Shown piece after piece: positions 1 through 64,000 of a stretch of 64,000 nt of DNA. The stretch's first letter is position 1. Each line of letters starts with the position of its first letter. Below the pieces are notes generated by a model. The model had not been told where the DNA came from, searched no databases, and worked only from the letters and a program-made list of their open reading frames with translations. Source of the stretch: Mycolicibacterium aubagnense (GTDB taxonomy: Bacteria > Actinomycetota > Actinomycetes > Mycobacteriales > Mycobacteriaceae); the NCBI RefSeq assembly GCF_010730955.1, contig NZ_AP022577.1, positions 434,001 to 498,000 of the forward strand. The letters are read 5' to 3'. The translations under genes and the position numbers were made by a program.

Positions 1-1113
1 GAATGCCCGCACGTCATCGACGAACAACTCGGGCTGCTCAAAAGCCGCGAAGTGACCACCGCGCGGCATGGTGGTCCAGTGGGTGATGTTGTAGCCGCCC
101 TCGCACCATGATCGCGGCGGCCGCCCGATCTCCTTCGGGAACGACGCGACGCCCGTGGGCAATTCGACCCTGGTGCCGCCGCCGAAGACGCGGAAGCTCT
201 CCCAGTAGATTCGGGCCGAGGACGCGCCGGACGCGGTGGCCCAGTAGAGCATCACGTCATCGAGCATCTCGTCCCGACTGAGCGCGGTCTCCACATCCCC
301 GTCGTGATCGGTCCAGGACCAGAACTTTTCGACGATCCAGGCCAGTTGCGCCACCGGTGAGTCGACCAGGCCGTACCCGATGGTCTGCGGACGCGTCGAC
401 TGCTGCTTGGCATAGCCCGAGTCCTGGTCCTGGTAGCGCCTCAGCGCCGCGAGTGCCACCTGTTCTTCAGTGGTGAATTCCGTGGCACCTTTCGGGGGCC
501 TGCCCATCGGCATGTTGGTGTGAATCGCGATGCAGTGTCCGATGTTTCGTCCGATCTGCGTGGTCACCGCGGCGCCCCAGTCGCCGCCCTGCGCACCGTA
601 GCGGGTGTAGCCGAGTCGCACCATCAGCTCGTCCCACGCCCGCGCGATGCGCTCGACACCCCAGCCGGTTGCGGTCGGCTTGCCCGAGAATCCGAAACCC
701 GGCAGCGACGGGCACACGACGTGGAAGGCGTCCTCGGCGCGTCCGCCGTGCGCGGTGGGGTCGGTCAGCGGTTCGATGATCTTCTGGAATTCGGCGATCG
801 ACCCCGGCCAGCCGTGCGTGATGATCAACGGCAGGGCGTCGGGGTGCGGTGACCGCTGGTGGATGAAATGGATATCGAGCCCGTCGATCTCGGTGACGTA
901 CTGGTCGAACCGATTGAGCCGCGCTTCGCGAGCCCGCCAGTCGTAGCCGCCCGCCCAGTAGTCAGCCAGCGCGCGGGTGTAGCTCAGCGGGATGCCCTGG
1001 CTCCAGTCGTCGACGCACTCGGTTTCTGGCCACCGGGTATTGCTCAGGCGGCGGCGGAGATCGTCGAGGACCTCGTCGGGCACGGCAATACGGAAGCGTG
1101 TGATGGCAGTCAT
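1..1113 (-). CDS. Epoxide hydrolase, alpha/beta fold (3' end cut by window edge)
   Basis: 371 codons are readable from an ATG at 1113 and the frame runs off position 1, so only a short C-terminal tail is missing. The N-terminal part (residues about 1-110) matches the epoxide hydrolase N-terminal domain; the oxyanion motif HGWPGS and the nucleophile elbow GGDWG (Asp nucleophile) follow, and RGGHFAAFEQPE near the edge carries the catalytic His. Enzymes of this family open epoxides to diols through an Asp-ester intermediate in the cytoplasm. It is divergent from the agmatine deiminase gene, with a palindrome between them that may control both. Substrate unknown. Family call is firm. Confidence 0.9.
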   Translation of the reverse strand, partial: MTAITRFRIAVPDEVLDDLRRRLSNTRWPETECVDDWSQGIPLSYTRALADYWAGGYDWRAREARLNRFDQYVTEIDGLDIHFIHQRSPHPDALPLIITHGWPGSIAEFQKIIEPLTDPTAHGGRAEDAFHVVCPSLPGFGFSGKPTATGWGVERIARAWDELMVRLGYTRYGAQGGDWGAAVTTQIGRNIGHCIAIHTNMPMGRPPKGATEFTTEEQVALAALRRYQDQDSGYAKQQSTRPQTIGYGLVDSPVAQLAWIVEKFWSWTDHDGDVETALSRDEMLDDVMLYWATASGASSARIYWESFRVFGGGTRVELPTGVASFPKEIGRPPRSWCEGGYNITHWTTMPRGGHFAAFEQPELFVDDVRAF

Positions 1114-1241
1114 AGCGGTTCATTCTGGCCGATGAGCACCGGCGCGTGGGGAGGCGTGTCGCGGCCTCGCAGCAATCGCATGCGGTCGCTGCATCGGACT
1201 GCCAGGGCGGCGGTACACCGACATCGCTCTTCCCATTCTTG

Positions 1242-1259
1242 ACTGAATAATTAGTCAGT
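1242..1259. promoter_or_regulatory. 18-bp palindrome, probable TetR-type operator
   Basis: ACTGA-a-TAATTA-g-TCAGT pairs at 8 of 9 positions. It lies 130 bp from the starts of two divergent genes (epoxide hydrolase and agmatine deiminase-like lipoprotein). The symmetry and AT-rich core are typical of TetR-family operators. Which regulator binds is unknown; the TetR gene at 2633 is the nearest candidate. Confidence 0.5.
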
Positions 1260-1396
1260 GGCTAGCATGATCGGTGCCAGCCGGGACGTCTCGTGCGGCC
1301 GACCCCAGGTGATCAGCCGGTTTTCGTTTCCCGCATTCCAGATGTGAGTGCGCCGAGAGGGAGGTCGCGCATCGTCCTGACCACGCAAGGAATTTC

Positions 1397-2527
1397 ATGA
1401 TGAAACGACGCCGATTCATGCAGTCGAGCCTGCTCGCGCTAGGTGGGCTGATGGCCGCCGCGGCCTGCGACGACCGCACCTCGGGGCCGTCCGGCAGTCC
1501 CACCAGCACCGGCAACGACGGCCGCACCTGGGTGATGCCCGAAGAAGGGCAACCGCACAAGCGCACCTGGATGGCCTTCGGCGCCAGCGAGGCGATCTGG
1601 GGTGCGCAGCTGTTGCCACAGGTGCGGCGGGATCTGGCGACGATCGCGACCGCCATCGCCCGCTTCGAACCGGTTTCGATGCTGGTGCGGCACGATGAAC
1701 TCGATCTGGCGCGCTCCCTGCTCGGAGGCGCGAATGTCGAGTTGATCGTCTCCGACATCGACGACCTGTGGATCCGTGATACCGGCCCGGTGTTCGTCAC
1801 GGGTAACGGCGTCAAGGCCGGGGTCAATTTCAACTTCAACGGCTGGGGTGGCAAGCAGGAACATCGCCGCGACGCCAAGGTCGCCACCTTCGTCGACGAC
1901 CGCGCGGGTGTGGAGACCGTGCACACCGCTCTGGTTATGGAGGGCGGCGGCATCGAAGTCGACGGCGAGGGCACCGCAATCGCCACTGAATCCTGCATCC
2001 TCAATGCCAACCGCAACCCGGGCTGGAAGACGTCCGACGTCGAAGCCGAACTCGATCGAGTACTCGGGGTCAAGAAGGTGATCTGGCTGCCCGGAGTGGC
2101 CGGGCAGGACATCACCGACGGGCACACCGACTTCTACGCCCGCTTCGCCCGTCCCGGCGTCGCCGTCGCCACCCTGGACCACGACGAGAACTCCAGCGAG
2201 TATGACCTGACCCGCCGCCATCTCGACATCCTGCACAATGCCACCGACGCCCACGGTCGCGCCCTCGAGGTCGAATCCATCGACGCGCCTTCACAATTGC
2301 GGTACCAGAACGCCGCGAAGGACTTTGCCGCCGGGTACATCAACTTCTACGTCTGCAACGGCGCGGTCATCGCCCCCGAATTCGGCGACCCCGGCACCGA
2401 CCCTGCCGCCAAGGCCACCCTCACCCGGCTGTTCCCGGACCGACAGATCGTGCAGATTCCGATCGACGCCATCGCGGCGGGCGGGGGCGGCATCCACTGC
2501 ACCACACAGCAGGAACCCACCGGCTGA
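1397..2527 (+). CDS. Agmatine deiminase / peptidyl-arginine deiminase family, exported
   Basis: 376 aa. The start reads MMKRRRFMQ with a hydrophobic stretch ending AAAAC (Cys24): a twin-arginine-like signal followed by a weak lipobox, so the enzyme is probably exported and possibly lipid-anchored. The mature part shows the family active site: MEGGGIE, GHTDFYARF, and the catalytic Cys in GGGGIHC (about residue 368). The family hydrolyses guanidino groups (agmatine to N-carbamoylputrescine plus ammonia, or arginine residues). Cytoplasmic agmatine deiminases lack a signal, so this is an exported variant. The preceding AAGGA serves as ribosome binding site. A hairpin at 2573-2606 follows the gene. 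Confidence 0.88.
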   Translation: MMKRRRFMQSSLLALGGLMAAAACDDRTSGPSGSPTSTGNDGRTWVMPEEGQPHKRTWMAFGASEAIWGAQLLPQVRRDLATIATAIARFEPVSMLVRHDELDLARSLLGGANVELIVSDIDDLWIRDTGPVFVTGNGVKAGVNFNFNGWGGKQEHRRDAKVATFVDDRAGVETVHTALVMEGGGIEVDGEGTAIATESCILNANRNPGWKTSDVEAELDRVLGVKKVIWLPGVAGQDITDGHTDFYARFARPGVAVATLDHDENSSEYDLTRRHLDILHNATDAHGRALEVESIDAPSQLRYQNAAKDFAAGYINFYVCNGAVIAPEFGDPGTDPAAKATLTRLFPDRQIVQIPIDAIAAGGGGIHCTTQQEPTG

Positions 2528-2572
2528 TCCCGCCCGTAGGCCCCAGCGACACCTGCCGCCTGCCTGACCTGT

Positions 2573-2606
2573 GGCCGGTCCGGCGCGCCGCCCGTCAGGA
2601 CCGGCC
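2573..2606 (+). terminator. Stem-loop after agmatine deiminase gene
   Basis: GGCCGGTCC (2573-2581) pairs perfectly with GGACCGGCC (2598-2606) around a 16-nt loop. No U-run follows, which is usual for mycobacterial terminators. It lies between the deiminase stop and the TetR start at 2633. Confidence 0.5.
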
Positions 2607-2632
2607 TCACCATCGCAATAGAGTGAGGAACC

Positions 2633-3214
2633 GTGTCAGACCGTGTCACCCAGATCCTTGAAGCCGCCGTCCGCGTCATCGCTCAGGACGGTGTGCGCGG
2701 ACTGCGCGTCGACAAGCTCGCCACCGAGGCAGGCGTGTCTACCGCGTTGATCTATTACCACTTCAAAGACCGCGCCGGAGTGCTGCAGGCTGCTCTCGAA
2801 CACGTCAACCACCGGGCCCAAAGCTACACAGATCACGCCTTGAGCTCGATTGGCGGCGACCCGCGCGGCCAGGTCGACGCGGTGCTGCTGGCCGAACTCC
2901 AAGACCCCGACGAAATCCGCGAGAACTCCATCGCTTGGGGTGAACTGCGGGCAAGCGCCGTGTTCCATTCCGACCTGCGCGCACCGCTGGCCGAGTCCAC
3001 CCGTGCCTGGAACATCGACATCGAAACGCTCATCCGCGCCGCGCAGGACGCCGGCAGCATCGCTCCCGGCGTCGATGTCGCCGCGGCCGCCGAACGCCTC
3101 ACGGCCCTGGTCGAAGGACTGTCCGAACGCTGGCACAGCGGCTCGGTCACCCTCGATCGCGCCCGCCACCTGCTCGCCGGCGCGATCGAGTCCGAACTGC
3201 CCGCGGCGGACTAG
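2633..3214 (+). CDS. TetR/AcrR family transcriptional regulator
   Basis: 193 aa from a GTG with GAGGAA just upstream. The N-terminal helix-turn-helix is clear (AGVSTALIYYHFKDRAGV, residues about 32-50); the C-terminal half is a helical ligand domain without a recognisable ligand signature. TetR proteins are dimeric repressors released by small molecules. It is co-oriented with the deiminase gene and convergent with the aminotransferase gene. Its operator may be the palindrome at 1242-1259, but this is inference. Confidence 0.85.
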   Translation: MSDRVTQILEAAVRVIAQDGVRGLRVDKLATEAGVSTALIYYHFKDRAGVLQAALEHVNHRAQSYTDHALSSIGGDPRGQVDAVLLAELQDPDEIRENSIAWGELRASAVFHSDLRAPLAESTRAWNIDIETLIRAAQDAGSIAPGVDVAAAAERLTALVEGLSERWHSGSVTLDRARHLLAGAIESELPAAD

Positions 3215-3336
3215 TTTCCTGAGTCGTTAATTCGGATGCAGTAGTTGCCGTGCTGGTGAGGGTTTGTCCGGCGGTGTTGAGCCGGCGAACCGAGGTGTGG
3301 GTTTCCACGAATCCTGCTTGTGCGGCGCAAAGACCC

Positions 3337-4719
3337 TTACTGGGCGTACTGGTCCGCCACGTCGAGCGCGCGGTCCAGAATCGCCAGCCCAGACCGCACC
3401 TCGTCCGCACCGGCGTTGCACGGCGGCACCACGTGGACGCGGTTGAAGTTGGTGAACGGCATCAGGCCGTTCTGCTTGCAGAATGCGACGACCGCGTCCA
3501 TCGCGTCGCTGGTGCCGCCATAGGGCGCCAACGGTTCCCGGGTGGCCTGGTCCTTGACGAGTTCGATGGCCCAGAAGACGCCCGCGCCACGCACCTCACC
3601 GACGCTGGGGTGCCGCCGCGCGAAGTCGCGCAGCGCCGGTCCGATGATTTCCGCGCCGAGGCGGGCCGCGTTCTCGACCATGCCTTCATCACGCATGGCG
3701 TTGATCGTCGCGACCACGGCCGCGGCGGCCAACGGGTGTCCGGAGTAGGTCAGGCCACCTGGGTAGGCGCGCTCGGCGAAGGTCTGGGCGATGGCGGCAC
3801 TGATCGCGACGCCACCCAGTGGCACGTAGCCGGAGTTGACGCCCTTGGCGAACGTCAGCAGGTCGGGAACGACATCAAAGTGGTTGATGGCGAACCACTT
3901 TCCGGACCGGCCGAAGCCGGACATCACCTCGTCGGCGATCATCATGATGTCGTACTTGTCGCACAGTGCGCGCACGCCGGCCAGATAGCCGGGCGGCGGC
4001 ACCATGATGCCGGCGGTGCCGGGGATGGACTCGAGGATGATCGCGACGATGGTCGACGCGCCTTCGAGTTCGATCACCCGCTGCAGCTCGTCGAGGGCCC
4101 GCACGGATTCCTGCTCCTCGTTCTCGGCGTGGAACACCGAGCGGTACAGGAACGGTCCGTTGAAGTGCACGACGCCGGCCGCGCCGCGATCGTTGGCGAA
4201 GCGCCGCGGGTCGCCGGTCAGGTTGATCGCCAGGTCGGTGCCGCCGTGGTAGGAGCGGTAGCGGGCGAGCACCTTGTGCTTGCCGGTGTGCAGCCGTGCC
4301 ATGCGCACGGCGTGCTCGTTGGCATCGGCTCCGCCATTGGTGAAGAAGATGTGGTTCAGGTCGCCGGGGGTGAGTTCGGCGATCAGCCGGGCGGCTTCCG
4401 AACGTGCGGCGTTGGCGTGCTGCGGTGCGATGGTGCACAGCCTGGCGGCCTGTTCCTGAATCGCCGCAACGACTTTCGGGTGCTGGTGGCCGATGTTGGT
4501 GTTGACCAGCTGGGACGAGAAGTCCAGCAGCCGGTTGCCGTCGCCGTCCCAGAAGTAGCTGCCTTCGGCGGCAGTGATGGTCATCGGCTTCAGCGCCGCC
4601 TGGGCGGACCAGGAGTGGAAGACGTGGGCGCGATCCAACTGGTAGGCGCGTTCGGCCTCGGCGCGCATCGAGTCGATGGTGTGGCCGGCGGGCAGGAGCT
4701 GGTCTGTGACGAGGGTCAT
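3337..4719 (-). CDS. Class III PLP-dependent aminotransferase (omega-amino acid:pyruvate type)
   Basis: 460 aa, full length for class III transaminases. The PLP lysine lies in LLTFAKGVNSG (K292) and the ring-N aspartate in IADEVMSGFGRSG (D263). An AGAGGA ribosome site precedes the ATG. It is directly downstream of and co-directional with mmsA (95-bp gap), so a two-gene transcript is likely. Moving an omega-amino group (beta-alanine, 3-aminoisobutyrate or similar) to pyruvate would give a semialdehyde that MmsA oxidises to an acyl-CoA. Exact substrate is inferred from context only. Confidence 0.88.
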   Translation of the reverse strand: MTLVTDQLLPAGHTIDSMRAEAERAYQLDRAHVFHSWSAQAALKPMTITAAEGSYFWDGDGNRLLDFSSQLVNTNIGHQHPKVVAAIQEQAARLCTIAPQHANAARSEAARLIAELTPGDLNHIFFTNGGADANEHAVRMARLHTGKHKVLARYRSYHGGTDLAINLTGDPRRFANDRGAAGVVHFNGPFLYRSVFHAENEEQESVRALDELQRVIELEGASTIVAIILESIPGTAGIMVPPPGYLAGVRALCDKYDIMMIADEVMSGFGRSGKWFAINHFDVVPDLLTFAKGVNSGYVPLGGVAISAAIAQTFAERAYPGGLTYSGHPLAAAAVVATINAMRDEGMVENAARLGAEIIGPALRDFARRHPSVGEVRGAGVFWAIELVKDQATREPLAPYGGTSDAMDAVVAFCKQNGLMPFTNFNRVHVVPPCNAGADEVRSGLAILDRALDVADQYAQ

Positions 4720-4814
4720 GTCAATTCCTCTGTGGTGGCGGGGCAGTGGCTGGCGGGTAGTGCGCGGGCCCCTTCGGGGACGTCGGGCCCCGCGTACTGG
4801 TTCGGGTCGGGCGG

Positions 4815-6314
4815 TCAGTTGTTTTCCGGGAAGCCCAGATTGATGCCGCCGTGGCTGGGGTCCAGCCAGCGCTGCGTGATGGCCTTGGCGCGGGTGAAGA
4901 ACTGCACACCCTCTGGACCGTAGGCGTGGCTATCGCCGAACAGCGAGGCCTTCCAGCCGCCAAAGCTGTAGAACGCCATGGGAACCGGGATCGGCACATT
5001 GACGCCGACCATGCCGACCTCGACCTCGTTCTGGAATCGGCGGGCTGCACCACCGTCGTTGGTGAATATCGCGGTGCCGTTGCCATACGGGTTGTTGTTG
5101 ATCAGTTCGAGCGCCTCGTCATAGGTCTCGACGCGGACGATCGACAGCACGGGGCCGAAGATTTCGTCGGTGTAGACGCTCATCTCGGGGGTGACGTTGT
5201 CCAGCAGTGTCGGGCCGAGCCAGAAGCCGTTCTCGCCGCCGTCGGCGACCACGTTGCGACCGTCGAGCACGACTTTGGCGCCCTCGGCCTCGCCGGCGTC
5301 GATGTACGACGCGACCTTGTCCCGGTGCACCTTGGTGATCAGCGGCCCCATGTCGGCGCCCTTGGTGCCGTCACCGGTCTTGAGGGTTCGGGCCCGCTCG
5401 ACGATCTTGGCGACCAGGTCATCGGCGATGGGACCGACGGCCACGCATACGGAGACCGCCATGCAGCGCTCACCGGCCGAGCCGAAGCCCGCGTTGATCA
5501 TGTTGTCGGCGGCCAGGTCGAGGTCGGCGTCGGGCAGGACAACCGCGTGGTTCTTGGCGCCGCCCAGGGCCTGGACGCGCTTGCCGGAGGCAGTGGCGGT
5601 CCGGTAGACGTACTGCGCGATCGGGGTGGAGCCGACGAACGAGACGGCCTTGACGGCGGGGTTGGTCAGCAGTTCGTCGACGGCGGTCTTGTCGCCCTGC
5701 AGGACGTTGAAGACACCGTCGGGCAGGCCGGCTTCCTTCCACAGTTCGGCCATCCACAGCGACGCGGACGGGTCCTTCTCCGAGGGCTTGACCACGACGG
5801 TGTTGCCGGCGGCGATGGCGATGGGGAAGAACCACATGGGGACCATGGCCGGGAAGTTGAATGGCGCGATGATGGCGACCGGACCCAAAGCCTGGCGGAT
5901 GTTGTAGACGTCGACGTTGGTGGAGGCGTTCTCGGTGTAGCCGCCCTTGAGCAGATGCGGTATGCCGCAGGCGAATTCGACGACCTCGATGCCGCGGGCA
6001 ACCTCGCCCATGGCGTCGGAGAGCACTTTGCCGTGCTCGGCGGTGATGATGGCGGCCACCTCTTCGCGGCGGGCGTTGAGGAGCTCGCGAAACGTGAACA
6101 GGGTCTGTACGCGTTTGGTGATCGAGGTGTCGCGCCAGGCGGGGAAGGCGGCGACGGCGGCGTTGATCACGGCCCGGGCGTCCTCGATGCTGGCCAGTGC
6201 GACCTGACCGGTGACCTCGCCGGTGGCCGGGTTGGTGACCGGTGCCGATTGCCCCGAGGACCCGGCGAAGATGTCGTTGTTGATCCAGTGCGAGATGGTC
6301 CGCGAGGTGGTCAT
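4815..6314 (-). CDS. mmsA: Methylmalonate-semialdehyde dehydrogenase (CoA-acylating)
   Basis: 499 aa from the ATG at 6314, preceded by AGGAAGG; a longer frame to 6389 lacks a ribosome site and its extra residues are not family-like. The catalytic Cys is in GSAGERCMAVSV, and IAPFNFPAMVPMWF plus PSEKDPSAS are hallmarks of the CoA-dependent MmsA branch of aldehyde dehydrogenases. The reaction is methylmalonate or malonate semialdehyde + CoA + NAD to propionyl- or acetyl-CoA. It leads an operon with the aminotransferase gene and is divergent from the PucR-type regulator, its likely controller. Confidence 0.93.
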   Translation of the reverse strand: MTTSRTISHWINNDIFAGSSGQSAPVTNPATGEVTGQVALASIEDARAVINAAVAAFPAWRDTSITKRVQTLFTFRELLNARREEVAAIITAEHGKVLSDAMGEVARGIEVVEFACGIPHLLKGGYTENASTNVDVYNIRQALGPVAIIAPFNFPAMVPMWFFPIAIAAGNTVVVKPSEKDPSASLWMAELWKEAGLPDGVFNVLQGDKTAVDELLTNPAVKAVSFVGSTPIAQYVYRTATASGKRVQALGGAKNHAVVLPDADLDLAADNMINAGFGSAGERCMAVSVCVAVGPIADDLVAKIVERARTLKTGDGTKGADMGPLITKVHRDKVASYIDAGEAEGAKVVLDGRNVVADGGENGFWLGPTLLDNVTPEMSVYTDEIFGPVLSIVRVETYDEALELINNNPYGNGTAIFTNDGGAARRFQNEVEVGMVGVNVPIPVPMAFYSFGGWKASLFGDSHAYGPEGVQFFTRAKAITQRWLDPSHGGINLGFPENN

Positions 6315-6413
6315 CGTCGAGGTCGGCCTTCCTGGTGGTGCGGGTGTGCACTTAGCTTGCCGCCACGAGGGCACCGAAATGGCCGTCACTCTGTATCAAG
6401 TTGCACCAAGAGA

Positions 6414-6428
6414 TTTACACTTTGTAAA
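6414..6428. promoter_or_regulatory. 15-bp perfect palindrome abutting the pucR-type start codon
   Basis: TTTACA-CTT-TGTAAA ends on the A of the start codon at 6428. It is the only strong dyad in the 113-bp divergent region between mmsA and the regulator gene. No ribosome site is visible before 6428, so the regulator message may be leaderless. A protein bound here would block regulator transcription and could touch mmsA. Confidence 0.5.
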
Positions 6429-8041
6429 TGCCGACCATCGCCGAGATCGTCGCTCTCCCGGTGATCCAGCAGGGTGAGCCGGAGATCCTCTGCGCCCAGG
6501 GTTTCGATCGCCCGATCCGCTGGGTCCACGTCAGTGATGTCCCGGATCCCTCGGAAGTCCTGCAGGGTGGCGAGCTGGTGCTGACGACCGGGGCTGCGCT
6601 GCGGGCCGCGCCTGTGGACTATCTGCGGTCGCTCGCCGCGGCGCAGGCGGTGGGCGTCGTCGTCGAACTGGGCGCCGGCGCCGTGCCGTTGCCCGCCAAT
6701 GTTGGCGCCATCGCGGAGGAGCTGGGGCTGGCCCTCGTCGCTGTGCGCCGGGTGATCAAGTTTGTCGAGGTGACCGAACAGGTGCACCGGGTGATCGTCG
6801 CGGACCAGTATCAGGAGGTGGACTTCGCGCGTCAGACACACGAGGTGTTCACCGACCTGAGCATGCGGCGGGCCACGCCTGCCAGCATCACCGACGCGGC
6901 GGCGAATCTGCTCGGTGTGCCCGTCGTCCTCGAAGACCTCACGCATCAGGCCATCGCCCTGGCCGCCGCGGGGCATGCCACATCAGATGTGTTGCGGGAC
7001 TGGCAACGGCGGTCCCGCCGGCACGAGACCGGAGCTGAGCGGACAGACGGCTGGGTGATCAGCGAAGTCGGTCGCGGTGACGATGCCTGGGGCCGGCTCA
7101 TCGCGCTGAGCCCCTCCGACAACGTGGCGGCCAAGTTCACAGTCGTGCTGGAGCGGGCGTCACAGGCGCTGGTGCTCCACCGCATGGCCGAGCGTGGCCG
7201 TACCGATATCGAACATCAAGCACAGGCCGGGCTACTGGAAGATGTTGTGCGCGAACGTATCCGGTTCGAGGACGACGCGACCGCGCGAGCGTTCGCGCTG
7301 GGTCTGCGACCGGCGGCGCAGTACCTGCCCGCGACGCTGCGGATTTCGGGATGGACCGCCGATGCTGACCCGGTCTCGGAGCAACGACGTGGCGCTCGGC
7401 TGCTCGATGTCGTCACGCGATCGGTGAAAGCGTTGGGACACACCGGATTGTTCTCGCTGCGCGGGCCCGGCGAGATCGCCATGGTGCTGTCGCTGAAGGT
7501 GCGCCCGGGCGGTGCGCTGGAACCGCTGGGGCGAGCGCTGCGCCGTGATGCCGAACGCGCGGTCGATGCCCACGGCCTGGTGCTCGGCGTCGGCACACCG
7601 TCCTCCAGGCTGATCGACGCCATCCACCGCATCACCGATGCCGCCCATGTCGCCGAGGCGGCGCTGTCGCTGCCTGTCTCGCAGCGGGTCTGCTTCCGGG
7701 TCGCCGACATCCGGCTGCGCGGGCTGCTGTCGATGCTGCGGGCCGATCCTCGGGTCCAGCGGTTCGCCGAAGGGGAGCTTCGGGCGCTGATCTTGCACGA
7801 CATGGAAAGCGGCGACGGCCTGCTGGACGTGCTGCGCGGCTATCTCGAACTCGGTGGCAACAAGTCGGCACTGGCATCGCGGCTGCACCTGAGCCGGCCG
7901 TCCCTCTATGCGAAACTGAACCGCGTCGAGCAGATTCTGGGCGTCGATCTCGCTGACGGCGAGTCCGCCACCTCGTTGCATGTGGCGCTGCTGATCCTCG
8001 AGACACGAAATGCGTTCAGCGGTGCCGGCGCACCGCTGTGA
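6428..8041 (+). CDS. PucR family transcriptional regulator
   Basis: 537 aa. The N-terminal PucR domain (about residues 5-125) starts MPTIAEIVALPVIQQGEPEI; a central GGDEF-like linker follows; the C-terminal helix-turn-helix is seen in YLELGGNKSALASRLHLSRP (about residues 475-520). PucR proteins activate purine, amino-acid or amine catabolism genes. Its divergent placement next to mmsA and the transaminase points to control of that pathway. A 15-bp palindrome overlaps its start codon, suggesting autoregulation. Confidence 0.88.
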   Translation: MPTIAEIVALPVIQQGEPEILCAQGFDRPIRWVHVSDVPDPSEVLQGGELVLTTGAALRAAPVDYLRSLAAAQAVGVVVELGAGAVPLPANVGAIAEELGLALVAVRRVIKFVEVTEQVHRVIVADQYQEVDFARQTHEVFTDLSMRRATPASITDAAANLLGVPVVLEDLTHQAIALAAAGHATSDVLRDWQRRSRRHETGAERTDGWVISEVGRGDDAWGRLIALSPSDNVAAKFTVVLERASQALVLHRMAERGRTDIEHQAQAGLLEDVVRERIRFEDDATARAFALGLRPAAQYLPATLRISGWTADADPVSEQRRGARLLDVVTRSVKALGHTGLFSLRGPGEIAMVLSLKVRPGGALEPLGRALRRDAERAVDAHGLVLGVGTPSSRLIDAIHRITDAAHVAEAALSLPVSQRVCFRVADIRLRGLLSMLRADPRVQRFAEGELRALILHDMESGDGLLDVLRGYLELGGNKSALASRLHLSRPSLYAKLNRVEQILGVDLADGESATSLHVALLILETRNAFSGAGAPL

Positions 8042-8042
8042 C

Positions 8043-8684
8043 ATGCTTCTGACCGTGTCGGGCACATCGCGGAACCGCCAGGGCAATGCCACCCGCGCCA
8101 AGTTGGTGAAGACGGCCGAGAAGCTGTTCGCCGAGCAGGGCGTGGACGCCGTCTCGGTGCGCTCGGTCAACGCCGCGGCGGGCCTCGGCGCCGCGTCGGT
8201 GCACTATCACTTCGGTTCCAAAGATGAGCTGTTGCGCGCGGTGGTTCTGGACCTCGGTGCCGCGGTGGGCTCGGCTATCCAGGCCAATGTCGATGTGCTG
8301 GCGGCAGATTCGGCCGCGCCATCGCCGGACGCGTTGGTCCGGGCGGTCACGGCGCCCTACCTCGATCTACTGCGCCGCCAGCGCACCCGCGGGATGCGGT
8401 GGATCAAGATCATGGCGCAGATCACCCAGGCGGGGCCGGCCGATGAAACCATCGAGCCCAAGTTGCGGGCCGCGTTGCTGGCTCAGGTCCGGCGGGCCTT
8501 CCCGAATGCTGCCGCGGAGCGGCTCGAGGCCCGCTGGGCGGTGTCGATCATGGGCTTCGTACAGGGTCTGAGCCGCGCCGATGAATGGGACCGCGTCAAG
8601 CTCTCCGCCCCGGCCCTGGAAGCGTTCTATGAAGACCTCGTGACGTTCGTCGTCGGTGGCACCGAGCGCCTGCTCAACTCCTAA
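8043..8684 (+). CDS. TetR family transcriptional regulator
   Basis: 213 aa from an ATG one base after the PucR-type stop; a GTG at 8055 is an alternative. The HTH reads AGLGAASVHYHFGSKDEL (about residues 40-57). The tight spacing suggests translation coupled to the upstream gene. Downstream lie a repeat-rich spacer and a strong inverted repeat in front of the LLM-alcohol dehydrogenase operon, which makes those genes the likely targets. Confidence 0.85.
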   Translation: MLLTVSGTSRNRQGNATRAKLVKTAEKLFAEQGVDAVSVRSVNAAAGLGAASVHYHFGSKDELLRAVVLDLGAAVGSAIQANVDVLAADSAAPSPDALVRAVTAPYLDLLRRQRTRGMRWIKIMAQITQAGPADETIEPKLRAALLAQVRRAFPNAAAERLEARWAVSIMGFVQGLSRADEWDRVKLSAPALEAFYEDLVTFVVGGTERLLNS

Positions 8685-8689
8685 CTTCC

Positions 8690-8805
8690 GCGAGCGTGCG
8701 GGTCTGCCCGCAACACGCCGTGGACTTCGCGTAATTTCGTCGCATTCGTGACTGGCGAGCGTGCGCATCGTGTCCAGCCTTGACGGCGTGTCCTGCGCAA
8801 ACACG
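8690..8805. repeat. Spacer with repeated GCGAGCGTGCG and short hairpins
   Basis: GCGAGCGTGCG occurs at 8690-8700 and 8755-8765. The first copy opens a hairpin, TGCGGG-tctg-CCCGCA (8697-8712), and a second dyad GCGTGT/ACACGC lies at about 8785-8805. These look like mycobacterial intergenic palindromic units; the first probably ends TetR transcription. Confidence 0.4.
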
Positions 8806-8828
8806 CACCTTCGCCGTTCTCATTTATG

Positions 8829-8853
8829 GATCACTTGATCCAATCGAGTGATC
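8829..8853. promoter_or_regulatory. Overlapping inverted repeats, probable TetR operator
   Basis: GATCACT...AGTGATC forms 11-bp arms with one mismatch over 25 bp. Nested in it, TGGATCA-ct-TGATCCA (8827-8842) is a perfect 16-bp dyad. It lies 58 bp before the GTG of the LLM oxidoreductase gene. The TetR encoded at 8043-8684 is the obvious candidate ligand. Confidence 0.6.
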
Positions 8854-8910
8854 GGATTACTGTCGGCCGGGCAAGCCGAGACATCCCTCACCGAGAACCA
8901 GGAGACCACC

Positions 8911-10137
8911 GTGAGCAGCGCTGCCCAGTGGAGCCCGACGTCCATGAAGTTCGGGGCGTTCCTCGCTCCGTACCACCCGCTCGATGCTGACCCGGCGCTG
9001 CAGTTGCGCCGCGACATCGACTTGATGACGCACCTGGACCACCTCGGCTTCGAAGAGGCGTGGATGGGGGAGCACCACTCGACCGGTGCCGAGATCGTCC
9101 CGGCCCCCGACATGTTCATCGCCGCTGCGGCAGAGCGCACCGAGCGCATCCGCTTCGGCACCGGCGTGATGTCGCTGCCGTACCACCACCCGCTGATCAC
9201 CGCAGACCGCATCACCCAGCTCGATCTGCAGACCCGCGGCCGGCTCATCGTCGGCACCGGTCCCGGCAAGATCCCGCTCGACGCGCGCATGATGGGGATC
9301 ACAACCACCAACCAGCGCCGTATGCAAGGCGAGGCCCTCGAAGCGGTGCTCGCACTGCTGCGCGGCGAGGTCGTCAACATGGAGACCGACTGGTTCACCC
9401 TGCGTGACGCCCGTGCCCAGCTGCCCACTTACCACCCGGCAGGCATCGAGGTCGCCACCGCATCGACCATCTCGCCCAACGGTTCGGTGCTGGCGGGCAA
9501 GCACGGCCTGTCGCTGCTGTCGCTCGCCGCGAGCTCGCAGGCCGGCTACGAGTCGCTCGACCGCAACTGGACTGTGTACGAACAGGTTTCGGCAGAGAAC
9601 GGGTACGTCGCCGACCGGTCGACGTGGCGTCTGGTCAACCCGATGTTCATCGCCGAGACCCGCGAAGAGGCAGAGCGTGCCGTCAGCCGCCGCATTCACG
9701 CCATCGCCGAGTACGTCAATCGGCAGCAGAACATCAACCCGGAATGGGCGCAGACCCCGGCCGGCATCATCGACTACTGGCGGGGCGAGTCGCTCGGTGA
9801 GTTCGGGCAGGCCATCATCGGCACGCCGGAGGACGCCATCGCCCAGATCGATCGCCTGATCGAGAAGACCGGCGGCTTTGGCACGTTGCTGATCATGCAC
9901 GTGGATCTGGCCGACTGGGAGAACACCAAACGCTGCTACGAGCTGTTCGCCTCCGAGGTCATCCCGCACTTCCGCCGGCGCAACGTGGGCCGTCAGGCCA
10001 GTCTGCAGTTCGCGCAGGACAACTCCGAGCAACTCATCGGCAACCTGGTCGGTGCGATTACCAAGGCCTACACCGATTACTACGGGCAGCCAACCGACGT
10101 GCCCGCCACCCCGGCGCCCGCGGGAGCGCACGCATGA
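8911..10137 (+). CDS. LLM class flavin-dependent oxidoreductase (luciferase-like)
   Basis: 408 aa from a GTG preceded by CAGGAGACCACC; an upstream ATG at 8848 lies inside the operator and lacks a ribosome site. MKFGAFLAPYHPLD and EEAWMGEHHSTG are typical of the bacterial luciferase TIM-barrel family, which uses FMNH2 or F420 to oxygenate or reduce small molecules. The stop overlaps the next ATG (ATGA), so it is co-translated with an alcohol dehydrogenase; together they could monooxygenate and then oxidise a small carbonyl or alicyclic compound. Cofactor cannot be assigned from sequence alone. Confidence 0.88.
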   Translation: MSSAAQWSPTSMKFGAFLAPYHPLDADPALQLRRDIDLMTHLDHLGFEEAWMGEHHSTGAEIVPAPDMFIAAAAERTERIRFGTGVMSLPYHHPLITADRITQLDLQTRGRLIVGTGPGKIPLDARMMGITTTNQRRMQGEALEAVLALLRGEVVNMETDWFTLRDARAQLPTYHPAGIEVATASTISPNGSVLAGKHGLSLLSLAASSQAGYESLDRNWTVYEQVSAENGYVADRSTWRLVNPMFIAETREEAERAVSRRIHAIAEYVNRQQNINPEWAQTPAGIIDYWRGESLGEFGQAIIGTPEDAIAQIDRLIEKTGGFGTLLIMHVDLADWENTKRCYELFASEVIPHFRRRNVGRQASLQFAQDNSEQLIGNLVGAITKAYTDYYGQPTDVPATPAPAGAHA

Positions 10138-11207
10138 AGGCAGCACAGTTCATCGACGGCCAGTTCGCCGTGACCGACATGCCGCAGCTGCCGGCCACCG
10201 GTCCCGGCCAGCTGCGGATCAAGGTGGCCGCGTGCGGCATCTGTGGCAGTGATCTGAGCATGTCCAAGGACCCGTGCCGGTTCGTGTCCGTCGCCGCCGG
10301 CGCGGGCTTCCCGTTCGCCGTATTCGACGCCACCCGTCCGGTCGTGCTTGGCCACGAATGGGCCGGCACCGTCGTCGAAACAGGTTTGGGCGTCCACGAT
10401 TTCGCTGAAGGTGACCGTGTCACCGGGCTGGGCATCACCACCGAACAGAACGGGATGCCGACCATCATCGGTTACTCGAACGACTACCACGGGGCCTTCG
10501 GCGAGTACATCGTCGTCGACGCCTTCTGGGTCCGGCATGTGCCCGACGGCCTCTCGCTCGAGCACGCCGCACTGGCCGAGCCGCTGCACGTCGGCGAGAT
10601 GCACATGCAGCAATCCGGGTTGACGCCCGCGGACACGGCCCTGGTGATCGGATGCGGCTCCATCGGCCTCGGCACCATCCTGGCCGCGAAGGCCGCCGGT
10701 GCGCATCTGGTCGTCGCCTCCGAACCGTCGCCCAAGCGGCGTGAGCTCGCCGCGAAGATGGGCGCCGACATCGTCGTCGACCCCGAGGTTCAGGATCCGA
10801 TCGAGGTCTACAACGAGTTGCTGGGGAGCGGCAAGACCGGCGGTGGTCTCCTGATCGCCTATGAATGCAGCGGTCGCAGCGGCACCCTCAACACGCTGAC
10901 GCACACTCTGCCGTGGGGCTCACGGATTCAGGTGGTGGCGTCGCCGTTCGCCGAGGAGACCATCATTCCGGTGGTGGCGCAGATGCGGCAGATCGCGATC
11001 AACTTCGGGCACGGCCCGTACGAGCAGGCGTACGAGAAGGTGCTGGCCCGACTGGCTGCCGGCGAGATCGACGCCGAGGCGCTGATCACCGGGCGTACCG
11101 GGCTCGACGGCATCGCAGGTGCGTTCACCGCACTACGGAATCCCGATGAGCACGTCAAGATCCTGGTCCTGCCGCAGGAGATCGTGAGTAGCGTTACCGA
11201 CGTGTAG
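10134..11207 (+). CDS. Zinc-dependent alcohol dehydrogenase (MDR family)
   Basis: 357 aa; the ATG overlaps the LLM stop by 4 bp. The catalytic zinc site is visible as CGICGSD and LGHEWAG, and the Rossmann motif as VIGCGSIGLGTI (about residues 172-183). The usual four-Cys structural zinc lobe is not apparent; the segment after LSMSK reads DPCRFVSVAAGAG. The enzyme oxidises an alcohol with NAD(P), presumably a product or substrate of the partner LLM enzyme. Confidence 0.87.
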   Translation: MKAAQFIDGQFAVTDMPQLPATGPGQLRIKVAACGICGSDLSMSKDPCRFVSVAAGAGFPFAVFDATRPVVLGHEWAGTVVETGLGVHDFAEGDRVTGLGITTEQNGMPTIIGYSNDYHGAFGEYIVVDAFWVRHVPDGLSLEHAALAEPLHVGEMHMQQSGLTPADTALVIGCGSIGLGTILAAKAAGAHLVVASEPSPKRRELAAKMGADIVVDPEVQDPIEVYNELLGSGKTGGGLLIAYECSGRSGTLNTLTHTLPWGSRIQVVASPFAEETIIPVVAQMRQIAINFGHGPYEQAYEKVLARLAAGEIDAEALITGRTGLDGIAGAFTALRNPDEHVKILVLPQEIVSSVTDV

Positions 11208-11256
11208 CCGTGTCGATCACGGGACAGGCGGGCCTGGGTGCGGCACAGTTAACTGC

Positions 11257-11643
11257 ATGGCCGGTCAAATGATTCCGAAGCCCAGCGACCTGAAGGCCGC
11301 AGCCCAGTCCGCGGTCGATGCCGCCCAGTCCGCCGTTGAGATGACGCAGGCGGTGGCGAGCGGAGCGCTGCGCATACCACCCGCTTCGGTACAGCTGGCG
11401 GCCCAGGTCCCCGATCTCATCGAGAATCTTGCGGTGGCCACCGAGCGGCTGAACGCGACCATCGACCGCACCGAGCGGTTCATGGCCATGGCCGATCCCA
11501 TGTTCCGGACGCTCGACGCCCTGCTGCCGCAACTCGAGGCGTTGGTGAATACCGGCAACGAGGTGTTCCGGCTGCTCTCGAGCATCCCGGGGGTGTCGAG
11601 GCTGAACCCCTTCAGCGGCGGCGCCAAGCCGCAAGACAAGTGA
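11257..11643 (+). CDS. Conserved hypothetical protein, Ala-rich and amphipathic
   Basis: 128 aa. Nearly all helical in appearance, with Ala/Gln-rich heptad-like repeats (DLKAAAQSAVDAAQSAVEM) and a second amphipathic stretch (about residues 50-110) ending in a basic, Gly/Pro tail. No signal peptide or full membrane span. It resembles small mycobacterial proteins of unknown function. It stands alone, 49 bp after the alcohol dehydrogenase, and ends in a very strong hairpin. Confidence 0.7.
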   Translation: MAGQMIPKPSDLKAAAQSAVDAAQSAVEMTQAVASGALRIPPASVQLAAQVPDLIENLAVATERLNATIDRTERFMAMADPMFRTLDALLPQLEALVNTGNEVFRLLSSIPGVSRLNPFSGGAKPQDK

Positions 11644-11653
11644 CGCAAGACAA

Positions 11654-11706
11654 GTGATTTGTGCACGATTTTCCGCGCTGCCCGCGGAAAATCGTGCACA
11701 AATCAC
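11654..11706. terminator. Bidirectional stem-loop, 24-bp perfect arms
   Basis: Arms at 11654-11677 and 11683-11706 are exact reverse complements around the 5-nt loop CTGCC. The element sits between convergent genes and its right arm contains the last codon and stop of the TetR gene at 11703-11705, so it can stop transcription from both sides. Confidence 0.75.
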
Positions 11707-12332
11707 GGGAGGGCAGCGAACCGCAGCGCCAATCCGTCGATAAAGGAAGTCAGCGCGAGTTCGAAACCTGCTGCGTCGATCTGGTCGGCCTTGCCGCGCA
11801 GCAGGTGCGCCTGGCCCATGTGCGGGTAGCGGTCGCGGTAGACCTGAACGTCGTCGGTGAATCCTCGGGAGAACGAGCCGACGGTTGAACCCAGCACCAG
11901 CGACCGGGTGGCGGCACCGATCAGAGTCGCTTCACGCGGTGGCCAGCCGGCGCCGACCAAGCCGCCGTGCACCGCGTCGGCGATCCGCAGGCTCACGTCG
12001 CGACGCCCGGGCCCGGTCGCGAGATAGGGCACGAGATTCGGGTGGGCCGCGAGCGCTGCGCGGTGGGAGCGCGCCCATGCCGCCAGCGCGTCCTGCCAGT
12101 CGTCGCCGTGGTCGAAGCCCGACGTATCGATTTCTCCCGCGACTCGACTTGCGACGGCGTCGAGCACGTCGTCCTTGGTGGGGTAGTGCTTGTAGAGCGA
12201 CGACGCCTGCACGCCGAGCTCGGCAGCCAGCTTGCGCATCGACAACTCTGCGAGGCCGTCGCGGTCGATCAGCTCCAGCGCGGTGTCACGGATCAGTTCG
12301 CGGTTGAGCAGTGGTACCCGGGGCCTGCCCAT
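11703..12332 (-). CDS. TetR family transcriptional regulator
   Basis: 209 aa from the ATG at 12332 with AAGGGAGA upstream; the longer frame to 12392 would run through the operator. The HTH is KLAAELGVQASSLYKHYPTK (about residues 32-51). Divergent from the acyl-CoA dehydrogenase gene across an 86-bp spacer holding an inverted repeat, so it most likely represses that gene and itself. The C-terminal ligand domain fits a mycobacterial fatty-acid or lipid regulator, but the ligand is unknown. Confidence 0.87.
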   Translation of the reverse strand: MGRPRVPLLNRELIRDTALELIDRDGLAELSMRKLAAELGVQASSLYKHYPTKDDVLDAVASRVAGEIDTSGFDHGDDWQDALAAWARSHRAALAAHPNLVPYLATGPGRRDVSLRIADAVHGGLVGAGWPPREATLIGAATRSLVLGSTVGSFSRGFTDDVQVYRDRYPHMGQAHLLRGKADQIDAAGFELALTSFIDGLALRFAALP

Positions 12333-12360
12333 CTGCGTCTCCCTTGAATTAGCGAACGTC

Positions 12361-12390
12361 GTTAGCTTATTGTGACGGCAACAAGCTAAC
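12361..12390. promoter_or_regulatory. Inverted repeat in TetR / acyl-CoA dehydrogenase spacer
   Basis: GTTAGCTTATTG (12361-12372) faces CAACAAGCTAAC (12379-12390): 11 of 12 positions pair, 6-nt centre. A related half site TTAGCGAACG lies just to the left (from about 12350). It covers the likely promoters of both divergent genes. Confidence 0.6.
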
Positions 12391-12418
12391 ACTGTTCACC
12401 ACTTTTGAGGAGATTTCT

Positions 12419-13576
12419 GTGAAACGCGAGGTCTACACCGAGGAGCACGAGGATTACCGGAAGATGATCCGGTCGTTCGTCGAGGCTGAGGTCAGCCCGG
12501 TTTACGACGAGTGGTTCGAGAAGGGCCTGGTGCCGCGCGACTTCTACTACAAGCTCGGTGAACTCGGCATCTTCGGCGCCGAGATCCCGACCGAATATGG
12601 CGGCGAGGGCCTGACCTCGTACAAGTTCCAGGCCATCCTCACCGAAGAACTGGCTCGCGCGGCGGTCTCCTTCGGTGGTTCCAGCGTGCACGTCGGCCTG
12701 TGTCTGCCCTACATCCGCGACATCGGCAACGAAGAGCAGAAGAAGCGCTGGTTCCCCGGCATGCTCAGCGGCGAGATCATGTTCGCCATCGCCATGACCG
12801 AGCCTGGCACCGGGTCCGACCTGGCCGGAATGCGCACCACCGCAAAGCTTTCCGAGGACGGTACCCATTACGTTCTGAACGGCTCCAAGACCTTCATCAC
12901 CGGTGGCGTGCACGCTGATCGCGTGATCGTCTGCGCCCGCACCTCGGCCCCCAAGGAAGACGACCGCCGCTTCGGCATCTCGCTGCTGGTGGTCGATACC
13001 AAGCTCGAGGGCTACTCGGTGGGCCGCAAACTCGACAAGCTGGGCCTGCGCTGCTCGGACACCGCCGAGCTGAACTTCACCGACGTCAAGGTCCCGGTCG
13101 AGGACATCCTCGGTGTGGCCGACCAGGGCTTCAACTACCTCGGCCAGAACCTGCCCCGTGAGCGGCTCGGCATCGCGGTCAGCGCCTACGCCCAGGCCAA
13201 GGCTGCCGTCCGGTTCGCCGTGCAGTACACCAAGGACCGCACCGTGTTCGGCAAGCCGGTCGCCTCGTTCCAGAACACCAAGTTCGAGCTCGCTGCGTGC
13301 CAGGCCGATGTCGACGCGATGGAAGCCGTCGTCGACCGCGCCATGGACGCCCACGACCTCGACGAGCTGTCCGCAGCCGATGCTGCCAAGGCGAAGCTGT
13401 TCTGCACCGATGCGGCGGCCCGCGTCATCGACCGCTGCCTGCAACTGCACGGCGGCTACGGCTACATCAACGAGTACCCCATCGCCCGGCTGTACGCCGA
13501 CAACCGTGTCGGCCGTATCTACGGCGGTACCAGCGAGGTCATGAAGATGATCATTGCCAAGGACATGGGTCTCTAG
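12419..13576 (+). CDS. Acyl-CoA dehydrogenase (FadE family)
   Basis: 385 aa, standard length, GTG start with GAGGAGA upstream. FAD-site motifs FAIAMTEPGTGSDL and the C-terminal RIYGGTSEVMKMII are present. The position that is Glu in medium-chain enzymes is Gly here (YGGT), whereas LPRERLG carries the Glu used by long-chain and isovaleryl types; the active base is therefore probably there. It removes hydrogens at C2-C3 of an acyl-CoA and passes electrons to ETF. Divergent TetR control is likely. Confidence 0.92.
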   Translation: MKREVYTEEHEDYRKMIRSFVEAEVSPVYDEWFEKGLVPRDFYYKLGELGIFGAEIPTEYGGEGLTSYKFQAILTEELARAAVSFGGSSVHVGLCLPYIRDIGNEEQKKRWFPGMLSGEIMFAIAMTEPGTGSDLAGMRTTAKLSEDGTHYVLNGSKTFITGGVHADRVIVCARTSAPKEDDRRFGISLLVVDTKLEGYSVGRKLDKLGLRCSDTAELNFTDVKVPVEDILGVADQGFNYLGQNLPRERLGIAVSAYAQAKAAVRFAVQYTKDRTVFGKPVASFQNTKFELAACQADVDAMEAVVDRAMDAHDLDELSAADAAKAKLFCTDAAARVIDRCLQLHGGYGYINEYPIARLYADNRVGRIYGGTSEVMKMIIAKDMGL

Positions 13577-13685
13577 AAATCCTGCTGTCGCGGTGTGCGA
13601 AGGCGCCCGTCGGAGTAACTTCACTCATGGGCGCCTTCCGCATTTTCGGGCTCGGGCAAGGCGCCGAATCGAGGGAACGACGCAA

Positions 13686-14036
13686 GTGGCAGGCCCGCGA
13701 CACCACGTGCACGTGTGTGACCATCCGCTCACGCGGGGGCAGGCACGTCGACTCAGTCGGCGCTTCGCCGTCGCCGGAGTGCAGATCGAGCCCGCACGCT
13801 TGCAGGAGATCGCGGCGGGCGCGGCCACTGTCGGTGACGAACACATCGATGTTTCGTTCGCCATGGTCGCCGTCGGCTACGTAGAGGAATGCCGCACCGC
13901 AAACTTGACGCGCATTCGCCGCCGGATGGGCCGCTGGCTCCTGGTAGGTGCGATGATCGTCTTGAGTCTGTGTCTGCTCATCAGTTTGGCCATGGCCATG
14001 TTGACGCTGATGCAGCCGACATTCACCGGGGGATGA
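13686..14036 (+). CDS. Small membrane protein of unknown function
   Basis: 116 aa from a GTG with GAGGGA 10 bp upstream. The N-terminal 80 residues are soluble (HHVHVCDHPLTRGQARRLSRR; a His/Cys cluster at the start), then a basic stretch RIRRRMGRW and one C-terminal membrane helix (about residues 83-108). Topology would place the soluble part in the cytoplasm. Not recognised. Downstream membrane gene 14089-14562 is probably in the same transcript. Confidence 0.6.
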   Translation: MAGPRHHVHVCDHPLTRGQARRLSRRFAVAGVQIEPARLQEIAAGAATVGDEHIDVSFAMVAVGYVEECRTANLTRIRRRMGRWLLVGAMIVLSLCLLISLAMAMLTLMQPTFTGG

Positions 14037-14088
14037 GTTACACCGTCGGCCAGAGTCAACGGCGGCAGCAGGTTCGGAGGAGTCGAGC

Positions 14089-14562
14089 ATCGAGAACGTA
14101 CTGACGCGCTGGGCGATCGGGGTCATTGCCTTCGCGATGATCGTGGTCGCGGTCATGCTGCCCTGGTACACCGCGCACAACGACCATGGCCATGGCTCGA
14201 TGAGTGGCTGGGGAATCTGGGACATCAGCGGGAACCTCGGTGCCGAATTGCGGCCGCTGCCTTTCGCAGTGCTGATCGTGCTCGCAGCCGGCACCATGAT
14301 CGTCGCCGCGGTACGGGCCATGTTCGGCACCGCGCTGGTCGCGGCCATCGCCTGTTTCGTGGTCGGTCTGCTGCCATTGATGACGGGTGGGGCCGTCGAC
14401 CGGCGGCTGGCCGGAAGTGATTCTGTTGCAGTGGTTCTCGGTCAGGCGGTGACACCGATGATCGTGATCGGGTTCGTGGCCTGCGTGGTGTGCTGGATCG
14501 GCTACGCACGGTGCGTCCTGCGTGCGGCTCCGAAAGCCGAAGTCGAGGTCCAGCCGGTCTGA
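14089..14562 (+). CDS. Four-helix membrane protein, probable non-canonical (ATC) start
   Basis: A textbook GGAGGAG (14076-14082) sits 6 nt before an ATC at 14089, and translation from there gives an N-terminal helix (TRWAIGVIAFAMIVVAVML). The first standard start, ATG 14137, lies inside that helix. No ATG, GTG or TTG occurs in frame between the previous gene and 14137. Three further hydrophobic helices follow; a His-rich loop (HNDHGHG) joins helices 1 and 2. 157 aa if ATC is used. Unknown function. Confidence 0.6.
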   Translation: MENVLTRWAIGVIAFAMIVVAVMLPWYTAHNDHGHGSMSGWGIWDISGNLGAELRPLPFAVLIVLAAGTMIVAAVRAMFGTALVAAIACFVVGLLPLMTGGAVDRRLAGSDSVAVVLGQAVTPMIVIGFVACVVCWIGYARCVLRAAPKAEVEVQPV

Positions 14563-14625
14563 CCGGGATTCCACTGATCGGACTTTCGGGCTGTCCGGGG
14601 CCACGCTCTGCGATTTACTTCGGAC

Positions 14626-15483
14626 ATGGGCGCACAGCAACTGTTCGGTGGTGGGATCGCGGTGATCACGGGTGCCGGTTCGGGGATCGGGGCCGGGCTG
14701 GCTCGGCATGCGGCCAAACTCGGTATGACGACGGTGCTGGCCGACGTCGATGCCGAGGCGATCGTTGCCCTGCGGGACGAGCTGACGGCGGCCGGCGCAA
14801 CGGCTGTCGACGCGGTGTGCGACGTGCGTGATGCCGAGGCCGTGCAGGCGCTGGCAGACCGGGTGAGCAGTGAAATCGGGCCGGTACGTCTGCTGGTCAA
14901 CAATGCCGGCGTCGAGCAGTTCGGCTACCTGTGGGATACCCCGGTCGCCAACTGGGAGCGGGTCATGGACATCAACGTCAGTGGCGTCTTCCATGGCGTC
15001 CGGGCCTTCCTGCCCGGCATGCTGGCGTCGGAGGAGCCGGCGTGGGTGTGGAACATGTCGTCTGTCGGTGGCGTGTCGACGGTGCAGTTGCAGGCGCCGT
15101 ACATCGTGAGCAAGCACGCGGTGCTGGCGCTGACCGAATGTCTGCGTGTCGAGGTTGAGTTGGCCGGCCACGACGGCCGCATCTGTGTGCAGGCGGTGTT
15201 GCCCGGTCCCGTGCAGTCGAACATCTTCACTGCTGCGGGCGGAGTCGACATCGGCAGTGGTGATGCGGCCGACGCGTCGGAGTCGGAGCGCACCGCCATG
15301 CACCAGATCACCGCCATGGACCCGCTCGCCGCCGCGGAGGTGATCTTCGCCGAGTCGGCCGCCGGTGGCTTCTACCTGACCACCCACCCCGAGGCCGTTG
15401 CCGCGGCCATGACCGAGCGCGCCCGGGTCCTGCGCGAGCAGGCGACCCCCAAGTTACGAAACCGCCGGTTCGCCACCCAGTGA
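14626..15483 (+). CDS. Short-chain dehydrogenase/reductase (SDR)
   Basis: 285 aa. Classical SDR motifs: cofactor loop TGAGSGIG (residues 15-22), LLVNNAGV, and the catalytic Y-x-x-x-K in YIVSKHAV with the preceding MSS serine. Uses NAD(P)(H) on an alcohol or ketone. Its last 30 bp overlap the 3' end of the convergent TetR gene. Substrate unknown. Confidence 0.9.
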   Translation: MGAQQLFGGGIAVITGAGSGIGAGLARHAAKLGMTTVLADVDAEAIVALRDELTAAGATAVDAVCDVRDAEAVQALADRVSSEIGPVRLLVNNAGVEQFGYLWDTPVANWERVMDINVSGVFHGVRAFLPGMLASEEPAWVWNMSSVGGVSTVQLQAPYIVSKHAVLALTECLRVEVELAGHDGRICVQAVLPGPVQSNIFTAAGGVDIGSGDAADASESERTAMHQITAMDPLAAAEVIFAESAAGGFYLTTHPEAVAAAMTERARVLREQATPKLRNRRFATQ

Positions 15484-16122
15484 TGTGTGTACGAGGGAGG
15501 CGAGCAGCGCGGCCAGCCCGTACTCGAACACCGCGTCGTAATCGGTGGGCGAGCGCAACGCATCGACCAGTCGATGATCCGGCCAGTCGTCACCCCACAG
15601 CGACGCATCCTCTTCGTCGTGCTCACCGCTGCGAATCGCCGAAAACTGCATCAGCGCAGACGAAATCACGTGCACCTCGATGGACCGCAAAGCCAGTGCC
15701 GCCTGGTTGCCGGTGATCCCGAGTGCGGCCAGTTCGGCGGCGAGGGTCTGCTGCACCGGCTGGAACAGTGCCGGCGTCCGGTCCCGTTCGTGCGCGATCG
15801 CCATGAGGTGCTGACGCTCGATGAGTGCGGTGCGCTGTGCGCGGGCCAGTGCGGCGATGCGGTCCGCCGGAGTGTTGCCGCTGGCGGGCAGGCTGGCCAT
15901 CACCTCGATCAACCGGTCGATCAGATGGTCGAAGAGTTTGTCCCGGCCTCCGACATGCCAGTAGATGGACGTGACGGCGACGCCGAGGTGCTCGGACAGA
16001 CCGCGCATGGAGAATCCCGCGACGCCGTCGCGCTCCAGCAAGGCTGCCGCGGTATCCAGGATCATTTGAGCATCAACAGTTTTCGGTGAGCCGCCGAGAC
16101 CACGCTGGTTCAGTTCAACCAT
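15454..16122 (-). CDS. TetR family transcriptional regulator
   Basis: 222 aa from the ATG at 16122, 5 nt after AGGAGG; a GTG at 16128 is too close to that site. HTH: HLGVAVTSIYWHVGGRDKL. Divergent from the amidohydrolase gene, with a perfect 17-bp palindrome between them. The 3' end overlaps the SDR gene tail to tail by 30 bp. Confidence 0.87.
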   Translation of the reverse strand: MVELNQRGLGGSPKTVDAQMILDTAAALLERDGVAGFSMRGLSEHLGVAVTSIYWHVGGRDKLFDHLIDRLIEVMASLPASGNTPADRIAALARAQRTALIERQHLMAIAHERDRTPALFQPVQQTLAAELAALGITGNQAALALRSIEVHVISSALMQFSAIRSGEHDEEDASLWGDDWPDHRLVDALRSPTDYDAVFEYGLAALLASLVHTSLGGEPAVS

Positions 16123-16200
16123 GAGCACCTCCTTTCGCTTTCGCCGATCACCCTAACCGCACCCGTGCGGATTCAGCCGGAAGAACCCCGTCCCGTCCGT

Positions 16201-16217
16201 CTGTAACGGTGTTACAG
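16201..16217. promoter_or_regulatory. Palindrome CTGTAAC-GGT-GTTACAG, probable TetR operator
   Basis: Perfect 7-bp arms, 3-nt centre, midway in the 138-bp spacer between the TetR gene (15454-16122) and the amidohydrolase gene (16261). Position and form fit an operator used in both directions. Confidence 0.68.
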
Positions 16218-16260
16218 TACTGCCACTGACGGACGTCGCGCTGGCAATGAGGGAGTAGAT

Positions 16261-18021
16261 GTGTTCGATCTGGTGATCACCGGCGGCACTGTCGTCGACG
16301 GGACCGGTGCCGGCCGGTTCACCGCCGACGTCGCGGTCAAGGACGGCAAGATCGTCGAAGTTCACCGGCGTGGTCCGAATGACCCTGTGCTGTCCGGTGA
16401 TTCGGCAGAGACCATCGACGCCGGAGGGAAGATCGTCGCTCCTGGCTTCGTTGATATCCACACGCACTACGACGGCCAGGTCAGCTGGGACAGTGTGCTG
16501 GAACCGTCGAGCAACCACGGGGTGACGACGGTCGTCGCGGGCAATTGTGGCGTCGGCTTCGCGCCGGTGCGGCCGGGCCAGGAGGAATGGCTCATCGCGC
16601 TCATGGAAGGCGTGGAGGACATCCCCGGCACCGCCCTGACCGAGGGCATCACCTGGGGCTGGGAGACTTTCGGCGAATACCTCGACGTCGTCGGCAAGCG
16701 CGAGCTGGCCGTGGACATGGGCACCCAGATCGCCCACGGCGCGGTCCGCGCGTACGCGATGGGCGAGCGCGGCGCCCGCAACGAACCCGCCACGCCCGAC
16801 GACATCAAAGCCATGGCGGCACTGGTCCAGGAGGCGATAGAGGCTGGGGCCCTGGGCTTTTCGTCGTCACGTACCGTGGCGCACCGGGCCATGGACGGCG
16901 AACCGGTGCCCGGCACCTTTGCCGCCGAGGACGAGTTGTTCGCCCTCGGCCGGGCCGCCGCAGCCGGTGGGGCGGCGGTCTTCGAGTTGGCTCCGCAGGG
17001 TGCCGCGGGCGAGGACATCATCGCGCCGCGCAAAGAACTCGACTGGATGCGACGGCTCGGCGAGGAGATCGACTGCGCGCTGAGCTTCGCGCTGATCCAG
17101 GTGGACGCAGACCCGAACCTCTGGCGCGAACAACTCGACCTCTCCGCTGCGGCGCACCAGGCCGGCAGCCGGTTGTTCCCGCAAGTGGCGGCCCGGCCGT
17201 TCGGCATGCTGCTGGGCTTCCCCGGCCACCACGCGTTCACCCACCGGCCGACCTACCGTCGACTGGCCGCCGAATGCACGCGCGACGAACTCGCGGAGAA
17301 GCTTGCCGAACCCGCGGTGCGAGCCGCGATCCTGGCGGAGGACGACCTGCCGATCGACCCGACCAAGCTGTTCGACGGCATGTTCATGCTGGCGCAGAAT
17401 GCGGCAAATCGCCTGTACCACATCGGCGAACCGCCCGACTATGAGCCGACGGTCGAACGCACCGTGGCGGCGATCGCCGAGCGGCGCGGTGTGGATCCGC
17501 TGGCTGCGATGTACGACCTGATGCTCGAGGCTGATGCCGGCGCGATGCTCATGTACCCGATGTTCAACTACTCGGACGGCAACCATGACGCCATCCGCGA
17601 GATGCTCACCCACCCGGCGGGTGTGCTCGGACTGTCTGACGGCGGTGCGCACTGCAGCATGATCTGCGACGCCTCCTACCCGACGTTCCTGCTCACCCAC
17701 TGGGCCCGGGACCGGCACCGCGGCGAGAAGCTGCCGCTCGAGTACGTCATCCGGAAGCAATCACACGACACTGCCCAGCTTTACGGCATGTCCGACCGCG
17801 GCGTGATCAGTGTGGGCAAGAAGGCAGACCTCAACGTCATCGATCTGGACGCGCTGACCCTACATGCACCGAAGATGGTCCATGACCTGCCGGCGGGCGG
17901 AAAACGCTTGGTGCAGGGCGCAAGTGGATACGATGCGACCATCGTCAGCGGCACCGTCACCCGTCGGCACGGCGTTGACACCGGCGCCCGTCCCGGCCGT
18001 CTGGTCCGCGGCATCCGGTAG
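16261..18021 (+). CDS. N-acyl-D-amino-acid deacylase family amidohydrolase
   Basis: 586 aa from a GTG. The N-terminal small barrel (FDLVITGGTVVDGTG) leads into the metal site APGFVDIHTHYDGQ (HxH about residue 68); NHGVTTVVAGNCGVGFAP is diagnostic of the D-aminoacylase branch, and GLSDGGAHC supplies the late metal Asp. These zinc enzymes hydrolyse N-acyl-D-amino acids or related cyclic amides. Likely regulated by the divergent TetR protein through the palindrome at 16201. Confidence 0.87.
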   Translation: MFDLVITGGTVVDGTGAGRFTADVAVKDGKIVEVHRRGPNDPVLSGDSAETIDAGGKIVAPGFVDIHTHYDGQVSWDSVLEPSSNHGVTTVVAGNCGVGFAPVRPGQEEWLIALMEGVEDIPGTALTEGITWGWETFGEYLDVVGKRELAVDMGTQIAHGAVRAYAMGERGARNEPATPDDIKAMAALVQEAIEAGALGFSSSRTVAHRAMDGEPVPGTFAAEDELFALGRAAAAGGAAVFELAPQGAAGEDIIAPRKELDWMRRLGEEIDCALSFALIQVDADPNLWREQLDLSAAAHQAGSRLFPQVAARPFGMLLGFPGHHAFTHRPTYRRLAAECTRDELAEKLAEPAVRAAILAEDDLPIDPTKLFDGMFMLAQNAANRLYHIGEPPDYEPTVERTVAAIAERRGVDPLAAMYDLMLEADAGAMLMYPMFNYSDGNHDAIREMLTHPAGVLGLSDGGAHCSMICDASYPTFLLTHWARDRHRGEKLPLEYVIRKQSHDTAQLYGMSDRGVISVGKKADLNVIDLDALTLHAPKMVHDLPAGGKRLVQGASGYDATIVSGTVTRRHGVDTGARPGRLVRGIR

Positions 18022-18458
18022 GTCGACCGCCCCGCCGGTGGTCCCGGCCGGGTTTGCAATCCTGATGATTTCAGGAGCGTCGCGGCGTCTCCTGCCCGGC
18101 GACGGCGCCCCGACGGCGGCATCGATAGACGCGAGGAGTTGGTCGGATCGAGTACGCCACACGACCTGTCGGGTCGTGACGAGGCTGCTCGGCCGGCCGA
18201 TGTGTCGGCGTGAAAGACGTTGAAGCGAAGCCTGTTTAGGCGCTGACAGGCCACGCCGATCGTGCCCGTCCCTGGTCTTCGGCACGCTGGCCGCCTTGAC
18301 CGTGACCATGGCGGTGCGACCCCGGATACGGCTCGGACCAAGCGAGCCACGCAACCATCCGGTTATTCCCTTCGGTCGCGATGGCGGTGTCTCCGCGGGG
18401 CGCGATCTGCGCGCGGTTCGGCACAGTGGTCGTATCCGTCAGGAAGGCAGGTCGCGTG
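18022..18458. other. 437-bp spacer without a convincing gene
   Basis: Frames on both strands here are Arg/Ser-rich and lack starts with ribosome sites. No strong hairpin or operator-like dyad was seen apart from AGGAAGGCAG (18441-18450), the ribosome site for the next gene. It may be decayed coding sequence. Confidence 0.4.
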
Positions 18459-19631
18459 ATGCCTGATTCGTCGAGCCGATTCCATCTGGCCGTGGCTCTG
18501 GACGGCGCCGGATGGCACCCGGCCGCGTGGCGGGAGGCCGACGCGCGACCGGCAGACCTTTTTGGCGCCGACTATTGGACCGATCTGGTGATCGAGGCCG
18601 AACGCGGCGCACTGGACTTCGTGACCATCGAGGACTCGTTGGCAGTTCAGTCCGACGAACCGTACGAGCCAGATGATCGCATCGATCGAGTCCGTGGGCG
18701 GTTGGATGCCGTGCTCATCGCCGCACGGGTCGCGCCTCGTACCCAGCGGATCGGTCTGGTGCCGACTGCGGTCGTCACCCATACCGAGCCCTTCCACGTG
18801 TCGAAAGCGGTCGCGACCCTCGACTATGTGAGCGCCGGGCGGGCGGGCGTCCGCGTCCAGATCGCGGGACGGCCGGATGTGGCGGCGCATTTCGGGCGGC
18901 GGGAGCCGGCGGATCCGCAGCGGGCCGATGAATACTTCGCCGAGACTGTGGATTACGTCGAGGTGCTGCGGCGCTTGTGGGACAGCTGGGAGGACGACGC
19001 CGAGATCCGCGACGCCGCGACGGGGCGATTCGTCGACCGGGACAAGCTGCACTACATCGACTTCGAGGGTCGTTGGTTTTCGGTCAAGGGCCCGGCGATC
19101 ACGCCTCGTCCGCCGCAGGGCCAGCCGATCGTCGCGGCATTGGGCCACGGCAGGGCATCGTACGAGTTGATCGCCGAAAGCACGGACGTCGGGTTTGTCA
19201 CCCCGAGTGATGCAGGAGACGCGGCAGGCATTGTCGGCGACATCCGCACACGACAACAGGCCGTGGGCCGGGAGTCCGAGACGCTGCACATCTTCGGCGA
19301 CCTGGTGGTCTTTCTCGACGACAGCGAGTTGGCTGCCCAGGCGCGCCGACGCCGGCTCGATGACCTTGCCGGCTCCGAATATCGCAGCGACGCAGATGTT
19401 TTCACCGGCACCGCCGCACAGTTGGCGGACCTGCTGCAGCAGTGGCACGCGGCCGGGTTGACGGGCTTTCGGCTGCGGCCGGCGGCGCTGCCGCACGACT
19501 TGGTCCAGATCACCGAGCATCTGGTGCCCGAATTGCGCCGCCGCGGATTGTTCCGCGCCGCGTACGAAGCGGGCACGTTACGTGGGCTGCTCGGCCTGCC
19601 GCATCCGGTCAACCGCTACACGGTCGCCTGA
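18459..19631 (+). CDS. LLM class flavin-dependent oxidoreductase
   Basis: 390 aa from an ATG with AGGAAGGCAG upstream. Luciferase-like barrel: FHLAVALDGAGWHP, LDFVTIEDSLAV, VSAGRAGVRVQIAG. The family oxidises small sulfur, nitrogen or carbonyl compounds with reduced flavin. First of three successive LLM genes (18.5-22.2 kb) that seem to form one unit. Confidence 0.85.
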   Translation: MPDSSSRFHLAVALDGAGWHPAAWREADARPADLFGADYWTDLVIEAERGALDFVTIEDSLAVQSDEPYEPDDRIDRVRGRLDAVLIAARVAPRTQRIGLVPTAVVTHTEPFHVSKAVATLDYVSAGRAGVRVQIAGRPDVAAHFGRREPADPQRADEYFAETVDYVEVLRRLWDSWEDDAEIRDAATGRFVDRDKLHYIDFEGRWFSVKGPAITPRPPQGQPIVAALGHGRASYELIAESTDVGFVTPSDAGDAAGIVGDIRTRQQAVGRESETLHIFGDLVVFLDDSELAAQARRRRLDDLAGSEYRSDADVFTGTAAQLADLLQQWHAAGLTGFRLRPAALPHDLVQITEHLVPELRRRGLFRAAYEAGTLRGLLGLPHPVNRYTVA

Positions 19632-19665
19632 ACCGCCGATACCCGCAGAATCCGAGGATCAGCCA

Positions 19666-21054
19666 ATGGGTAAGCCAGTCAAGCAGATTCATCTCGCCGC
19701 GCACTTCCCCGGGGTCAACAACACCACCGTGTGGAGTGACCCGGCAGCGGGAAGCCACATCGAGTTCAGCTCGTTCGTGCACTTCGCTCAGACCGCCGAG
19801 CGCGGGAAATTCGATTTCCTGTTTCTGGCCGAAGGGCTGCGGCTGCGCGAACAGAACGGGCACATCTACGACCTCGATGTGGTGGGTCGTCCGGACACCT
19901 TCACCGTGTTGGCCGCACTGGCCGCGGTGACAGACCGGCTCGGGTTGACCGGCACCATCAACTCGACCTTCAACGAGCCCTACGAAGTCGCTCGGCAATT
20001 CGCCTCGCTGGACCATCTCTCGGCAGGCCGTGCCGCCTGGAATGTCGTGACGTCGTGGGACGCGTTCACCGGGGAGAACTTTCGCCGCGGTGGCTTCCTG
20101 GCCGAGGACCAGCGGTACGAACGGGCCAAGACGTTTCTGCGGACGACGCTGGAGCTCCTCGACTCGTGGCACGGTGGCGAGATCGTGGCAGACAAGGACG
20201 ATGGGGTGTTCCTGTCCGATCGCGATGCCGGTGCGTTCGCGCACACGGATTCGCACTTCGACATCCACGGCAGGTTCAACGTGCCACGCAGCCCCCAGGG
20301 CCGGCCGGTGATCTTCCAGGCGGGCGATTCAGACGAGGGCCGGGAATTCGCGGCATCCGCCGCGGACGCGATCTTCTCCCGGCACAGCACGCTGGCGGCC
20401 GGGCAAGCGTTCTACACCGATGTCAAGGGCAGGTTGGCGCGATACGGGCGTCGCAATGACGAGTTGCTCATCCTGCCGGCCGCCACCTTCGTGATCGGCG
20501 ACACCGACCAGGAGGCCGCCGACATCGCGCACCAGGTCCGGCTTGCCCAGGTGTCGCCGCAGACCGCGATCAAACTCCTCGAACAGCTCTGGAATCGGGA
20601 CCTGTCCGACCATGATCCGGACGGCCCACTCCCCACGGTGGATCCTGTCGTGGGGGAGAACACCATCTCCCTCGGCCGGGCCAGTGTGCGCATGTTCCGC
20701 GACCCGCTCGCGATCGCCTCCGAGTGGCGGGCCAAAGCCGAGGCGCAGCACCTCAGCAGTCGTGAACTGATTGTCGAAGTCACCGGCCGGCAGTCGTTCA
20801 TCGGGTCACCCCAGACGATCGCGTCGACCATCGATGACTTCGTTCAGGCCGATGCCAGTGACGGATTCATCCTCGTCCCACACATCACGCCCGGCGGGCT
20901 CGATCCTTTTGTCGATCGGGTGGTGCCGCTGCTGCAGGAGCGCGGGACGTTCCGGGCCGAATACACGGGCCACACGCTGCGCGATCATCTGGGGCTGGCG
21001 CCGCTACCGGCGCCGGCGACCCGGGCGAACCAGTCCACCGAGGTGGCGTCGTAG
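19666..21054 (+). CDS. FMN-dependent monooxygenase, NtaA/SnaA/DszA type
   Basis: 462 aa from an ATG after GAGGATCAGCCA. HLAAHFPGVNNTTVW, FLFLAEGLRLRE and HLSAGRAAWNVVTSWDAF are signatures of the NtaA/SnaA/DszA branch, FMNH2-dependent monooxygenases of aminocarboxylates, antibiotics or sulfones. Sits 34 bp after one LLM gene and 0 bp before another, indicating an operon. A flavin reductase is not encoded nearby. Confidence 0.88.
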   Translation: MGKPVKQIHLAAHFPGVNNTTVWSDPAAGSHIEFSSFVHFAQTAERGKFDFLFLAEGLRLREQNGHIYDLDVVGRPDTFTVLAALAAVTDRLGLTGTINSTFNEPYEVARQFASLDHLSAGRAAWNVVTSWDAFTGENFRRGGFLAEDQRYERAKTFLRTTLELLDSWHGGEIVADKDDGVFLSDRDAGAFAHTDSHFDIHGRFNVPRSPQGRPVIFQAGDSDEGREFAASAADAIFSRHSTLAAGQAFYTDVKGRLARYGRRNDELLILPAATFVIGDTDQEAADIAHQVRLAQVSPQTAIKLLEQLWNRDLSDHDPDGPLPTVDPVVGENTISLGRASVRMFRDPLAIASEWRAKAEAQHLSSRELIVEVTGRQSFIGSPQTIASTIDDFVQADASDGFILVPHITPGGLDPFVDRVVPLLQERGTFRAEYTGHTLRDHLGLAPLPAPATRANQSTEVAS

Positions 21055-22179
21055 ATGGCGACTCCGCTGACGGTGCTCGATCTGGTGCCGATCTCGTCGG
21101 GTTCGACGGCGCCGCAGGCGCTGCGCAACAGCGTCGACCTCGCCAAGCGCGCGGAGGCACTCGGCTATGCGCGGTATTGGTTCGCCGAGCATCACCTCAA
21201 TCCCGGTATTGCCGGCACGTCGCCGGCCGTGCTTCTTGCGCTGACCGCTGCGGAGACATCGACCATCCGGCTCGGCTCGGGCGCGGTTCAGATGGGCCAC
21301 CGGACCGCTGTGGCGACAGTGGAGGAGTTCGGACTGCTCGACGCGCTCCATCCGGGCCGGTTCGATCTGGGACTGGGTCGCTCCGGCGGCAAGCCGCGGG
21401 AACCCAGAGTGCCGGCGCGGGCCGCGGTGGCCCCTTCGGCCAACGGCCGTTCTTCTGACGGGGTGTTGATCCCCTCGAAGTTCGATCCGACACCGCTGTT
21501 GAAGTCCCCGCGGTTTGCCCTCCAGCGGGCGCTGCTTCAGCAACCGGGCGCGCAGTCGCAGAACTACACCGACCAGGTCGACGACATTCTGGCGCTGATC
21601 GCCGGCGTCTACCGCGACGCCGATGGGCTGACGGCACAGGTAGTGCCGGGCGAAGGCGCTGACCTCCAGCTCTGGATCCTGGGCAGCAGCGGCGGTGAGA
21701 GTGCCGACGTCGCCGGCGCGAGAGGGCTGCGGTTCGCGGCCAACTACCACGTCGCGCCGGCGTCGGTCCTTGAGGCGACCGACGCCTACCGGGCCGCGTT
21801 CCGGCCATCGGCCGAGCTCGGCGAGCCCTACGTCGCGGTCTCGGCTGACGTCGTCGTCGCCGAGGACGAGGCCACCGCCCGGGAGCGCGCCGCCGGATAC
21901 GGTCTGTGGGTCCGCAGCATCCGCACGGCTGAAGGCGCGATCCCGTTCCCGACCCCGGCCGAAGCACGGACGTACGCCTGGACCGCCGCCGAACACGAGC
22001 TCGTCGCGGACCGGGTGGACACTCAGTTCGTCGGATCGGCCGCCCAGGTCGCCGATAAGCTGGAGCGGTTGCGCGATGCCACCGAGGCCGACGAATTGAT
22101 CGTCACGACCATCACCCACGACCACAGCGACCGGGTGCGGTCCTATGAGCTGCTGGCCGACGAATGGTCCCGGCGGTGA
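21055..22179 (+). CDS. LLM class oxidoreductase, MsnO8-like
   Basis: 374 aa, ATG directly after the preceding stop. LTVLDLVPISSGSTAPQAL and YWFAEHHLNPGIAGTSP mark the MsnO8/alkanal monooxygenase-like branch. Completes the three-gene LLM set; tight packing means one message. Substrate unknown; the companions suggest oxidative attack on one xenobiotic or sulfur compound. Confidence 0.87.
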   Translation: MATPLTVLDLVPISSGSTAPQALRNSVDLAKRAEALGYARYWFAEHHLNPGIAGTSPAVLLALTAAETSTIRLGSGAVQMGHRTAVATVEEFGLLDALHPGRFDLGLGRSGGKPREPRVPARAAVAPSANGRSSDGVLIPSKFDPTPLLKSPRFALQRALLQQPGAQSQNYTDQVDDILALIAGVYRDADGLTAQVVPGEGADLQLWILGSSGGESADVAGARGLRFAANYHVAPASVLEATDAYRAAFRPSAELGEPYVAVSADVVVAEDEATARERAAGYGLWVRSIRTAEGAIPFPTPAEARTYAWTAAEHELVADRVDTQFVGSAAQVADKLERLRDATEADELIVTTITHDHSDRVRSYELLADEWSRR

Positions 22180-22295
22180 CCCGGAGGCCTAGAAGTATGA
22201 CGGCGCAGCCCTTTTCGGTGGAACGCTGAACACGTCTGCAGCTGTCGTGTCGCGCGCCACAGCCGGTGCACGGCATTCGGCCCTAGGCTGGAGCC

Positions 22296-24098
22296 ATGAC
22301 TCAGAGCAGCGCCCTGTTCCAGATCGAGGACTGTATCGACGAGTCGGGGACCGTGACACTGCCGCCCACCGCGACGCTGATCGCATTGATCGACGGCAAC
22401 GTCGCCCATCTGCCCGACATGGTGGCATACCGCTACTTGGACTACTCCGGCGATGAGGCACGGACCTTCGAATTGACCTGGTCCGAGCTCGGGGTGCGGC
22501 TGGCGGCGATCGCGGCCCGGGCACAGGCTGTCACCGAGCGTGGTGATCGAGTCGCCATCATGGCGCCGCAGGGACTCGACTACGTCGCCGGGTTCTTCGC
22601 GGCGATCAAGGCCGGCGCTATCGCGGTACCCCTGTTCGCGCCCGAATTGCCGGGGCACGCCGAACGTTTGGATACGGCGCTCCACGACGCGCGACCGGCC
22701 GCGATCTTGACGACGTCGTCGGCGCGGTCGGCCGTCACCGAATTCCTGTCCGCTCATCCGGATTTGGGAACGCCAACGGTCATCGCCGTCGATGAAGTGC
22801 CCGACGAGGAAGGCGCCGCGTTCAGTCCCGTCCACATCGAGATCGACGACGTCTCGCACCTGCAGTACACCTCGGGCGCCACCCGACCGCCGGTCGGCGT
22901 CGAGATCACGCATAAAGCCGTGGGCACCAACCTGATTCAGATGATCCTGTCCATCGACATGCTTGACCGCAACACGCACGGCGTGAGCTGGCTGCCCCTG
23001 TACCACGACATGGGTCTGTCCATGATCGGCTTTCCCACCGTATACGGCGGGCATTCCACGTTGTTGTCTCCCACCGCGTTCGTCCGCCGGCCGCTGCGAT
23101 GGATCCAAGCGTTGTCGGATGGGTCGAAGGTCGGCCGGGTTGTCACTGCCGCACCGAATTTCGCCTACGAGTGGTCGGCGCATCGAGGCGCGCCGAACCC
23201 CGGTGACGACATCGACCTGGCCAATGTCGTGATGATCGTCGGTTCCGAGCCGGTCAGCATTGACGCCATCAACACCTTCAACGCGGCGTTCGAACCGCAC
23301 GGACTGCCGAAGACGGCGATCAAGCCGTCCTACGGCATCGCCGAGGCAACACTTTTCGTATCCAACATTGCCCCTGACGCCGAGGCGACGGTGCGGTATT
23401 TCGACCGCGGCCAGTTGTCGGCCGGCATCGCCGAGCCTGTGGCCGCGGATGCGCCAGGTGCGGTCGCGCAGGTCTCCTGCGGGCAGACGGCCCGCAGTCT
23501 CTGGACTGTGATCGTGGACCCGGCTACCGGAACCGAGGTGCCGGACGGGCGAGTCGGCGAGATTTGGTTGCAGGGCAACAACATCGGCCGGGGTTACTGG
23601 GGCCGGCCAGACGAGACCCAGAGGATTTTCCACGCTCGGCTGCGGACTGCCCTGCCGGAGAACAGTCACGCCGACGGTGCCGATGTCGACGGATCCTGGA
23701 TGCGCACCGGAGATCTGGGTTTCTACTTCGACGGTGAGTTGTACGTGACGGGTCGCCTGGCCGACGTCATCGAGCTCGGCGGTCGAAATCACTATCCACA
23801 GGACATCGAGGCCACCGTCGCCGACGCCTCACCTCTGGTACGGCGCGGATACGTGACGGCTTTCACCGTCCCGGCGGAGGACGGCGACCAGTTGGTGATC
23901 ATCGCCGAACGCGCATCGGGCACGGCCCGTCGCGATCCGCAGCCGGCCATCGATGCGATTCACGCGCTTGTGCCTGAACGGCACGACGTGCCGGTCGCCG
24001 ACGTCCGCTTGCTGCCCGCCGGCGGCATCCCGCGCACCACCAGCGGGAAACTGGCCCGCCGCGCCTGCCGCACCGCTTATCTGGACGGCACGCTGTAG
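22296..24098 (+). CDS. Fatty-acyl-AMP ligase (FadD/FAAL family)
   Basis: 600 aa. P-loop-like LQYTSGATRPPVGVEITHKA, adenylation motifs VSWLPLYHDMGL and SYGIAEATLFV, MRTGDLGFY and a C-terminal PRTTSGK. The sequence around the core fits fatty-acyl-AMP ligases, which activate fatty acids to adenylates and hand them to carrier proteins instead of CoA. In mycobacteria such enzymes usually sit beside polyketide synthases; none is present here, so its partner must be elsewhere. Monocistronic in appearance. Confidence 0.87.
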   Translation: MTQSSALFQIEDCIDESGTVTLPPTATLIALIDGNVAHLPDMVAYRYLDYSGDEARTFELTWSELGVRLAAIAARAQAVTERGDRVAIMAPQGLDYVAGFFAAIKAGAIAVPLFAPELPGHAERLDTALHDARPAAILTTSSARSAVTEFLSAHPDLGTPTVIAVDEVPDEEGAAFSPVHIEIDDVSHLQYTSGATRPPVGVEITHKAVGTNLIQMILSIDMLDRNTHGVSWLPLYHDMGLSMIGFPTVYGGHSTLLSPTAFVRRPLRWIQALSDGSKVGRVVTAAPNFAYEWSAHRGAPNPGDDIDLANVVMIVGSEPVSIDAINTFNAAFEPHGLPKTAIKPSYGIAEATLFVSNIAPDAEATVRYFDRGQLSAGIAEPVAADAPGAVAQVSCGQTARSLWTVIVDPATGTEVPDGRVGEIWLQGNNIGRGYWGRPDETQRIFHARLRTALPENSHADGADVDGSWMRTGDLGFYFDGELYVTGRLADVIELGGRNHYPQDIEATVADASPLVRRGYVTAFTVPAEDGDQLVIIAERASGTARRDPQPAIDAIHALVPERHDVPVADVRLLPAGGIPRTTSGKLARRACRTAYLDGTL

Positions 24099-24123
24099 TT
24101 CTCCCTGGCGCTGCGGTCACCAC

Positions 24124-24139
24124 TATGAACTGATTCATA
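24124..24139. promoter_or_regulatory. Operator copy 1: TATGAACTGATTCATA
   Basis: Perfect 6-bp arms TATGAA/TTCATA, 4-nt centre. A second copy lies at 24219-24234 in the same 172-bp spacer before the TetR-SRPBCC-LLM operon; 13 of 16 bases agree between copies. Confidence 0.6.
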
Positions 24140-24218
24140 ATCTGCTGGGTGAAGCGCCGTGAACATGACTAAACGGCGTGCGAAGTAGCATTCGGATTAC
24201 CCGCTCTTGACGCATCTC

Positions 24219-24234
24219 TATGAAAGGAATCATA
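24219..24234. promoter_or_regulatory. Operator copy 2: TATGAAAGGAATCATA
   Basis: 5-bp arms TATGA/TCATA. With copy 1 it gives the shared form TATGAAnnGAnTCATA. Lies 37 bp before the TetR start; two sites 95 bp apart suggest cooperative autorepression. Confidence 0.6.
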
Positions 24235-24270
24235 ATTCGAGTCGATTGAACCGCCCGCCTGGAGTTGCCC

Positions 24271-24867
24271 ATGCCGCCCGACACCCGCCAGTCGATGGTG
24301 CTCGCCGCAGTCGAACTGCTGCGTGAGCGTGGCGTCGACGGTGTCACGCTCGACGATGTGCTGAGCAGGAGCGGGGCACCTCGCGGCTCGATCTATCACC
24401 ACTTTCCCAACGGACGCGCGCAGATCGTCGATGAGGCTGCGCAACTGAGCGGCGATGCGATATCGGCGCTGATCGCCAAGGCGGCCCCGAGGGGCTCTGC
24501 CGCCATCATCGACGCCGTCACCGAGTTCTGGCGGAAGCTGCTGCGCAAGAGCAATTTTGCGGCCAGCTGCCCGGTGGTATCCATTGCGGTGAGCGCTCCG
24601 CCGGACTCGACGCTGGCGCAGCACGCCAATCAGATCTTTCGCACGTGGCATGGGCTGGTTACCGACTCACTCACCGCCGAGGGACTCGACGTCGTCGCGG
24701 CCCGCCGGCTCGCGACCATGTCGCTCGGTGCCATTGAGGGTGCGATCACCATGTGCCGGGCCACGTCGAGTCTGCAGCCGCTCGATGACGTCAACGCCGA
24801 ACTGAAGTTGCTGCTGTCGGCGCGAACGCTTTTCGCTGCCGGCGCACGTACCCCGAAGGGAAGTTGA
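24271..24867 (+). CDS. TetR family regulator
   Basis: 198 aa from ATG with GGAG 6 nt upstream; a TTG at 24265 is less suitable. HTH: LSRSGAPRGSIYHHFPNGRA (about residues 32-51), the form seen in LmrA/YxaF-like repressors. First gene of an operon with SRPBCC and LLM proteins, preceded by twin 16-bp palindromes. Confidence 0.87.
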   Translation: MPPDTRQSMVLAAVELLRERGVDGVTLDDVLSRSGAPRGSIYHHFPNGRAQIVDEAAQLSGDAISALIAKAAPRGSAAIIDAVTEFWRKLLRKSNFAASCPVVSIAVSAPPDSTLAQHANQIFRTWHGLVTDSLTAEGLDVVAARRLATMSLGAIEGAITMCRATSSLQPLDDVNAELKLLLSARTLFAAGARTPKGS

Positions 24868-24870
24868 GTC

Positions 24871-25377
24871 ATGGAGTGGACCGGTGCGGTGTATGCCGAC
24901 GCCCCTACTGTCGAGGTTTCGACGTGGATCGACGCGCCGGTCGAGCGGGTATGGGAACTGGCTTCCGACATCACGGTGATGCCCGAGTGCAGCCCGGAGT
25001 TGCAGCGAGTCGAGTGGCTCGAAGGCTGCGACACACCTCGTATCGGTGCCCGGTTCGTCGGGTACAACAGCCACCCGGCGCTCGGTGACTGGTCGACGGA
25101 GTCCGAGATCGTCGAGTACGAGCCGCGGCATGTGATGGCCTGGGCCATCGGCGATGCCGAGAACCCGACCGCGACCTGGCGGCTGAGTCTGAGCCACGAG
25201 GGCACCGGAACCCGGCTCGCGCAATGGGCTCAGATGGGCCCTGCGCCGTCCGGGTTGTCTCTGGCGATCACCCGGATGCCCGACAAGGAGCAGAAGATCG
25301 TCTTCAACCGGCTCCGCGAATTCGAGACCGGCATGCAGGCAGCCCTTGCCCACATCAAGCAGCGGGCCGAAAGCTGA
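24871..25377 (+). CDS. SRPBCC family (START-like) protein
   Basis: 168 aa, begins 3 bp after the TetR stop. VEVSTWIDAPVERVWELASD is the typical first strand and helix of the polyketide-cyclase/START fold; a long C-terminal helix follows. Such proteins bind hydrophobic ligands or cyclise polyketides. Its stop overlaps the start of the LLM gene (TGATG). Probably carries or modifies the LLM substrate. Confidence 0.87.
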   Translation: MEWTGAVYADAPTVEVSTWIDAPVERVWELASDITVMPECSPELQRVEWLEGCDTPRIGARFVGYNSHPALGDWSTESEIVEYEPRHVMAWAIGDAENPTATWRLSLSHEGTGTRLAQWAQMGPAPSGLSLAITRMPDKEQKIVFNRLREFETGMQAALAHIKQRAES

Positions 25378-26429
25378 TGCGCGCGGCGACCACGATCGAG
25401 GCGGACAGCCTCGGAAACTGGAAGTACCAACGGATTTTCGTGGCAGAAGCCGAGAAGCTGGGCCTTGACATCTGCTGGGTCGCCGAGGCGTGGGGGTCCG
25501 ATGCGCCGTCTGCACTGGGCTTCTATGCCGCGTGCACGGAGCGGATGTTGTTGGGCTCGGGCATCATTCAGCTGGGCACCCGTACCCCGGTGGCCATCGC
25601 TCAAGCCGCGATCACGCTGTCGAACTTGTCGGAAGGACGCTTCCTACTGGGCCTGGGCGCATCAGGCCCACAGGTTATCGAGGGACTGCACGGCGTACCG
25701 TTCGCCAAGCCGCTGGGCCGGATGCGGGAGACCATCGACGTCATCCGCCAAGCGGTGGCCGGTGATCGGATCTCCTACAGCGGCAAGCAGTTCCAGATTC
25801 CGCTGCCGGGCGGCGACGCGAAGCCGATGCGGCTGTCCATGCGGGCAGAACACGAAATCCCTTTGTATGTCGCCAGTCTCACGCCCGCGATGCTGCGTCT
25901 CACCGGCGAAGTCGCCGACGGCTGGCTCGGCACCAGCTTTGTCCCGGAAGGCGCCGACGACGCCTACTTCGCGCATCTCGATGACGGACTCGCTCGCTCC
26001 GGCCGAACCCGCGCTCATCTGGACATCTGCCAGGGCGCCGAGGTGTCCTTCGCCCGTGACGAGGAGCATCTGAAGACACTGATCGACGCCCGCAAATCCG
26101 AGTTGGCGTTCAGCCTCGGTGGAATGGGTTCGGCCTCAACCAATTTCTACAACCAGGCGTACAGCAGGCAAGGTTGGGCCGAAGTTGCGGCGGCGGTCCG
26201 CGAACGCTGGCAGTCCGGTGACCGCGAGGGTGCGGCGGCGCTCATCACCGACGAGATGATCCTTGCCACCACCTTGATCGGTACTGCGGACATGGTGCGG
26301 GACCGCCTGCAGGTGTGGTGCGACACCGGCGTCGACACGGTCCGCATCTATCCGGCGGGGGACACCCTCGAAGAACGGTTCACCACGCTCGGCGCCGCGA
26401 TCGACCTCGTGCATTCGATCACCCGGTAG
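25377..26429 (+). CDS. LLM class oxidoreductase, probably F420-dependent branch
   Basis: 350 aa from ATG overlapping the SRPBCC stop by 1 bp. AEAEKLGLDICWVAEAWGSD, MLLGSGIIQLGTRTP and FLLGLGASGPQV are features of the F420-dependent LLM group common in mycobacteria. The cofactor assignment is from family resemblance. Last gene of the TetR-SRPBCC-LLM operon, ending at a strong hairpin. Confidence 0.87.
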   Translation: MRAATTIEADSLGNWKYQRIFVAEAEKLGLDICWVAEAWGSDAPSALGFYAACTERMLLGSGIIQLGTRTPVAIAQAAITLSNLSEGRFLLGLGASGPQVIEGLHGVPFAKPLGRMRETIDVIRQAVAGDRISYSGKQFQIPLPGGDAKPMRLSMRAEHEIPLYVASLTPAMLRLTGEVADGWLGTSFVPEGADDAYFAHLDDGLARSGRTRAHLDICQGAEVSFARDEEHLKTLIDARKSELAFSLGGMGSASTNFYNQAYSRQGWAEVAAAVRERWQSGDREGAAALITDEMILATTLIGTADMVRDRLQVWCDTGVDTVRIYPAGDTLEERFTTLGAAIDLVHSITR

Positions 26430-26447
26430 ATTCCCGCAGGCCCACAA

Positions 26448-26510
26448 CGCCGAAACGGCATTCCAGCAGAACAAGTTCGAGAACGTGCCTGCCGGAATGC
26501 CGTTTCGGCG
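26448..26510. terminator. Bidirectional stem-loop between LLM and gap genes
   Basis: CGCCGAAACGGCATTCC (26448-26464) pairs perfectly with 26494-26510; after one mismatch the stem continues GCAG/CTGC, giving 22-bp arms and a 19-nt loop. It separates convergent genes. A related hairpin lies on the other side of the gap gene at 28091-28145. Confidence 0.7.
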
Positions 26511-26520
26511 GAAGAGGAGA

Positions 26521-27954
26521 TCAGCTGCGCGGGTACGTCGGGTATTCGATGCCCGACAGGTACTGCACCACGCGGACCACCTGGCACGAGTAGCCGAACT
26601 CGTTGTCGTACCAGCAGTACAGGATTGCCTGGTCGCCGTCGACGATCGCGGCGTTCGCGTCGATGATCGATGCCGCGCGCGAACCGATGAAGTCGCTCGA
26701 TACGGCGTCGGTCGCGGCGGTGTAGTCGAGGTTGCGGCTCAGCGGACCCGACAACGACGTCTCGCGCAGATGCGTGAGCACCTCGTCCTTCGTCGTCTCC
26801 TTCTTGAGCTGCAGGCTCAGGATCGCGATCGAGACATCAGGGGTGGGAACACGGATCGAGTTACCCGTGATCTTGGCCTTGAGCTCCGGCAGCGCCTTCG
26901 CGACGGCCGAGGCCGCGCCGGTCTCGGTGATCGTGAGGTTCAGCGGCGCCGAACGGCCGCGACGGTCGGCCTTGTGGTAGTTGTCCAGAAGGTTCTGGTC
27001 GTTGGTGAACGAGTGGACTGTCTCGACGTGGCCACGGATGATGCCGAACTTCTCGTCCATCGCCTTGAGCGGCGGCACGATCGCATTGGTGGTGCACGAT
27101 GCACACGAGAAGATCTGCTGGTTGACGTCCTGGCCGAGGTGGTTGACTCCGTGCACGATGTTCGGCACGTCGCCCTTACCCGGTGCGGTCAGGACGACCT
27201 TCGAGATGCCGGGACGCAGGTGCTGCTCGAGGCCGGCACGATCGCGCCACTTGCCTGTGTTGTCGATGAGGATGGCGTCGTTGATGCCGTACTGGGTGTA
27301 GTCGACCTCGGACGGGTCATTGGCGTAGATGAACTTGATGACGTTGCCATTGGCGATGAGGAGGTTGTTCTCCTTGTCGACCTTGATGGTGCCGTTGAAG
27401 TGCCCGTGCACCGAGTCGCGGCGCAGCAGCGAAGCACGCTTCTTGAGGTCGTCGGCGCCACCGCTGCGGACCACGACGGCGCGAATATTCAGCCCGCAGC
27501 CCGAGCCGGCCTTCTCGACGAGCAGCCGCGCGACAAGGCGGCCGATGCGGCCGAAGCCGTAAAGCACCACGTCACGGGGACCCTGCAGCTTGCCCTTGTT
27601 GTCGCCGGTGACCTCAGAGAGGGCGTCGGCGACAAAATCGGCGACCGAGAGGCCGCGCTCGTCTGCCCGGTACGCGTGCACGAGCAAACCGAGGTCGATC
27701 TTGGCCGGACCCAGGTCAAGGGCTGCCACTGCCTCCAGGAACGGGAACGTCTCGACCACCGACAGCTCCTCGCCGGCGATCTGCCGGGCGAAGCGGTGCG
27801 TGCGCAGGATGCTGATGACCGACTTGTTCAGCAGCGACCGGCTGTGCAGCAAGACGGTGACGCCGGTCGAGCGGTGCAGGTTGCCGACGAGCGGGATCAT
27901 CGCCTCCGCCAGGGCTTCCTGGGTGTTCCAATTGGCAAGTTCTGGTGTATTCAA
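26521..27954 (-). CDS. gap: Glyceraldehyde-3-phosphate dehydrogenase, long form
   Basis: 477 aa from a TTG at 27954 with TAGGACAG upstream; ATG 28002 (493 aa) is an alternative but its extra residues are low quality. The NAD motif GFGRIGRL is at about residue 133, so there is a 130-residue N-terminal extension like that of corynebacterial GapB. Catalytic Cys is in SCASCTTNAIVP (about residue 287) and the C-terminal YDNEFGYSC is standard. Long forms often favour the gluconeogenic direction with NADP; that is inference. Single gene between two related hairpins. Confidence 0.9.
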   Translation of the reverse strand: MNTPELANWNTQEALAEAMIPLVGNLHRSTGVTVLLHSRSLLNKSVISILRTHRFARQIAGEELSVVETFPFLEAVAALDLGPAKIDLGLLVHAYRADERGLSVADFVADALSEVTGDNKGKLQGPRDVVLYGFGRIGRLVARLLVEKAGSGCGLNIRAVVVRSGGADDLKKRASLLRRDSVHGHFNGTIKVDKENNLLIANGNVIKFIYANDPSEVDYTQYGINDAILIDNTGKWRDRAGLEQHLRPGISKVVLTAPGKGDVPNIVHGVNHLGQDVNQQIFSCASCTTNAIVPPLKAMDEKFGIIRGHVETVHSFTNDQNLLDNYHKADRRGRSAPLNLTITETGAASAVAKALPELKAKITGNSIRVPTPDVSIAILSLQLKKETTKDEVLTHLRETSLSGPLSRNLDYTAATDAVSSDFIGSRAASIIDANAAIVDGDQAILYCWYDNEFGYSCQVVRVVQYLSGIEYPTYPRS

Positions 27955-28090
27955 CTCATCTGTCCTACGGGTCGCTTTGGCCGATCGCGCTGAGCAGCGC
28001 ATTCATGTTAGCGACCGGCTTTTCCGGCTCTGCAGGTCGCTCCCGCTGGCAGGGCACGTAGGGGTTGACAGCCACGCGTGATCGTGAGCC

Positions 28091-28145
28091 GAAACGGTGT
28101 TCCAGCAGGCGTCCACTCGTACTTTTGCTGCTGGAACACCGCTTC
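28091..28145. repeat. Stem-loop related to the one at 26448-26510
   Basis: GAAACGGTGTTCCAGCAG (28091-28108) pairs with 28128-28145 with one mismatch, 19-nt loop. Its left arm matches that of the 26448 hairpin at 16 of 18 positions (GAAACGGyrTTCCAGCAG), with the same loop length, so both belong to one family of palindromic units. Confidence 0.65.
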
Positions 28146-28232
28146 AGCGGGTCGACTGTCCGCCAGTCGCGCGCCCAGTCAGGGCTCAGCTGCGTAGGCT
28201 GGCGACCAATTCTCGCTCTACCCGGAGTTGTC

Positions 28233-29609
28233 ATGGCGATCAGCGTGTTCGACCTGTTTTCGGTCGGGATCGGGCCGTCGAGTTCACACACCGTCGGCCC
28301 GATGCGGGCGGCCGGCCTCTTCGTCGACGAGCTCATCGCTCGCAATGTCGTCGACCACGTCACCGACGTCCGCGTGGACTTGTACGGATCGTTGGCTGCC
28401 ACCGGCGGCGGGCATGGCACCATGCCGGCCATCCTGCTCGGCCTGGAGGGTCACCGGCCCGAGACCATCGAGACCGACGAGATGGAGCAGCGGCTTGCGG
28501 TCATCCGGGCCGACGGCAGAATCCGGTTGGGCGGTCGAATCATCCTCGCGCTCAATGAATCCGACATCGCGCTACACCCGGCGCAACAACTCGATCGTCA
28601 TCCCAACGCGATGACGATCACCGCCACGTCGGTGCACGGCGGGGTGCTCTTCAGTGAGACGTACTTCTCGGTCGGCGGTGGCTTCGTGGTCACCGAAGCC
28701 GACATGGCCCATCCGCCTGAATGTGCCCGCAGTGCCAACAGTTTCACCTCAGCCGCAGAACTGCTGGCCCGCACCGATCGTGATCGCATCTCCATCAGCG
28801 ACGCGATGATGAGCCTGGAGTGCGCGACGCGCGGCGCCGCCGAGGTACGTGAACGACTGCTGCACATTCGGGACGTGATGATGGCCTGCGCAACCAATGG
28901 GATGTCTCGCGACGGCTACCTGCCCGGCAACCTGCGAGTCCGCAGGCGGGCCAAGGACTGGTTCCTGCGGCTCAATGGCGAAGACCCGCAGCGGGATCCG
29001 GCCTTTACCGAAGACTGGGTGAATCTGGTTGCGCTGGCCGTCAACGAGGAGAACGCCTCGGGCGGACGCATCGTCACGGCACCGACCAACGGTGCGGCCG
29101 GCATCATCCCGGCCGTTCTGTACTACGCGCTGCACTACACCGCCGCCGGGCAAGCCGATCCCGATGATGCGACCGTCCGGTTTCTGCTGACCGCCGGTGC
29201 CATCGGCTCGCTGTACAAGGAACGCGCATCCATCTCCGGCGCCGAGGTCGGTTGTCAGGGCGAGGTCGGATCTGCGGCGTCCATGGCGGCCGGCGGCCTC
29301 GCCGAAATCCTCGGTGGCACACCGCAACAGGTGGAGAATGCAGCCGAGATCGCGATGGAGCACAGCCTGGGGCTCACCTGCGATCCGATCGGAGGGCTCG
29401 TCCAGATCCCCTGCATCGAGCGCAATGCCATCTCCGCGGGCAAGGCCATCAACGCCGCACGCATGGCACTGCGCGGTGACGGCACCCACCGGGTCAGCCT
29501 CGATCAGGTCATCGAGACCATGCGCGCGACCGGAATGGATATGAGCTCCAAGTACAAGGAAACCTCGACCGGTGGCCTGGCCGTTGCCGTTAACGTCGTC
29601 GAATGCTGA
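28233..29609 (+). CDS. sdaA: L-serine ammonia-lyase (serine dehydratase), [4Fe-4S] type
   Basis: 458 aa from ATG with GGAG upstream. N-terminal beta domain starts [20 protein letters not shown]; the alpha domain carries the cluster cysteines in [13 protein letters not shown] and [12 protein letters not shown]. Converts L-serine to pyruvate and ammonia. Single-chain form with full length. No neighbour from serine or glycine metabolism is adjacent. Confidence 0.95.
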
Positions 29610-29668
29610 GTGCGCCGCTCGGCGTTCGGGAGGAAAAGCCGCGGATTGCGGTCGCCCGGCGACTTCGA

Positions 29669-30322
29669 TCAGCGGAGCGACCCTTTGAATCGGCGGACCA
29701 TGAGTGCGACCACCGCGGCGATCGCGAGGACGATCACGGAACCGACGAGGTTGACCAATCCGTTCGCGACGTCGAAGGGGAACGTGTAGATGATCGCCAG
29801 CAGGACGGCCACCTGAACGACCAGGCCGACGCCGACGACCGCACTCAACCGGATGTGCAATGCATGCAATGCCGCGGTCAGTGTGCGTTCGGTGGTCGCG
29901 GGCATGAACCGCGCCGCGACGAACTGAGTCATGGGCTTGCCGATGCCGCAGCTCGCCAGGAAAACCACGGCTGCAACGCCACCGACGAGAGTCTGCCCGG
30001 CCAGCACCAGCTGTGGGTTGGTGGTCACCAACGCGACCGCCAGTGTCAGCCCGAACATCAACATGAGGTATCCGGAATACGGGTCGAGCTGACGGGCCTT
30101 GGCCAGGCCATACGCCACCGGGATGCCGGCGACGATCGTGGCGGCCAAGAGCGCGAAGTACTCCGAATGCCCGGTAGCGCGAAGGCCATAGAACGCGAGC
30201 AACGGGGTGCCCACTTCGGCAACGGTCCGGATGATCGCGCGCCGTTTGGCAGCGGACCGTCCGGCGTCCGGGCAGCGGTCGACCGGGTCCGGCTCGATGG
30301 CATCGACGGCGATGGCGGTCAT
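29669..30322 (-). CDS. VC0807-like integral membrane protein
   Basis: 217 aa, about six hydrophobic helices after a 30-residue soluble N-terminus. ATGHSEYFALLAATIVAGIP and a paired inner repeat resemble the VC0807 family of small membrane proteins of unknown function. Divergent from the universal stress gene. Confidence 0.7.
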   Translation of the reverse strand: MTAIAVDAIEPDPVDRCPDAGRSAAKRRAIIRTVAEVGTPLLAFYGLRATGHSEYFALLAATIVAGIPVAYGLAKARQLDPYSGYLMLMFGLTLAVALVTTNPQLVLAGQTLVGGVAAVVFLASCGIGKPMTQFVAARFMPATTERTLTAALHALHIRLSAVVGVGLVVQVAVLLAIIYTFPFDVANGLVNLVGSVIVLAIAAVVALMVRRFKGSLR

Positions 30323-30421
30323 GGCGAGGTCCTTCCGGGACGTGTCGGCGGTGTCGGAGTACTGCGTTGCCTTCAGCGTCTCGCTCGGCCGGCCGCGAGT
30401 CTGTCCGGTGACCGGCTGACA

Positions 30422-30446
30422 CGGGGGATGAAAGCACTGTCCCCCG
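30422..30446. promoter_or_regulatory. Dyad CGGGGGA-(11)-TCCCCCG in divergent spacer
   Basis: Perfect 7-bp arms between the membrane gene (29669-30322) and the universal stress gene (30555). Does not fit the 20-bp DosR box geometry. Operator or small hairpin; undecided. Confidence 0.35.
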
Positions 30447-30554
30447 ATTGGCGGAGCCGCCGCAGGAGCGCCGCCCGATGCACCTCAAACGCCCACGTCA
30501 ACCGCGCTCTTTGCGCTAATCTCGTGACGACTTCCCTCCCGTAAGGAGACGGCT

Positions 30555-31043
30555 ATGGGCAGCTATCAAACGGTCCTCGTGGGTACGGACGGTTCAGACT
30601 CGTCGATGAAAGCGGTGGAGCAGGCCGCCGCGTTTGCGGCGCAGCACGGCGCGAAGCTGGTGATCGCGACCGCGCATTTTCACGAAGTCGAGAAGGGCAG
30701 CTGGGCACGACCGGCTGCACCCGAAAAGGCGAGTGACCGGCGCGCCGAGGATGCCCTGGGGCGCGAAGGATACCGGGTGCACGGTGATGCACATGTGTAC
30801 GAAATTCTCCATGAGGCCGGCCAGCTCGCCCGTGGTGCAGGTGCCATAGACATCGAGGAGCGTTCGGTGATCGGCGCACCGGTCGAGGCGTTGGTCAGAT
30901 TGTCGACGGAGGTCGAGGCAGAGCTGATCGTCGTCGGCGATGTCGGCCTCGACTCGACAGCGGGACGACTGCTGGGGTCGGTACCCGCTGACGTTGCCCG
31001 AAAGGCCAAGATCGACATCTTGATCGTCCACACCGTCGACTGA
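30555..31043 (+). CDS. Universal stress protein (UspA fold)
   Basis: 162 aa. TVLVGTDGSDSSMKAVEQA opens the fold, and the ATP-binding motif G-x2-G-x9-G-S/T is seen as GDVGLDSTAGRLLGSVP. Single-domain. Binds ATP and acts in stress or dormancy responses. AAGGAG precedes the ATG. The next gene follows after 10 bp, possibly co-transcribed. Confidence 0.9.
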   Translation: MGSYQTVLVGTDGSDSSMKAVEQAAAFAAQHGAKLVIATAHFHEVEKGSWARPAAPEKASDRRAEDALGREGYRVHGDAHVYEILHEAGQLARGAGAIDIEERSVIGAPVEALVRLSTEVEAELIVVGDVGLDSTAGRLLGSVPADVARKAKIDILIVHTVD

Positions 31044-31053
31044 TCTTGATTTC

Positions 31054-31617
31054 GTGTCGATGCACGATTTCGCGACGTACGAGGAATTCGGCCGGAAATT
31101 CTTCGAGGTTGCCGTCACCGCTGACCGCGTAGCCGAGGGCTTCGGCACCATGGCGGGCGATGCCTTCGAACTCGGACCCTTTCCGGCCGGCCCGGCGGGA
31201 ATCGCTCGGGTTACCGCACGCGTCAGCATCGGGCATCCTCAGGTGACGCGCAGGGCCGGCGACATGATCGCGTTCGATGTTCGGATACCGCTGGACATCG
31301 ATCTACTGATCGACCTGCGAGTGGACCGCTCAAGATTCATGGTGGCGGGCGAGATCGCGTTGATTGCCACCGCTCGGGCTGCGGTGCCGCTGTTGCTGAT
31401 CATCGATATCCCCAAGCCGGAGCGCAAGGACATCACTGTCAACGTGACGTCGCAGACGCTGCGGGGTGAACTCTTGCGCATCGTCGCGGACGTCGACTCA
31501 GAGATCAAGCGCGTCATCGCCAAACAGGTCGGCCGCCGGATCGAAGCACCCGAAGCGCAGCGAGCGAAAGTCGTCGACATCGGCAAACGGATCGCCAGCG
31601 CTTGGACCGGAGTCTGA
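31054..31617 (+). CDS. Conserved protein of unknown function
   Basis: 187 aa from GTG 31054 (ATG 31060 also possible; no clear ribosome site). Alternating beta strands (IAFDVRIPLDIDLLIDLRVD) and a long C-terminal amphipathic helix suggest a lipid- or polyketide-binding-like barrel, but no family is recognised. Follows the Usp gene by 10 bp. Confidence 0.65.
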   Translation: MSMHDFATYEEFGRKFFEVAVTADRVAEGFGTMAGDAFELGPFPAGPAGIARVTARVSIGHPQVTRRAGDMIAFDVRIPLDIDLLIDLRVDRSRFMVAGEIALIATARAAVPLLLIIDIPKPERKDITVNVTSQTLRGELLRIVADVDSEIKRVIAKQVGRRIEAPEAQRAKVVDIGKRIASAWTGV

Positions 31618-31846
31618 CCGATTCCTGGGCGTCTTCGCGAAATACTCGGGAACCATCCTTGCGGCCGACGAGGCGCCGACTGTCATCGAAGGTGACTGGG
31701 ACCGTCAGAAGGTAGTGCTGATGTCGTTCCCCGACGAACAGTTGTTCCGCGAGTGGGCGAATTCGCCTGAGTACCAGGAAATCTCGGTAGATTGGCGGGC
31801 CGGGTCTGATGCCGTCGTGCTGCTTGTCCGGGGGATCGGTTCGTAA
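31604..31846 (+). pseudogene. DUF1330-like C-terminal fragment
   Basis: Reading from about 31616 gives FLGVFAKYSGTILAADEAP, VIEGDWDRQKVVLMSFPD and WANSPEYQEIS, the core of DUF1330 (about 95 aa). The first beta strand is missing and no ATG, GTG or TTG occurs until 31466, inside the upstream gene in another frame. It looks like a gene that lost its 5' end; translation from 31466 would add an unrelated Ser/Arg-rich stretch. Confidence 0.5.
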
Positions 31847-31902
31847 CAGTGACATCGCCAGTCGGTCCAGCTGGTGAACTCGGCGCCAAGTGCGTCCAGT
31901 TG

Positions 31903-32490
31903 CTAGCCGGTAGCGGCAGTGATGCGCGCCTCGATGAGGCTCGCCAGCTGCTGACCGACCGTGACCAGTACGTCGCCGTCGTGGGCTGCCCGGGTCAGTA
32001 GCAGGCCGCCTTCTATGCCGGCCAGGACGGTCAGGGCCAAGTCGGCGGCATCGTCGTCCGCCAGTCCCGCAGCGGTCAGGGCTTCGGCAATCACCGTCCG
32101 CCAGCTGGTGAACGCTTGATGGCACACGGTGCCGATCGCTTCGGACCGGGCGGCCTCTTCGAGAGCAACCGTGGCGATCGGGCAGCCGTCTGCCCATCCA
32201 CTGCGTTCGAGTTCGCGCGCGCCGACCTTGGTCCACATGCGGACGGCATCGGCCGGCCCATACTGCGACATCGCGTAACGCAACATCTGTTCGTATTCCT
32301 CGGCCGCGCCGGTCAATGCGTCGACGGCCAATTGCTCCTTGCCGCCGGGGAAGTGGTGGGCCTGCGACCCCCAAGGCGCATTGCTTTCCGCGATGACCTG
32401 ACGCCATCCCGTGGCGGCAAAGCCCTGGCGCCGGAACAATGCTGCGGCCGAACGGACGATGCGGTCGCGCGAGTCGGAGATGCGGGGCAT
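31903..32490 (-). CDS. TetR family regulator (LmrA/YxaF-like)
   Basis: 195 aa from ATG 32490; longer frame to 32523 enters the promoter. HTH region: VIAESNAPWGSQAHHFPGGK (about residues 32-51), with the His/Gly pattern of the LmrA branch. Divergent from the alcohol dehydrogenase gene across 50 bp, where AAGACA occurs twice. No ribosome site, so possibly leaderless. Confidence 0.85.
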   Translation of the reverse strand: MPRISDSRDRIVRSAAALFRRQGFAATGWRQVIAESNAPWGSQAHHFPGGKEQLAVDALTGAAEEYEQMLRYAMSQYGPADAVRMWTKVGARELERSGWADGCPIATVALEEAARSEAIGTVCHQAFTSWRTVIAEALTAAGLADDDAADLALTVLAGIEGGLLLTRAAHDGDVLVTVGQQLASLIEARITAATG

Positions 32491-32540
32491 CGGAGAAGAA
32501 TATCTTGACAAGACAACCGTCATACTAAGACACTCGTCCT

Positions 32541-33581
32541 ATGTTGATGATGCAGTCGCTGACGTTTCTCGGTACCGGCTCGTTGCGTTGGGCCGAAGTC
32601 GCCGCGCCAGTACTCACCGGCCCCGGAGAGGCCATCGTGCGGCCGGTGGCCGTCGCGACGTGTGACCTGGACACGCTCGTCCTGCGCGGGACCTATCCCT
32701 TGCCTGGGCCGTATCCGTTGGGGCATGAAGGCGTCGCGGAAGTCATCGAGATCAGCGAGGACGTGCGCTCGGTGTCAATCGGCGACCTGGTGGTCGTTCC
32801 GTTCCAAATCTCGTGCGGCACTTGCAAACCCTGCCTCCGGGGCCGCACCGGGAACTGTGCGAGCCACCCACGGATGTCGACGTTCGGCCTGGGGCAGATG
32901 GGTGGCCTGCAGTGGGGCGGTCTGCTGGCCGACCGGGTGCGGGTTCCGCACGCCGACGCCATGCTTGTCCCGGTACCTCCAGGCATCGACCCGGCGGTTG
33001 TCGCAAGCGCCAGCGACAACATCCCGGACGCCTGGCGGGCCGTCGGGCCTCAGCTCGTCAATGAGCCCGATGCGGAGGTGCTGGTGGTCGGCGGCGATGG
33101 TGGGCCGCACTCGATCGGACTGTACGCGGTCGGACTGGCGCTGGCGGCCGGGGCTGGCGCGGCGACCTACGTCGACACCGATCCGCAGCGGCTGTCCATT
33201 GCGGAGAAATACGGCGCGTCGGTCATCGACCGCCTGCCGGACCGAAAGGTCGGCAGCTTCGCCGTCACGGTTGATTCCAGTGGCACCGAAGCCGGGCTAC
33301 GGTGTGCGCTGAACAGCACGGCTGCCGACGGGGTGTGCACGAGTACCTCTGTGTACCTTCGGGATCCGCAGATCCCGATGTTCGCGATGTACTCACGCTG
33401 CTGCACCCTGCACGCCGGACGTGCACACGTCCGGCCGGCGATTCCCGAGGTGCTGGCGATGGTCGCAGATCGAAAGTTCGACCCGACACTCGTCACGACC
33501 ACGTACGCTGCCTGGGACGATGCCATCGATGCGCTAGCGGAACCCACCATGAAAGTCGTTATTGGGCAGACGAATTCGTAG
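32541..33581 (+). CDS. Zinc-binding alcohol dehydrogenase (MDR)
   Basis: 346 aa; ATG 32541 (nearby ATGs at 32547 and 32550). Catalytic zinc: ATCDLD and LGHEGVAE. Structural zinc lobe CGTCKPCLRGRTGNC (about residues 93-107) is intact, unlike the enzyme at 10134. Likely regulated by the divergent TetR protein. Substrate unknown. Confidence 0.87.
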   Translation: MLMMQSLTFLGTGSLRWAEVAAPVLTGPGEAIVRPVAVATCDLDTLVLRGTYPLPGPYPLGHEGVAEVIEISEDVRSVSIGDLVVVPFQISCGTCKPCLRGRTGNCASHPRMSTFGLGQMGGLQWGGLLADRVRVPHADAMLVPVPPGIDPAVVASASDNIPDAWRAVGPQLVNEPDAEVLVVGGDGGPHSIGLYAVGLALAAGAGAATYVDTDPQRLSIAEKYGASVIDRLPDRKVGSFAVTVDSSGTEAGLRCALNSTAADGVCTSTSVYLRDPQIPMFAMYSRCCTLHAGRAHVRPAIPEVLAMVADRKFDPTLVTTTYAAWDDAIDALAEPTMKVVIGQTNS

Positions 33582-33676
33582 TGGTCCGACCGGGCGACGT
33601 AACTGCTGCTGCGACCGCAACAACCTATGCGTGACAAGGGCCCGCTGGGATCGTGCTGTGGTCGGAGATCGGCGTT

Positions 33677-34276
33677 CTAGCCCGCAGGCGCCACGCCGTT
33701 CAGGACGAAGTCGATGACTTCACCGGCAACGTCGCGTTCGGTCTTTCCCGAGTCGACGACGTTGTGCAGCAGCGCTGTCATCATCACCGCGCCGAAAATA
33801 CTGATCGCATCGCTACGCGGATCCGTGACGCGTTTCAAGGTGCCGTCCGCCGCCCCGGCCTCCAGTACGCGGGCGATGGGTTCGTAGAACGCATCCTGGA
33901 CGGCCGATGCGAGGTCGGGGAGTCTGATCGCGCGACCTAGGTCGCCAACCAGAGCCATGCTGGTCCCCGGCCGGTTCATCGTGTGCGCGACCTGCGCGGT
34001 GATGACCGCAACCAGCCGCTCCTTGCCACTGCCGGCGGAGTCGGCAGCCTCGGCGACTTCGCGTGCGAGGTCGCCCAGTGAATCCCGCAGCAGAAAGCCG
34101 AGGATGTCGTCCTTGCCGGTGAAGTAGTAGTACAGCGTGGCTTTCGGGACACCGGACGCGGCCGCAATCTCTTCGATCTTCGTGTTTTCCAGGCCCTTGG
34201 TGGCGATCAGTTCCGCTGCGGCATAGAGCTTGCTCGCCACTGCTGTGGGCACCGTCCGTCCCGTTTGTTCAGCCAC
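33677..34276 (-). CDS. TetR family regulator
   Basis: 199 aa from GTG 34276 (a frame to 34336 exists but is Pro/Gly-rich and non-family). HTH: AAASGVPKATLYYYFTGKDD. Divergent from the FAD oxidoreductase gene with a 17-bp near-palindrome in between. Confidence 0.85.
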   Translation of the reverse strand: MAEQTGRTVPTAVASKLYAAAELIATKGLENTKIEEIAAASGVPKATLYYYFTGKDDILGFLLRDSLGDLAREVAEAADSAGSGKERLVAVITAQVAHTMNRPGTSMALVGDLGRAIRLPDLASAVQDAFYEPIARVLEAGAADGTLKRVTDPRSDAISIFGAVMMTALLHNVVDSGKTERDVAGEVIDFVLNGVAPAG

Positions 34277-34345
34277 GAGTGGAAGTGTACGAGCAGGTGG
34301 CCCAGTAAATCCGGAGACCGGGTAGCCCGGGTCCAAACTGATATG

Positions 34346-34362
34346 TTGTACTCAGAGTCCAA
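34346..34362. promoter_or_regulatory. TTGTACT-CAG-AGTCCAA, probable TetR operator
   Basis: 7-bp arms with one mismatch. GTCCAAACTG also occurs as a direct repeat at 34331-34340 and 34357-34366. Lies 36 bp before the oxidoreductase ATG and 70 bp from the TetR start. Confidence 0.55.
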
Positions 34363-34397
34363 ACTGGAAGTTCGAGTTATCGACCGGAAGGATCGCC

Positions 34398-35984
34398 ATG
34401 AGCGACGTCACCGCGGATGTGATCGTGGTCGGCTACGGAGCTGCCGGCGTATGCGCTGCGCTCGAGGCCCGCGCCCGCGGAGCGGATGTCCTCGCCATCG
34501 ACCGGTTCAACGGAGGCGGCGCCACGCAGGTCTCGGGCGGGATCATCTACGCCGGCGGTGGCACGTGGGTCCAGCGCGAAGCCGGTATCGACGACACCGC
34601 TGACGCCATGTACACCTACCTGCACGCCGAGATCGGCGATGCGGTACGGCCAGAAACGTTGCGGCGCTTCGTTGACGGCAGTCCTGCGATGATCGACTGG
34701 CTCACGGCACACGGCGTGCCGTTCGAGGCATCGGTGTGCCCCTACAAGACGTCCTATCCCAACAACAAGTACTACCTGTACTACTCGGGCAGCGAGAACT
34801 CCGGGCATTTTCGCGCGCTCACCCCGCCGGTGCAGCGCGGACACCGCGCCAAGGGACCAGGGGCGTCGGGCAAGAAGATGTACCAGCCACTGGCAGCGTC
34901 GGCGAGCCGAGCGGGTGTACGCACGATGTTCCACACGCGTGCCGCCTCACTCCTCAGCGATGCCACCGGTCGGGTGGTGGGCGTGCGCACCAGCACGCTC
35001 GCGCACGCGCCGGCGTGGGTGCAGCGACGTTATGCGACGTACGCAGCGCTGGCAGTAAAACCGGGCATCTACTACCCGCCGCTGCGCGCCGCGATGGAAC
35101 GCCGCCTGGCTGCCTTGGAACGCAGGTATGCCCACACGGTCGACATCCATGCCCGCAAGGGCGTAATCCTGTGCGCCGGAGGCTATATCGCCAATCGGGA
35201 GTTGATCGCGCAACATGCTCCGGCGTATCGCGAGGGCCTCCAGCTCGGAACCAGCGCGGACGACGGCAGTGGCATAGATCTCGGCATCGAGGTCGGCGCG
35301 GCCGTGGATCGGCTGGACAACGTCTCAGCGTGGCGGTTCATCACCCCGCCCAGCGCGATGCTCGGCGGGCTCGTCGTCGACGAACATGGGCACCGGTTCA
35401 TCGACGAAACCCGTTACGGCGCCGCCATCGGCAATGCGATGGTGCGAGACCACAACGGCCGCGGCTGGATTCTCGCCGACCGCACGTTGCTCGAGCAGGC
35501 ACGCGAACAACTTCCGCAGCAGGCGATTTGGTTCCAGCGGCTACAGATGGAGGCGATGCTACGGACCGATCGCGTAGAGGCGGACACCCTCGAAGCCGTT
35601 GCCGCCAAAGCGGGTGTCGACCCAACGGGACTACGTCAGACCGTCACCGAGCACAACCATGCCGCGGCGTCGGGGCGCCCTGATCCGCTGGGCAAGCCGG
35701 CCGAGTTCGTCCATCCCATCGAACGGGGGCCGTACTCGCTGATCGCGATCTCGGTCAAGCCCAGCCTCATCAATCCGTGCCCGATGTTCACGCTCGGTGG
35801 CCTCATCGTCGATGAAGACACCGGCGCCGTGAAAACCCCAGCGGGACAGCCGATCGGCGGTTTGTTTGCGGCGGGACGTACTGCCGTCGGCATCTGTGCC
35901 AACTCCTATGTGAGTGGGCTATCCCTGGCCGACTGCGTGTATTCCGGACGGCGCGCCGGCCAGCACGCCGTCAGCGCTGGCTGA
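34398..35984 (+). CDS. FAD-binding oxidoreductase (fumarate reductase / ketosteroid dehydrogenase-like)
   Basis: 528 aa. N-terminal FAD motif DVIVVGYGAAGVCAALEARA with GGATQVSGG; C-terminal GLFAAGRTAVGICANSY closes the FAD site. This layout is shared by fumarate reductase flavoproteins and 3-ketosteroid-delta1-dehydrogenases. No sterol gene cluster is nearby, so the substrate stays open. Its last 14 bp overlap the mmpL gene tail to tail. Confidence 0.87.
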   Translation: MSDVTADVIVVGYGAAGVCAALEARARGADVLAIDRFNGGGATQVSGGIIYAGGGTWVQREAGIDDTADAMYTYLHAEIGDAVRPETLRRFVDGSPAMIDWLTAHGVPFEASVCPYKTSYPNNKYYLYYSGSENSGHFRALTPPVQRGHRAKGPGASGKKMYQPLAASASRAGVRTMFHTRAASLLSDATGRVVGVRTSTLAHAPAWVQRRYATYAALAVKPGIYYPPLRAAMERRLAALERRYAHTVDIHARKGVILCAGGYIANRELIAQHAPAYREGLQLGTSADDGSGIDLGIEVGAAVDRLDNVSAWRFITPPSAMLGGLVVDEHGHRFIDETRYGAAIGNAMVRDHNGRGWILADRTLLEQAREQLPQQAIWFQRLQMEAMLRTDRVEADTLEAVAAKAGVDPTGLRQTVTEHNHAAASGRPDPLGKPAEFVHPIERGPYSLIAISVKPSLINPCPMFTLGGLIVDEDTGAVKTPAGQPIGGLFAAGRTAVGICANSYVSGLSLADCVYSGRRAGQHAVSAG

Positions 35985-38892
35985 ACGAGAGTTCGTCCTC
36001 GTCGCTGTCCCGGGAAGGAGTCGGCGTCGGCCACTCGGCGGGGACCGGGCGCTGGCGCACGATCTGCGGCCACCAGAACCACTTGCCGAGCAGCGCGGCG
36101 ATCGACGGCGTCATGAATGACCGCACCACCAACGTGTCGAACAGCAGGCCGAGGCCGATGGTTGTACCGATCTGCCCGAGGATCATGAGGGGGCTGAAGA
36201 TGAACGCCGCCATGGTCGCCGAGAACACCAGGCCGGCTGCGGTGACGACGCTACCGGTGCCGCCCATCGACCGGATGATGCCGGTGTTGAGGCCCGCGTG
36301 CATCTCCTCCTTGAACCGGGACACCAACAGGAGGTTGTAGTCGGCGCCCACCGCCAGCAGCAGGATGATGGCCAGCGGCACCACGACCCAGTACAGATGG
36401 ATGCCGAAGATGTACTGCCACACCAGGACTGACAGGCCGATCGAAGCGCCCAACGACAGCACGACGGTACCGACGATGACGGCCGCGGCCACGATGCTGC
36501 GGGTCACGATGACCATGATCAGCAGGATGAGAGCGACCGCCGCCAGTGCGGAGATCAACAGGTCGTACTTGGTGCCCTCTTGAATGTCCTTGTTGGTGGA
36601 GCCGATACCGGCGAGGTAGATCTTGGCGTCCGACATGGGTGTTGCCTTGAGGGCGTCGAACACCGCTTCCTTGATCGCGTTGATATGAGGGATCGCCTCC
36701 GGGTTCGCCGGATTGCCCTGATGCGTCACGATCATGCGCGCCGCCTTGCCGTCCGGCGACAGGAACAGCTTGAGGCCGCGTTTGAAGTCGGCGTTGTCGA
36801 ACGCCTCGGGCGGCAGATAGAACGTGTCGTCGTTCTTGGCGTCGTCGAACGCCTTGCCCATGGCGGTGGCGTTCCTCAGTGCCTCGTCGCTCTGAGAGTT
36901 GGTGCCACCGGTGGTTGCGTAATTCGACAGTGTCAGTTCACGATTACGTTCCTGGATCGCGATCTGCGGCGGGATCAGCGCCACCAACTGTGGCTGCAGG
37001 GCATCCAAGCGGTCGAGGCTCGCGGTGATGGTGCCGAACTTGTCGGAGAGATCGGCGATCCCGTCCAAGGAGTCGAACACCGACCGCAGCGCCGAGCACA
37101 TGGGGATGTCGAAGCAGTGCGGTTCCCAGTAAAAGTAGTTGCGCAATGGACGGAACTGGTCGTCGAAATCGGCGAGTTTGTTGCGCAGGTCGTTGACGGT
37201 TTCGACAGTGTCGTGGAACGCCTGGACCTGATCGTGGGTCGCGGCGGCACTCTGCTTCTGGAGCGAGAGCTGCTGCTTGAGGACGCTGATCGTGTTGTCG
37301 ATCTCGCCTGCTTGCTTGAGCAGGTCGTTGGCCCGGTCCTTCTGGTAGCCCAGGTTCATGATCTGGCTCGCGCTCGACGCGCTGATCTGGAACGGAATGG
37401 AGCTGTGCGTGATCGGCGTACCCAGCGGACGCGTAATCGATTGCACCAGAGCGATTCCCGGCGTATGCAGCACCGCTTTCGCGGCGCGCTCGAGAATCAG
37501 CATGTCCGCCGGATTCCGCATGTCGTGGTCGGCTTCGATCATCAGCAGCTCGGGATTGATGCGCGCCTCGGTGAAGTGCCGTTCGGCAGCTTCCATGCCG
37601 ACGACGCCGGGGGCGCTGGCGGGGATATACGGGCGGTTGTCGTAGCTCACCTCGAAGCCGGGCAGCGCGAACACTCCGATGAGCGCGATCGCGCCGGTCA
37701 CCACGAGGATCGGTCCGGGCCAGCGCACGATGGCGGCGCCGATTCGGCGCCAGCCGCGCGCCCGTTGCGCGACCTTGGGCTCCATGAGTCCGAACCGGGT
37801 GGCGATCAACAACACTGACGGACCCAGCGTCAGGGCCGCCGCCAACGTCACGAGGACGCCGAGCGCGGCTGGGATGCCGAGCGTCTGGAAGTAGGGGAGC
37901 CGGGTGAATTGCATGCACGCGACAGCGCCGGCGATGGTGAGTCCCGATCCGACCATGACGTGGACCGTGCCGTGCCACATGTCGTGATAGGCCGAGATCC
38001 GGTCCATGCCCTTTCCGCGCGCTTCCTGGTAGCGGCCGACGACGAAGATCGCGTAGTCGGTGCCGGCCGCGATGGCGAGGAGGGTCAAGAGGTTGGTCGC
38101 GTACGTCGACAGACCGATGACGCCGGCATGGGCCAGGACCGCCACCACACCGCGGGCGGCCGCGAGTTCGATGGCGACGGTCAGCAGGACGATCAGCATC
38201 GTCACCAGTGACCGGTAGACGAACAGCAGCATGATGCCGATTACCAGGAACGTGATACCGGTGACCTCGTTGGTGCCTGCGCTGCCGACCTCGAAGTTGT
38301 CGGTCACCAGCGGCGAAGCGCCGGTGATGTAGGCCCTGATGCCGGGCGGAGGCGGATCGTCGGCGACGATCTTGCGGACGGCGTCGACTGAAATGTTCGA
38401 CATGGCTTCGCCCTGATTACCGCGCAGATACAGCTGCGTCAGAGCGGCCTTGCCGTCCTTGCTCTGCGAGCCGCCGGCTGTCAGTGGGTCGCCCCAGAAG
38501 TCTTGGACGTGCTCGACATGCTCGGTGTCGGCCTGGAGCCTTTTCACCAAACCGTCGTAATAGTTGTGCGCTTCGGGACCCAAAGGCTGATCGCCCTCGA
38601 TCACGAGCATTGCCGCACTGTCGGAATCGAATTCGTGGAAGACCTGTCCGATGTGCCGCATCGCGAGAATGCCCGGCGCATCGGGCGCGTTCTGCCCGAC
38701 TGAGCGCTCCCAACCGACCACCTCGAGCTGGGGCGAGATGGTGTTCGAGACCGCGGCGATCGCAATCCAGATCAACAGGATCGGCAGGGACAGCTTCCGG
38801 ATGAGCCTCGCCGGAAGGGAACCCTCGGCGGCGGGGTCGATGCGATGCTGTGTCACGGGTGATCCGCCTCCGACCCCTTGCTGTGCGCTCAT
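35971..38892 (-). CDS. mmpL: MmpL family RND transporter
   Basis: 973 aa from ATG 38892, which overlaps the mmpS stop (ATGA). Two RND halves: each has the Asp-Tyr relay pair (AAGTDYAIFVVGRY and AVGADYNLLLVSRF) and a large periplasmic loop; the first loop contains a long coiled coil (about residues 470-640) with paired Cys (HCFDIPMCSAL), as in MmpL4/MmpL5. Exports lipids or siderophores with its MmpS partner across the inner membrane. Confidence 0.95.
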   Translation of the reverse strand: MSAQQGVGGGSPVTQHRIDPAAEGSLPARLIRKLSLPILLIWIAIAAVSNTISPQLEVVGWERSVGQNAPDAPGILAMRHIGQVFHEFDSDSAAMLVIEGDQPLGPEAHNYYDGLVKRLQADTEHVEHVQDFWGDPLTAGGSQSKDGKAALTQLYLRGNQGEAMSNISVDAVRKIVADDPPPPGIRAYITGASPLVTDNFEVGSAGTNEVTGITFLVIGIMLLFVYRSLVTMLIVLLTVAIELAAARGVVAVLAHAGVIGLSTYATNLLTLLAIAAGTDYAIFVVGRYQEARGKGMDRISAYHDMWHGTVHVMVGSGLTIAGAVACMQFTRLPYFQTLGIPAALGVLVTLAAALTLGPSVLLIATRFGLMEPKVAQRARGWRRIGAAIVRWPGPILVVTGAIALIGVFALPGFEVSYDNRPYIPASAPGVVGMEAAERHFTEARINPELLMIEADHDMRNPADMLILERAAKAVLHTPGIALVQSITRPLGTPITHSSIPFQISASSASQIMNLGYQKDRANDLLKQAGEIDNTISVLKQQLSLQKQSAAATHDQVQAFHDTVETVNDLRNKLADFDDQFRPLRNYFYWEPHCFDIPMCSALRSVFDSLDGIADLSDKFGTITASLDRLDALQPQLVALIPPQIAIQERNRELTLSNYATTGGTNSQSDEALRNATAMGKAFDDAKNDDTFYLPPEAFDNADFKRGLKLFLSPDGKAARMIVTHQGNPANPEAIPHINAIKEAVFDALKATPMSDAKIYLAGIGSTNKDIQEGTKYDLLISALAAVALILLIMVIVTRSIVAAAVIVGTVVLSLGASIGLSVLVWQYIFGIHLYWVVVPLAIILLLAVGADYNLLLVSRFKEEMHAGLNTGIIRSMGGTGSVVTAAGLVFSATMAAFIFSPLMILGQIGTTIGLGLLFDTLVVRSFMTPSIAALLGKWFWWPQIVRQRPVPAEWPTPTPSRDSDEDELSFSQR

Positions 38893-39335
38893 GCGGTCTT
38901 GTCCAGGCACGAGATGTATCCGTTCACGTGGTTTGTGGACCTTTCGTCCTTGACGACGCCGTTGACGGTGATACGGCAGCCGATGGTGCTGCCGTCACCC
39001 TGTGCGCGCAGATCGGCGTACATCGTCGGATCGTCGGTGGTCAGGGCCTGTGACCACGGCAGCGTGACGTTCTCGACGCGCTGAGGCTGGGCATTGATGT
39101 CCAGAAAGTTGATGGTCGCCACGGATCCCGGCGAACCGAATACCTCGAACAGCACCCGTTTCGGGTTGTAGCCGGTGTTCTCCAGGGCATCTGAACCGGG
39201 CCGTGAGATCTCGTTGTCGGAGCCGAAGATGCCGCGCAGTCGGTCGACACTGAACCCGACGAGGGCGACCACCACGATCGCCACGATGGCGATCCATTGC
39301 CGGCGTACCAACTTACCCACCGAAAACTTGCTCAA
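38889..39335 (-). CDS. mmpS: MmpS family membrane protein
   Basis: 148 aa from TTG 39335 with AAAGG upstream; the open frame to 39902 continues without family similarity. One N-terminal helix (IAIVAIVVVALVGFSVD) and a periplasmic beta domain with VLFEVFGSPGSVATINFLD, DPTMYADLRAQG and two Cys (IGCRITV, YISCLD) are standard for MmpS4/5. Couples to MmpL. Confidence 0.92.
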   Translation of the reverse strand: MSKFSVGKLVRRQWIAIVAIVVVALVGFSVDRLRGIFGSDNEISRPGSDALENTGYNPKRVLFEVFGSPGSVATINFLDINAQPQRVENVTLPWSQALTTDDPTMYADLRAQGDGSTIGCRITVNGVVKDERSTNHVNGYISCLDKTA

Positions 39336-39408
39336 GCCAAAGCCTTTCGACGCCCCCGTAGACGAACAGCCAAAGCAATATCGCCAAATCGTCCCGTGAA
39401 GCAGAACG

Positions 39409-39422
39409 GTACGGTACCGTAC
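39409..39422. promoter_or_regulatory. Perfect palindrome GTACGGTACCGTAC
   Basis: 14-bp perfect dyad in the 210-bp divergent spacer between mmpS and the TetR gene at 39546. Likely operator for the TetR protein and for mmpS-mmpL. Confidence 0.65.
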
Positions 39423-39545
39423 GAACGATCGCAACCGGGTTGACATATGCGCAAAACCCTGCACCCAAATGCCGCATCGGGGTGCAACGTCGTGGTGTAA
39501 CTCTGGTATTCCATCTGAGTCAGTGAGGCCGAAAGGGGTGTCGCG

Positions 39546-40142
39546 ATGTCCGATGACATGTGCGCCGGCTCCAGCTGCCAGTGGAGTGAGCGCGAAACCG
39601 AACTGTTGGCCATCACGCTGGAACTGCTGCAGGAGCACGGGTACGACCGCCTGAGCGTGGAAGCGGTGGCGACCAGGGCCAAAGCCAGCAAGGCGACGAT
39701 GTACCGGCGCTGGCCGTCGAAGGCTGATCTGGTGCTCGCCGCGTTCATCGAGGGCACCCGCAATTCCGCGGTGTCGCCACACACCGGGTCGCTGCGGAGC
39801 GACCTTCTGGAAATCGGTCGAGCCACGTGCGAACAGGCTCAAGAACACACGCGGACCATGCGTGCCGTGCTGAACGAGATGTCGCACAGTCCGGGCCTGC
39901 AAGCGGTGATGCAGGAGAAGTTCGTTCTTCAGCGCAAGTTGGTGATCGACGGTGTCCTGGCCGAGGCGGTGGAACGCGGGGAGATCGACCCCTCGGCCAT
40001 CAACGAGGAGATCTTCGATCTGTTGCCGGGATATCTGGTGTTCCGGGCACTGGTTTCGGATCGGCCACCGACCGATGACACGGTGCGAATCTTGGTCGAC
40101 GATGTCCTACTGCCGAGCCTGACGGCTGGCCGCGAACCTTAG
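39546..40142 (+). CDS. TetR family regulator
   Basis: 198 aa. HTH: RAKASKATMYRRWPSKADLV (about residues 47-66), the form found in regulators with a C-terminal TetR_C_11-type domain. Divergent from mmpS-mmpL; convergent with the MFS gene, overlapping by 4 bp. Probably represses the RND pump genes. Confidence 0.87.
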   Translation: MSDDMCAGSSCQWSERETELLAITLELLQEHGYDRLSVEAVATRAKASKATMYRRWPSKADLVLAAFIEGTRNSAVSPHTGSLRSDLLEIGRATCEQAQEHTRTMRAVLNEMSHSPGLQAVMQEKFVLQRKLVIDGVLAEAVERGEIDPSAINEEIFDLLPGYLVFRALVSDRPPTDDTVRILVDDVLLPSLTAGREP

Positions 40143-41332
40143 CTCAGGCGGTCGCCGACCCAAACGATGAGGGCGGCCACCACGAACATGGCACCCACGA
40201 TGCTCGTCGCGGCCCATCCGGCGTATGCGTATGCGACCGTCGCGGCGACGGCGCCGAGGCCGGTGCCGATCGAGTAGTAGACCATGTAGCCTCCGATCAG
40301 ACTCGTGGTCGCCGTCGGGTCGGAGTCGACAATCAGGTGCTGGTTGATGACGTGTAGCGCTTGCCCCGCGAAATCGAGAGCCACCAAACCGATTCCGAGC
40401 AGGAGTAGCGAGCTGGGTGCCTGGGCGATGGCCAGCCAGGACGCGAGCAGTACGACGAGCATTGCGCCGGTGGCGAGTTGGGCGCGACCCGCGTCGGCCC
40501 AGCGGCCCGCACCCGATGCGCCGAGCGCCCCGGCCGCGCCGACGATGCCGAACAGTCCGATCTGTGTCGCGGTCAGATGCCACGGCGCCGCACCGAGTGG
40601 CAGTGCCATGGATCCCCATGCGGCGCCAAAGCTGGCGAACATCAGGCCGCCGATGAGGCTTCGTACGCGAAATGCCCTGTCCCGCAGACTGAGTACGAAG
40701 ACCGACATGATCGCCCGGCGATAAGGCACAGCAACTTTCTCGATCGTGTCGCGGGGGAGGGCAACGGCCAGCCAACCGCTGACGGCCAGCATGACCAGCG
40801 CTGCCACGATGAACACGGCCCGCCAACCCCATAGTCCAGCGATCGACCCGGAAACCGTGCGGGCCAAGAGAATTCCGAGGACCACGCCCGAGGTCACCAC
40901 GCCGACAGTGCGCCCGCGCCGACCTGGCGGGCTCGTGGCCGCGGCGAACGCGGTGATCACCTGGACGACGGTCGAGGCCGAGCCGAAGATCGCGCAGAAG
41001 GTGAGGAACACCCACGCCGACGGCGCAACCGCTGCTCCGAGTAGTCCGAGCGCGGTCACGGCCAGTTGCGCGAGGATGATCCGCCGACGGTCGAAGCGAT
41101 CACCCAACGGCACCGCCAGGATCAGCCCCAGCAGGTACCCGCCCTGTGTCGCCGTGGTTACCCATCCCAGCTGAGCCGCCGACAGGTGCAACTGGGTGCC
41201 GAGCTCGTCCAGGAGTGGTTGGGCGTAATAGACATTGGCCACCGCTGCGCCGCTGACGAAGGCAAGCACCAGGGCCGTCCCTGCGTCAATTGTTTGGACC
41301 TGCCCGGTCGCCGGTTCCGTTGTGCACGACAT
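40139..41332 (-). CDS. MFS transporter
   Basis: 397 aa, 12 predicted helices. The loop 2-3 signature GDRFDRRR is present and NVYYAQPLLDELG near the start matches the drug/arabinose efflux type (YnfM/AraJ-like). Proton-driven exporter. Divergent from the HxlR gene across a spacer filled with inverted repeats; so expression is probably inducible. Confidence 0.9.
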   Translation of the reverse strand: MSCTTEPATGQVQTIDAGTALVLAFVSGAAVANVYYAQPLLDELGTQLHLSAAQLGWVTTATQGGYLLGLILAVPLGDRFDRRRIILAQLAVTALGLLGAAVAPSAWVFLTFCAIFGSASTVVQVITAFAAATSPPGRRGRTVGVVTSGVVLGILLARTVSGSIAGLWGWRAVFIVAALVMLAVSGWLAVALPRDTIEKVAVPYRRAIMSVFVLSLRDRAFRVRSLIGGLMFASFGAAWGSMALPLGAAPWHLTATQIGLFGIVGAAGALGASGAGRWADAGRAQLATGAMLVVLLASWLAIAQAPSSLLLLGIGLVALDFAGQALHVINQHLIVDSDPTATTSLIGGYMVYYSIGTGLGAVAATVAYAYAGWAATSIVGAMFVVAALIVWVGDRLS

Positions 41333-41378
41333 TCGATCGGCTCACTTTCTCCGAGATCCAGCGAAGTGGTACTAGATT

Positions 41379-41420
41379 GCAACCAGAGAATAGGTAGACT
41401 GGTTGCAAATAGCAACCAGG
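41379..41420. promoter_or_regulatory. Three half sites TTGCAACCAG: HxlR operator region
   Basis: CTGGTTGC-aaata-GCAACCAG (41400-41420) is a perfect 21-bp dyad. A further half site TTGCAACCAG (41379-41388) pairs with CTGGTTGCAA (41400-41409) over an 11-nt gap. Lies 17 bp before the HxlR start and 47 bp from the MFS start. Confidence 0.72.
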
Positions 41421-41436
41421 ATGGGTGAGGGGTGTC

Positions 41437-41892
41437 ATGAGTGGTCGGCTGGCTCAATCAACCTGTCCGGTGTCCCGCACCGTCGACATCGTTGGGGACA
41501 AGTGGACGTTGATGATCCTTCGGGACGCATTCGAAGGGGTGTCGCGGTTCTCCCAATTTCAACGCAGCCTCGGCGTCGCGAAGAACATCTTGTCTGGCCG
41601 TCTGCAACACCTGGTGGAAGCCGGGGTGATGGAGTCGCGGCCCGAAGCCGGCGGCTCGTCTTATCGGGAGTATGTGCTTACCCCCAAGGGGGAGCGGCTC
41701 TTTCACCTCATCGTCGCGCTGCGGGAATGGGGTGCCGACAATGCGTTCACCGAGGATGAGCCCCGCACGTCCTACGTCGACTCGCGCACCGGTATCTCGC
41801 TGCCCCGATTGCGGTACCAAACGCCCGACGGCGGCGAGATCAGGCCCGAGCACACGCGGCCCATCAGGCCGGATGACCCGGTCGCGCCGTGA
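41437..41892 (+). CDS. HxlR family transcriptional regulator
   Basis: 151 aa from ATG after GGTGAGGGG. CPVSRTVDIVGDKWTLMILR is the HxlR hallmark with the near-N-terminal Cys that senses aldehydes or oxidants; winged helix through residue about 105; extra basic-acidic tail. Controls the divergent MFS gene through the repeats at 41379-41420. Confidence 0.92.
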   Translation: MSGRLAQSTCPVSRTVDIVGDKWTLMILRDAFEGVSRFSQFQRSLGVAKNILSGRLQHLVEAGVMESRPEAGGSSYREYVLTPKGERLFHLIVALREWGADNAFTEDEPRTSYVDSRTGISLPRLRYQTPDGGEIRPEHTRPIRPDDPVAP

Positions 41893-41934
41893 ACGGGAAT
41901 CCCGCTGCCCCGGAACGAGGTTCGCGGTGGTCGC

Positions 41935-42348
41935 CTACGCCCCATCGCACCGCGGGGCGAGCAGGTCGTCGCGCAGGCCGGGCGTCAACGTCAGCAGTGC
42001 AGAAGTGAGGTCGCGGACGGACTCGTCATGGGTGAGGTGGAGCCAGTCGAGTTCGGCATCAAGGGCACGGGCATAACCGGTGGTGGGGTCGAAGTAGTCG
42101 ACGCCCACGCCGAAGAATTCGGCCAACATGTCCGCGGTGCGAGGGGATGGACACGCCCGGATGCCGGATCGTAGTTGCGAGAGGTATGGGGCGGACAGTC
42201 GGTACCCACGGCGGGCCAGGGCCTCCGTCACTTCGAAGTTTCGGTACGGACCGCGCCCGGGCGGGTAGACGGTGGCGAACAATCGGTTGAGTCGCTCCGC
42301 GAAAGTGGCTGCGTCCGATGAAGATTGGCGACGTTTCTTGCTGGCCAT
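41935..42348 (-). CDS. EspR-like helix-turn-helix nucleoid-type regulator
   Basis: 137 aa from ATG 42348 with AAGGGGGAA upstream; an open frame continues to 42597 without coding character. AERLNRLFATVYPPGRGPYR and LSAPYLSQLRSGIRACPS match mycobacterial EspR, the regulator of ESX-1 and cell-wall genes that binds far-apart sites as a dimer of dimers. The N-terminus is 13 residues longer and basic. It is divergent from the small-protein/WhiA operon, which may be its target. Confidence 0.8.
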   Translation of the reverse strand: MASKKRRQSSSDAATFAERLNRLFATVYPPGRGPYRNFEVTEALARRGYRLSAPYLSQLRSGIRACPSPRTADMLAEFFGVGVDYFDPTTGYARALDAELDWLHLTHDESVRDLTSALLTLTPGLRDDLLAPRCDGA

Positions 42349-42991
42349 GTGATTCCCCCTTGAATCATGATGCGGTGCAGAGCCTTGCGGCGTACGAATG
42401 GATATCGGTTCCGCCGTGGCGCTGAAGCGACCTGATGATGACCGCCCGGGGGTGCGGCGCCTGGGCTGGACGCCGCAGGGTGGTGTTCGGGCGTGAACCC
42501 GTCGCACGCACGTTAGCTCACATTTCTGTGAATGCAACGACAGCAAATGTTTGCGCGGAGTTGACGCGTCGGTGGGTTCGTGGAATTCTCGTGACATCAG
42601 TTGAGTGCCAGGTAAGCCGGGGGGCTTGGGGCAGGTCTTCTCAAGGGGGATGCAGTGTTTCGTGTTGTGCCGCGGGTTTCGCGGTGTCTCGTGTCGATGG
42701 TCGCGTTGCTCACATTGCCGTCGCGGCGCCTGTGAGGATTGCCCGTCCGGTGGTTGCTATCCGGGGTTCGCAGCGGAGCTGACCGCGAACGCAACCGCCG
42801 TGGTTGGCGACCAGATCGACGACATCCGGTGAGCTATGGTGCGCTGGGCCGGCTCCCCTCGGGTGTTGCCAGGCCGTAAGTCGGAGATCGTGCCCACCCT
42901 GCGGTGCCACGACCCGGTGGAGGCCGTGGGAGTCCGCGGGCCGTGTGATGCACGTTGGTGTGGGTTGCGCCGTTTTCTGTGAAGGTGCCCG
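42349..42991. other. 643-bp divergent spacer, mostly non-coding
   Basis: No frame here has convincing composition. One possible leader peptide: GTG 42655 after AAGGGGG, 26 codons to 42735 (MFRVVPRVSRCLVSMVALLT), signal-like but unsupported. The length suggests regulatory sequence for the EspR-like gene and for the operon starting at 42992. Confidence 0.45.
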
Positions 42992-43234
42992 GTGTCTGCT
43001 GTCGACCACAACGACCGGGACAAGCCGCCGCGCGGCGCAGTTGGAAGGAGTTTGGCTTTGCGGACGACAACGAACACGCTGTGGTGTGACACCACGATCA
43101 CACCTGATGGCTGCGTGGTGGTCATCGACGATGGCGGTGCGAGCCGCGTTTCGGGCACCTACGTGCACGCAGACATCGATTTCACCCCGGAGTCGGTACA
43201 CCAGACACTGTGTACGATCGGCCGCAACGAATGA
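42992..43234 (+). CDS. Small protein of unknown function, operon with WhiA paralogue
   Basis: 80 aa from GTG. A TTG at 43058 sits 7 nt after a strong GGAAGGAG and would give 58 aa; it is a serious alternative. Sequence NTLWCDTTITPDGCVVVIDD suggests a small beta protein with two Cys. Codon use fits the genome. The stop overlaps the next ATG (ATGA), so it is co-translated. Not recognised. Confidence 0.55.
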   Translation: MSAVDHNDRDKPPRGAVGRSLALRTTTNTLWCDTTITPDGCVVVIDDGGASRVSGTYVHADIDFTPESVHQTLCTIGRNE

Positions 43235-43707
43235 ATTCGGTTGGATGGCAGGACTACTCACAGCACGAGTCCGCAGGGTGGACGGACGAGACCGCGGATG
43301 TGCTGGCGCTGCTGGGCGACTCGCGCCTGTTGAAGCAGTCGTGCTCGGCGGGCCGCAACTCCGCGCACATCCCAGGCATGATCTGTCAACCGCCGCGTCC
43401 GGTACGGGTGGCGTACTGGTGGGCGAATGCGCTCCAAGCGCAAGGCTGGAGATTGTGTGCACTGGGCGAGCAGCTCGCAGGTGGAGGGTTCATTGCCGAA
43501 ATCGGCGCGGCCGGCGGTGAATCGGTGTGGGTGGTCTTTCCTCGCAACATGCCCGACGACGGCACCGAGGCGTCCGCGCTGGCCAACTTCATCCAGCGCC
43601 TCACCTTTGACCAGCGGAACTACCTCCGTCGGCTCGTCGTCACGGGGCCAGAGCACTCCCGGTGCGATGCGGAACCGGCCCGACGTCCGAAGGGATCACC
43701 TCGTTGA
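43231..43707 (+). CDS. Unrecognised protein, operon with WhiA paralogue
   Basis: 158 aa. Mixed alpha/beta, Trp-rich (RVAYWWANALQAQGWRLC), with four-base overlaps to both neighbours (ATGA upstream, TTGA downstream). No signal or membrane segment. Function unknown; the tight coupling implies a complex or pathway with the flanking small proteins. Confidence 0.65.
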   Translation: MNSVGWQDYSQHESAGWTDETADVLALLGDSRLLKQSCSAGRNSAHIPGMICQPPRPVRVAYWWANALQAQGWRLCALGEQLAGGGFIAEIGAAGGESVWVVFPRNMPDDGTEASALANFIQRLTFDQRNYLRRLVVTGPEHSRCDAEPARRPKGSPR

Positions 43708-43994
43708 CCAGCGAGTCCGACATTGCATGGGAATTGGTGGAGTGCGTCCGCGCTCGCTTGACGGTCGCGGAACTCAATAACGCGTACGTGAACCTGGGTA
43801 TCGGCGAGTTCGACCCGGTGATCCAGGTTGCGATGACAGTCGTTGAACGTGAACGACTTTCGGTGCCCGACGCGCTGGTCGACTCGCTCCATACCTGGCG
43901 TGTGCGGCACCATCCCGATGGCGTGGCTTCGGAACGTCTCGCGCGCCAGATCGCACAGTGTCGCCTGAGCCCAGATTCCCGATGTGGTGGATAG
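43704..43994 (+). CDS. Unrecognised small protein, TTG start
   Basis: 96 aa starting at TTG 43704, overlapping the preceding stop by 4 bp. Helical appearance (SDIAWELVECVRARLTVAEL; SERLARQIAQCRL). Reads like a small adaptor. 42 bp before the WhiA paralogue. Not recognised. Confidence 0.6.
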   Translation: MTSESDIAWELVECVRARLTVAELNNAYVNLGIGEFDPVIQVAMTVVERERLSVPDALVDSLHTWRVRHHPDGVASERLARQIAQCRLSPDSRCGG

Positions 43995-44036
43995 ACCGCG
44001 GCGAGTACGGAACCAATGTGTTGTGGGGGATTTGTA

Positions 44037-44987
44037 GTGTTGACACCGAGGGCGAAAGACGAGCTCGCTAGTACCGTCGTGCATCTGCCCAGTGCGCGCA
44101 AGGCCGAAGTGACCGCGCTTCTCCAATTCGCGGGCGGGCTGCGGGTACACGGGGGGCGCGTTGTGATCGACGCCGACGTCGATCGAGAGTCCGTGGCCAC
44201 CCGCATCTGCAAGGACCTCAAGGACTTGCGCGGGTATTCGGCAGAAGTACGTGCGCTGCCGAGCATCGGTTCGCGCAGTCGTTACCTGGTGCAGGTTGCC
44301 CACCAGGCCGAAGATGTGGCCCGCTGGACCGGGCTGATCGACCGGTGGGGGCGGCCCGTCCGGGGCATGCCGCCGCAGATCGTTGGCGGTAGTACCGCAG
44401 AAGCCGAAGCGGTATGGCGTGGGGCGTTTCTCGCGCGGGGCTCATTGTCGTTGGCCGGTCGGGCGCGCGGGCTGGAGGTCGAGTGCCCGGGTATGGAAGC
44501 TGCCCTGGCGCTGACCGGAGCTGCGCGCCGACTTGGGGTGCACGTGAAGGCTCGACAGCTGCGGGGCGCAGATCGTGTCACGGTGCGAGACACCGACACA
44601 ATCTCTTTGTTGTTGAATCGAATTGGTGCCCAACAAACGCGAGCGGCCTGGCAGTCGCACCGAGATCGGACCGGCACGATCATCGCTGATGCCGCATTGG
44701 TCGACTCCAATCAGCGTCGCGCGCAACGGTCGGCGATGGCGTCAGCGATTCGAGCCCAACGCGCATTGGAAATCCTCGGGGATAGGGCACCCCAGCATTT
44801 CGTTGACATCGCACGTCTACGCATCGAACACCCAGAATTGTCATTGGACGACTTGGGGCGTCTGGCCGAACCCCCGTTGACGAAAAATGCAGCGGCTGGC
44901 CGCCTTCGACGGGTGTTGGGAATGGCCGACCGCGAGGCCCAGCGAGCTGGGGTCGCCGACACCCGTGGCGTAGTCGCGGCAGGATGA
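44037..44987 (+). CDS. Second, divergent WhiA-family regulator
   Basis: 316 aa from GTG with GGGGGA 6 nt upstream. The N-terminal homing-endonuclease-like domain is clear (LTPRAKDELAS; QFAGGLRVHGGRVVIDADVD; WRGAFLARGSLS), and the C-terminal helix-turn-helix reads LSLDDLGRLAEPPLTKNAAA. Canonical WhiA sits beside uvrC, rapZ and yvcK; none is here, and this copy departs from the mycobacterial WhiA pattern in many core positions, so it is a paralogue. WhiA proteins bind DNA and act in division or sporulation control. Confidence 0.85.
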   Translation: MLTPRAKDELASTVVHLPSARKAEVTALLQFAGGLRVHGGRVVIDADVDRESVATRICKDLKDLRGYSAEVRALPSIGSRSRYLVQVAHQAEDVARWTGLIDRWGRPVRGMPPQIVGGSTAEAEAVWRGAFLARGSLSLAGRARGLEVECPGMEAALALTGAARRLGVHVKARQLRGADRVTVRDTDTISLLLNRIGAQQTRAAWQSHRDRTGTIIADAALVDSNQRRAQRSAMASAIRAQRALEILGDRAPQHFVDIARLRIEHPELSLDDLGRLAEPPLTKNAAAGRLRRVLGMADREAQRAGVADTRGVVAAG

Positions 44988-45011
44988 CCCCAGCGGGGAT
45001 TCGAGCTGCTG

Positions 45012-45470
45012 TTACCCCAGCGGGTCACCCTCCACGACGTCGGTGATGGTGACATCGATCGGTCCGGCGGGGGCGCCGCCGTCGTGGTCGAGTTCGTCGA
45101 GGATGGTTCGGATGGTGTCGAGCACCAATCGCCGGATGTCGTCACCGAGATCGCGCAGCTGGGTTCCGTAGCTTCCGGTGACGTCGATGTCGATGGCACG
45201 CAGCACCGCGCCTTCCAGCGTGAACGCGATACGTGTCGGTTGGCAGACAAATGCGCGTCGCAGCTCCCGGGCCAGCAGGCTGCGGAGGGCGTGGTCGCTG
45301 ATGTACACCACTCCGGCACCGGTGTCCCGGGACGCCCGGATGGGCCAGCCGGCTCGGGACGCTGCATGCACTGCCGCACGCACCCTGTTGCTGATGGCGT
45401 CCCAGCCGGGCTCGGGCACAGTCCTCAGGTACGAGGCTGCGCGGTGCAGGAAGGGATCGGGCTCCGTCAC
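45012..45470 (-). CDS. Asp23/Gls24-like protein coupled to ECF sigma factor
   Basis: 152 aa from GTG 45470, 5 nt after GAGGAGG and overlapping the sigma stop (GTGA); GTG 45476 is too close to that site. The C-terminal half (RIAFTLEGAVLRAIDIDVTG, GTQLRDLGDDIRRLV) follows the Asp23 beta-alpha pattern. Its coupling to a sigma gene suggests it could modulate the sigma factor or be an envelope-stress component; neither is proven. Confidence 0.65.
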   Translation of the reverse strand: MTEPDPFLHRAASYLRTVPEPGWDAISNRVRAAVHAASRAGWPIRASRDTGAGVVYISDHALRSLLARELRRAFVCQPTRIAFTLEGAVLRAIDIDVTGSYGTQLRDLGDDIRRLVLDTIRTILDELDHDGGAPAGPIDVTITDVVEGDPLG

Positions 45471-46042
45471 TGCCACCTCCTCAACAGAACACGCAGGGTC
45501 TTGACAGCCCGAAGGTGGTGACCGCGCACCGCATCGGCACTGAGGTGCAGCACCTCGCCAATTTCAGGGAACGTCATCTGCTCGACCTCCCGCATCATCC
45601 ACACCGCGCGCTGGCGCACCGGCAATTCGCCGAGCGCCAACTCCAGGGCATCCAAGAAGGCCGCATTGGACGCCGCGGTGAACGGGTCCGCGGATGTGTC
45701 GGGCCCCGCCAGCGGCTCGAGCACCCAATCTTCAACCGGTCGGGCACGCTTCAGCCGGTGTGTATCGGCAATTTTCCGGTAGCAGATGGCGAACAACCAC
45801 GTCCGAAGTGATGAGCTTCCACGAAAGGCGCCGATCTGTTGCCATGCGGCAACGAAGGTGTCCTGCACGACATCTGGGACATCGGCTTCGTAGGCGAGCA
45901 TTCGCCGCGCGTACCGGTAGAGCACCGGTCCGTAGCGGTTCACGATGACGTCGAATGCTTCGCGATCGCCGACTACCGCCGATGCCCGTAGGGCCTCGTC
46001 GTCAGCGTCGCGTAGGTCGCCACCGGTTGGCGCTGTCACCAC
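45467..46042 (-). CDS. ECF RNA polymerase sigma factor
   Basis: 191 aa from GTG 46042 (46039 also GTG). Region 2 is seen in YRYARRMLAYEADVPDVVQD and FRGSSSLRTWLFAICY; region 4 in LPVRQRAVWMMREVEQMTFP with the HTH EIGEVLHLSADAVRGHH. No classic zinc anti-sigma gene is adjacent; the coupled partner is the Asp23-like protein. Divergent from the six-gene Asp23 operon, its most likely target. Confidence 0.9.
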   Translation of the reverse strand: MVTAPTGGDLRDADDEALRASAVVGDREAFDVIVNRYGPVLYRYARRMLAYEADVPDVVQDTFVAAWQQIGAFRGSSSLRTWLFAICYRKIADTHRLKRARPVEDWVLEPLAGPDTSADPFTAASNAAFLDALELALGELPVRQRAVWMMREVEQMTFPEIGEVLHLSADAVRGHHLRAVKTLRVLLRRWQ

Positions 46043-46232
46043 ACTCCGCTCTCAGTTACGCTCCACCGCTCCTGAAATATAGGCCTTCGTACCAGAACCG
46101 GCCGCCGCTTGGGCTGCCTGAGCACGTTCAGCTGAGTAGATTTGCGATGTGTCCTGTATCACTCAAGCGGGGCGTTCGGTTCGAGTCTTGAGTAACGACT
46201 ACCCATATATCGACGTCGAAAGGGGAGCGGTG

Positions 46233-46697
46233 ATGACCAGCGCACAGGCCGATGTGGAGTCGGCCGGCAAAGAAGTCAGCCCTTACCAGGGGTCACCGTT
46301 GGTGAGCTCGCAGGGCAAGACGACCATCGCGGACGTGGTCGTGTCCAAGATCGCCGGCATCGCGGCCCGTGAAGTCAGCGGCGTGTACGACCTGGGCGGC
46401 GGGGCGTCGCGCGTGGTGGGCGCCATCCGCGAGCGGATCCCTGGTGCCAGCGTCAACCAGAGCCAGGGTGTATCGGTCGAGATCGGGGAGAAGCAGGCAG
46501 CGGTCGACATCGACATCGTCGCCGAGTACGGCGTGGCGATCGCCGATCTGGCCGCCGGCATCCGGCGCAATGTCATCGCCGCGGTCGAACGCATGACGGG
46601 TCTCGAGGTCACCGAGGTCAACATCACCGTCCACGATGTGCACCTCGACGGTGACAGCGGCGACGATGCCGACGCCGCGCCTGCCCGTGTCCAGTGA
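46233..46697 (+). CDS. Asp23/Gls24 family envelope stress protein
   Basis: 154 aa from ATG after AAGGGGAG. TTIADVVVSKIAGIAAREVS and VDIDIVAEYGVAIADLAAGI are core Asp23 motifs. In Gram-positives Asp23 proteins lie under the membrane, held by AmaP, and respond to envelope stress. First gene of an operon with a DUF2273 protein and two membrane anchors. Confidence 0.92.
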   Translation: MTSAQADVESAGKEVSPYQGSPLVSSQGKTTIADVVVSKIAGIAAREVSGVYDLGGGASRVVGAIRERIPGASVNQSQGVSVEIGEKQAAVDIDIVAEYGVAIADLAAGIRRNVIAAVERMTGLEVTEVNITVHDVHLDGDSGDDADAAPARVQ

Positions 46698-47022
46698 TGC
46701 GCCGCCGGGGGGAGCGGTTCACGAGGACGCCGCCGACCGCATTGCTGCCGCGGTAAGCGCCGTCGACGGCGTGGCAGGCCTGCACGCCGGCATGTTCGGT
46801 GAGGTGGCGACCTACCTGCCGGGACGGCGGGTCTCTGGGATCCGGATCGGGGCGGACCGGGTCGACGTGCACGTGAGTCTTGTGCTCGGCGTGCCGGTAC
46901 GGCCCACCGCAACTGCAATTCAGCGGGCCGTCGCCGAGCTGACTGAACTGCCCGTCGACGTCACGATCGAGGATCTGGTGCCAGTGCCGGTGACACCAAC
47001 GCCCGGTCGAGGACTGCAGTAG
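46666..47022 (+). CDS. Asp23-like small protein
   Basis: 118 aa from ATG 46666, or 111 aa from GTG 46687; both overlap the preceding gene. ADRIAAAVSAVDGVAGLHAG and VDVHVSLVLGVPVRPTATAI repeat the Asp23 alternation in shortened form. Second member of the Asp23 operon. Confidence 0.7.
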   Translation: MPTPRLPVSSDAPPGGAVHEDAADRIAAAVSAVDGVAGLHAGMFGEVATYLPGRRVSGIRIGADRVDVHVSLVLGVPVRPTATAIQRAVAELTELPVDVTIEDLVPVPVTPTPGRGLQ

Positions 47023-47122
47023 GCCTCCACGGTGTGGCGGCGCGACGAGGGGCGCGCCGTCCCACCGTGGTTCACGAACTCCCAAGTGGCAGTACAACTT
47101 CGTTTCGCGGAAGGTTCACATC

Positions 47123-47302
47123 ATGACCTCATCGACGCTGGGTCTGGTTGCTGGTCTGCTGCTCGGTATCGCCGCAGCCGCGGGCGGGCTCGGCGGCTTT
47201 CTCATCGCGTTGCTGCTCGGCGTGGGGGGATACCTGATCGGCGCTTACCGCGACGGCGAACTCGACCTGTCCGCTTTGTTGCGGGGTCGCGACCGTGACT
47301 GA
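47123..47302 (+). CDS. DUF2273-like small membrane protein
   Basis: 59 aa from ATG with GGAAGG upstream. Two hydrophobic helices (LGLVAGLLLGIAAAAGGLGG and FLIALLLGVGGYLIGAY) and a short acidic-basic tail. DUF2273 proteins accompany Asp23/AmaP in many Gram-positive operons, which supports the call. Its end overlaps the next GTG by 8 bp. Confidence 0.75.
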   Translation: MTSSTLGLVAGLLLGIAAAAGGLGGFLIALLLGVGGYLIGAYRDGELDLSALLRGRDRD

Positions 47303-47693
47303 GTCAGAGGTGACCGAATCGATTGCAGCGGAGTCCGATTCCGAGGACGACGGTGCGACGCGCGGCACCCTGACCGTACGTGAGAAGGTCGCACAACGGC
47401 TTGCCGTCCGGGCTGCGCTAGATACACCGGACGTGCTGCCGTTCCCGGAAAGCCGCACCAAGATCGCCGGCCGGTCTCTGCCCCAAGCTCAGCTGACTGT
47501 CACCGGTGACCGGGTCACGGCCCACCTCAAGGTGACCGTGGCATGGCCCGCGCCGGCGGTGGAAGTCGCCCGTGCGGTGCAGCGCAACGTCGCGCAGACC
47601 TTGTCCGACATGGCCGGATTGCACGTCGACCGCGTCGATGTCACCGTCGACCAACTCAGCGCCGGCACCAAAGACACGAAGAGGACTCGATGA
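47295..47693 (+). CDS. Asp23-like protein with acidic N-terminus
   Basis: 132 aa from GTG. The first 40 residues are acidic (ESDSEDDGATRG); the rest carries VTAHLKVTVAWPAPAVEVAR and SDMAGLHVDRVDVTVDQL, an Asp23-type unit. Stop overlaps the next ATG (ATGA). Confidence 0.7.
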   Translation: MTESEVTESIAAESDSEDDGATRGTLTVREKVAQRLAVRAALDTPDVLPFPESRTKIAGRSLPQAQLTVTGDRVTAHLKVTVAWPAPAVEVARAVQRNVAQTLSDMAGLHVDRVDVTVDQLSAGTKDTKRTR

Positions 47694-48253
47694 TGACCGT
47701 CGACAACCCTGCATTACCCGCACCGGGCCGGTCCCCAGTCGCTGCTGCCACCGCTCGATATGTCGCGGTGGCGCTCTCACTGATTGTCATGTGCGGCGGG
47801 GTCGTCTCGCTGCGTGAAGCCGGTGTGGAGCTGGGCTGGGTCGCGGGAACGCCGTGGATCGGGGCGGCCGTCTCGGCACTCAACGGCCTGCGCAGCCAGT
47901 GGTGGATGGTGCCCGCCGGTGCCGCTGCGCTGATCCTTGGCGGCTGGCTGGTATTCGTTGCCTTAAGGCCCCGACGCAAGACGGTCGTCGCCGTCGATGC
48001 AGCGGGATCGGTGTGGATGCGCCCGCGCGACGTCGCACGATTGGCATCGCACGCGGCATCTTGCGTGCCCGGTGTCGAAGTGCTGAATTCGGCGGCGACT
48101 CGACGCAAGGTCACGATGTACGTCGGCCTCACCGGCGCCGAGTCCGACGTCGCGGCCAAGGGTGCGATCGCTGCTGCGGTGGGTAGCGCGACCGAAATCC
48201 TGGTTCCCACACCGCGAATCGTCGTGCACGTCGGTACGAGCGGGGCTGCATGA
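47690..48253 (+). CDS. Membrane-anchored DUF6286-like protein, Asp23 operon
   Basis: 187 aa from ATG 47690 with GAGGA upstream. Two membrane helices (YVAVALSLIVMCGGVVSL; WMVPAGAAALILGGWLVFVA) and a cytoplasmic domain with SVWMRPRDVARLASHAASCV. Same layout as the AmaP-like anchors that tether Asp23. Overlaps the next gene by ATGA. Confidence 0.75.
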   Translation: MMTVDNPALPAPGRSPVAAATARYVAVALSLIVMCGGVVSLREAGVELGWVAGTPWIGAAVSALNGLRSQWWMVPAGAAALILGGWLVFVALRPRRKTVVAVDAAGSVWMRPRDVARLASHAASCVPGVEVLNSAATRRKVTMYVGLTGAESDVAAKGAIAAAVGSATEILVPTPRIVVHVGTSGAA

Positions 48254-48822
48254 GCCTGCTCCCGACTGATTTCCTTGATCGTGCCGCGGCTCTTGTCGCG
48301 GGACTCGCACTGGCCGGTCTGGGTGCCGCGGCGGTGCTGTGGCCTACCCATCTGGTGCGTATGGCACCGGAACACATCAGTACCGGACCGGTAGCGCACG
48401 CCGCCACCTCCACGTGGTGGCCATGGGAGTTGGCCGGGGCCGGAACTGTCTTGGTGGTGATCGGGCTCGTCTGGCTCATCGCGCATGTTCCCGTCCGGAA
48501 GACACCGGTGCTGCGCGTGCCAGGCACCACTGACCCGGGGTTCATCACGGTGAACCTCGATGGCGTCGCCTCGGCGGCCGCCGAGGCCTTGGAGCGGGAC
48601 TCGAATGTGCAGTCCGCCAAAGGAAAAGCCATTGCCGATCGCCGCACGCCGACTGTGGAATTGACTGTCACCGCGGCCCACCCGGCGAGTCTTGCGGAGG
48701 TGATCTCGGCGGTCGACGCCACCCTTGCCGACATTGCCCGGGCCACCGGGGGTACCGGTAACACCGTAGCGGCACGCGCGGTCGTGCAGATTGCGAAAAC
48801 CAAAGGCAGGGGCTTGGGCTGA
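48250..48822 (+). CDS. AmaP-like membrane anchor, Asp23 operon
   Basis: 190 aa. Helices at about residues 12-32 (AALVAGLALAGLGAAAVLW) and 60-82 (GAGTVLVVIGLVWLIAHVPV), then a beta-alpha cytoplasmic domain. Last of the six-gene, largely overlapping operon. AmaP proteins recruit Asp23 to the membrane. Confidence 0.75.
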   Translation: MSLLPTDFLDRAAALVAGLALAGLGAAAVLWPTHLVRMAPEHISTGPVAHAATSTWWPWELAGAGTVLVVIGLVWLIAHVPVRKTPVLRVPGTTDPGFITVNLDGVASAAAEALERDSNVQSAKGKAIADRRTPTVELTVTAAHPASLAEVISAVDATLADIARATGGTGNTVAARAVVQIAKTKGRGLG

Positions 48823-48950
48823 CCTCACCGCCAGCGCGTTCGAACCGAACAATAGACGTGAGCTCGACGGTGACGTTTGGAAGAAGTCGGGGCAGGGAAT
48901 AGCTGAGTGAGCTGATGCCCTCGACGCGTCACTGAGTGTGAGGAATTGAC

Positions 48951-49181
48951 ATGGTTCACGAAGCGCTGTTCGCCTTGCAGAGTCAGCCCGAGGCAGCTGG
49001 ATTCATCCTGCGGGGTATCAAAGGAATCTTTGTCGCCGTCGGCAGTGTCATCGCCGCGATCATCTGCGCGGTGATCGCCGGCATGAAGGGCCGAAGCTCG
49101 TTGGGCTGGGGCATTCTCGGTCTGTTCTTCTCGATCCTGACGCTGATCGTCGTGATCGTCATTCCCTCGAAGAAGTCTTGA
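48951..49181 (+). CDS. Small membrane protein
   Basis: 76 aa with two helices (IFVAVGSVIAAIICAVIAGM; WGILGLFFSILTLIVVIVI), basic loop KGRSSLG and a KKS end. Not recognised; 128 bp after the Asp23 operon, so possibly separate. Typical of small envelope proteins. Confidence 0.65.
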   Translation: MVHEALFALQSQPEAAGFILRGIKGIFVAVGSVIAAIICAVIAGMKGRSSLGWGILGLFFSILTLIVVIVIPSKKS

Positions 49182-49236
49182 GCAACTGGCATTTGGTGTA
49201 TCGGCACCATTGGTGCAACGGCGATAAGGAGCAAAG

Positions 49237-49596
49237 ATGTCGGTTCGACGAGTGATTTTGCTGGGTGGCGCGATTCTGTTGCTGGCGGGCGTCATCGGGC
49301 TGCTGGTACCCGTTTCGACGTCGAGCAGCGACGGCAAGGACGTAGGTTGCGGTAACGCACTGTTCCAAAATCTCGACCAGGCGCGCTCGGCGAACGCGTC
49401 CGGCGTCGGGGGCGTTCCCATCCTCAATCAGATTGTCCCGCATACCGATTACGTCGCACAGTGTGAATCCGAACTGTCCAATCGGCGGGCGTGGTCGATT
49501 CCCGTGGCGATTCTGGGAATCGTGATCGCGGCGTCTTCTCTTGTGGCTGGTCGGATACCGGGTATCCGCGGCCACGATACTGCCGAAAGAAAGTGA
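49237..49596 (+). CDS. Membrane protein with exported Cys-containing loop
   Basis: 119 aa: N-terminal helix VILLGGAILLLAGVIGLLVP, an outside loop with three Cys (VGCGNALF, VAQCESE), C-terminal helix SIPVAILGIVIAASSLVAG. Resembles small mycobacterial membrane proteins of unknown function. 7 bp before the lipoprotein gene. Confidence 0.65.
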   Translation: MSVRRVILLGGAILLLAGVIGLLVPVSTSSSDGKDVGCGNALFQNLDQARSANASGVGGVPILNQIVPHTDYVAQCESELSNRRAWSIPVAILGIVIAASSLVAGRIPGIRGHDTAERK

Positions 49597-49603
49597 TTCC
49601 ACC

Positions 49604-49975
49604 ATGCGCACCATCCCGAATCCGCTGTCTGCAGATCGCCTGACCGTATGCGTCGGCGCGCTGGCGCTGGCCGTGTGCAGCCTGGCTGCGTGTGGCGACA
49701 AGGCGTCGAACGACAAGACGACGACATCGGTCACCACGACGACATCGAGCACCGAAACATCCACGTCCACAGTCGTTCCGACCTCATCTGAACCGACGGT
49801 GTCCTCGTCGGCCCCGGTCACCGAATCGCCCGCACCGCAGATGCCCGCGCCCGAGCCGGGCGGCCCCATGATGCCGGCGCCGCCGGCCATCCCGTCACCT
49901 CCTGCGATTCCATCGCCACCGGCCATTCCGTCACCGCCGCCCATTCCGGCGCCGCCACGGATCCCGATGCCGTGA
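49604..49975 (+). CDS. Proline-rich putative lipoprotein
   Basis: 123 aa. Signal peptide with lipobox SLAAC, Thr/Ser-rich spacer (TTTSSTETSTSTVVPTSS), then a Pro tail made of tandem PAIPSPP units (at DNA level a 15-bp near-perfect tandem repeat around 49884-49930). The tail could span the cell wall. Unknown role. Confidence 0.7.
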   Translation: MRTIPNPLSADRLTVCVGALALAVCSLAACGDKASNDKTTTSVTTTTSSTETSTSTVVPTSSEPTVSSSAPVTESPAPQMPAPEPGGPMMPAPPAIPSPPAIPSPPAIPSPPPIPAPPRIPMP

Positions 49976-50281
49976 CGTCCACTTCGCTCGGATAGCGAGC
50001 CCACGCCGCAGTCGACCTCCGGCTTGGGATATGTCTACGGCCACTCACCGGAATTAAGGTGGCCCCTGGCGGTACTCGACGACACGTGAACCGCCCCCGC
50101 TCGGGTCGGCACGTGAGTGGTAACGACACCACGCAGACGCCGTTCGGCCACTGGACGTTTGCCCTTCGTCGTCCTGAGGTTCACTACCGGCAGCACGCGA
50201 ATCTGGCACCGTTCCTTGGCCTCTAACCATGAGGGCCTAATGGCCTTAGTGCCTTCGACGTAGCTCGCGCATCCTGGCGGC
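49976..50281. other. 306-bp spacer without a gene
   Basis: Reverse-strand frames here are Arg/Thr/Ser-rich shadows. No strong dyad was seen. Confidence 0.4.
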
Positions 50282-51028
50282 ATGTCGCAAACAAGCCAGC
50301 AAGCCCCGCCCGCAAGAACGCGAACCGACCGACCGAATCCCACCGTGCACGACGATGCTCTGGTTGGCGAACCGAATGTGGACGATGTCGCCGGAGTCCG
50401 TGTACGAATCACCAACCGACTTCCGTCGGAACACATCGACGGTGCCTGGTGGCCTTGCTCAACGGACTTGGTCGCCGAACTTCCCGCCCTGCTGTCCACG
50501 CTGACGCACCGGCTGGGCCAGGTAGTAATGGTGGGCTATGTCCGCAACGGCTGGACGCACACGCCGCCTGAGGCCGAAATCGCTGGTCAGACAATCGAAC
50601 TGCTGGCCTTTGACAGTGCCGAACCGGCCAGCGTCATCCTCGTGGGGCAGGACGGTCATCACCTCACACTGCGCGTCATCTCGCCACAGACCCGTGAACG
50701 GGATGCTCAACAGGCCTTGGCCGCTGTACCGGAACGAAGCTGCGCCGGCACAGGCACAGCCGCCGCCGCAGCGCGGTCCTTGGCCGAAGTCGCAGGCAAA
50801 CTGGCGGACCATGAAGGTCGCCAAGACGATCGGCGGAATGCCGAGATCATGCGCTGGTGTGAGGAGGCCGCCGCGCACTTCGATGCGGCACGAATCCAAA
50901 CCTACGTTCCGATTCTCGTCGAACACATTGTCCGCAACAGGATGTACCAGACCCCCGACGCGTCGTCATCACAGCCAGGCGTTGATTCCGACGACCACCC
51001 TGGCGCGGATTCACTGCGCATGCCGTGA
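50282..51028 (+). CDS. DUF5994-like protein with C-terminal helical domain
   Basis: 248 aa. The first 130 residues (RVRITNRLPSEHIDGAWWPC; WTHTPPEAEIAGQTIELLAF) match the DUF5994 pattern found across mycobacteria; the rest is helical and Ala-rich with a three-helix look (RNAEIMRWCEEAAAHFDAAR). No signal peptide. Function unknown; such genes often occur in stress-gene surroundings. Confidence 0.72.
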   Translation: MSQTSQQAPPARTRTDRPNPTVHDDALVGEPNVDDVAGVRVRITNRLPSEHIDGAWWPCSTDLVAELPALLSTLTHRLGQVVMVGYVRNGWTHTPPEAEIAGQTIELLAFDSAEPASVILVGQDGHHLTLRVISPQTRERDAQQALAAVPERSCAGTGTAAAAARSLAEVAGKLADHEGRQDDRRNAEIMRWCEEAAAHFDAARIQTYVPILVEHIVRNRMYQTPDASSSQPGVDSDDHPGADSLRMP

Positions 51029-51096
51029 ATCCGCCGAGTGTCGGTGCGGATCGAGCAGCCGCGCAGGCCCTGTGCCGACACCCAGGATTCTAGTAT

Positions 51097-51112
51097 CATT
51101 CAATTATGAATG
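51097..51112. promoter_or_regulatory. CATTCA-ATTA-TGAATG across the nitrilase start codon
   Basis: Perfect 6-bp arms; the ATG at 51106 lies in the centre. No ribosome site is visible, so the message may be leaderless and blocked by a bound repressor. The TetR protein encoded at 52426-53079 is a candidate. Confidence 0.5.
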
Positions 51113-51981
51113 GAACTACAAAAACTGTTCTTGCGGCGGCGGTACAGACCGAGGCAAAGCTCGGCGACATCGACTACAACCTCGACGCCTGCGAACGGCT
51201 CGCTTCCCGGGCAGCCGCCGAGGGTGCCACGTGGGTCGTACTGCCGGAGTTCTTCGCCACGGGCGTCGGCTTCTGCCGCGAGTTGGGCGAGAGCGCGCCA
51301 CCGGCCGACGGTGAGCCAACCAAACTCCTTGCGCGCCTGGCGCAGAAGCACGGAATTCACGTCGGCGGCTCGATCATTGTTCGCGACAGCGACGGCGAGA
51401 ACCGCAACGCGTTCTTCCTGTTCGGACCCGACGGTGACTTCATTGGCCGGCACAACAAGGATCTCCCCACGATGTGGGAGAGCGCCCTCTACACCGGCGG
51501 CACCGACCCCGGCCGATTCGAGGTCGGTGAGCACACTGTGGGTGTTGCCATGTGTTGGGAGCTCATGCGCTCGCAGACTGTCGCCCGCCTCGGTGGGCAG
51601 GTCGACTTGGTTGTGGGCGGTTCGGGTTGGTGGAGCATGCCGACCAACTGGCCGCTGCTTGCCGGTTTTGAAGCCCGTAACCAGCTTCGGGCGACCCGGT
51701 CGCCGGCGACCTTCGCCCGTCACGTCGGGGCACCCGTCATTCACGCCGCGCACGCCGGAACTGTCGAGTGCCGCTTTCTGGGAACGCCGTTGCCGTACCG
51801 AGGCCATTTCGAGGGCGGCGCCCAGATCGTTGATGCGACTGGCCGTGTCCTGGCGTTCCGGAGCCGGGAACAGGGGGAGGGCGTGGTGATGGCCGAGGTC
51901 GAACTCGGGCGCCGCGCGCCGCGTCTCGCCAGCGACCGGTTCTGGCTTCAGGAGCGTGGGACCATGGCCTCTGCGGCATAG
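51106..51981 (+). CDS. Nitrilase-superfamily amidohydrolase
   Basis: 291 aa. The catalytic triad is visible: Glu in WVVLPEFFATG, Lys in RHNKDLPTMWE, Cys in VGVAMCWELM. These C-N hydrolases cleave amides, carbamoyl compounds or nitriles. The Trp-rich stretch GGSGWWSMPTNWP is unusual. First of a short set with a membrane protein and a convergent TetR gene. Confidence 0.87.
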   Translation: MNGTTKTVLAAAVQTEAKLGDIDYNLDACERLASRAAAEGATWVVLPEFFATGVGFCRELGESAPPADGEPTKLLARLAQKHGIHVGGSIIVRDSDGENRNAFFLFGPDGDFIGRHNKDLPTMWESALYTGGTDPGRFEVGEHTVGVAMCWELMRSQTVARLGGQVDLVVGGSGWWSMPTNWPLLAGFEARNQLRATRSPATFARHVGAPVIHAAHAGTVECRFLGTPLPYRGHFEGGAQIVDATGRVLAFRSREQGEGVVMAEVELGRRAPRLASDRFWLQERGTMASAA

Positions 51982-52052
51982 AGCTACCAGAACCTGGTTG
52001 GGCGCCGCCTCTATGACCGCTCGCAGGCCGCACGGTCCACGGAGGCCAAGGC

Positions 52053-52463
52053 GTGAGCACTCGTCCGTCCGCGCTGGTCACCTCCGGCGCCGTTGAGCTG
52101 GCCGCTGCCGCGCTATCCGGTTGGGTCTACACCCTGGCGATGTCCGATAAAGAAAGGGCCAAACGTCTGGGTATCGTCAGCGTCCCGCGCATACGCCAAT
52201 GGCACCTTGACCTTGCCATGCTCGGGACCTGCAGCGTGGCGCTCGGACTAGCGGTTCCTGATGCCCCGAAGATCGTCGAGCGTTCTTTGGCAGCCGGCGC
52301 GTGGAGCAACGCCATGCTGTTCCTGCCGATGGCGTTCGAGCCAAAGCTCGTTCAGGACAAGAGGTATATGGCCGCGGCGACGGTTTCGTTCGTGTCCACA
52401 ACGGTTGGGTTCGTCGGCATGGCCACTACAGCTCTGCGTCGTCGGCGCGCAATGCGTCCCTGA
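52053..52463 (+). CDS. Membrane protein, four helices
   Basis: 136 aa from GTG with GGAGGCCAAGGC upstream. Hydrophobic segments near residues 10-30, 53-70, 82-97 and 110-128. Not recognised; 71 bp after the nitrilase gene, probably co-transcribed. Last 38 bp overlap the convergent TetR gene. Confidence 0.65.
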   Translation: MSTRPSALVTSGAVELAAAALSGWVYTLAMSDKERAKRLGIVSVPRIRQWHLDLAMLGTCSVALGLAVPDAPKIVERSLAAGAWSNAMLFLPMAFEPKLVQDKRYMAAATVSFVSTTVGFVGMATTALRRRRAMRP

Positions 52464-53079
52464 GCAACTGCAGACCTACGCCGAGGGTCTGCTCAAGCTC
52501 GGCGTCATCAACACGGAGGCGGTCTTGACGCAACGCCAAAGCGATCACGCCGTTCCATGCGCCCCAGACAAAGCGCATCACGCGGGCGAGGTCCAGATCG
52601 TCACGGATCTCGCCCGCCTGCGCCGCCAGTACCAAGTCCGCGTGGACGGCACCGACCAGTGCTTCGACGCGATCGGCGATGCGGCTTTCCACCTCCGGGT
52701 CGTCCTGGCCTGAACCAGGCTCAAGGACCCGCAGCGCAATCATCTGGAACGCGCCTGGTTCCTCGAGATGGAACCTCAGGTACGCCTCACCAGCGGCGAG
52801 GACCCGTTCCATTGGGCTGGCGATGTTCTGCTCGGCAACCCGAGCCATCGCCGTCTCATTCAAGTCCAGGGCCCGCTCCACCAGCGCCAGATACAGACCC
52901 GACTTGTTCTTGAAATGCACGTAGACCGATCCAACCGAGACATCGGCCTGCTCGGCCACATCCTCGATCGTGGTAGCCCGCACACCACGCTCACGAAACA
53001 GCACCTCAGCGGCATCGAGGATCGCAGCATAGGTACGCGCCTTCTTCCGCGAACCGCGCGACTCGCCAATCCCGCTCAT
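52426..53079 (-). CDS. TetR family regulator
   Basis: 217 aa from ATG 53079 (frame open to 53103). HTH: EQADVSVGSVYVHFKNKSGL. Overlaps the membrane protein gene tail to tail by 38 bp, so the two are locked together. Probably controls the nitrilase-membrane gene pair via the palindrome at 51097. Confidence 0.87.
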   Translation of the reverse strand: MSGIGESRGSRKKARTYAAILDAAEVLFRERGVRATTIEDVAEQADVSVGSVYVHFKNKSGLYLALVERALDLNETAMARVAEQNIASPMERVLAAGEAYLRFHLEEPGAFQMIALRVLEPGSGQDDPEVESRIADRVEALVGAVHADLVLAAQAGEIRDDLDLARVMRFVWGAWNGVIALALRQDRLRVDDAELEQTLGVGLQLLRDALRADDAEL

Positions 53080-53192
53080 AGGCACCAACTTACCGCCCCG
53101 CACCTGCGGCCCGGAATCGGCGTCTGCCTACCCAGCACGTGGCAAATCCCAAGTGTTAAACATGTTGTTCTGCAGCATATTTCGCCCATACG

Positions 53193-53723
53193 TTACGACA
53201 AATCAGGAAGGATCGCGTTCGCTTGACGAGATGGGGCCGCAGAGCGGATTGCGGGAAGCTGCGTTGCGCGTCTCGATGCCTGCTGCGGTGACGTTGCCAG
53301 ATTCCTTTCGGCCCAATCAGTTATCCGCGTTGAGTCAACGTCTTGCGAGACCGTCGACAGCAGCGCGTCGACGACTGGTCGGGGGAGTGCACGTGAAAGC
53401 GTTTGGGGCGGCCAACAAGCAGCATGGGGTTGGATGAAATGTGTTCTCCCCACATAGAGGAAGGTGCACAGTACATTCCAGGTGGACCAACATCGACGGA
53501 CCGACGCCGCATCGCGAGTTGCCGCATACGTGGCGAAGGTACGGCGCACCGAATCTTTGGTTATGTCAGATACGGACATCGTCGCCGACGCGTCGTTAGT
53601 CAATGCTGACGCAATGACGGTGAAGTCCTGGCGGTAGGCCTTGATCGTGTGCGCCGAGAGTTTTCTTGCCTGCCGGTCATTGAGGAAGTCGGCGAACCAG
53701 GCCGGGAGGGGGTGGCTATCCAC
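53193..53723 (-). pseudogene. Decayed tyrosine recombinase (integrase), N-terminal part
   Basis: The start PAWFADFLNDRQARKLSAHT and IKAYRQDFTVIASAL is a phage-integrase SAM-like core-binding domain. After FLYVG the expected sequence continues in another frame (HISSNPMLLVGRPKRF), then returns (RALPRPVVDALLSTVSQD, TRITDWAERNLA), then is lost before the catalytic domain. So at least two compensating frameshifts and a truncation: no R-H-R-Y catalytic residues remain. It marks the left border of the accessory region. Confidence 0.72.
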
Positions 53724-53832
53724 CAGCTATCGTAAAGGCGTTGCACAGCAATGGATTTCCTGACGGCCTTCCTGCAGGGAAGTGTCACAGTGACGGAATA
53801 TTGGTTGTGCGCCGGGCTCCTTGGGTGGAAGC

Positions 53833-54141
53833 GTGAACGGAGACAATTTCGACCGTGAAGCCTTCGACTTGGCCACCTTGCTGAATGCCGGCGACCTGAC
53901 GCACACGTCTCGGCAGAGTATGTACGACGTCATCGTCAGCGGCGTGATCGAAGGCTTGATGCGAGATCGCGAATCCGCTGTGCAACTCATCGAGCCCGCC
54001 GCTGGACGAAACGACGAGGATGAATATCGCCGGCGCATCATCACCGTCAGCGGGCGACTGGGTCGTCGAGGTGCGGGCCTAAAACCGCTCCAAGCCGGCC
54101 AATTCGCCGAACGTGACCATCCAGTCCCGAACCATCCATAA
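53833..54141 (+). CDS. Hypothetical protein of the accessory region
   Basis: 102 aa from GTG after GGGTGGAAG. Acidic helical start (NGDNFDREAFDLATLLNAGD, SGVIEGLMRDRESAV) with a basic tail. Divergent from the integrase remnant. The last 30 residues look different in composition, so the 3' end may be frameshifted. Not recognised. Confidence 0.45.
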   Translation: MNGDNFDREAFDLATLLNAGDLTHTSRQSMYDVIVSGVIEGLMRDRESAVQLIEPAAGRNDEDEYRRRIITVSGRLGRRGAGLKPLQAGQFAERDHPVPNHP

Positions 54142-54665
54142 CGTCACGTGACGTATTACTGGCGCGCGGCGGAGCTGGGGGTGTCACGGGCCGCCACTCG
54201 GAATCAGCTGAACTATGAGATCCGGCCCTCTCAATTAGTTCCGGACGGCCGGCGCGAGCCCTGTCAGGGCGCTGTCCGGTTGACCGGATTCGGAGTCCTG
54301 CAGGCGGCTTAAGGGGCAATGCAACTCTCAAGCAGTCGCGGAAAACGGGGCAGACTCTGACCGCAGACATGTTTCCGGGATCACTGTCAAGAAGTCCTGG
54401 ATCGGACAAAGGCGGGCAAACGCCGCAACTAGTCGCTGCACACCAGGCAAGGTTAAACGCCGATAAGGTACATTATGTCAGTTAAACCCACTGCATATTG
54501 CATCAGATGAATCAACGCCTGGCCGCTTGCAGGCCACCACTCCTCCCGTCGTTTTCGGCTTGCGTTGCAACACTTTCCGCCCACCGACCCGACGCTACCG
54601 CTTCGACTCGCCCCATCGGCGCTGTCTTCGATATCTACGCAGCTCAGCAACTGGGTCAGCTAGTG
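54142..54665. other. 524-bp spacer carrying a dispersed repeat
   Basis: No supported gene. AT-richer than the rest. CATCAGATGAATCA at 54501-54514 is one of three related copies (others at 58484 and 63239). Confidence 0.4.
54501..54514 (+). repeat. Dispersed repeat copy 1 (CATCAGATGAATCA)
   Basis: Matches CATCTGATGAATCA at 58484 and CATCTGGTGAATCA at 63239; all in the same orientation and preceded by an AT-rich ACTGCATnTT-like stretch. Confidence 0.5.
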
Positions 54666-55667
54666 CTACTCAGCACTGTTTCCGTTGGACAGTTTCGAGT
54701 CGGCGTCATAGCCCTCAGCCACGGTCTTCAGCCCGACAAGGGTGTCGAGGGGTCCATCTATACGCCCAACAACGCCGAAGCCGCCCTCGGGTGTCTCTGT
54801 GTAGACCAACTGCACCTTTGCGTCGCCAAGAGCGCCTGACCCAGTGGAGAAGTATGTGCCGTCGTACACGCCGTGGCGAAGCCTCACATCAGCGACGATT
54901 CGTTTGGCCTCGAAGGTGACGATGACATTGACCAGCTCTAAAAGAATCTCGCAGCCCGCAGGGTCAAGCCCTTTGACATAGATCTTCTGGCCGTTGAATT
55001 TCGGGTTTGGGTACTCACCCGTGGCGAGGTATTGAAACTTGCCTGTGCCGTATTGCTGCTCACCTTCGCGGTCACTCTCATCCCAAAGCTCTTGGTGAGA
55101 TTGTGTGTGGTGTTTCGTGATCTGCTCTACGAGACCGTGGAACATCCCGACTTGTACGCCATCGCCGGTGAAGATCGGACAAGTTCCGACCATTTCTCGT
55201 CGATCCATTTGGCCATCAAGAGAAACGACTATCTCCGTCTTCTTCACGAGGGTGACCCAGTGGTGGTACTCCGCTTGCGTAGCACTGTTGACGACTTGCC
55301 CGACGAACTCCTTGGTGACTTCACCGGGTGTGATCGTCTTGATGCCGAACTTGGTGGCGCTCTCTAACGCTTCGGCTGTGAACCCCGAAGACGACACAAG
55401 AATCTTGACGTTGGCGCCAAGGCGCTCGAATTTCGTCTTCGCCTGCTCGACCCACAGAACATCCTGCTTTCGCTTCGTATCCCGAGCTTCGATGGCCACG
55501 ATGGTCCGGTGACCCGCGACCGCACCGACGGCGACGATGTCAATCTCGCGCTTCTTTCCCCCGTCGAGGGTCTCGATTTCAACAGATTCGTGGACGATCG
55601 CACCGTCGCTCTTCGCCATGGTCAACAGCGCGATGAGTCTCTGAAATTCGTTAGACCGCTTCGGCAT
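54666..55667 (-). CDS. Restriction endonuclease-like protein (Mrr-type PD-(D/E)XK fold)
   Basis: 333 aa. N-terminal nuclease-like domain: GKKREIDIVAVG (Asp), TIVAIEARDTKRKQ (E-x-R where E/Q-x-K is usual) and VEQAKTKFERLGANVKILVS, then SGFTAEALESATKFGIKTIT, the strand-helix typical of Mrr. The C-terminal 200 residues are an unrecognised beta-rich domain. No methylase is adjacent, so it would act on modified or foreign DNA, or have another role. Lower codon bias than the core genes suggests transfer. Confidence 0.7.
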   Translation of the reverse strand: MPKRSNEFQRLIALLTMAKSDGAIVHESVEIETLDGGKKREIDIVAVGAVAGHRTIVAIEARDTKRKQDVLWVEQAKTKFERLGANVKILVSSSGFTAEALESATKFGIKTITPGEVTKEFVGQVVNSATQAEYHHWVTLVKKTEIVVSLDGQMDRREMVGTCPIFTGDGVQVGMFHGLVEQITKHHTQSHQELWDESDREGEQQYGTGKFQYLATGEYPNPKFNGQKIYVKGLDPAGCEILLELVNVIVTFEAKRIVADVRLRHGVYDGTYFSTGSGALGDAKVQLVYTETPEGGFGVVGRIDGPLDTLVGLKTVAEGYDADSKLSNGNSAE

Positions 55668-55703
55668 CCTGGACCCCGATTCTTCGTCGACGTTGATGCC
55701 ACA

Positions 55704-55737
55704 CTACGTCGACGGTCCGACGTTGGCGTCGACGTAG
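55704..55737. repeat. Stem-loop upstream of the endonuclease-like gene
   Basis: CTACGTCGACG (55704-55714) pairs perfectly with 55727-55737 around a 12-nt loop; GTCGACG recurs nearby. The surrounding spacer 55668-56032 (365 bp) separates divergent genes and contains no gene. Confidence 0.5.
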
Positions 55738-56032
55738 CGGCGTTTATGAGATGTAGTGAGCGGTCGGCCAGGATGGAAATAAGCGGGAGCTTGATCCATT
55801 GCCCGGGCAGCGGGCGCGGCGCCTCCCTTGACCAGATCGTTCTCCCGCTCAAGTCACGGGGGGTTAAACACCTCACCTCCTAGGGCTCCACCCGCGTGTT
55901 CAGTCCTAACCCAGGGGTCGCCGTTCTCCAGGTGGGCTCCGGCCCTCGCCGACGTCCGCCGAGTTGTCGGAACCAACGCCTAGATTTAGATGAGACCCCT
56001 CCCGGCTGTGGGGTCGGAGCTGGAGGTTGCAG

Positions 56033-56518
56033 ATGGATCCCGTGACTCTAATCGTCGCCGCGCTCGCCCTTGGCGCGTCCGACGGCGTCCGCGGCACCGC
56101 GAAGCAGGCGATCGGCGACGCCTACTCCGCGATGAAAAACTTGGTCATAAATCGCTACGCCTCGGTCAGCGCAGACGTCGAGGGTCTGGAGCAGGAGCCG
56201 GAGGAAGAGCTTCGCCGCGCACTGGTTGAGAAGAAGCTCACCCAAGCCAGGGCCGGCGACGACGTTGAGCTGTACGGCCTCGCACAGGCTCTCCTGTCGG
56301 CCGTTGAGGAGCAGGCCCCGGATCTCCCAGCCACCATCGGCGTGGTGATCCGCCGCGCCGCGGTTGGGGGCAACATCGAGGTCGAAGACGTGGCTGTCGA
56401 CGGCGGAACCGGTGTTTCAGCGGAGGACGTTGCAGCTGGCGGCGATCTTCGGATCAGTCGAGTCGCTGCGCGTGCCCCCAAGGCGCCGCCCCACCCTCCC
56501 CAGGCGCGGGAGCAGTAG
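56033..56518 (+). CDS. Actinobacterial effector-associated/adaptor-like protein
   Basis: 161 aa from ATG, 6 nt after GGAGG. The start MDPVTLIVAALALGASDGVR, then a helical region (GTAKQAIGDAYSAMKNLVIN) is like N-terminal domains of actinobacterial proteins that carry amyloid (RHIM-like) motifs and sit in conflict systems. The C-terminal part holds two short repeats, VGGNIEVEDV and AGGDLRISRV, and a Pro-rich tail. An open frame shifted by -1 continues into the next gene. Function not established. Confidence 0.55.
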   Translation: MDPVTLIVAALALGASDGVRGTAKQAIGDAYSAMKNLVINRYASVSADVEGLEQEPEEELRRALVEKKLTQARAGDDVELYGLAQALLSAVEEQAPDLPATIGVVIRRAAVGGNIEVEDVAVDGGTGVSAEDVAAGGDLRISRVAARAPKAPPHPPQAREQ

Positions 56519-56658
56519 AGGATTCGTATGCTTCCGCGCCATCTCTCAGCACCACAAAGAAGAACCTGCTCGTAGGGCGCGACAACAACACCTATTTCTC
56601 TATCGGTGCCACGGAGACTGGGAACAGTGGTGGCCGCATCCGCGCGGTAACCGCCTCC

Positions 56659-57192
56659 GTGAAAGCCGTGCCCATCGGTCAGGGATTGTGGACCGTCACC
56701 GTCACCAACGCCAGTTCTGGTCCGATCACCGACCTCCAAGTCGACGTGTACGGAGTTGACGGAGACGGTAATCGGCTAGATGACGCATGTCACCCGGCGA
56801 AGGGAAAAATCTCGGTGCAGGAACTCTTCCGTGAGACTCTGTCGGGCGGGATGAGCGGAACTCTCGATGCAATCGGCTCCCGCGCTCAGTCGATGCATCC
56901 GCCCGGGATGGTGGCCGGGATGCCAGCGAATCTCGGTGCGTACGGGGGAATGTTCACCGACCACATCTTGACTGTGCCAGGTCTTTCCTCAATTCTTCGG
57001 AATGCGCAGCAGCAGATGGTCGATAAATACCCCCAGGTCATCCCGAGGGACCAGTCTTCCGAAGTGCTGTACAGCGCATCGACGGTGGTTGAGGTGCGCG
57101 TTGATATCCGGTTCGCCGACGACGTCGGTAACCTCTGGCGTCGACGGCACGGTCAGCAACCCGAGCCGGTAATGGAAGGCGAGGACAGCTAG
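56659..57192 (+). CDS. Beta-sandwich protein, 5' part in frame without a start codon
   Basis: 177 aa from GTG 56659: an Ig-like segment (WTVTVTNASSGPITDLQVDV) then a Gly/Met/Pro-rich domain and a basic-acidic end. Protein-like sequence continues upstream in the same frame (LLVGRDNNTYFSIGATETGN at about 56580-56640) but no ATG, GTG or TTG occurs between the stop at 56305 and 56659. Either a frameshift joined it to the upstream gene, or an unusual start (CTG near 56570) is used. The V-G-x-x-N motif resembles amyloid signalling motifs. Confidence 0.55.
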   Translation: MKAVPIGQGLWTVTVTNASSGPITDLQVDVYGVDGDGNRLDDACHPAKGKISVQELFRETLSGGMSGTLDAIGSRAQSMHPPGMVAGMPANLGAYGGMFTDHILTVPGLSSILRNAQQQMVDKYPQVIPRDQSSEVLYSASTVVEVRVDIRFADDVGNLWRRRHGQQPEPVMEGEDS

Positions 57193-57539
57193 TCCGTTGT
57201 CCGTTGGCGTACCGAGCCACCGGTCAAGCGTCTTCGCAATAGCGACGCCTCGCCGCCCTTTGGCGCCGGCAGGCGGGCCCTAGGCCCGGCTGCACGGGCG
57301 GAATATGCAGGGATCGAATATGCAGAGTTACCAGTAGTGAATTGGCTATTCGAATGGGATGCGAATACGTCCACTTCTTCTGATACCTCCAACCTCCCCA
57401 CCGATGCGCGAGCACGTCGGAGTGAAGCGTATTTGGCTATGACGGACCTCGCCAAAGAGACGGACCCGACCCCGCCATCAAACCGCCCGGCTCGGCACCC
57501 CCGAGAGCCGTGCTCGTCGATGCAGCCCCGGCGGCGCGT
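57193..57539. other. 347-bp spacer with a repeat
   Basis: No supported gene. GAATATGCAG is repeated at 57301 and 57316, and AATATGCAGAGTTACCAGTA (57317-57336) recurs with 3 differences at 63205-63224. Confidence 0.4.
57317..57336 (+). repeat. Repeat pair with 63205-63224
   Basis: 17 of 20 bases agree with AATATGGCGGGTTACCAGTA at 63205-63224, and both are preceded by GGCGGAAT. The 63-kb copy runs directly into the CATCTGGTGAATCA repeat. Confidence 0.45.
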
Positions 57540-58382
57540 CTAGCCCACGTGTTCAAGCAGTAGGTTGGCCAGCCGCTCTGGTTGATCGAACTGCACGTAA
57601 GTACGCGCGTCATCGATTATCTCTAGCCGTGCGAAGGGCAATATCTCGGCGAGTCGTTCGGCATCGCGCAGTGGGAAAAATCGGTCACGTGCGCCCCAAG
57701 CGATAAGCGATGGACGAGCAAAACTTCTCAAACCTTCGGCGGCGTTCAGTGTGTGCTTGTTCGAAACTCCTTGCAACACAGCACGCAAATCAGCGCGAAT
57801 ACGCTTATCCCGCAGTGGGGCAAACCATTCCGCGAGTCGGTCATCCGGCAGCGGACGCATAGTCAAAGGCGCGGCGGCGAGCAGAGTCCGCCTAGAAAAC
57901 CTAGACCGCAGAAGCAAGTCAAGCCCGCCGATGAGACCTGGGACGTGTGCTCCGGCCAACTCGATCGGTCGGAACGCCCCCGGCGGGAAGTGTTCAAAGG
58001 CATCACAGTTAGTCAACACCAGCCGACTGACGAGATCTGGGTGGCTGGCGCACAGAATCTGGCACAGCGCGCCACCGGTGTCATTGCCGACAACGGTGAC
58101 GTTGTGCAGCTGAAGTCGCTCGATGAACTCGGCGAGCATGGCGGCAAGCCCCGGCGGTGAGAGATCCGCATTATTCATCGGTGTCTTATGCGCGCCCAAC
58201 GGAAGATCAGGCATGACACAACGCGTCGACTCCTCGACCTTCGGCACCAACTGGCACCACACGCTGCTATTGACGAACATTCCATGCACCAGCAGGAGGC
58301 ATGGGCCGCTACCGCGGTCCTCATAATGCATCACGCCACCAGAAAGCTCGACTTCCGGAATCTGCCAACCTCCCAGCCGCAA
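57540..58382 (-). CDS. Alpha/beta hydrolase lacking the usual catalytic His
   Basis: 280 aa. LLLVHGMFVNSSVW (oxyanion loop), nucleophile elbow VVGNDTGGALCQIL (Asp101), acid in AWGARDRFFP. Where the catalytic His would stand (G-H-x-x-x-x-E-x-P), the sequence is DDARTYVQFDQPE, with Thr. A subgroup of hydrolase-like proteins shares this R-T pattern, so activity is uncertain. Stand-alone gene in the accessory region. Confidence 0.8.
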   Translation of the reverse strand: MRLGGWQIPEVELSGGVMHYEDRGSGPCLLLVHGMFVNSSVWCQLVPKVEESTRCVMPDLPLGAHKTPMNNADLSPPGLAAMLAEFIERLQLHNVTVVGNDTGGALCQILCASHPDLVSRLVLTNCDAFEHFPPGAFRPIELAGAHVPGLIGGLDLLLRSRFSRRTLLAAAPLTMRPLPDDRLAEWFAPLRDKRIRADLRAVLQGVSNKHTLNAAEGLRSFARPSLIAWGARDRFFPLRDAERLAEILPFARLEIIDDARTYVQFDQPERLANLLLEHVG

Positions 58383-58925
58383 TTCTATGCACGCGATGCC
58401 ACGCAGCTCCCCCAGGGTGGGTCAGGCCGAGGTGACTACGACACTTATTGATAAGGCCAATATTCAGTGAACCACGCCATGTTCATCTGATGAATCATGC
58501 GGGCCCAAGTGCGCTTCTCGCGCCGCGCCGTCTCGATATGGCCAAAGCGCCTCGACGCCAACGGCTTACAGGAGCTACATGAAATTGCTGCGCCACCGTT
58601 CCGGTGCGACCGCTGCGGGAAGTTGATCTTCATCGAGAAGCGGCAGCCGATGCGCTGAGCACGCGTTGCCACGACGAGAATCGGAGTTAGCGGGTCGGTG
58701 GCCGCCGCGGGTCGCCAGCGCCGAGTCGCCCGGCTGGTGAGCATTCGGTGCACGCCGGGTAGTGCCGGGGATCTCTGTGACGGCGCGGTCCACGTCACCG
58801 GCGGCCGCTGGGTGGAACCGTTGCCAGCACGGCTCATTGCGTTCACTGCGGGTTACCAGGGGTGGGGCCGTCGTAGATGTCGAATTACCTGCGGTGCAAC
58901 CAGAAACGCGGAAGACTGTCGACAC
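58383..58925. other. 543-bp spacer with dispersed repeat copy 2
   Basis: CATCTGATGAATCA at 58484-58497. A frame open from 58698 joins the next gene but residues before 58926 look non-coding (Arg/Cys-rich). No other gene supported. Confidence 0.4.
58484..58497 (+). repeat. Dispersed repeat copy 2 (CATCTGATGAATCA)
   Basis: One base different from copy 1 (54501) and one from copy 3 (63239). Lies about 100 bp before the start of the hydrolase gene on the other strand. Confidence 0.5.
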
Positions 58926-61241
58926 GTGGCGACAGCACTTTCGAAGATCGAACAGGACTGGTTCGACGAACTTAGACGCAAAGCCGAAGCCGGTGAGTGT
59001 CTCGACCGCGCGCCCAGGGTGGTGGATGATAGGAAATCCGTTGCGTCGTGGCCGGCCGAGCGGATATTCCCCGCCGCAGCCCTGCGAGCAGTGCTGACCG
59101 ACCCCACAATTCAGGTCGACCCGCGTGGGATCCGCATCAGAGGCGTCAGATTCACTGACGTCGTCGACCTTGGACACGTGGACTTCGCCCATCCCCTTCG
59201 CTTCGAAAATTGCGTCCTAGATAAATCCTTAAACCTTGGGTACTCGCGTATTCGTGGGCTCACGCTATCCAACGTCACCGTCTGCGGTGGCCTGCTCGTG
59301 ACAGGGGCAACTATTGACGGCCACCTCGATCTCACAGGAACTGTCCTGGTCGGCACGGCGCTTGTGCCGGCGCTTTGCCTTCGCGGCGCTACCGTCACAA
59401 ACGACGTGTTGGCGCGCCACGGGTTCCGCTCCATCGGCGTAATCGAAGCGCGCGGTGTGGTCATCGGCGGCGATCTGGACCTCACGGGAGCCACTCTCAT
59501 CAGGCCTAAGGGCAAAAGACTTGCAGCGGCTCTGGACGGCGCCCAGATCGCAGGCCATGTGTTCGCCGCTCCCGACGACAAGTATCCGGGGGCGCGCTTT
59601 AGGGGGGCCGTCAGTGCTATCGGGCTGACCGTCGGCCATACGCTCGACCTTGACGGCGCCAAGGTCAGCTGCAGCGATGACCGCAAGGGCTCGAGCAGTT
59701 TCGCGCTAACGCTTGACCTGGCCCATATCAAGTCAAACATGTACGCGGGGAGAGGCTTTACGGTCGTGGGCACGTTCCGCGCTGTGGGCGTCACCGTTGA
59801 CGGGAAGCTCTATTTGGATGGTGCCGCGCTCCACAATCCCCTTGCAGAAGATGATTCGGACAGATGGGCATTGCTCCTCGACGAGGCGAAGGTCGCTGGG
59901 GGCGTGTCCGCCGGGGAAATCGAAGTGGACGACCAGGTCCCATACGCATTCGATTCCAAGGGAATGGTCTCTTTTCGCGGCGCCACCATCGGCCGGGACC
60001 TGGCGATCAACGGTGCCAGGCTCTGGTGCCCGGGCTCTGCGGGCAGAGTAGGCAGGGCTGCCCTGGACATCGCCGGTGCAAATATCACCGGAAGCGTCCT
60101 TGCGGGCGAGGGCGATGAGCCTGCCACGACGCCGAGCCGGATCGACGGCACGTTGCGCGCGGTCGGGGCGACGGTGGGCTCCCGGCTTGATCTCAGCGGA
60201 GCTAGCGTCGTGACTCCGGGAGGAATCGCGCTGAACTTGGAGGCACTGACGGTTTCGCGGCTGGATCTGACACCCAAACACTGTGACGGGTTGGTGAACC
60301 TGGTCAGGGCGCAGGTCGCCGACTTGGTCGTTGGCAAGCGCCCTCCGAGACCAGTTGTGGCGACTGGATGGACTGTCGGCGACATGCGCAGTCCGGAGTC
60401 TTCGGGCGGCTTACGCGAAAATTGGAGGCTCGCATACAGGTGGCTCAACTCGGGGGCGCCGGACGTCAACCGCTCGTGTGCGGAACGCCGATCAGTGCGG
60501 CGGCTGCTGGTGAGGTGGCGGCGGCGTTCTAGGTGGGTGCGCAGGCAAACGGACTGGTTGCGTCAGTATGCTCCCGAAGCGGCATCGCCAAGCTCGCCTG
60601 AAAGAGCCCGATCAGTGCGGATGCTGCTGGTGAGGTGGCGGCGGCTTTCGGGGTGGGTGCGCAGGCACACAGCCTGGTTGCGAAGGAACAAAGCGGTATC
60701 GGTACAGCCCTGGCATGCGCTGGCTGATGTCTACGACCGCATCGGTGATCCCGCCGCCGCTCGGCACTTGCGGTTCGCCGCGGAGAACAAGGTCACCGGC
60801 CAATCACCGTTGGTGCCGCGAATGGCGCGCGGTTTGTATTGCGTTCTCGCAGGCTATGGCTATTATCCTTTGGCGTCTATCGCGAGCATGATCGTTTTTT
60901 TGGCGTTGAGCGTTGGGATTGTGCATGGGTACCGCGCAGATATCGTGCCCGCCACCCAGTCAGGTTCTCAGCACTCGGTAGTTGCTTCTGCGCCGCCGGT
61001 CGTTGCTCCGTCGCAGCCGGAAGCCGCGAAACAGTTTGGGCACAAGAACCCTTGGTTGGAATCGATCACCTACACGGTCGACGATGTACTACCGCCGGCC
61101 GGTCAGCAGAACAGGGACTGGACTATTCCGTCGACTGCCTCGATCTGGCTGGTGCTAGTGCTGCCCGCCATCAAGCTCGCGCTGTGGGGGTCAAGTCCAG
61201 GGACGTGGTGTATGACGTCGTCGTGTGATTCTTCGAGGTAG
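58926..61241 (+). CDS. Beta-helical membrane-associated protein, 3' end replaced by IS
   Basis: 771 aa from GTG 58926 (upstream frame to 58698 is doubtful). Residues about 60-520 are repeats of the form GxLDLxGA (GHLDLTGTVLVGTALVPALC; GDLDLTGATL; SRLDLSGASV), a right-handed beta-helix like proteins often labelled membrane-associated oxidoreductase in actinobacteria. Then a basic region with a duplicated segment (LLVRWRRxSxWVRRxTxWLR, twice) and two membrane helices. An IS entered the last helix at ALWG; the final residues now come from the IS. The lost 3' end lies at 62612-62681. Confidence 0.72.
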   Translation: MATALSKIEQDWFDELRRKAEAGECLDRAPRVVDDRKSVASWPAERIFPAAALRAVLTDPTIQVDPRGIRIRGVRFTDVVDLGHVDFAHPLRFENCVLDKSLNLGYSRIRGLTLSNVTVCGGLLVTGATIDGHLDLTGTVLVGTALVPALCLRGATVTNDVLARHGFRSIGVIEARGVVIGGDLDLTGATLIRPKGKRLAAALDGAQIAGHVFAAPDDKYPGARFRGAVSAIGLTVGHTLDLDGAKVSCSDDRKGSSSFALTLDLAHIKSNMYAGRGFTVVGTFRAVGVTVDGKLYLDGAALHNPLAEDDSDRWALLLDEAKVAGGVSAGEIEVDDQVPYAFDSKGMVSFRGATIGRDLAINGARLWCPGSAGRVGRAALDIAGANITGSVLAGEGDEPATTPSRIDGTLRAVGATVGSRLDLSGASVVTPGGIALNLEALTVSRLDLTPKHCDGLVNLVRAQVADLVVGKRPPRPVVATGWTVGDMRSPESSGGLRENWRLAYRWLNSGAPDVNRSCAERRSVRRLLVRWRRRSRWVRRQTDWLRQYAPEAASPSSPERARSVRMLLVRWRRLSGWVRRHTAWLRRNKAVSVQPWHALADVYDRIGDPAAARHLRFAAENKVTGQSPLVPRMARGLYCVLAGYGYYPLASIASMIVFLALSVGIVHGYRADIVPATQSGSQHSVVASAPPVVAPSQPEAAKQFGHKNPWLESITYTVDDVLPPAGQQNRDWTIPSTASIWLVLVLPAIKLALWGSSPGTWCMTSSCDSSR
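61181..61188 (+). repeat. Target site duplication, left copy (GCTGTGGG)
   Basis: 8 bp repeated at 62612-62619 on the far side of the IS, as expected for IS256-family insertion. Confidence 0.85.
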
Positions 61242-62611
61242 TTGGGTCAGGCGGGCAGTGCCGCGGGGGTAGCCTCCTGTTCGGTTGGGGTGTCGTTGAC
61301 GGTGCGTGATTTGCTCAGAACGTCGAGGCCGAGGTAGCGCCGCGACTCGGCCCATTCGTCGTGTTGTTCGGCCAGCACTGCTCCGACGAGACGGATCAGG
61401 GCCGCGCGGTCGGGGAAGATGCCCACGACGTCGGTGCGCCGGCGGATCTCCTTGTTGAGTCGTTCCTGGGGATTGTTGCTCCAGATCTGGCGCCAGATCT
61501 GCTTGGGGAACGCGGTGAACGCCAGCAGATCCGGCCGCGCCGCTTCGAGGTGATCGGCGACATTGGGCAGCTTGTCGGACAATGCGTCGATGATCCGATC
61601 ATATTGAGCAGCAACGGATTCAGCGTCAGGTTGGTCGAACACCGAGTGCAGCAGGGTGCGCACCCAGGCCACGAACTGGGAGTGACGGACATCAGGTTGG
61701 TCGTGTAGTGGGTTCTGCAGCGCTGCCACGCCGCTCCGGGCAGGGTGGCCCCGATGGCGGCGACCAGCCCGGCGTGGGCGTCGCTGGTGACCAGTTTGAC
61801 CCCGGACAGGCCGCGGGCGGTCAACGACCGCCAGAACGTCAACCAGCCCGCCCCGTCCTCAGCGGTCGTGACATCGATTCCCAGGATCTCGCGGTAGCCC
61901 TCGGCGTTGACCCCGACGGCGATCAGGGCGTGCACGTTGACCACCCGGCCGGCTTCACGCACCTTGAGCACCAGAGCGTCCGCAGCGACGAACGTATACG
62001 GGCCGGCATCGAGCGGCCGGGTCCGGAACGCCTCCACGGCGGCGTCGAGTTCCTTGGCCATCACCGACACCTGCGACTTCGACAACGACGTGATGCCCAG
62101 GGTCTCGACCAGCTTGTCCATCCGCCGCGTCGAGACACCAAGCAGGTAACACGTCGCCACCACCGTGGTCAGGGCCCGCTCGGCGCGTTTACGGCGCTCC
62201 AGCAGCCAGTCCGGGAAGTAGGATCCTTGCCGCAGCTTCGGGATCGCAAGATCCAAAGTCCCTGCACGGGTGTCGAATTGACGGTGTCGGTAGCCGTTGC
62301 GGGAATTGGTGCGCTCAGCCGAGCGTTCGCCGTAGCCGGCACCGCATAGGGCGTCGGCTTCGGCGCCCATCAGGTGTGGATGAACGTGGCCAGCAGCTCG
62401 CGCAGCACGTCGGGATGGGCAGTGGTGAGTCGTTCGGCCAGCACAGTGGGCAGATCGATATTGTGGGCAGTGGTCATCGCGTCGATTCCTTTGCTCGAGT
62501 GACTTTGGACGGTCTCTCGAAGAATCACGCGATGACCTTCAATCACTCGGCTACGACACGCCGGTACCGCTGATCAGGTCCGACTCGTACACCACCTTGA
62601 TGGACGCAACC
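61189..62611 (-). mobile_element. IS256-family insertion sequence, IS1081-like (1423 bp)
   Basis: Terminal inverted repeats at 61189-61215 and 62585-62611 agree at 19 of 27 positions, both starting GGT and sharing GTCCA and GTGGTGTA. Flanked by the 8-bp duplication GCTGTGGG. It encodes one transposase on the minus strand that closely follows the mycobacterial IS1081 sequence but is broken by two frameshifts. Inserted in the 3' end of the beta-helical protein gene. Confidence 0.92.
61247..62477 (-). pseudogene. IS256-family (IS1081-like) transposase with two frameshifts
   Basis: Starts at ATG 62477 (MTTAHNIDLPTVLAERL). A missing base near 62372 makes FIHT run into TGA instead of FIHTLMGAEAD; a second missing base near 61668 breaks SSWP from WVRTLLHSVFDQPDAE. 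Joined frames give about 410 residues with the whole DDE set: VAADALVLK, LVTSDAHAG, and Glu in ERLNKEIRRRTDV. Needs two corrections to be active, so the element is presumably immobile on its own. Confidence 0.9.
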
Positions 62612-62619
62612 GCTGTGGG
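62612..62619 (+). repeat. Target site duplication, right copy (GCTGTGGG)
   Basis: Pairs with 61181-61188. Confidence 0.85.
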
Positions 62620-62681
62620 CTTTGGCTGCTCTCTTCCTGGCCGGGGTGGCAGGCCTACTTCGGAACAAAGGCGTTCGGTAA
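62612..62681 (+). pseudogene. Severed 3' end of the beta-helical protein gene
   Basis: Removing the IS and one GCTGTGGG copy restores the frame: ...KLALW continues ALAALFLAGVAGLLRNKGVR and stops at TAA 62679-62681, completing the last membrane helix with a basic tail. Confidence 0.85.
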
Positions 62682-63342
62682 CAACGGTTCTCGAGTATTC
62701 TAGGACGGGACAAGATTTGACCGTTCTCGCTTCTGCAATCGGTTGGAAGTGTGCAGGGCTGTACCGCTGGCCCATTGGACCGTGGGGTCAGCTGTTGTCG
62801 GCAGGCGACATCGAGCACCGATACACCGTGAAGCGAACGACCGGGCCCCGGCAGGACATGCTCCACGGACACAGCACGTAGCCGATCTGCGCTGCGGGCG
62901 GCAGCGGTGGTACCACAGTGTCAGGGTGCGAAGCGCTAGTGATACAAACCCGCAGTATCAGTATGACACTGCGGGCGGCACGCGGACAGATTCAACCATT
63001 CGACCGACGGACTCCACCCCGGCCACTGCCAGAGCGGGTTTCCTGCAGCTCCCGACGATCCCCAGACAGCGAACGAATCACGTCGTGGCTGACGGGCAAC
63101 GGCGAGCAAGTTCCGTCACTGCCATAGCGCGGCAGACCCCGCGTCCGAAAGCCCGCTCTCCCGCCTCTTTGCACGCCACCACCGACAGGAATACGGCGGA
63201 ATCCAATATGGCGGGTTACCAGTAAAATACTGCATTTTCATCTGGTGAATCACAGGGCTATCGTGCGACATTCACCTACGATCTCGGTCAGGGATTGCGA
63301 CAGGGACTGGGCGCCGACTGCTCCGTCGCTACTGCTCGGGCT
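62682..63342. other. 661-bp spacer, hairpin and repeat, no gene
   Basis: CCCGCAGT (62949-62956) pairs with ACTGCGGG (62968-62975) around an 11-nt loop. Repeats at 63205-63224 and 63239-63252. Frames here are Arg/Thr/Pro-rich and unconvincing. Confidence 0.4.
63205..63252 (+). repeat. Composite repeat: copy of 57317 element plus CATCTGGTGAATCA
   Basis: 63205-63224 matches 57317-57336 (17/20) and 63239-63252 is copy 3 of the dispersed motif. The two motifs adjoin only here. Confidence 0.5.
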
Positions 63343-64000
63343 TCAGCGCTGCAACCGTCGGACACCGAGGGCCGTCTCAGTCACCGCGCCGCCACATCGT
63401 TCGACGAAATATGCTCCCGCTGTGTTATTTTCGGCGATGGCTTCCACGAATTGAGTGCCACGGTAGACAAGGCCGGCGCCGTCATCGGTGGCAAACGCTG
63501 ATGGCAGAACTTCGCTACCAACTAGCTCATGCAGTAGTGGTCGGCGCTGATCCTCAGAATCGTAATGCACGCCGTTTGCGTAAGGCAGGAACCCCAGGCC
63601 GTTGGTAACAGGCTGTAGTTGTGGGCCGAACGAATCCGTGGTGCCACCTGCATGCCAGCAGATGGAGCCCGCCGAGGTGCCCGTCAACACCACCCCTGCC
63701 TGCCAAGCAATACCTAGCGCTTCATCCACACCATGCAGTCGCCACATCGCCAGCAGTCCCGCTACGCTGCCGCCGAACACCCACACCACATCCTGCTCCA
63801 GGAGATGCGCGGTGACATCGTCAACGGTGGGCATTGGGAACAACGCCACGTGCGACGGGATGAAGCCACGGACCTGCGCTGCCTCGGTGAGGTAGTGCAG
63901 CACCGCCTTGTCGTCACCCATCGCCGTCGCCAGCAGGCAGACGCGTGGAGGCCGTCCGGTGACTCCGGAAAGATCGACCGCGTAATCGGTCATGGCAGTG
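63343..64000 (-). CDS. Peptidase E / cyanophycinase-like serine peptidase (5' end beyond window)
   Basis: 219 codons readable; the frame continues past 64000, and an internal ATG at 63993 is unlikely to be the start because the family begins about 25 residues earlier. Nucleophile elbow LTGTSAGSICWH with the Ser, PRVCLLATAMGDD early strand, and NGLGFLPYANGVHYDSE match the S51 (dipeptidase E) family, which cleaves Asp-X dipeptides. The 3' end is 90 bp from the composite repeat. Confidence 0.88.
   Translation of the reverse strand, partial: TAMTDYAVDLSGVTGRPPRVCLLATAMGDDKAVLHYLTEAAQVRGFIPSHVALFPMPTVDDVTAHLLEQDVVWVFGGSVAGLLAMWRLHGVDEALGIAWQAGVVLTGTSAGSICWHAGGTTDSFGPQLQPVTNGLGFLPYANGVHYDSEDQRRPLLHELVGSEVLPSAFATDDGAGLVYRGTQFVEAIAENNTAGAYFVERCGGAVTETALGVRRLQR

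What the first reader, a model, noticed from the sequence alone, without database searches (positions are those of the whole stretch)
58926..62681. IS1081-like element cuts the last helix of a large beta-helical membrane protein; the ancestral gene can be rebuilt exactly
The ORF ends in residues coded by the IS. Deleting 61189-62611 plus one GCTGTGGG copy restores a frame that ends in a membrane helix and the basic tail RNKGVR. Ends, duplication and frame all agree. The insertion is probably recent, since the severed end has no further damage. The altered protein would lose membrane anchoring.
Basis: seen in the sequence. Interest (0 to 1): 0.72.

Follow-up and report, generated by a model that had tools for sequence, protein, structure and literature searches.

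The report
Jumping element clips mycobacterial membrane-protein gene
A mobile DNA element of a common mycobacterial kind has landed in the last codons of a gene for a large beta-helical membrane protein and replaced its tail; an uncut version of the protein exists in public data, so this is a clear but ordinary gene interruption.

Summary
An IS256-family (IS1081-like) element at 61189-62611 with a perfect 8-bp duplication interrupts a gene in a Mycobacterium genome. The ORF runs 17 codons into the element; the severed 3' end (62620-62681) still encodes the missing tail. Compared as separate pieces, both match one uninterrupted database protein, P0001: upstream piece 826 of 830 residues, downstream piece its last 19. 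The 15 other rows of the alignment end the same way; one frame-disturbed record (P0003) and 19 distant relatives lack the strict motif.

Two corrections. 'Loses membrane anchoring' is not supported: a stronger hydrophobic helix (residues 645-670) is intact. 'Recent' is likely right, but mainly because 25 of 27 full-length copies carry no substitution.

The element is one of about 28 copies. The host gene is a sporadic accessory gene of unknown function. Ordinary biology, low interest.

The parts
58926..61188 (+). host part of the interrupted gene; large beta-helical membrane protein (a longer possible start lies at 58698)
   Evidence: several homologues begin near 58926
59103..60395 (+). predicted parallel beta-helix, about residues 60-490
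   Evidence: block pLDDT mostly 80-98 here, four blocks 60-74; fold comparison
60488..60562 (+). first copy of a 75-bp direct repeat inside the gene, 120-bp spacing
   Evidence: among the 16 rows only the window and P0001 have this extra stretch
60608..60682 (+). second copy of the repeat, 89% identical
60858..60935 (+). intact hydrophobic stretch, residues 645-670, a candidate membrane anchor
61181..61188 (+). target-site duplication, left copy
61189..62611 (-). IS256-family (IS1081-like) insertion sequence, 1423 bp as assembled
61189..61214 (+). left terminal inverted repeat, imperfect
   Evidence: 18 of 26 positions match the right end
62586..62611 (-). right terminal inverted repeat, imperfect
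61189..61241 (+). element-coded tail of the current ORF (17 residues and stop; its first codon begins with base 61188)
61396..62370 (-). transposase piece, N-terminal and middle part
   Evidence: Transposase_mut positions 38-266 of 379
61247..61729 (-). transposase piece, C-terminal part in another frame
   Evidence: Transposase_mut positions 271-379 of 379
62612..62619 (+). target-site duplication, right copy
62620..62681 (+). severed 3' end of the host gene, still encoding the original C-terminus
   Evidence: (62622-62681): identical to the last 19 residues of P0001

Best explanation
An IS256-family element, closely related to mycobacterial IS1081-type elements, transposed into the last codons of an accessory gene for a large beta-helical membrane protein and made the usual 8-bp target duplication. 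The gene now ends 17 codons inside the element. The product keeps its beta-helix, its first hydrophobic helix and part of its last hydrophobic stretch, but swaps the conserved C-terminal 20 residues for element-coded ones. Shown: element, duplication, changed ORF end, and an uninterrupted database protein. Inferred: copy-out/paste-in transposition (from family membership), recent timing, and altered rather than abolished membrane insertion. The broken transposase frame in this copy is most likely a residual long-read assembly error.
For: Exact 8-bp duplication at the element ends. 26 of 29 matching stretches examined have an exact 8-bp duplication. Transposase_mut and IS256 models hit. P0001 matches the upstream piece at 826 of 830 residues without gaps and contains the downstream piece exactly. 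15 of 15 other rows of alignment A1 keep the C-terminal motif, and 6 of 7 homologous loci from other genomes of the genus end with it or nearly so. Recency: 25 of 27 full-length copies carry no substitution. Assembly error: 51 deletion events, 0 insertions, 6 substitutions; 43 of 44 single-base deletions in homopolymer runs; five copies are identical and full length. The pattern fits what PMC8812927 (passages seen) says of short-read polishing in repeats.
Against: P0003, 53% identical, does not end with the motif; its record also departs from the family near the first hydrophobic helix, so it looks frame-disturbed. L037, a weak homologue (28% identity), ends differently. P0001's source column is blank ('-'), a mark the tool uses for proteins of the window itself, although P0001 differs from the window at four residues and at its end; so I cannot name its strain or see its DNA, and what its 23 member sequences are was not examined. 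The IS-copy deletions could in part be real. Membrane topology is predicted only and the model is of modest to low confidence there.
Confidence: 0.95

Rival explanations
1. The transposase deletions are real: this copy is a decayed, non-autonomous element, and the insertion or its decay is old.
For: The frame is broken in this copy, and some deletions recur in several copies (11, 9, 8 and 5 copies at the four commonest sites), as shared ancestry or gene conversion could give. Of 12 other genomes listed with two matches over the whole query, 5 have copies of unequal length (G012, G054, G096, G140, G158), though some of these pairs are different elements.
Against: Decay should bring substitutions: none in 25 of 27 full-length copies. 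Deletions lie almost only in homopolymers, with no insertions. The recurrent deletions occur in many combinations. In 7 of those 12 genomes the two copies are of equal length (G004, G011, G055, G102, G151, G184, G195, which scored only two candidates per genome). Long ORFs elsewhere in the window are open; this is no measured error rate.
Confidence: 0.12
2. The element-coded tail has been adopted and the current ORF end is the functional form in this strain.
For: The truncated ORF is open with no other damage against P0001 and keeps the beta-helix and one clear hydrophobic helix.
Against: None of 37 listed homologues ends this way, and the conserved tail is lost. No sign of selection on the new tail can be seen from one genome.
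Confidence: 0.05
3. The insertion abolishes the protein (a null allele by misfolding or degradation).
For: The cut falls inside a conserved hydrophobic stretch, with conserved residues on both sides.
Against: About 97% of the protein's length is unchanged and the first hydrophobic helix is intact. There is no expression or stability evidence either way.
Confidence: 0.3

Closest known systems
IS1081 and other IS256-family elements of mycobacteria
   Same: Transposase_mut/IS256 transposase, 8-bp duplications, imperfect ends, many copies; listed relatives are named 'IS256 family transposase', some 'IS1081'
   Different: A distinct element. The nearest listed plasmid-borne copy is 89.5% identical and the nearest in the other genomes of the genus searched is 98%. 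A record named IS1081 transposase from BCG matches at 301 of 490 aligned columns with 69 gap columns, that record carrying an extra internal stretch.
ISCth4 (IS256 family, copy-out/paste-in)
   Same: 8-bp duplications, most copies flanked by them, a subterminal conserved motif (PMC7780238, passages seen); both ends here share TGTA
   Different: AT-rich target preference is reported there; of the 26 exact duplications here, 20 have five or more G or C of eight (counted by eye). The mechanism was not tested here.
Pentapeptide-repeat proteins (Pfam Pentapeptide_3; MfpA/Qnr)
   Same: Pfam Pentapeptide_3 just above its cut-off (29.9 against 27 bits) and a long predicted beta-helix; one relative is named pentapeptide repeat-containing protein; Foldseek's top row, not significant, is QnrB1 (E 0.042), with MfpA at ranks 10 and 21
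   Different: Large, with a helical C-terminal part and two hydrophobic stretches. A loose home-made pattern finds at most 2 contiguous pentapeptides.
Parallel beta-helix tailspikes and polysaccharide lyases
   Different: About 10% identity; no Foldseek match at E <= 0.001. A shared fold shows no function.

Membership tests
IS256 family of insertion sequences | Mutator-type (Transposase_mut) transposase | tested here: met
   4e-93 and 1.8e-39 for the two pieces; NF033543; the first piece above its cut-off, the second, shorter one below
IS256 family of insertion sequences | 8-bp target-site duplication | tested here: met
   exact here and in 26 of 29 stretches examined
IS256 family of insertion sequences | terminal inverted repeats | tested here: met
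   imperfect, 18 of 26
IS256 family of insertion sequences | single intact transposase ORF | tested here: not met
   not met in this copy as assembled; met in another copy of the same genome, L008, 434 aa. The claim made is that this is a copy of such an element, broken or misassembled, not that it is autonomous.
IS256 family of insertion sequences | copy-out/paste-in transposition through a circle | not testable with these tools
   needs experiments
[quoted passage not shown]
   home-made loose pattern: longest run 2; Pfam Pentapeptide_3 marginally above cut-off; not filed as a member
Pentapeptide-repeat protein superfamily | right-handed quadrilateral beta-helix | tested here: inconclusive
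   beta-helix predicted; Foldseek found no match at E <= 0.001, its top row being QnrB1; the VIA second look lists tailspikes first; handedness and shape were not measured

The most novel reading that the evidence does not exclude
The interrupted gene belongs to an undescribed, sporadic, mainly actinobacterial family: a long parallel beta-helix followed by a helical region and two hydrophobic C-terminal stretches with a conserved basic tail. This strain then carries a natural allele that separates the tail from the rest and shows what the tail is for.
Probability: 0.2. Interest if true: 0.35.

Novelty: new member of a known kind. Interest (0 to 1): 0.14.

Why it matters
It is a clean example of an insertion whose uninterrupted protein can be found in databases, and a caution: frame breaks inside multicopy elements of long-read assemblies should not be read as decay. 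Element insertions into accessory genes are otherwise commonplace.

Tried and rejected
Rejected: that the 8-bp match is chance, and that the ORF end is ancestral. Rejected as unsupported: loss of membrane anchoring. A first single-protein scan of genome contigs found no relative; the alignment scan found 13 loci. Synteny (tblastn at E <= 1e-8, ORFs of 120 aa or more from a 32-kb home region against 19-20 kb around homologues in four genomes of the genus and the 13 loci): apart from the gene itself, the only hits were ORFs overlapping it and one ORF that matched elsewhere in L074. PADLOC gave no hit for six proteins and NCBIfam none for the host protein, both at E <= 0.01. Foldseek gave no match at E <= 0.001. 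MfpA/Qnr are absent from the 50 VIA rows shown, which excludes nothing. Naming the species failed: a plasmid search with a flank from the second contig gave no match, and a protein search with the neighbouring hydrolase (120 of 2886 rows shown) gave no named near-identical protein. Plasmid and genome-contig searches may leave out records very near the window (their own notes). Paper searches were made; the label membrane-associated oxidoreductase together with pentapeptide repeat found no paper. Papers seen as passages only: PMC8145042, PMC8812927, PMC12046097, PMC3914561, PMC7780238. Rows dropped: P0003 and P0017-P0037 were not in alignment A1 (15 of 37 listed proteins used, plus the window); the C-terminus count covers all 37. 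L028 and L029 were left out of the deletion counts (27 of 29 stretches used). The first copy comparison was made without turning the copies to one strand, so its difference counts are meaningless for about half of the rows; it was redone. Its duplication table stands. An earlier count said 25 of 29 exact duplications; the recount is 26 of 29.

Full report
WHAT IS THERE. The ORF that starts at 58926 (longest possible start 58698) runs to a stop at 61239-61241. From 61189 to 62611 lies a 1423-bp element flanked by GCTGTGGG at 61181-61188 and 62612-62619. Its ends are imperfect inverted repeats, 18 of 26 positions. On the minus strand it carries an IS256/Mutator transposase (Pfam Transposase_mut; NCBIfam transpos_IS256). 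The last 17 residues of the current ORF are coded by the element.

ORGANISM. The genome has 6,321,928 bases in 2 contigs. A homologue in a genome of the same genus lies on a 6,003,144-base contig (G110). So the genus is taken to be Mycobacterium; no call names the species (tried).

UNINTERRUPTED PROTEIN. I did not. A protein search returned P0001 (850 aa, cluster of 23 member sequences). Its source column is blank, a mark the tool uses for proteins that the window itself encodes; but as returned P0001 differs from the window at four residues and at its end, so I read it as another allele. The host piece upstream of the element matches its residues 1-830 at 826 of 830 without gaps. The piece downstream of the element, translated apart, reads LAALFLAGVAGLLRNKGVR and a stop, identical to the last 19 residues of P0001. 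In alignment A1 all 15 other rows keep the tail. Among all 37 listed homologues, 17 carry the strict motif. The 20 without it are P0003 and 19 more distant proteins (P0019-P0037), many of which still end in a hydrophobic stretch and a basic residue or two. None ends like the current ORF. P0003 counts against a uniform C-terminus; its sequence also departs from the family near the first hydrophobic helix, which suggests a frame-disturbed record. Of seven homologous loci in other genomes of the genus, six end with the motif or nearly so (L036 has Q for R); the weak homologue L037 does not.

CONSEQUENCE FOR THE PROTEIN. The predicted model (mean pLDDT 75.9) has a long beta-helix over about residues 60-490, a helical region, a helix at 649-668 and a last helix at 740-768; the last two are of modest to low confidence. 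Hydropathy peaks are 2.27 for residues 645-670 and 1.72 for the clipped last stretch, against 2.36 in P0001; a stretch inside the beta-helix reaches 1.76, so 1.72 by itself does not show a membrane helix. So one clear hydrophobic helix is intact and the last one is weakened. 'Would lose membrane anchoring' goes beyond the evidence. More likely the C-terminal end is mis-inserted or less stable. This is inference.

THE ELEMENT IN ITS GENOME. 27 stretches span the whole element at 99-100% identity, the window's own included; L028 (with L030) and L029 are partial or diverged. L028/L030 and L029 lie in an overlap between the start and the end of contig 1 (97-99% identical), so there are about 28 distinct copies, two of them on the second contig. 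Of 29 stretches examined, 26 have exact 8-bp duplications (L029 among them). L006 has one mismatch, L009 has five of eight, and L028 is a match cut short. In the genus, 131 of 198 genomes, the own one included, have some match at E <= 0.001; the nearest full-length one is 98% identical (G140). On plasmids the best listed match is 89.5%, on a Mycolicibacterium grossiae plasmid.

RECENT, AND PROBABLY INTACT. Among the 27 full-length copies there are 51 deletion events, no insertions and 6 substitutions (5 in L027, 1 in L025). Of 44 single-base deletions, 43 lie in homopolymer runs of two or more, whereas 605 of 1428 positions lie in such runs. Five copies are identical and full length; one of them, L008, was seen to encode a 434-aa transposase. 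Passages of PMC8812927 say that long-read assemblies keep homopolymer indels, and that short-read polishing leaves them in repeats because reads align to the error-free copy. That fits this pattern. Long ORFs elsewhere in the window are open, though this is not a measured error rate. I therefore read the broken transposase of the window copy as a likely assembly error. Against it: a few sites are deleted in many copies, and 5 of 12 other genomes with two full-length matches also have copies of unequal length (7 of 12 equal). The near-absence of substitutions supports a recent burst; gene conversion could also keep copies alike.

COMPARISON WITH KNOWN THINGS. Copy-out/paste-in transposition with 8-bp duplications is described for ISCth4 of this family (PMC7780238, passages). 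IS1081 is an IS256-family element with 9 copies in one M. tuberculosis isolate (PMC12046097, passages). The finding is one more insertion of this kind.

VERDICT. A new member of a known kind, low interest.

Noticed in passing
window 60488-60682: Imperfect 75-bp direct repeat (89%, spacing 120 bp) inside the host gene; of the 16 aligned proteins only the window and P0001 have the extra stretch.
   Followed up: partly
L028 and L029 (near the start and at the end of contig 1 of the own genome): These stretches overlap at 97-99% identity, with many differences in the element copy: it looks like an untrimmed circular overlap in the assembly.
   Followed up: partly
own genome, 27 element copies (L001-L027): Homopolymer-biased differences between copies that are almost only deletions, as expected of unpolished repeats in a long-read assembly.
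   Followed up: yes
window 54666-55667 (-): ORF with an Mrr-type restriction endonuclease domain, in the lowest-GC 2-kb block of the window (0.585).
   Followed up: no
P0064 (database protein): A BCG record named IS1081 transposase carries an extra internal stretch against the transposase of L008, possibly a record error.
   Followed up: no
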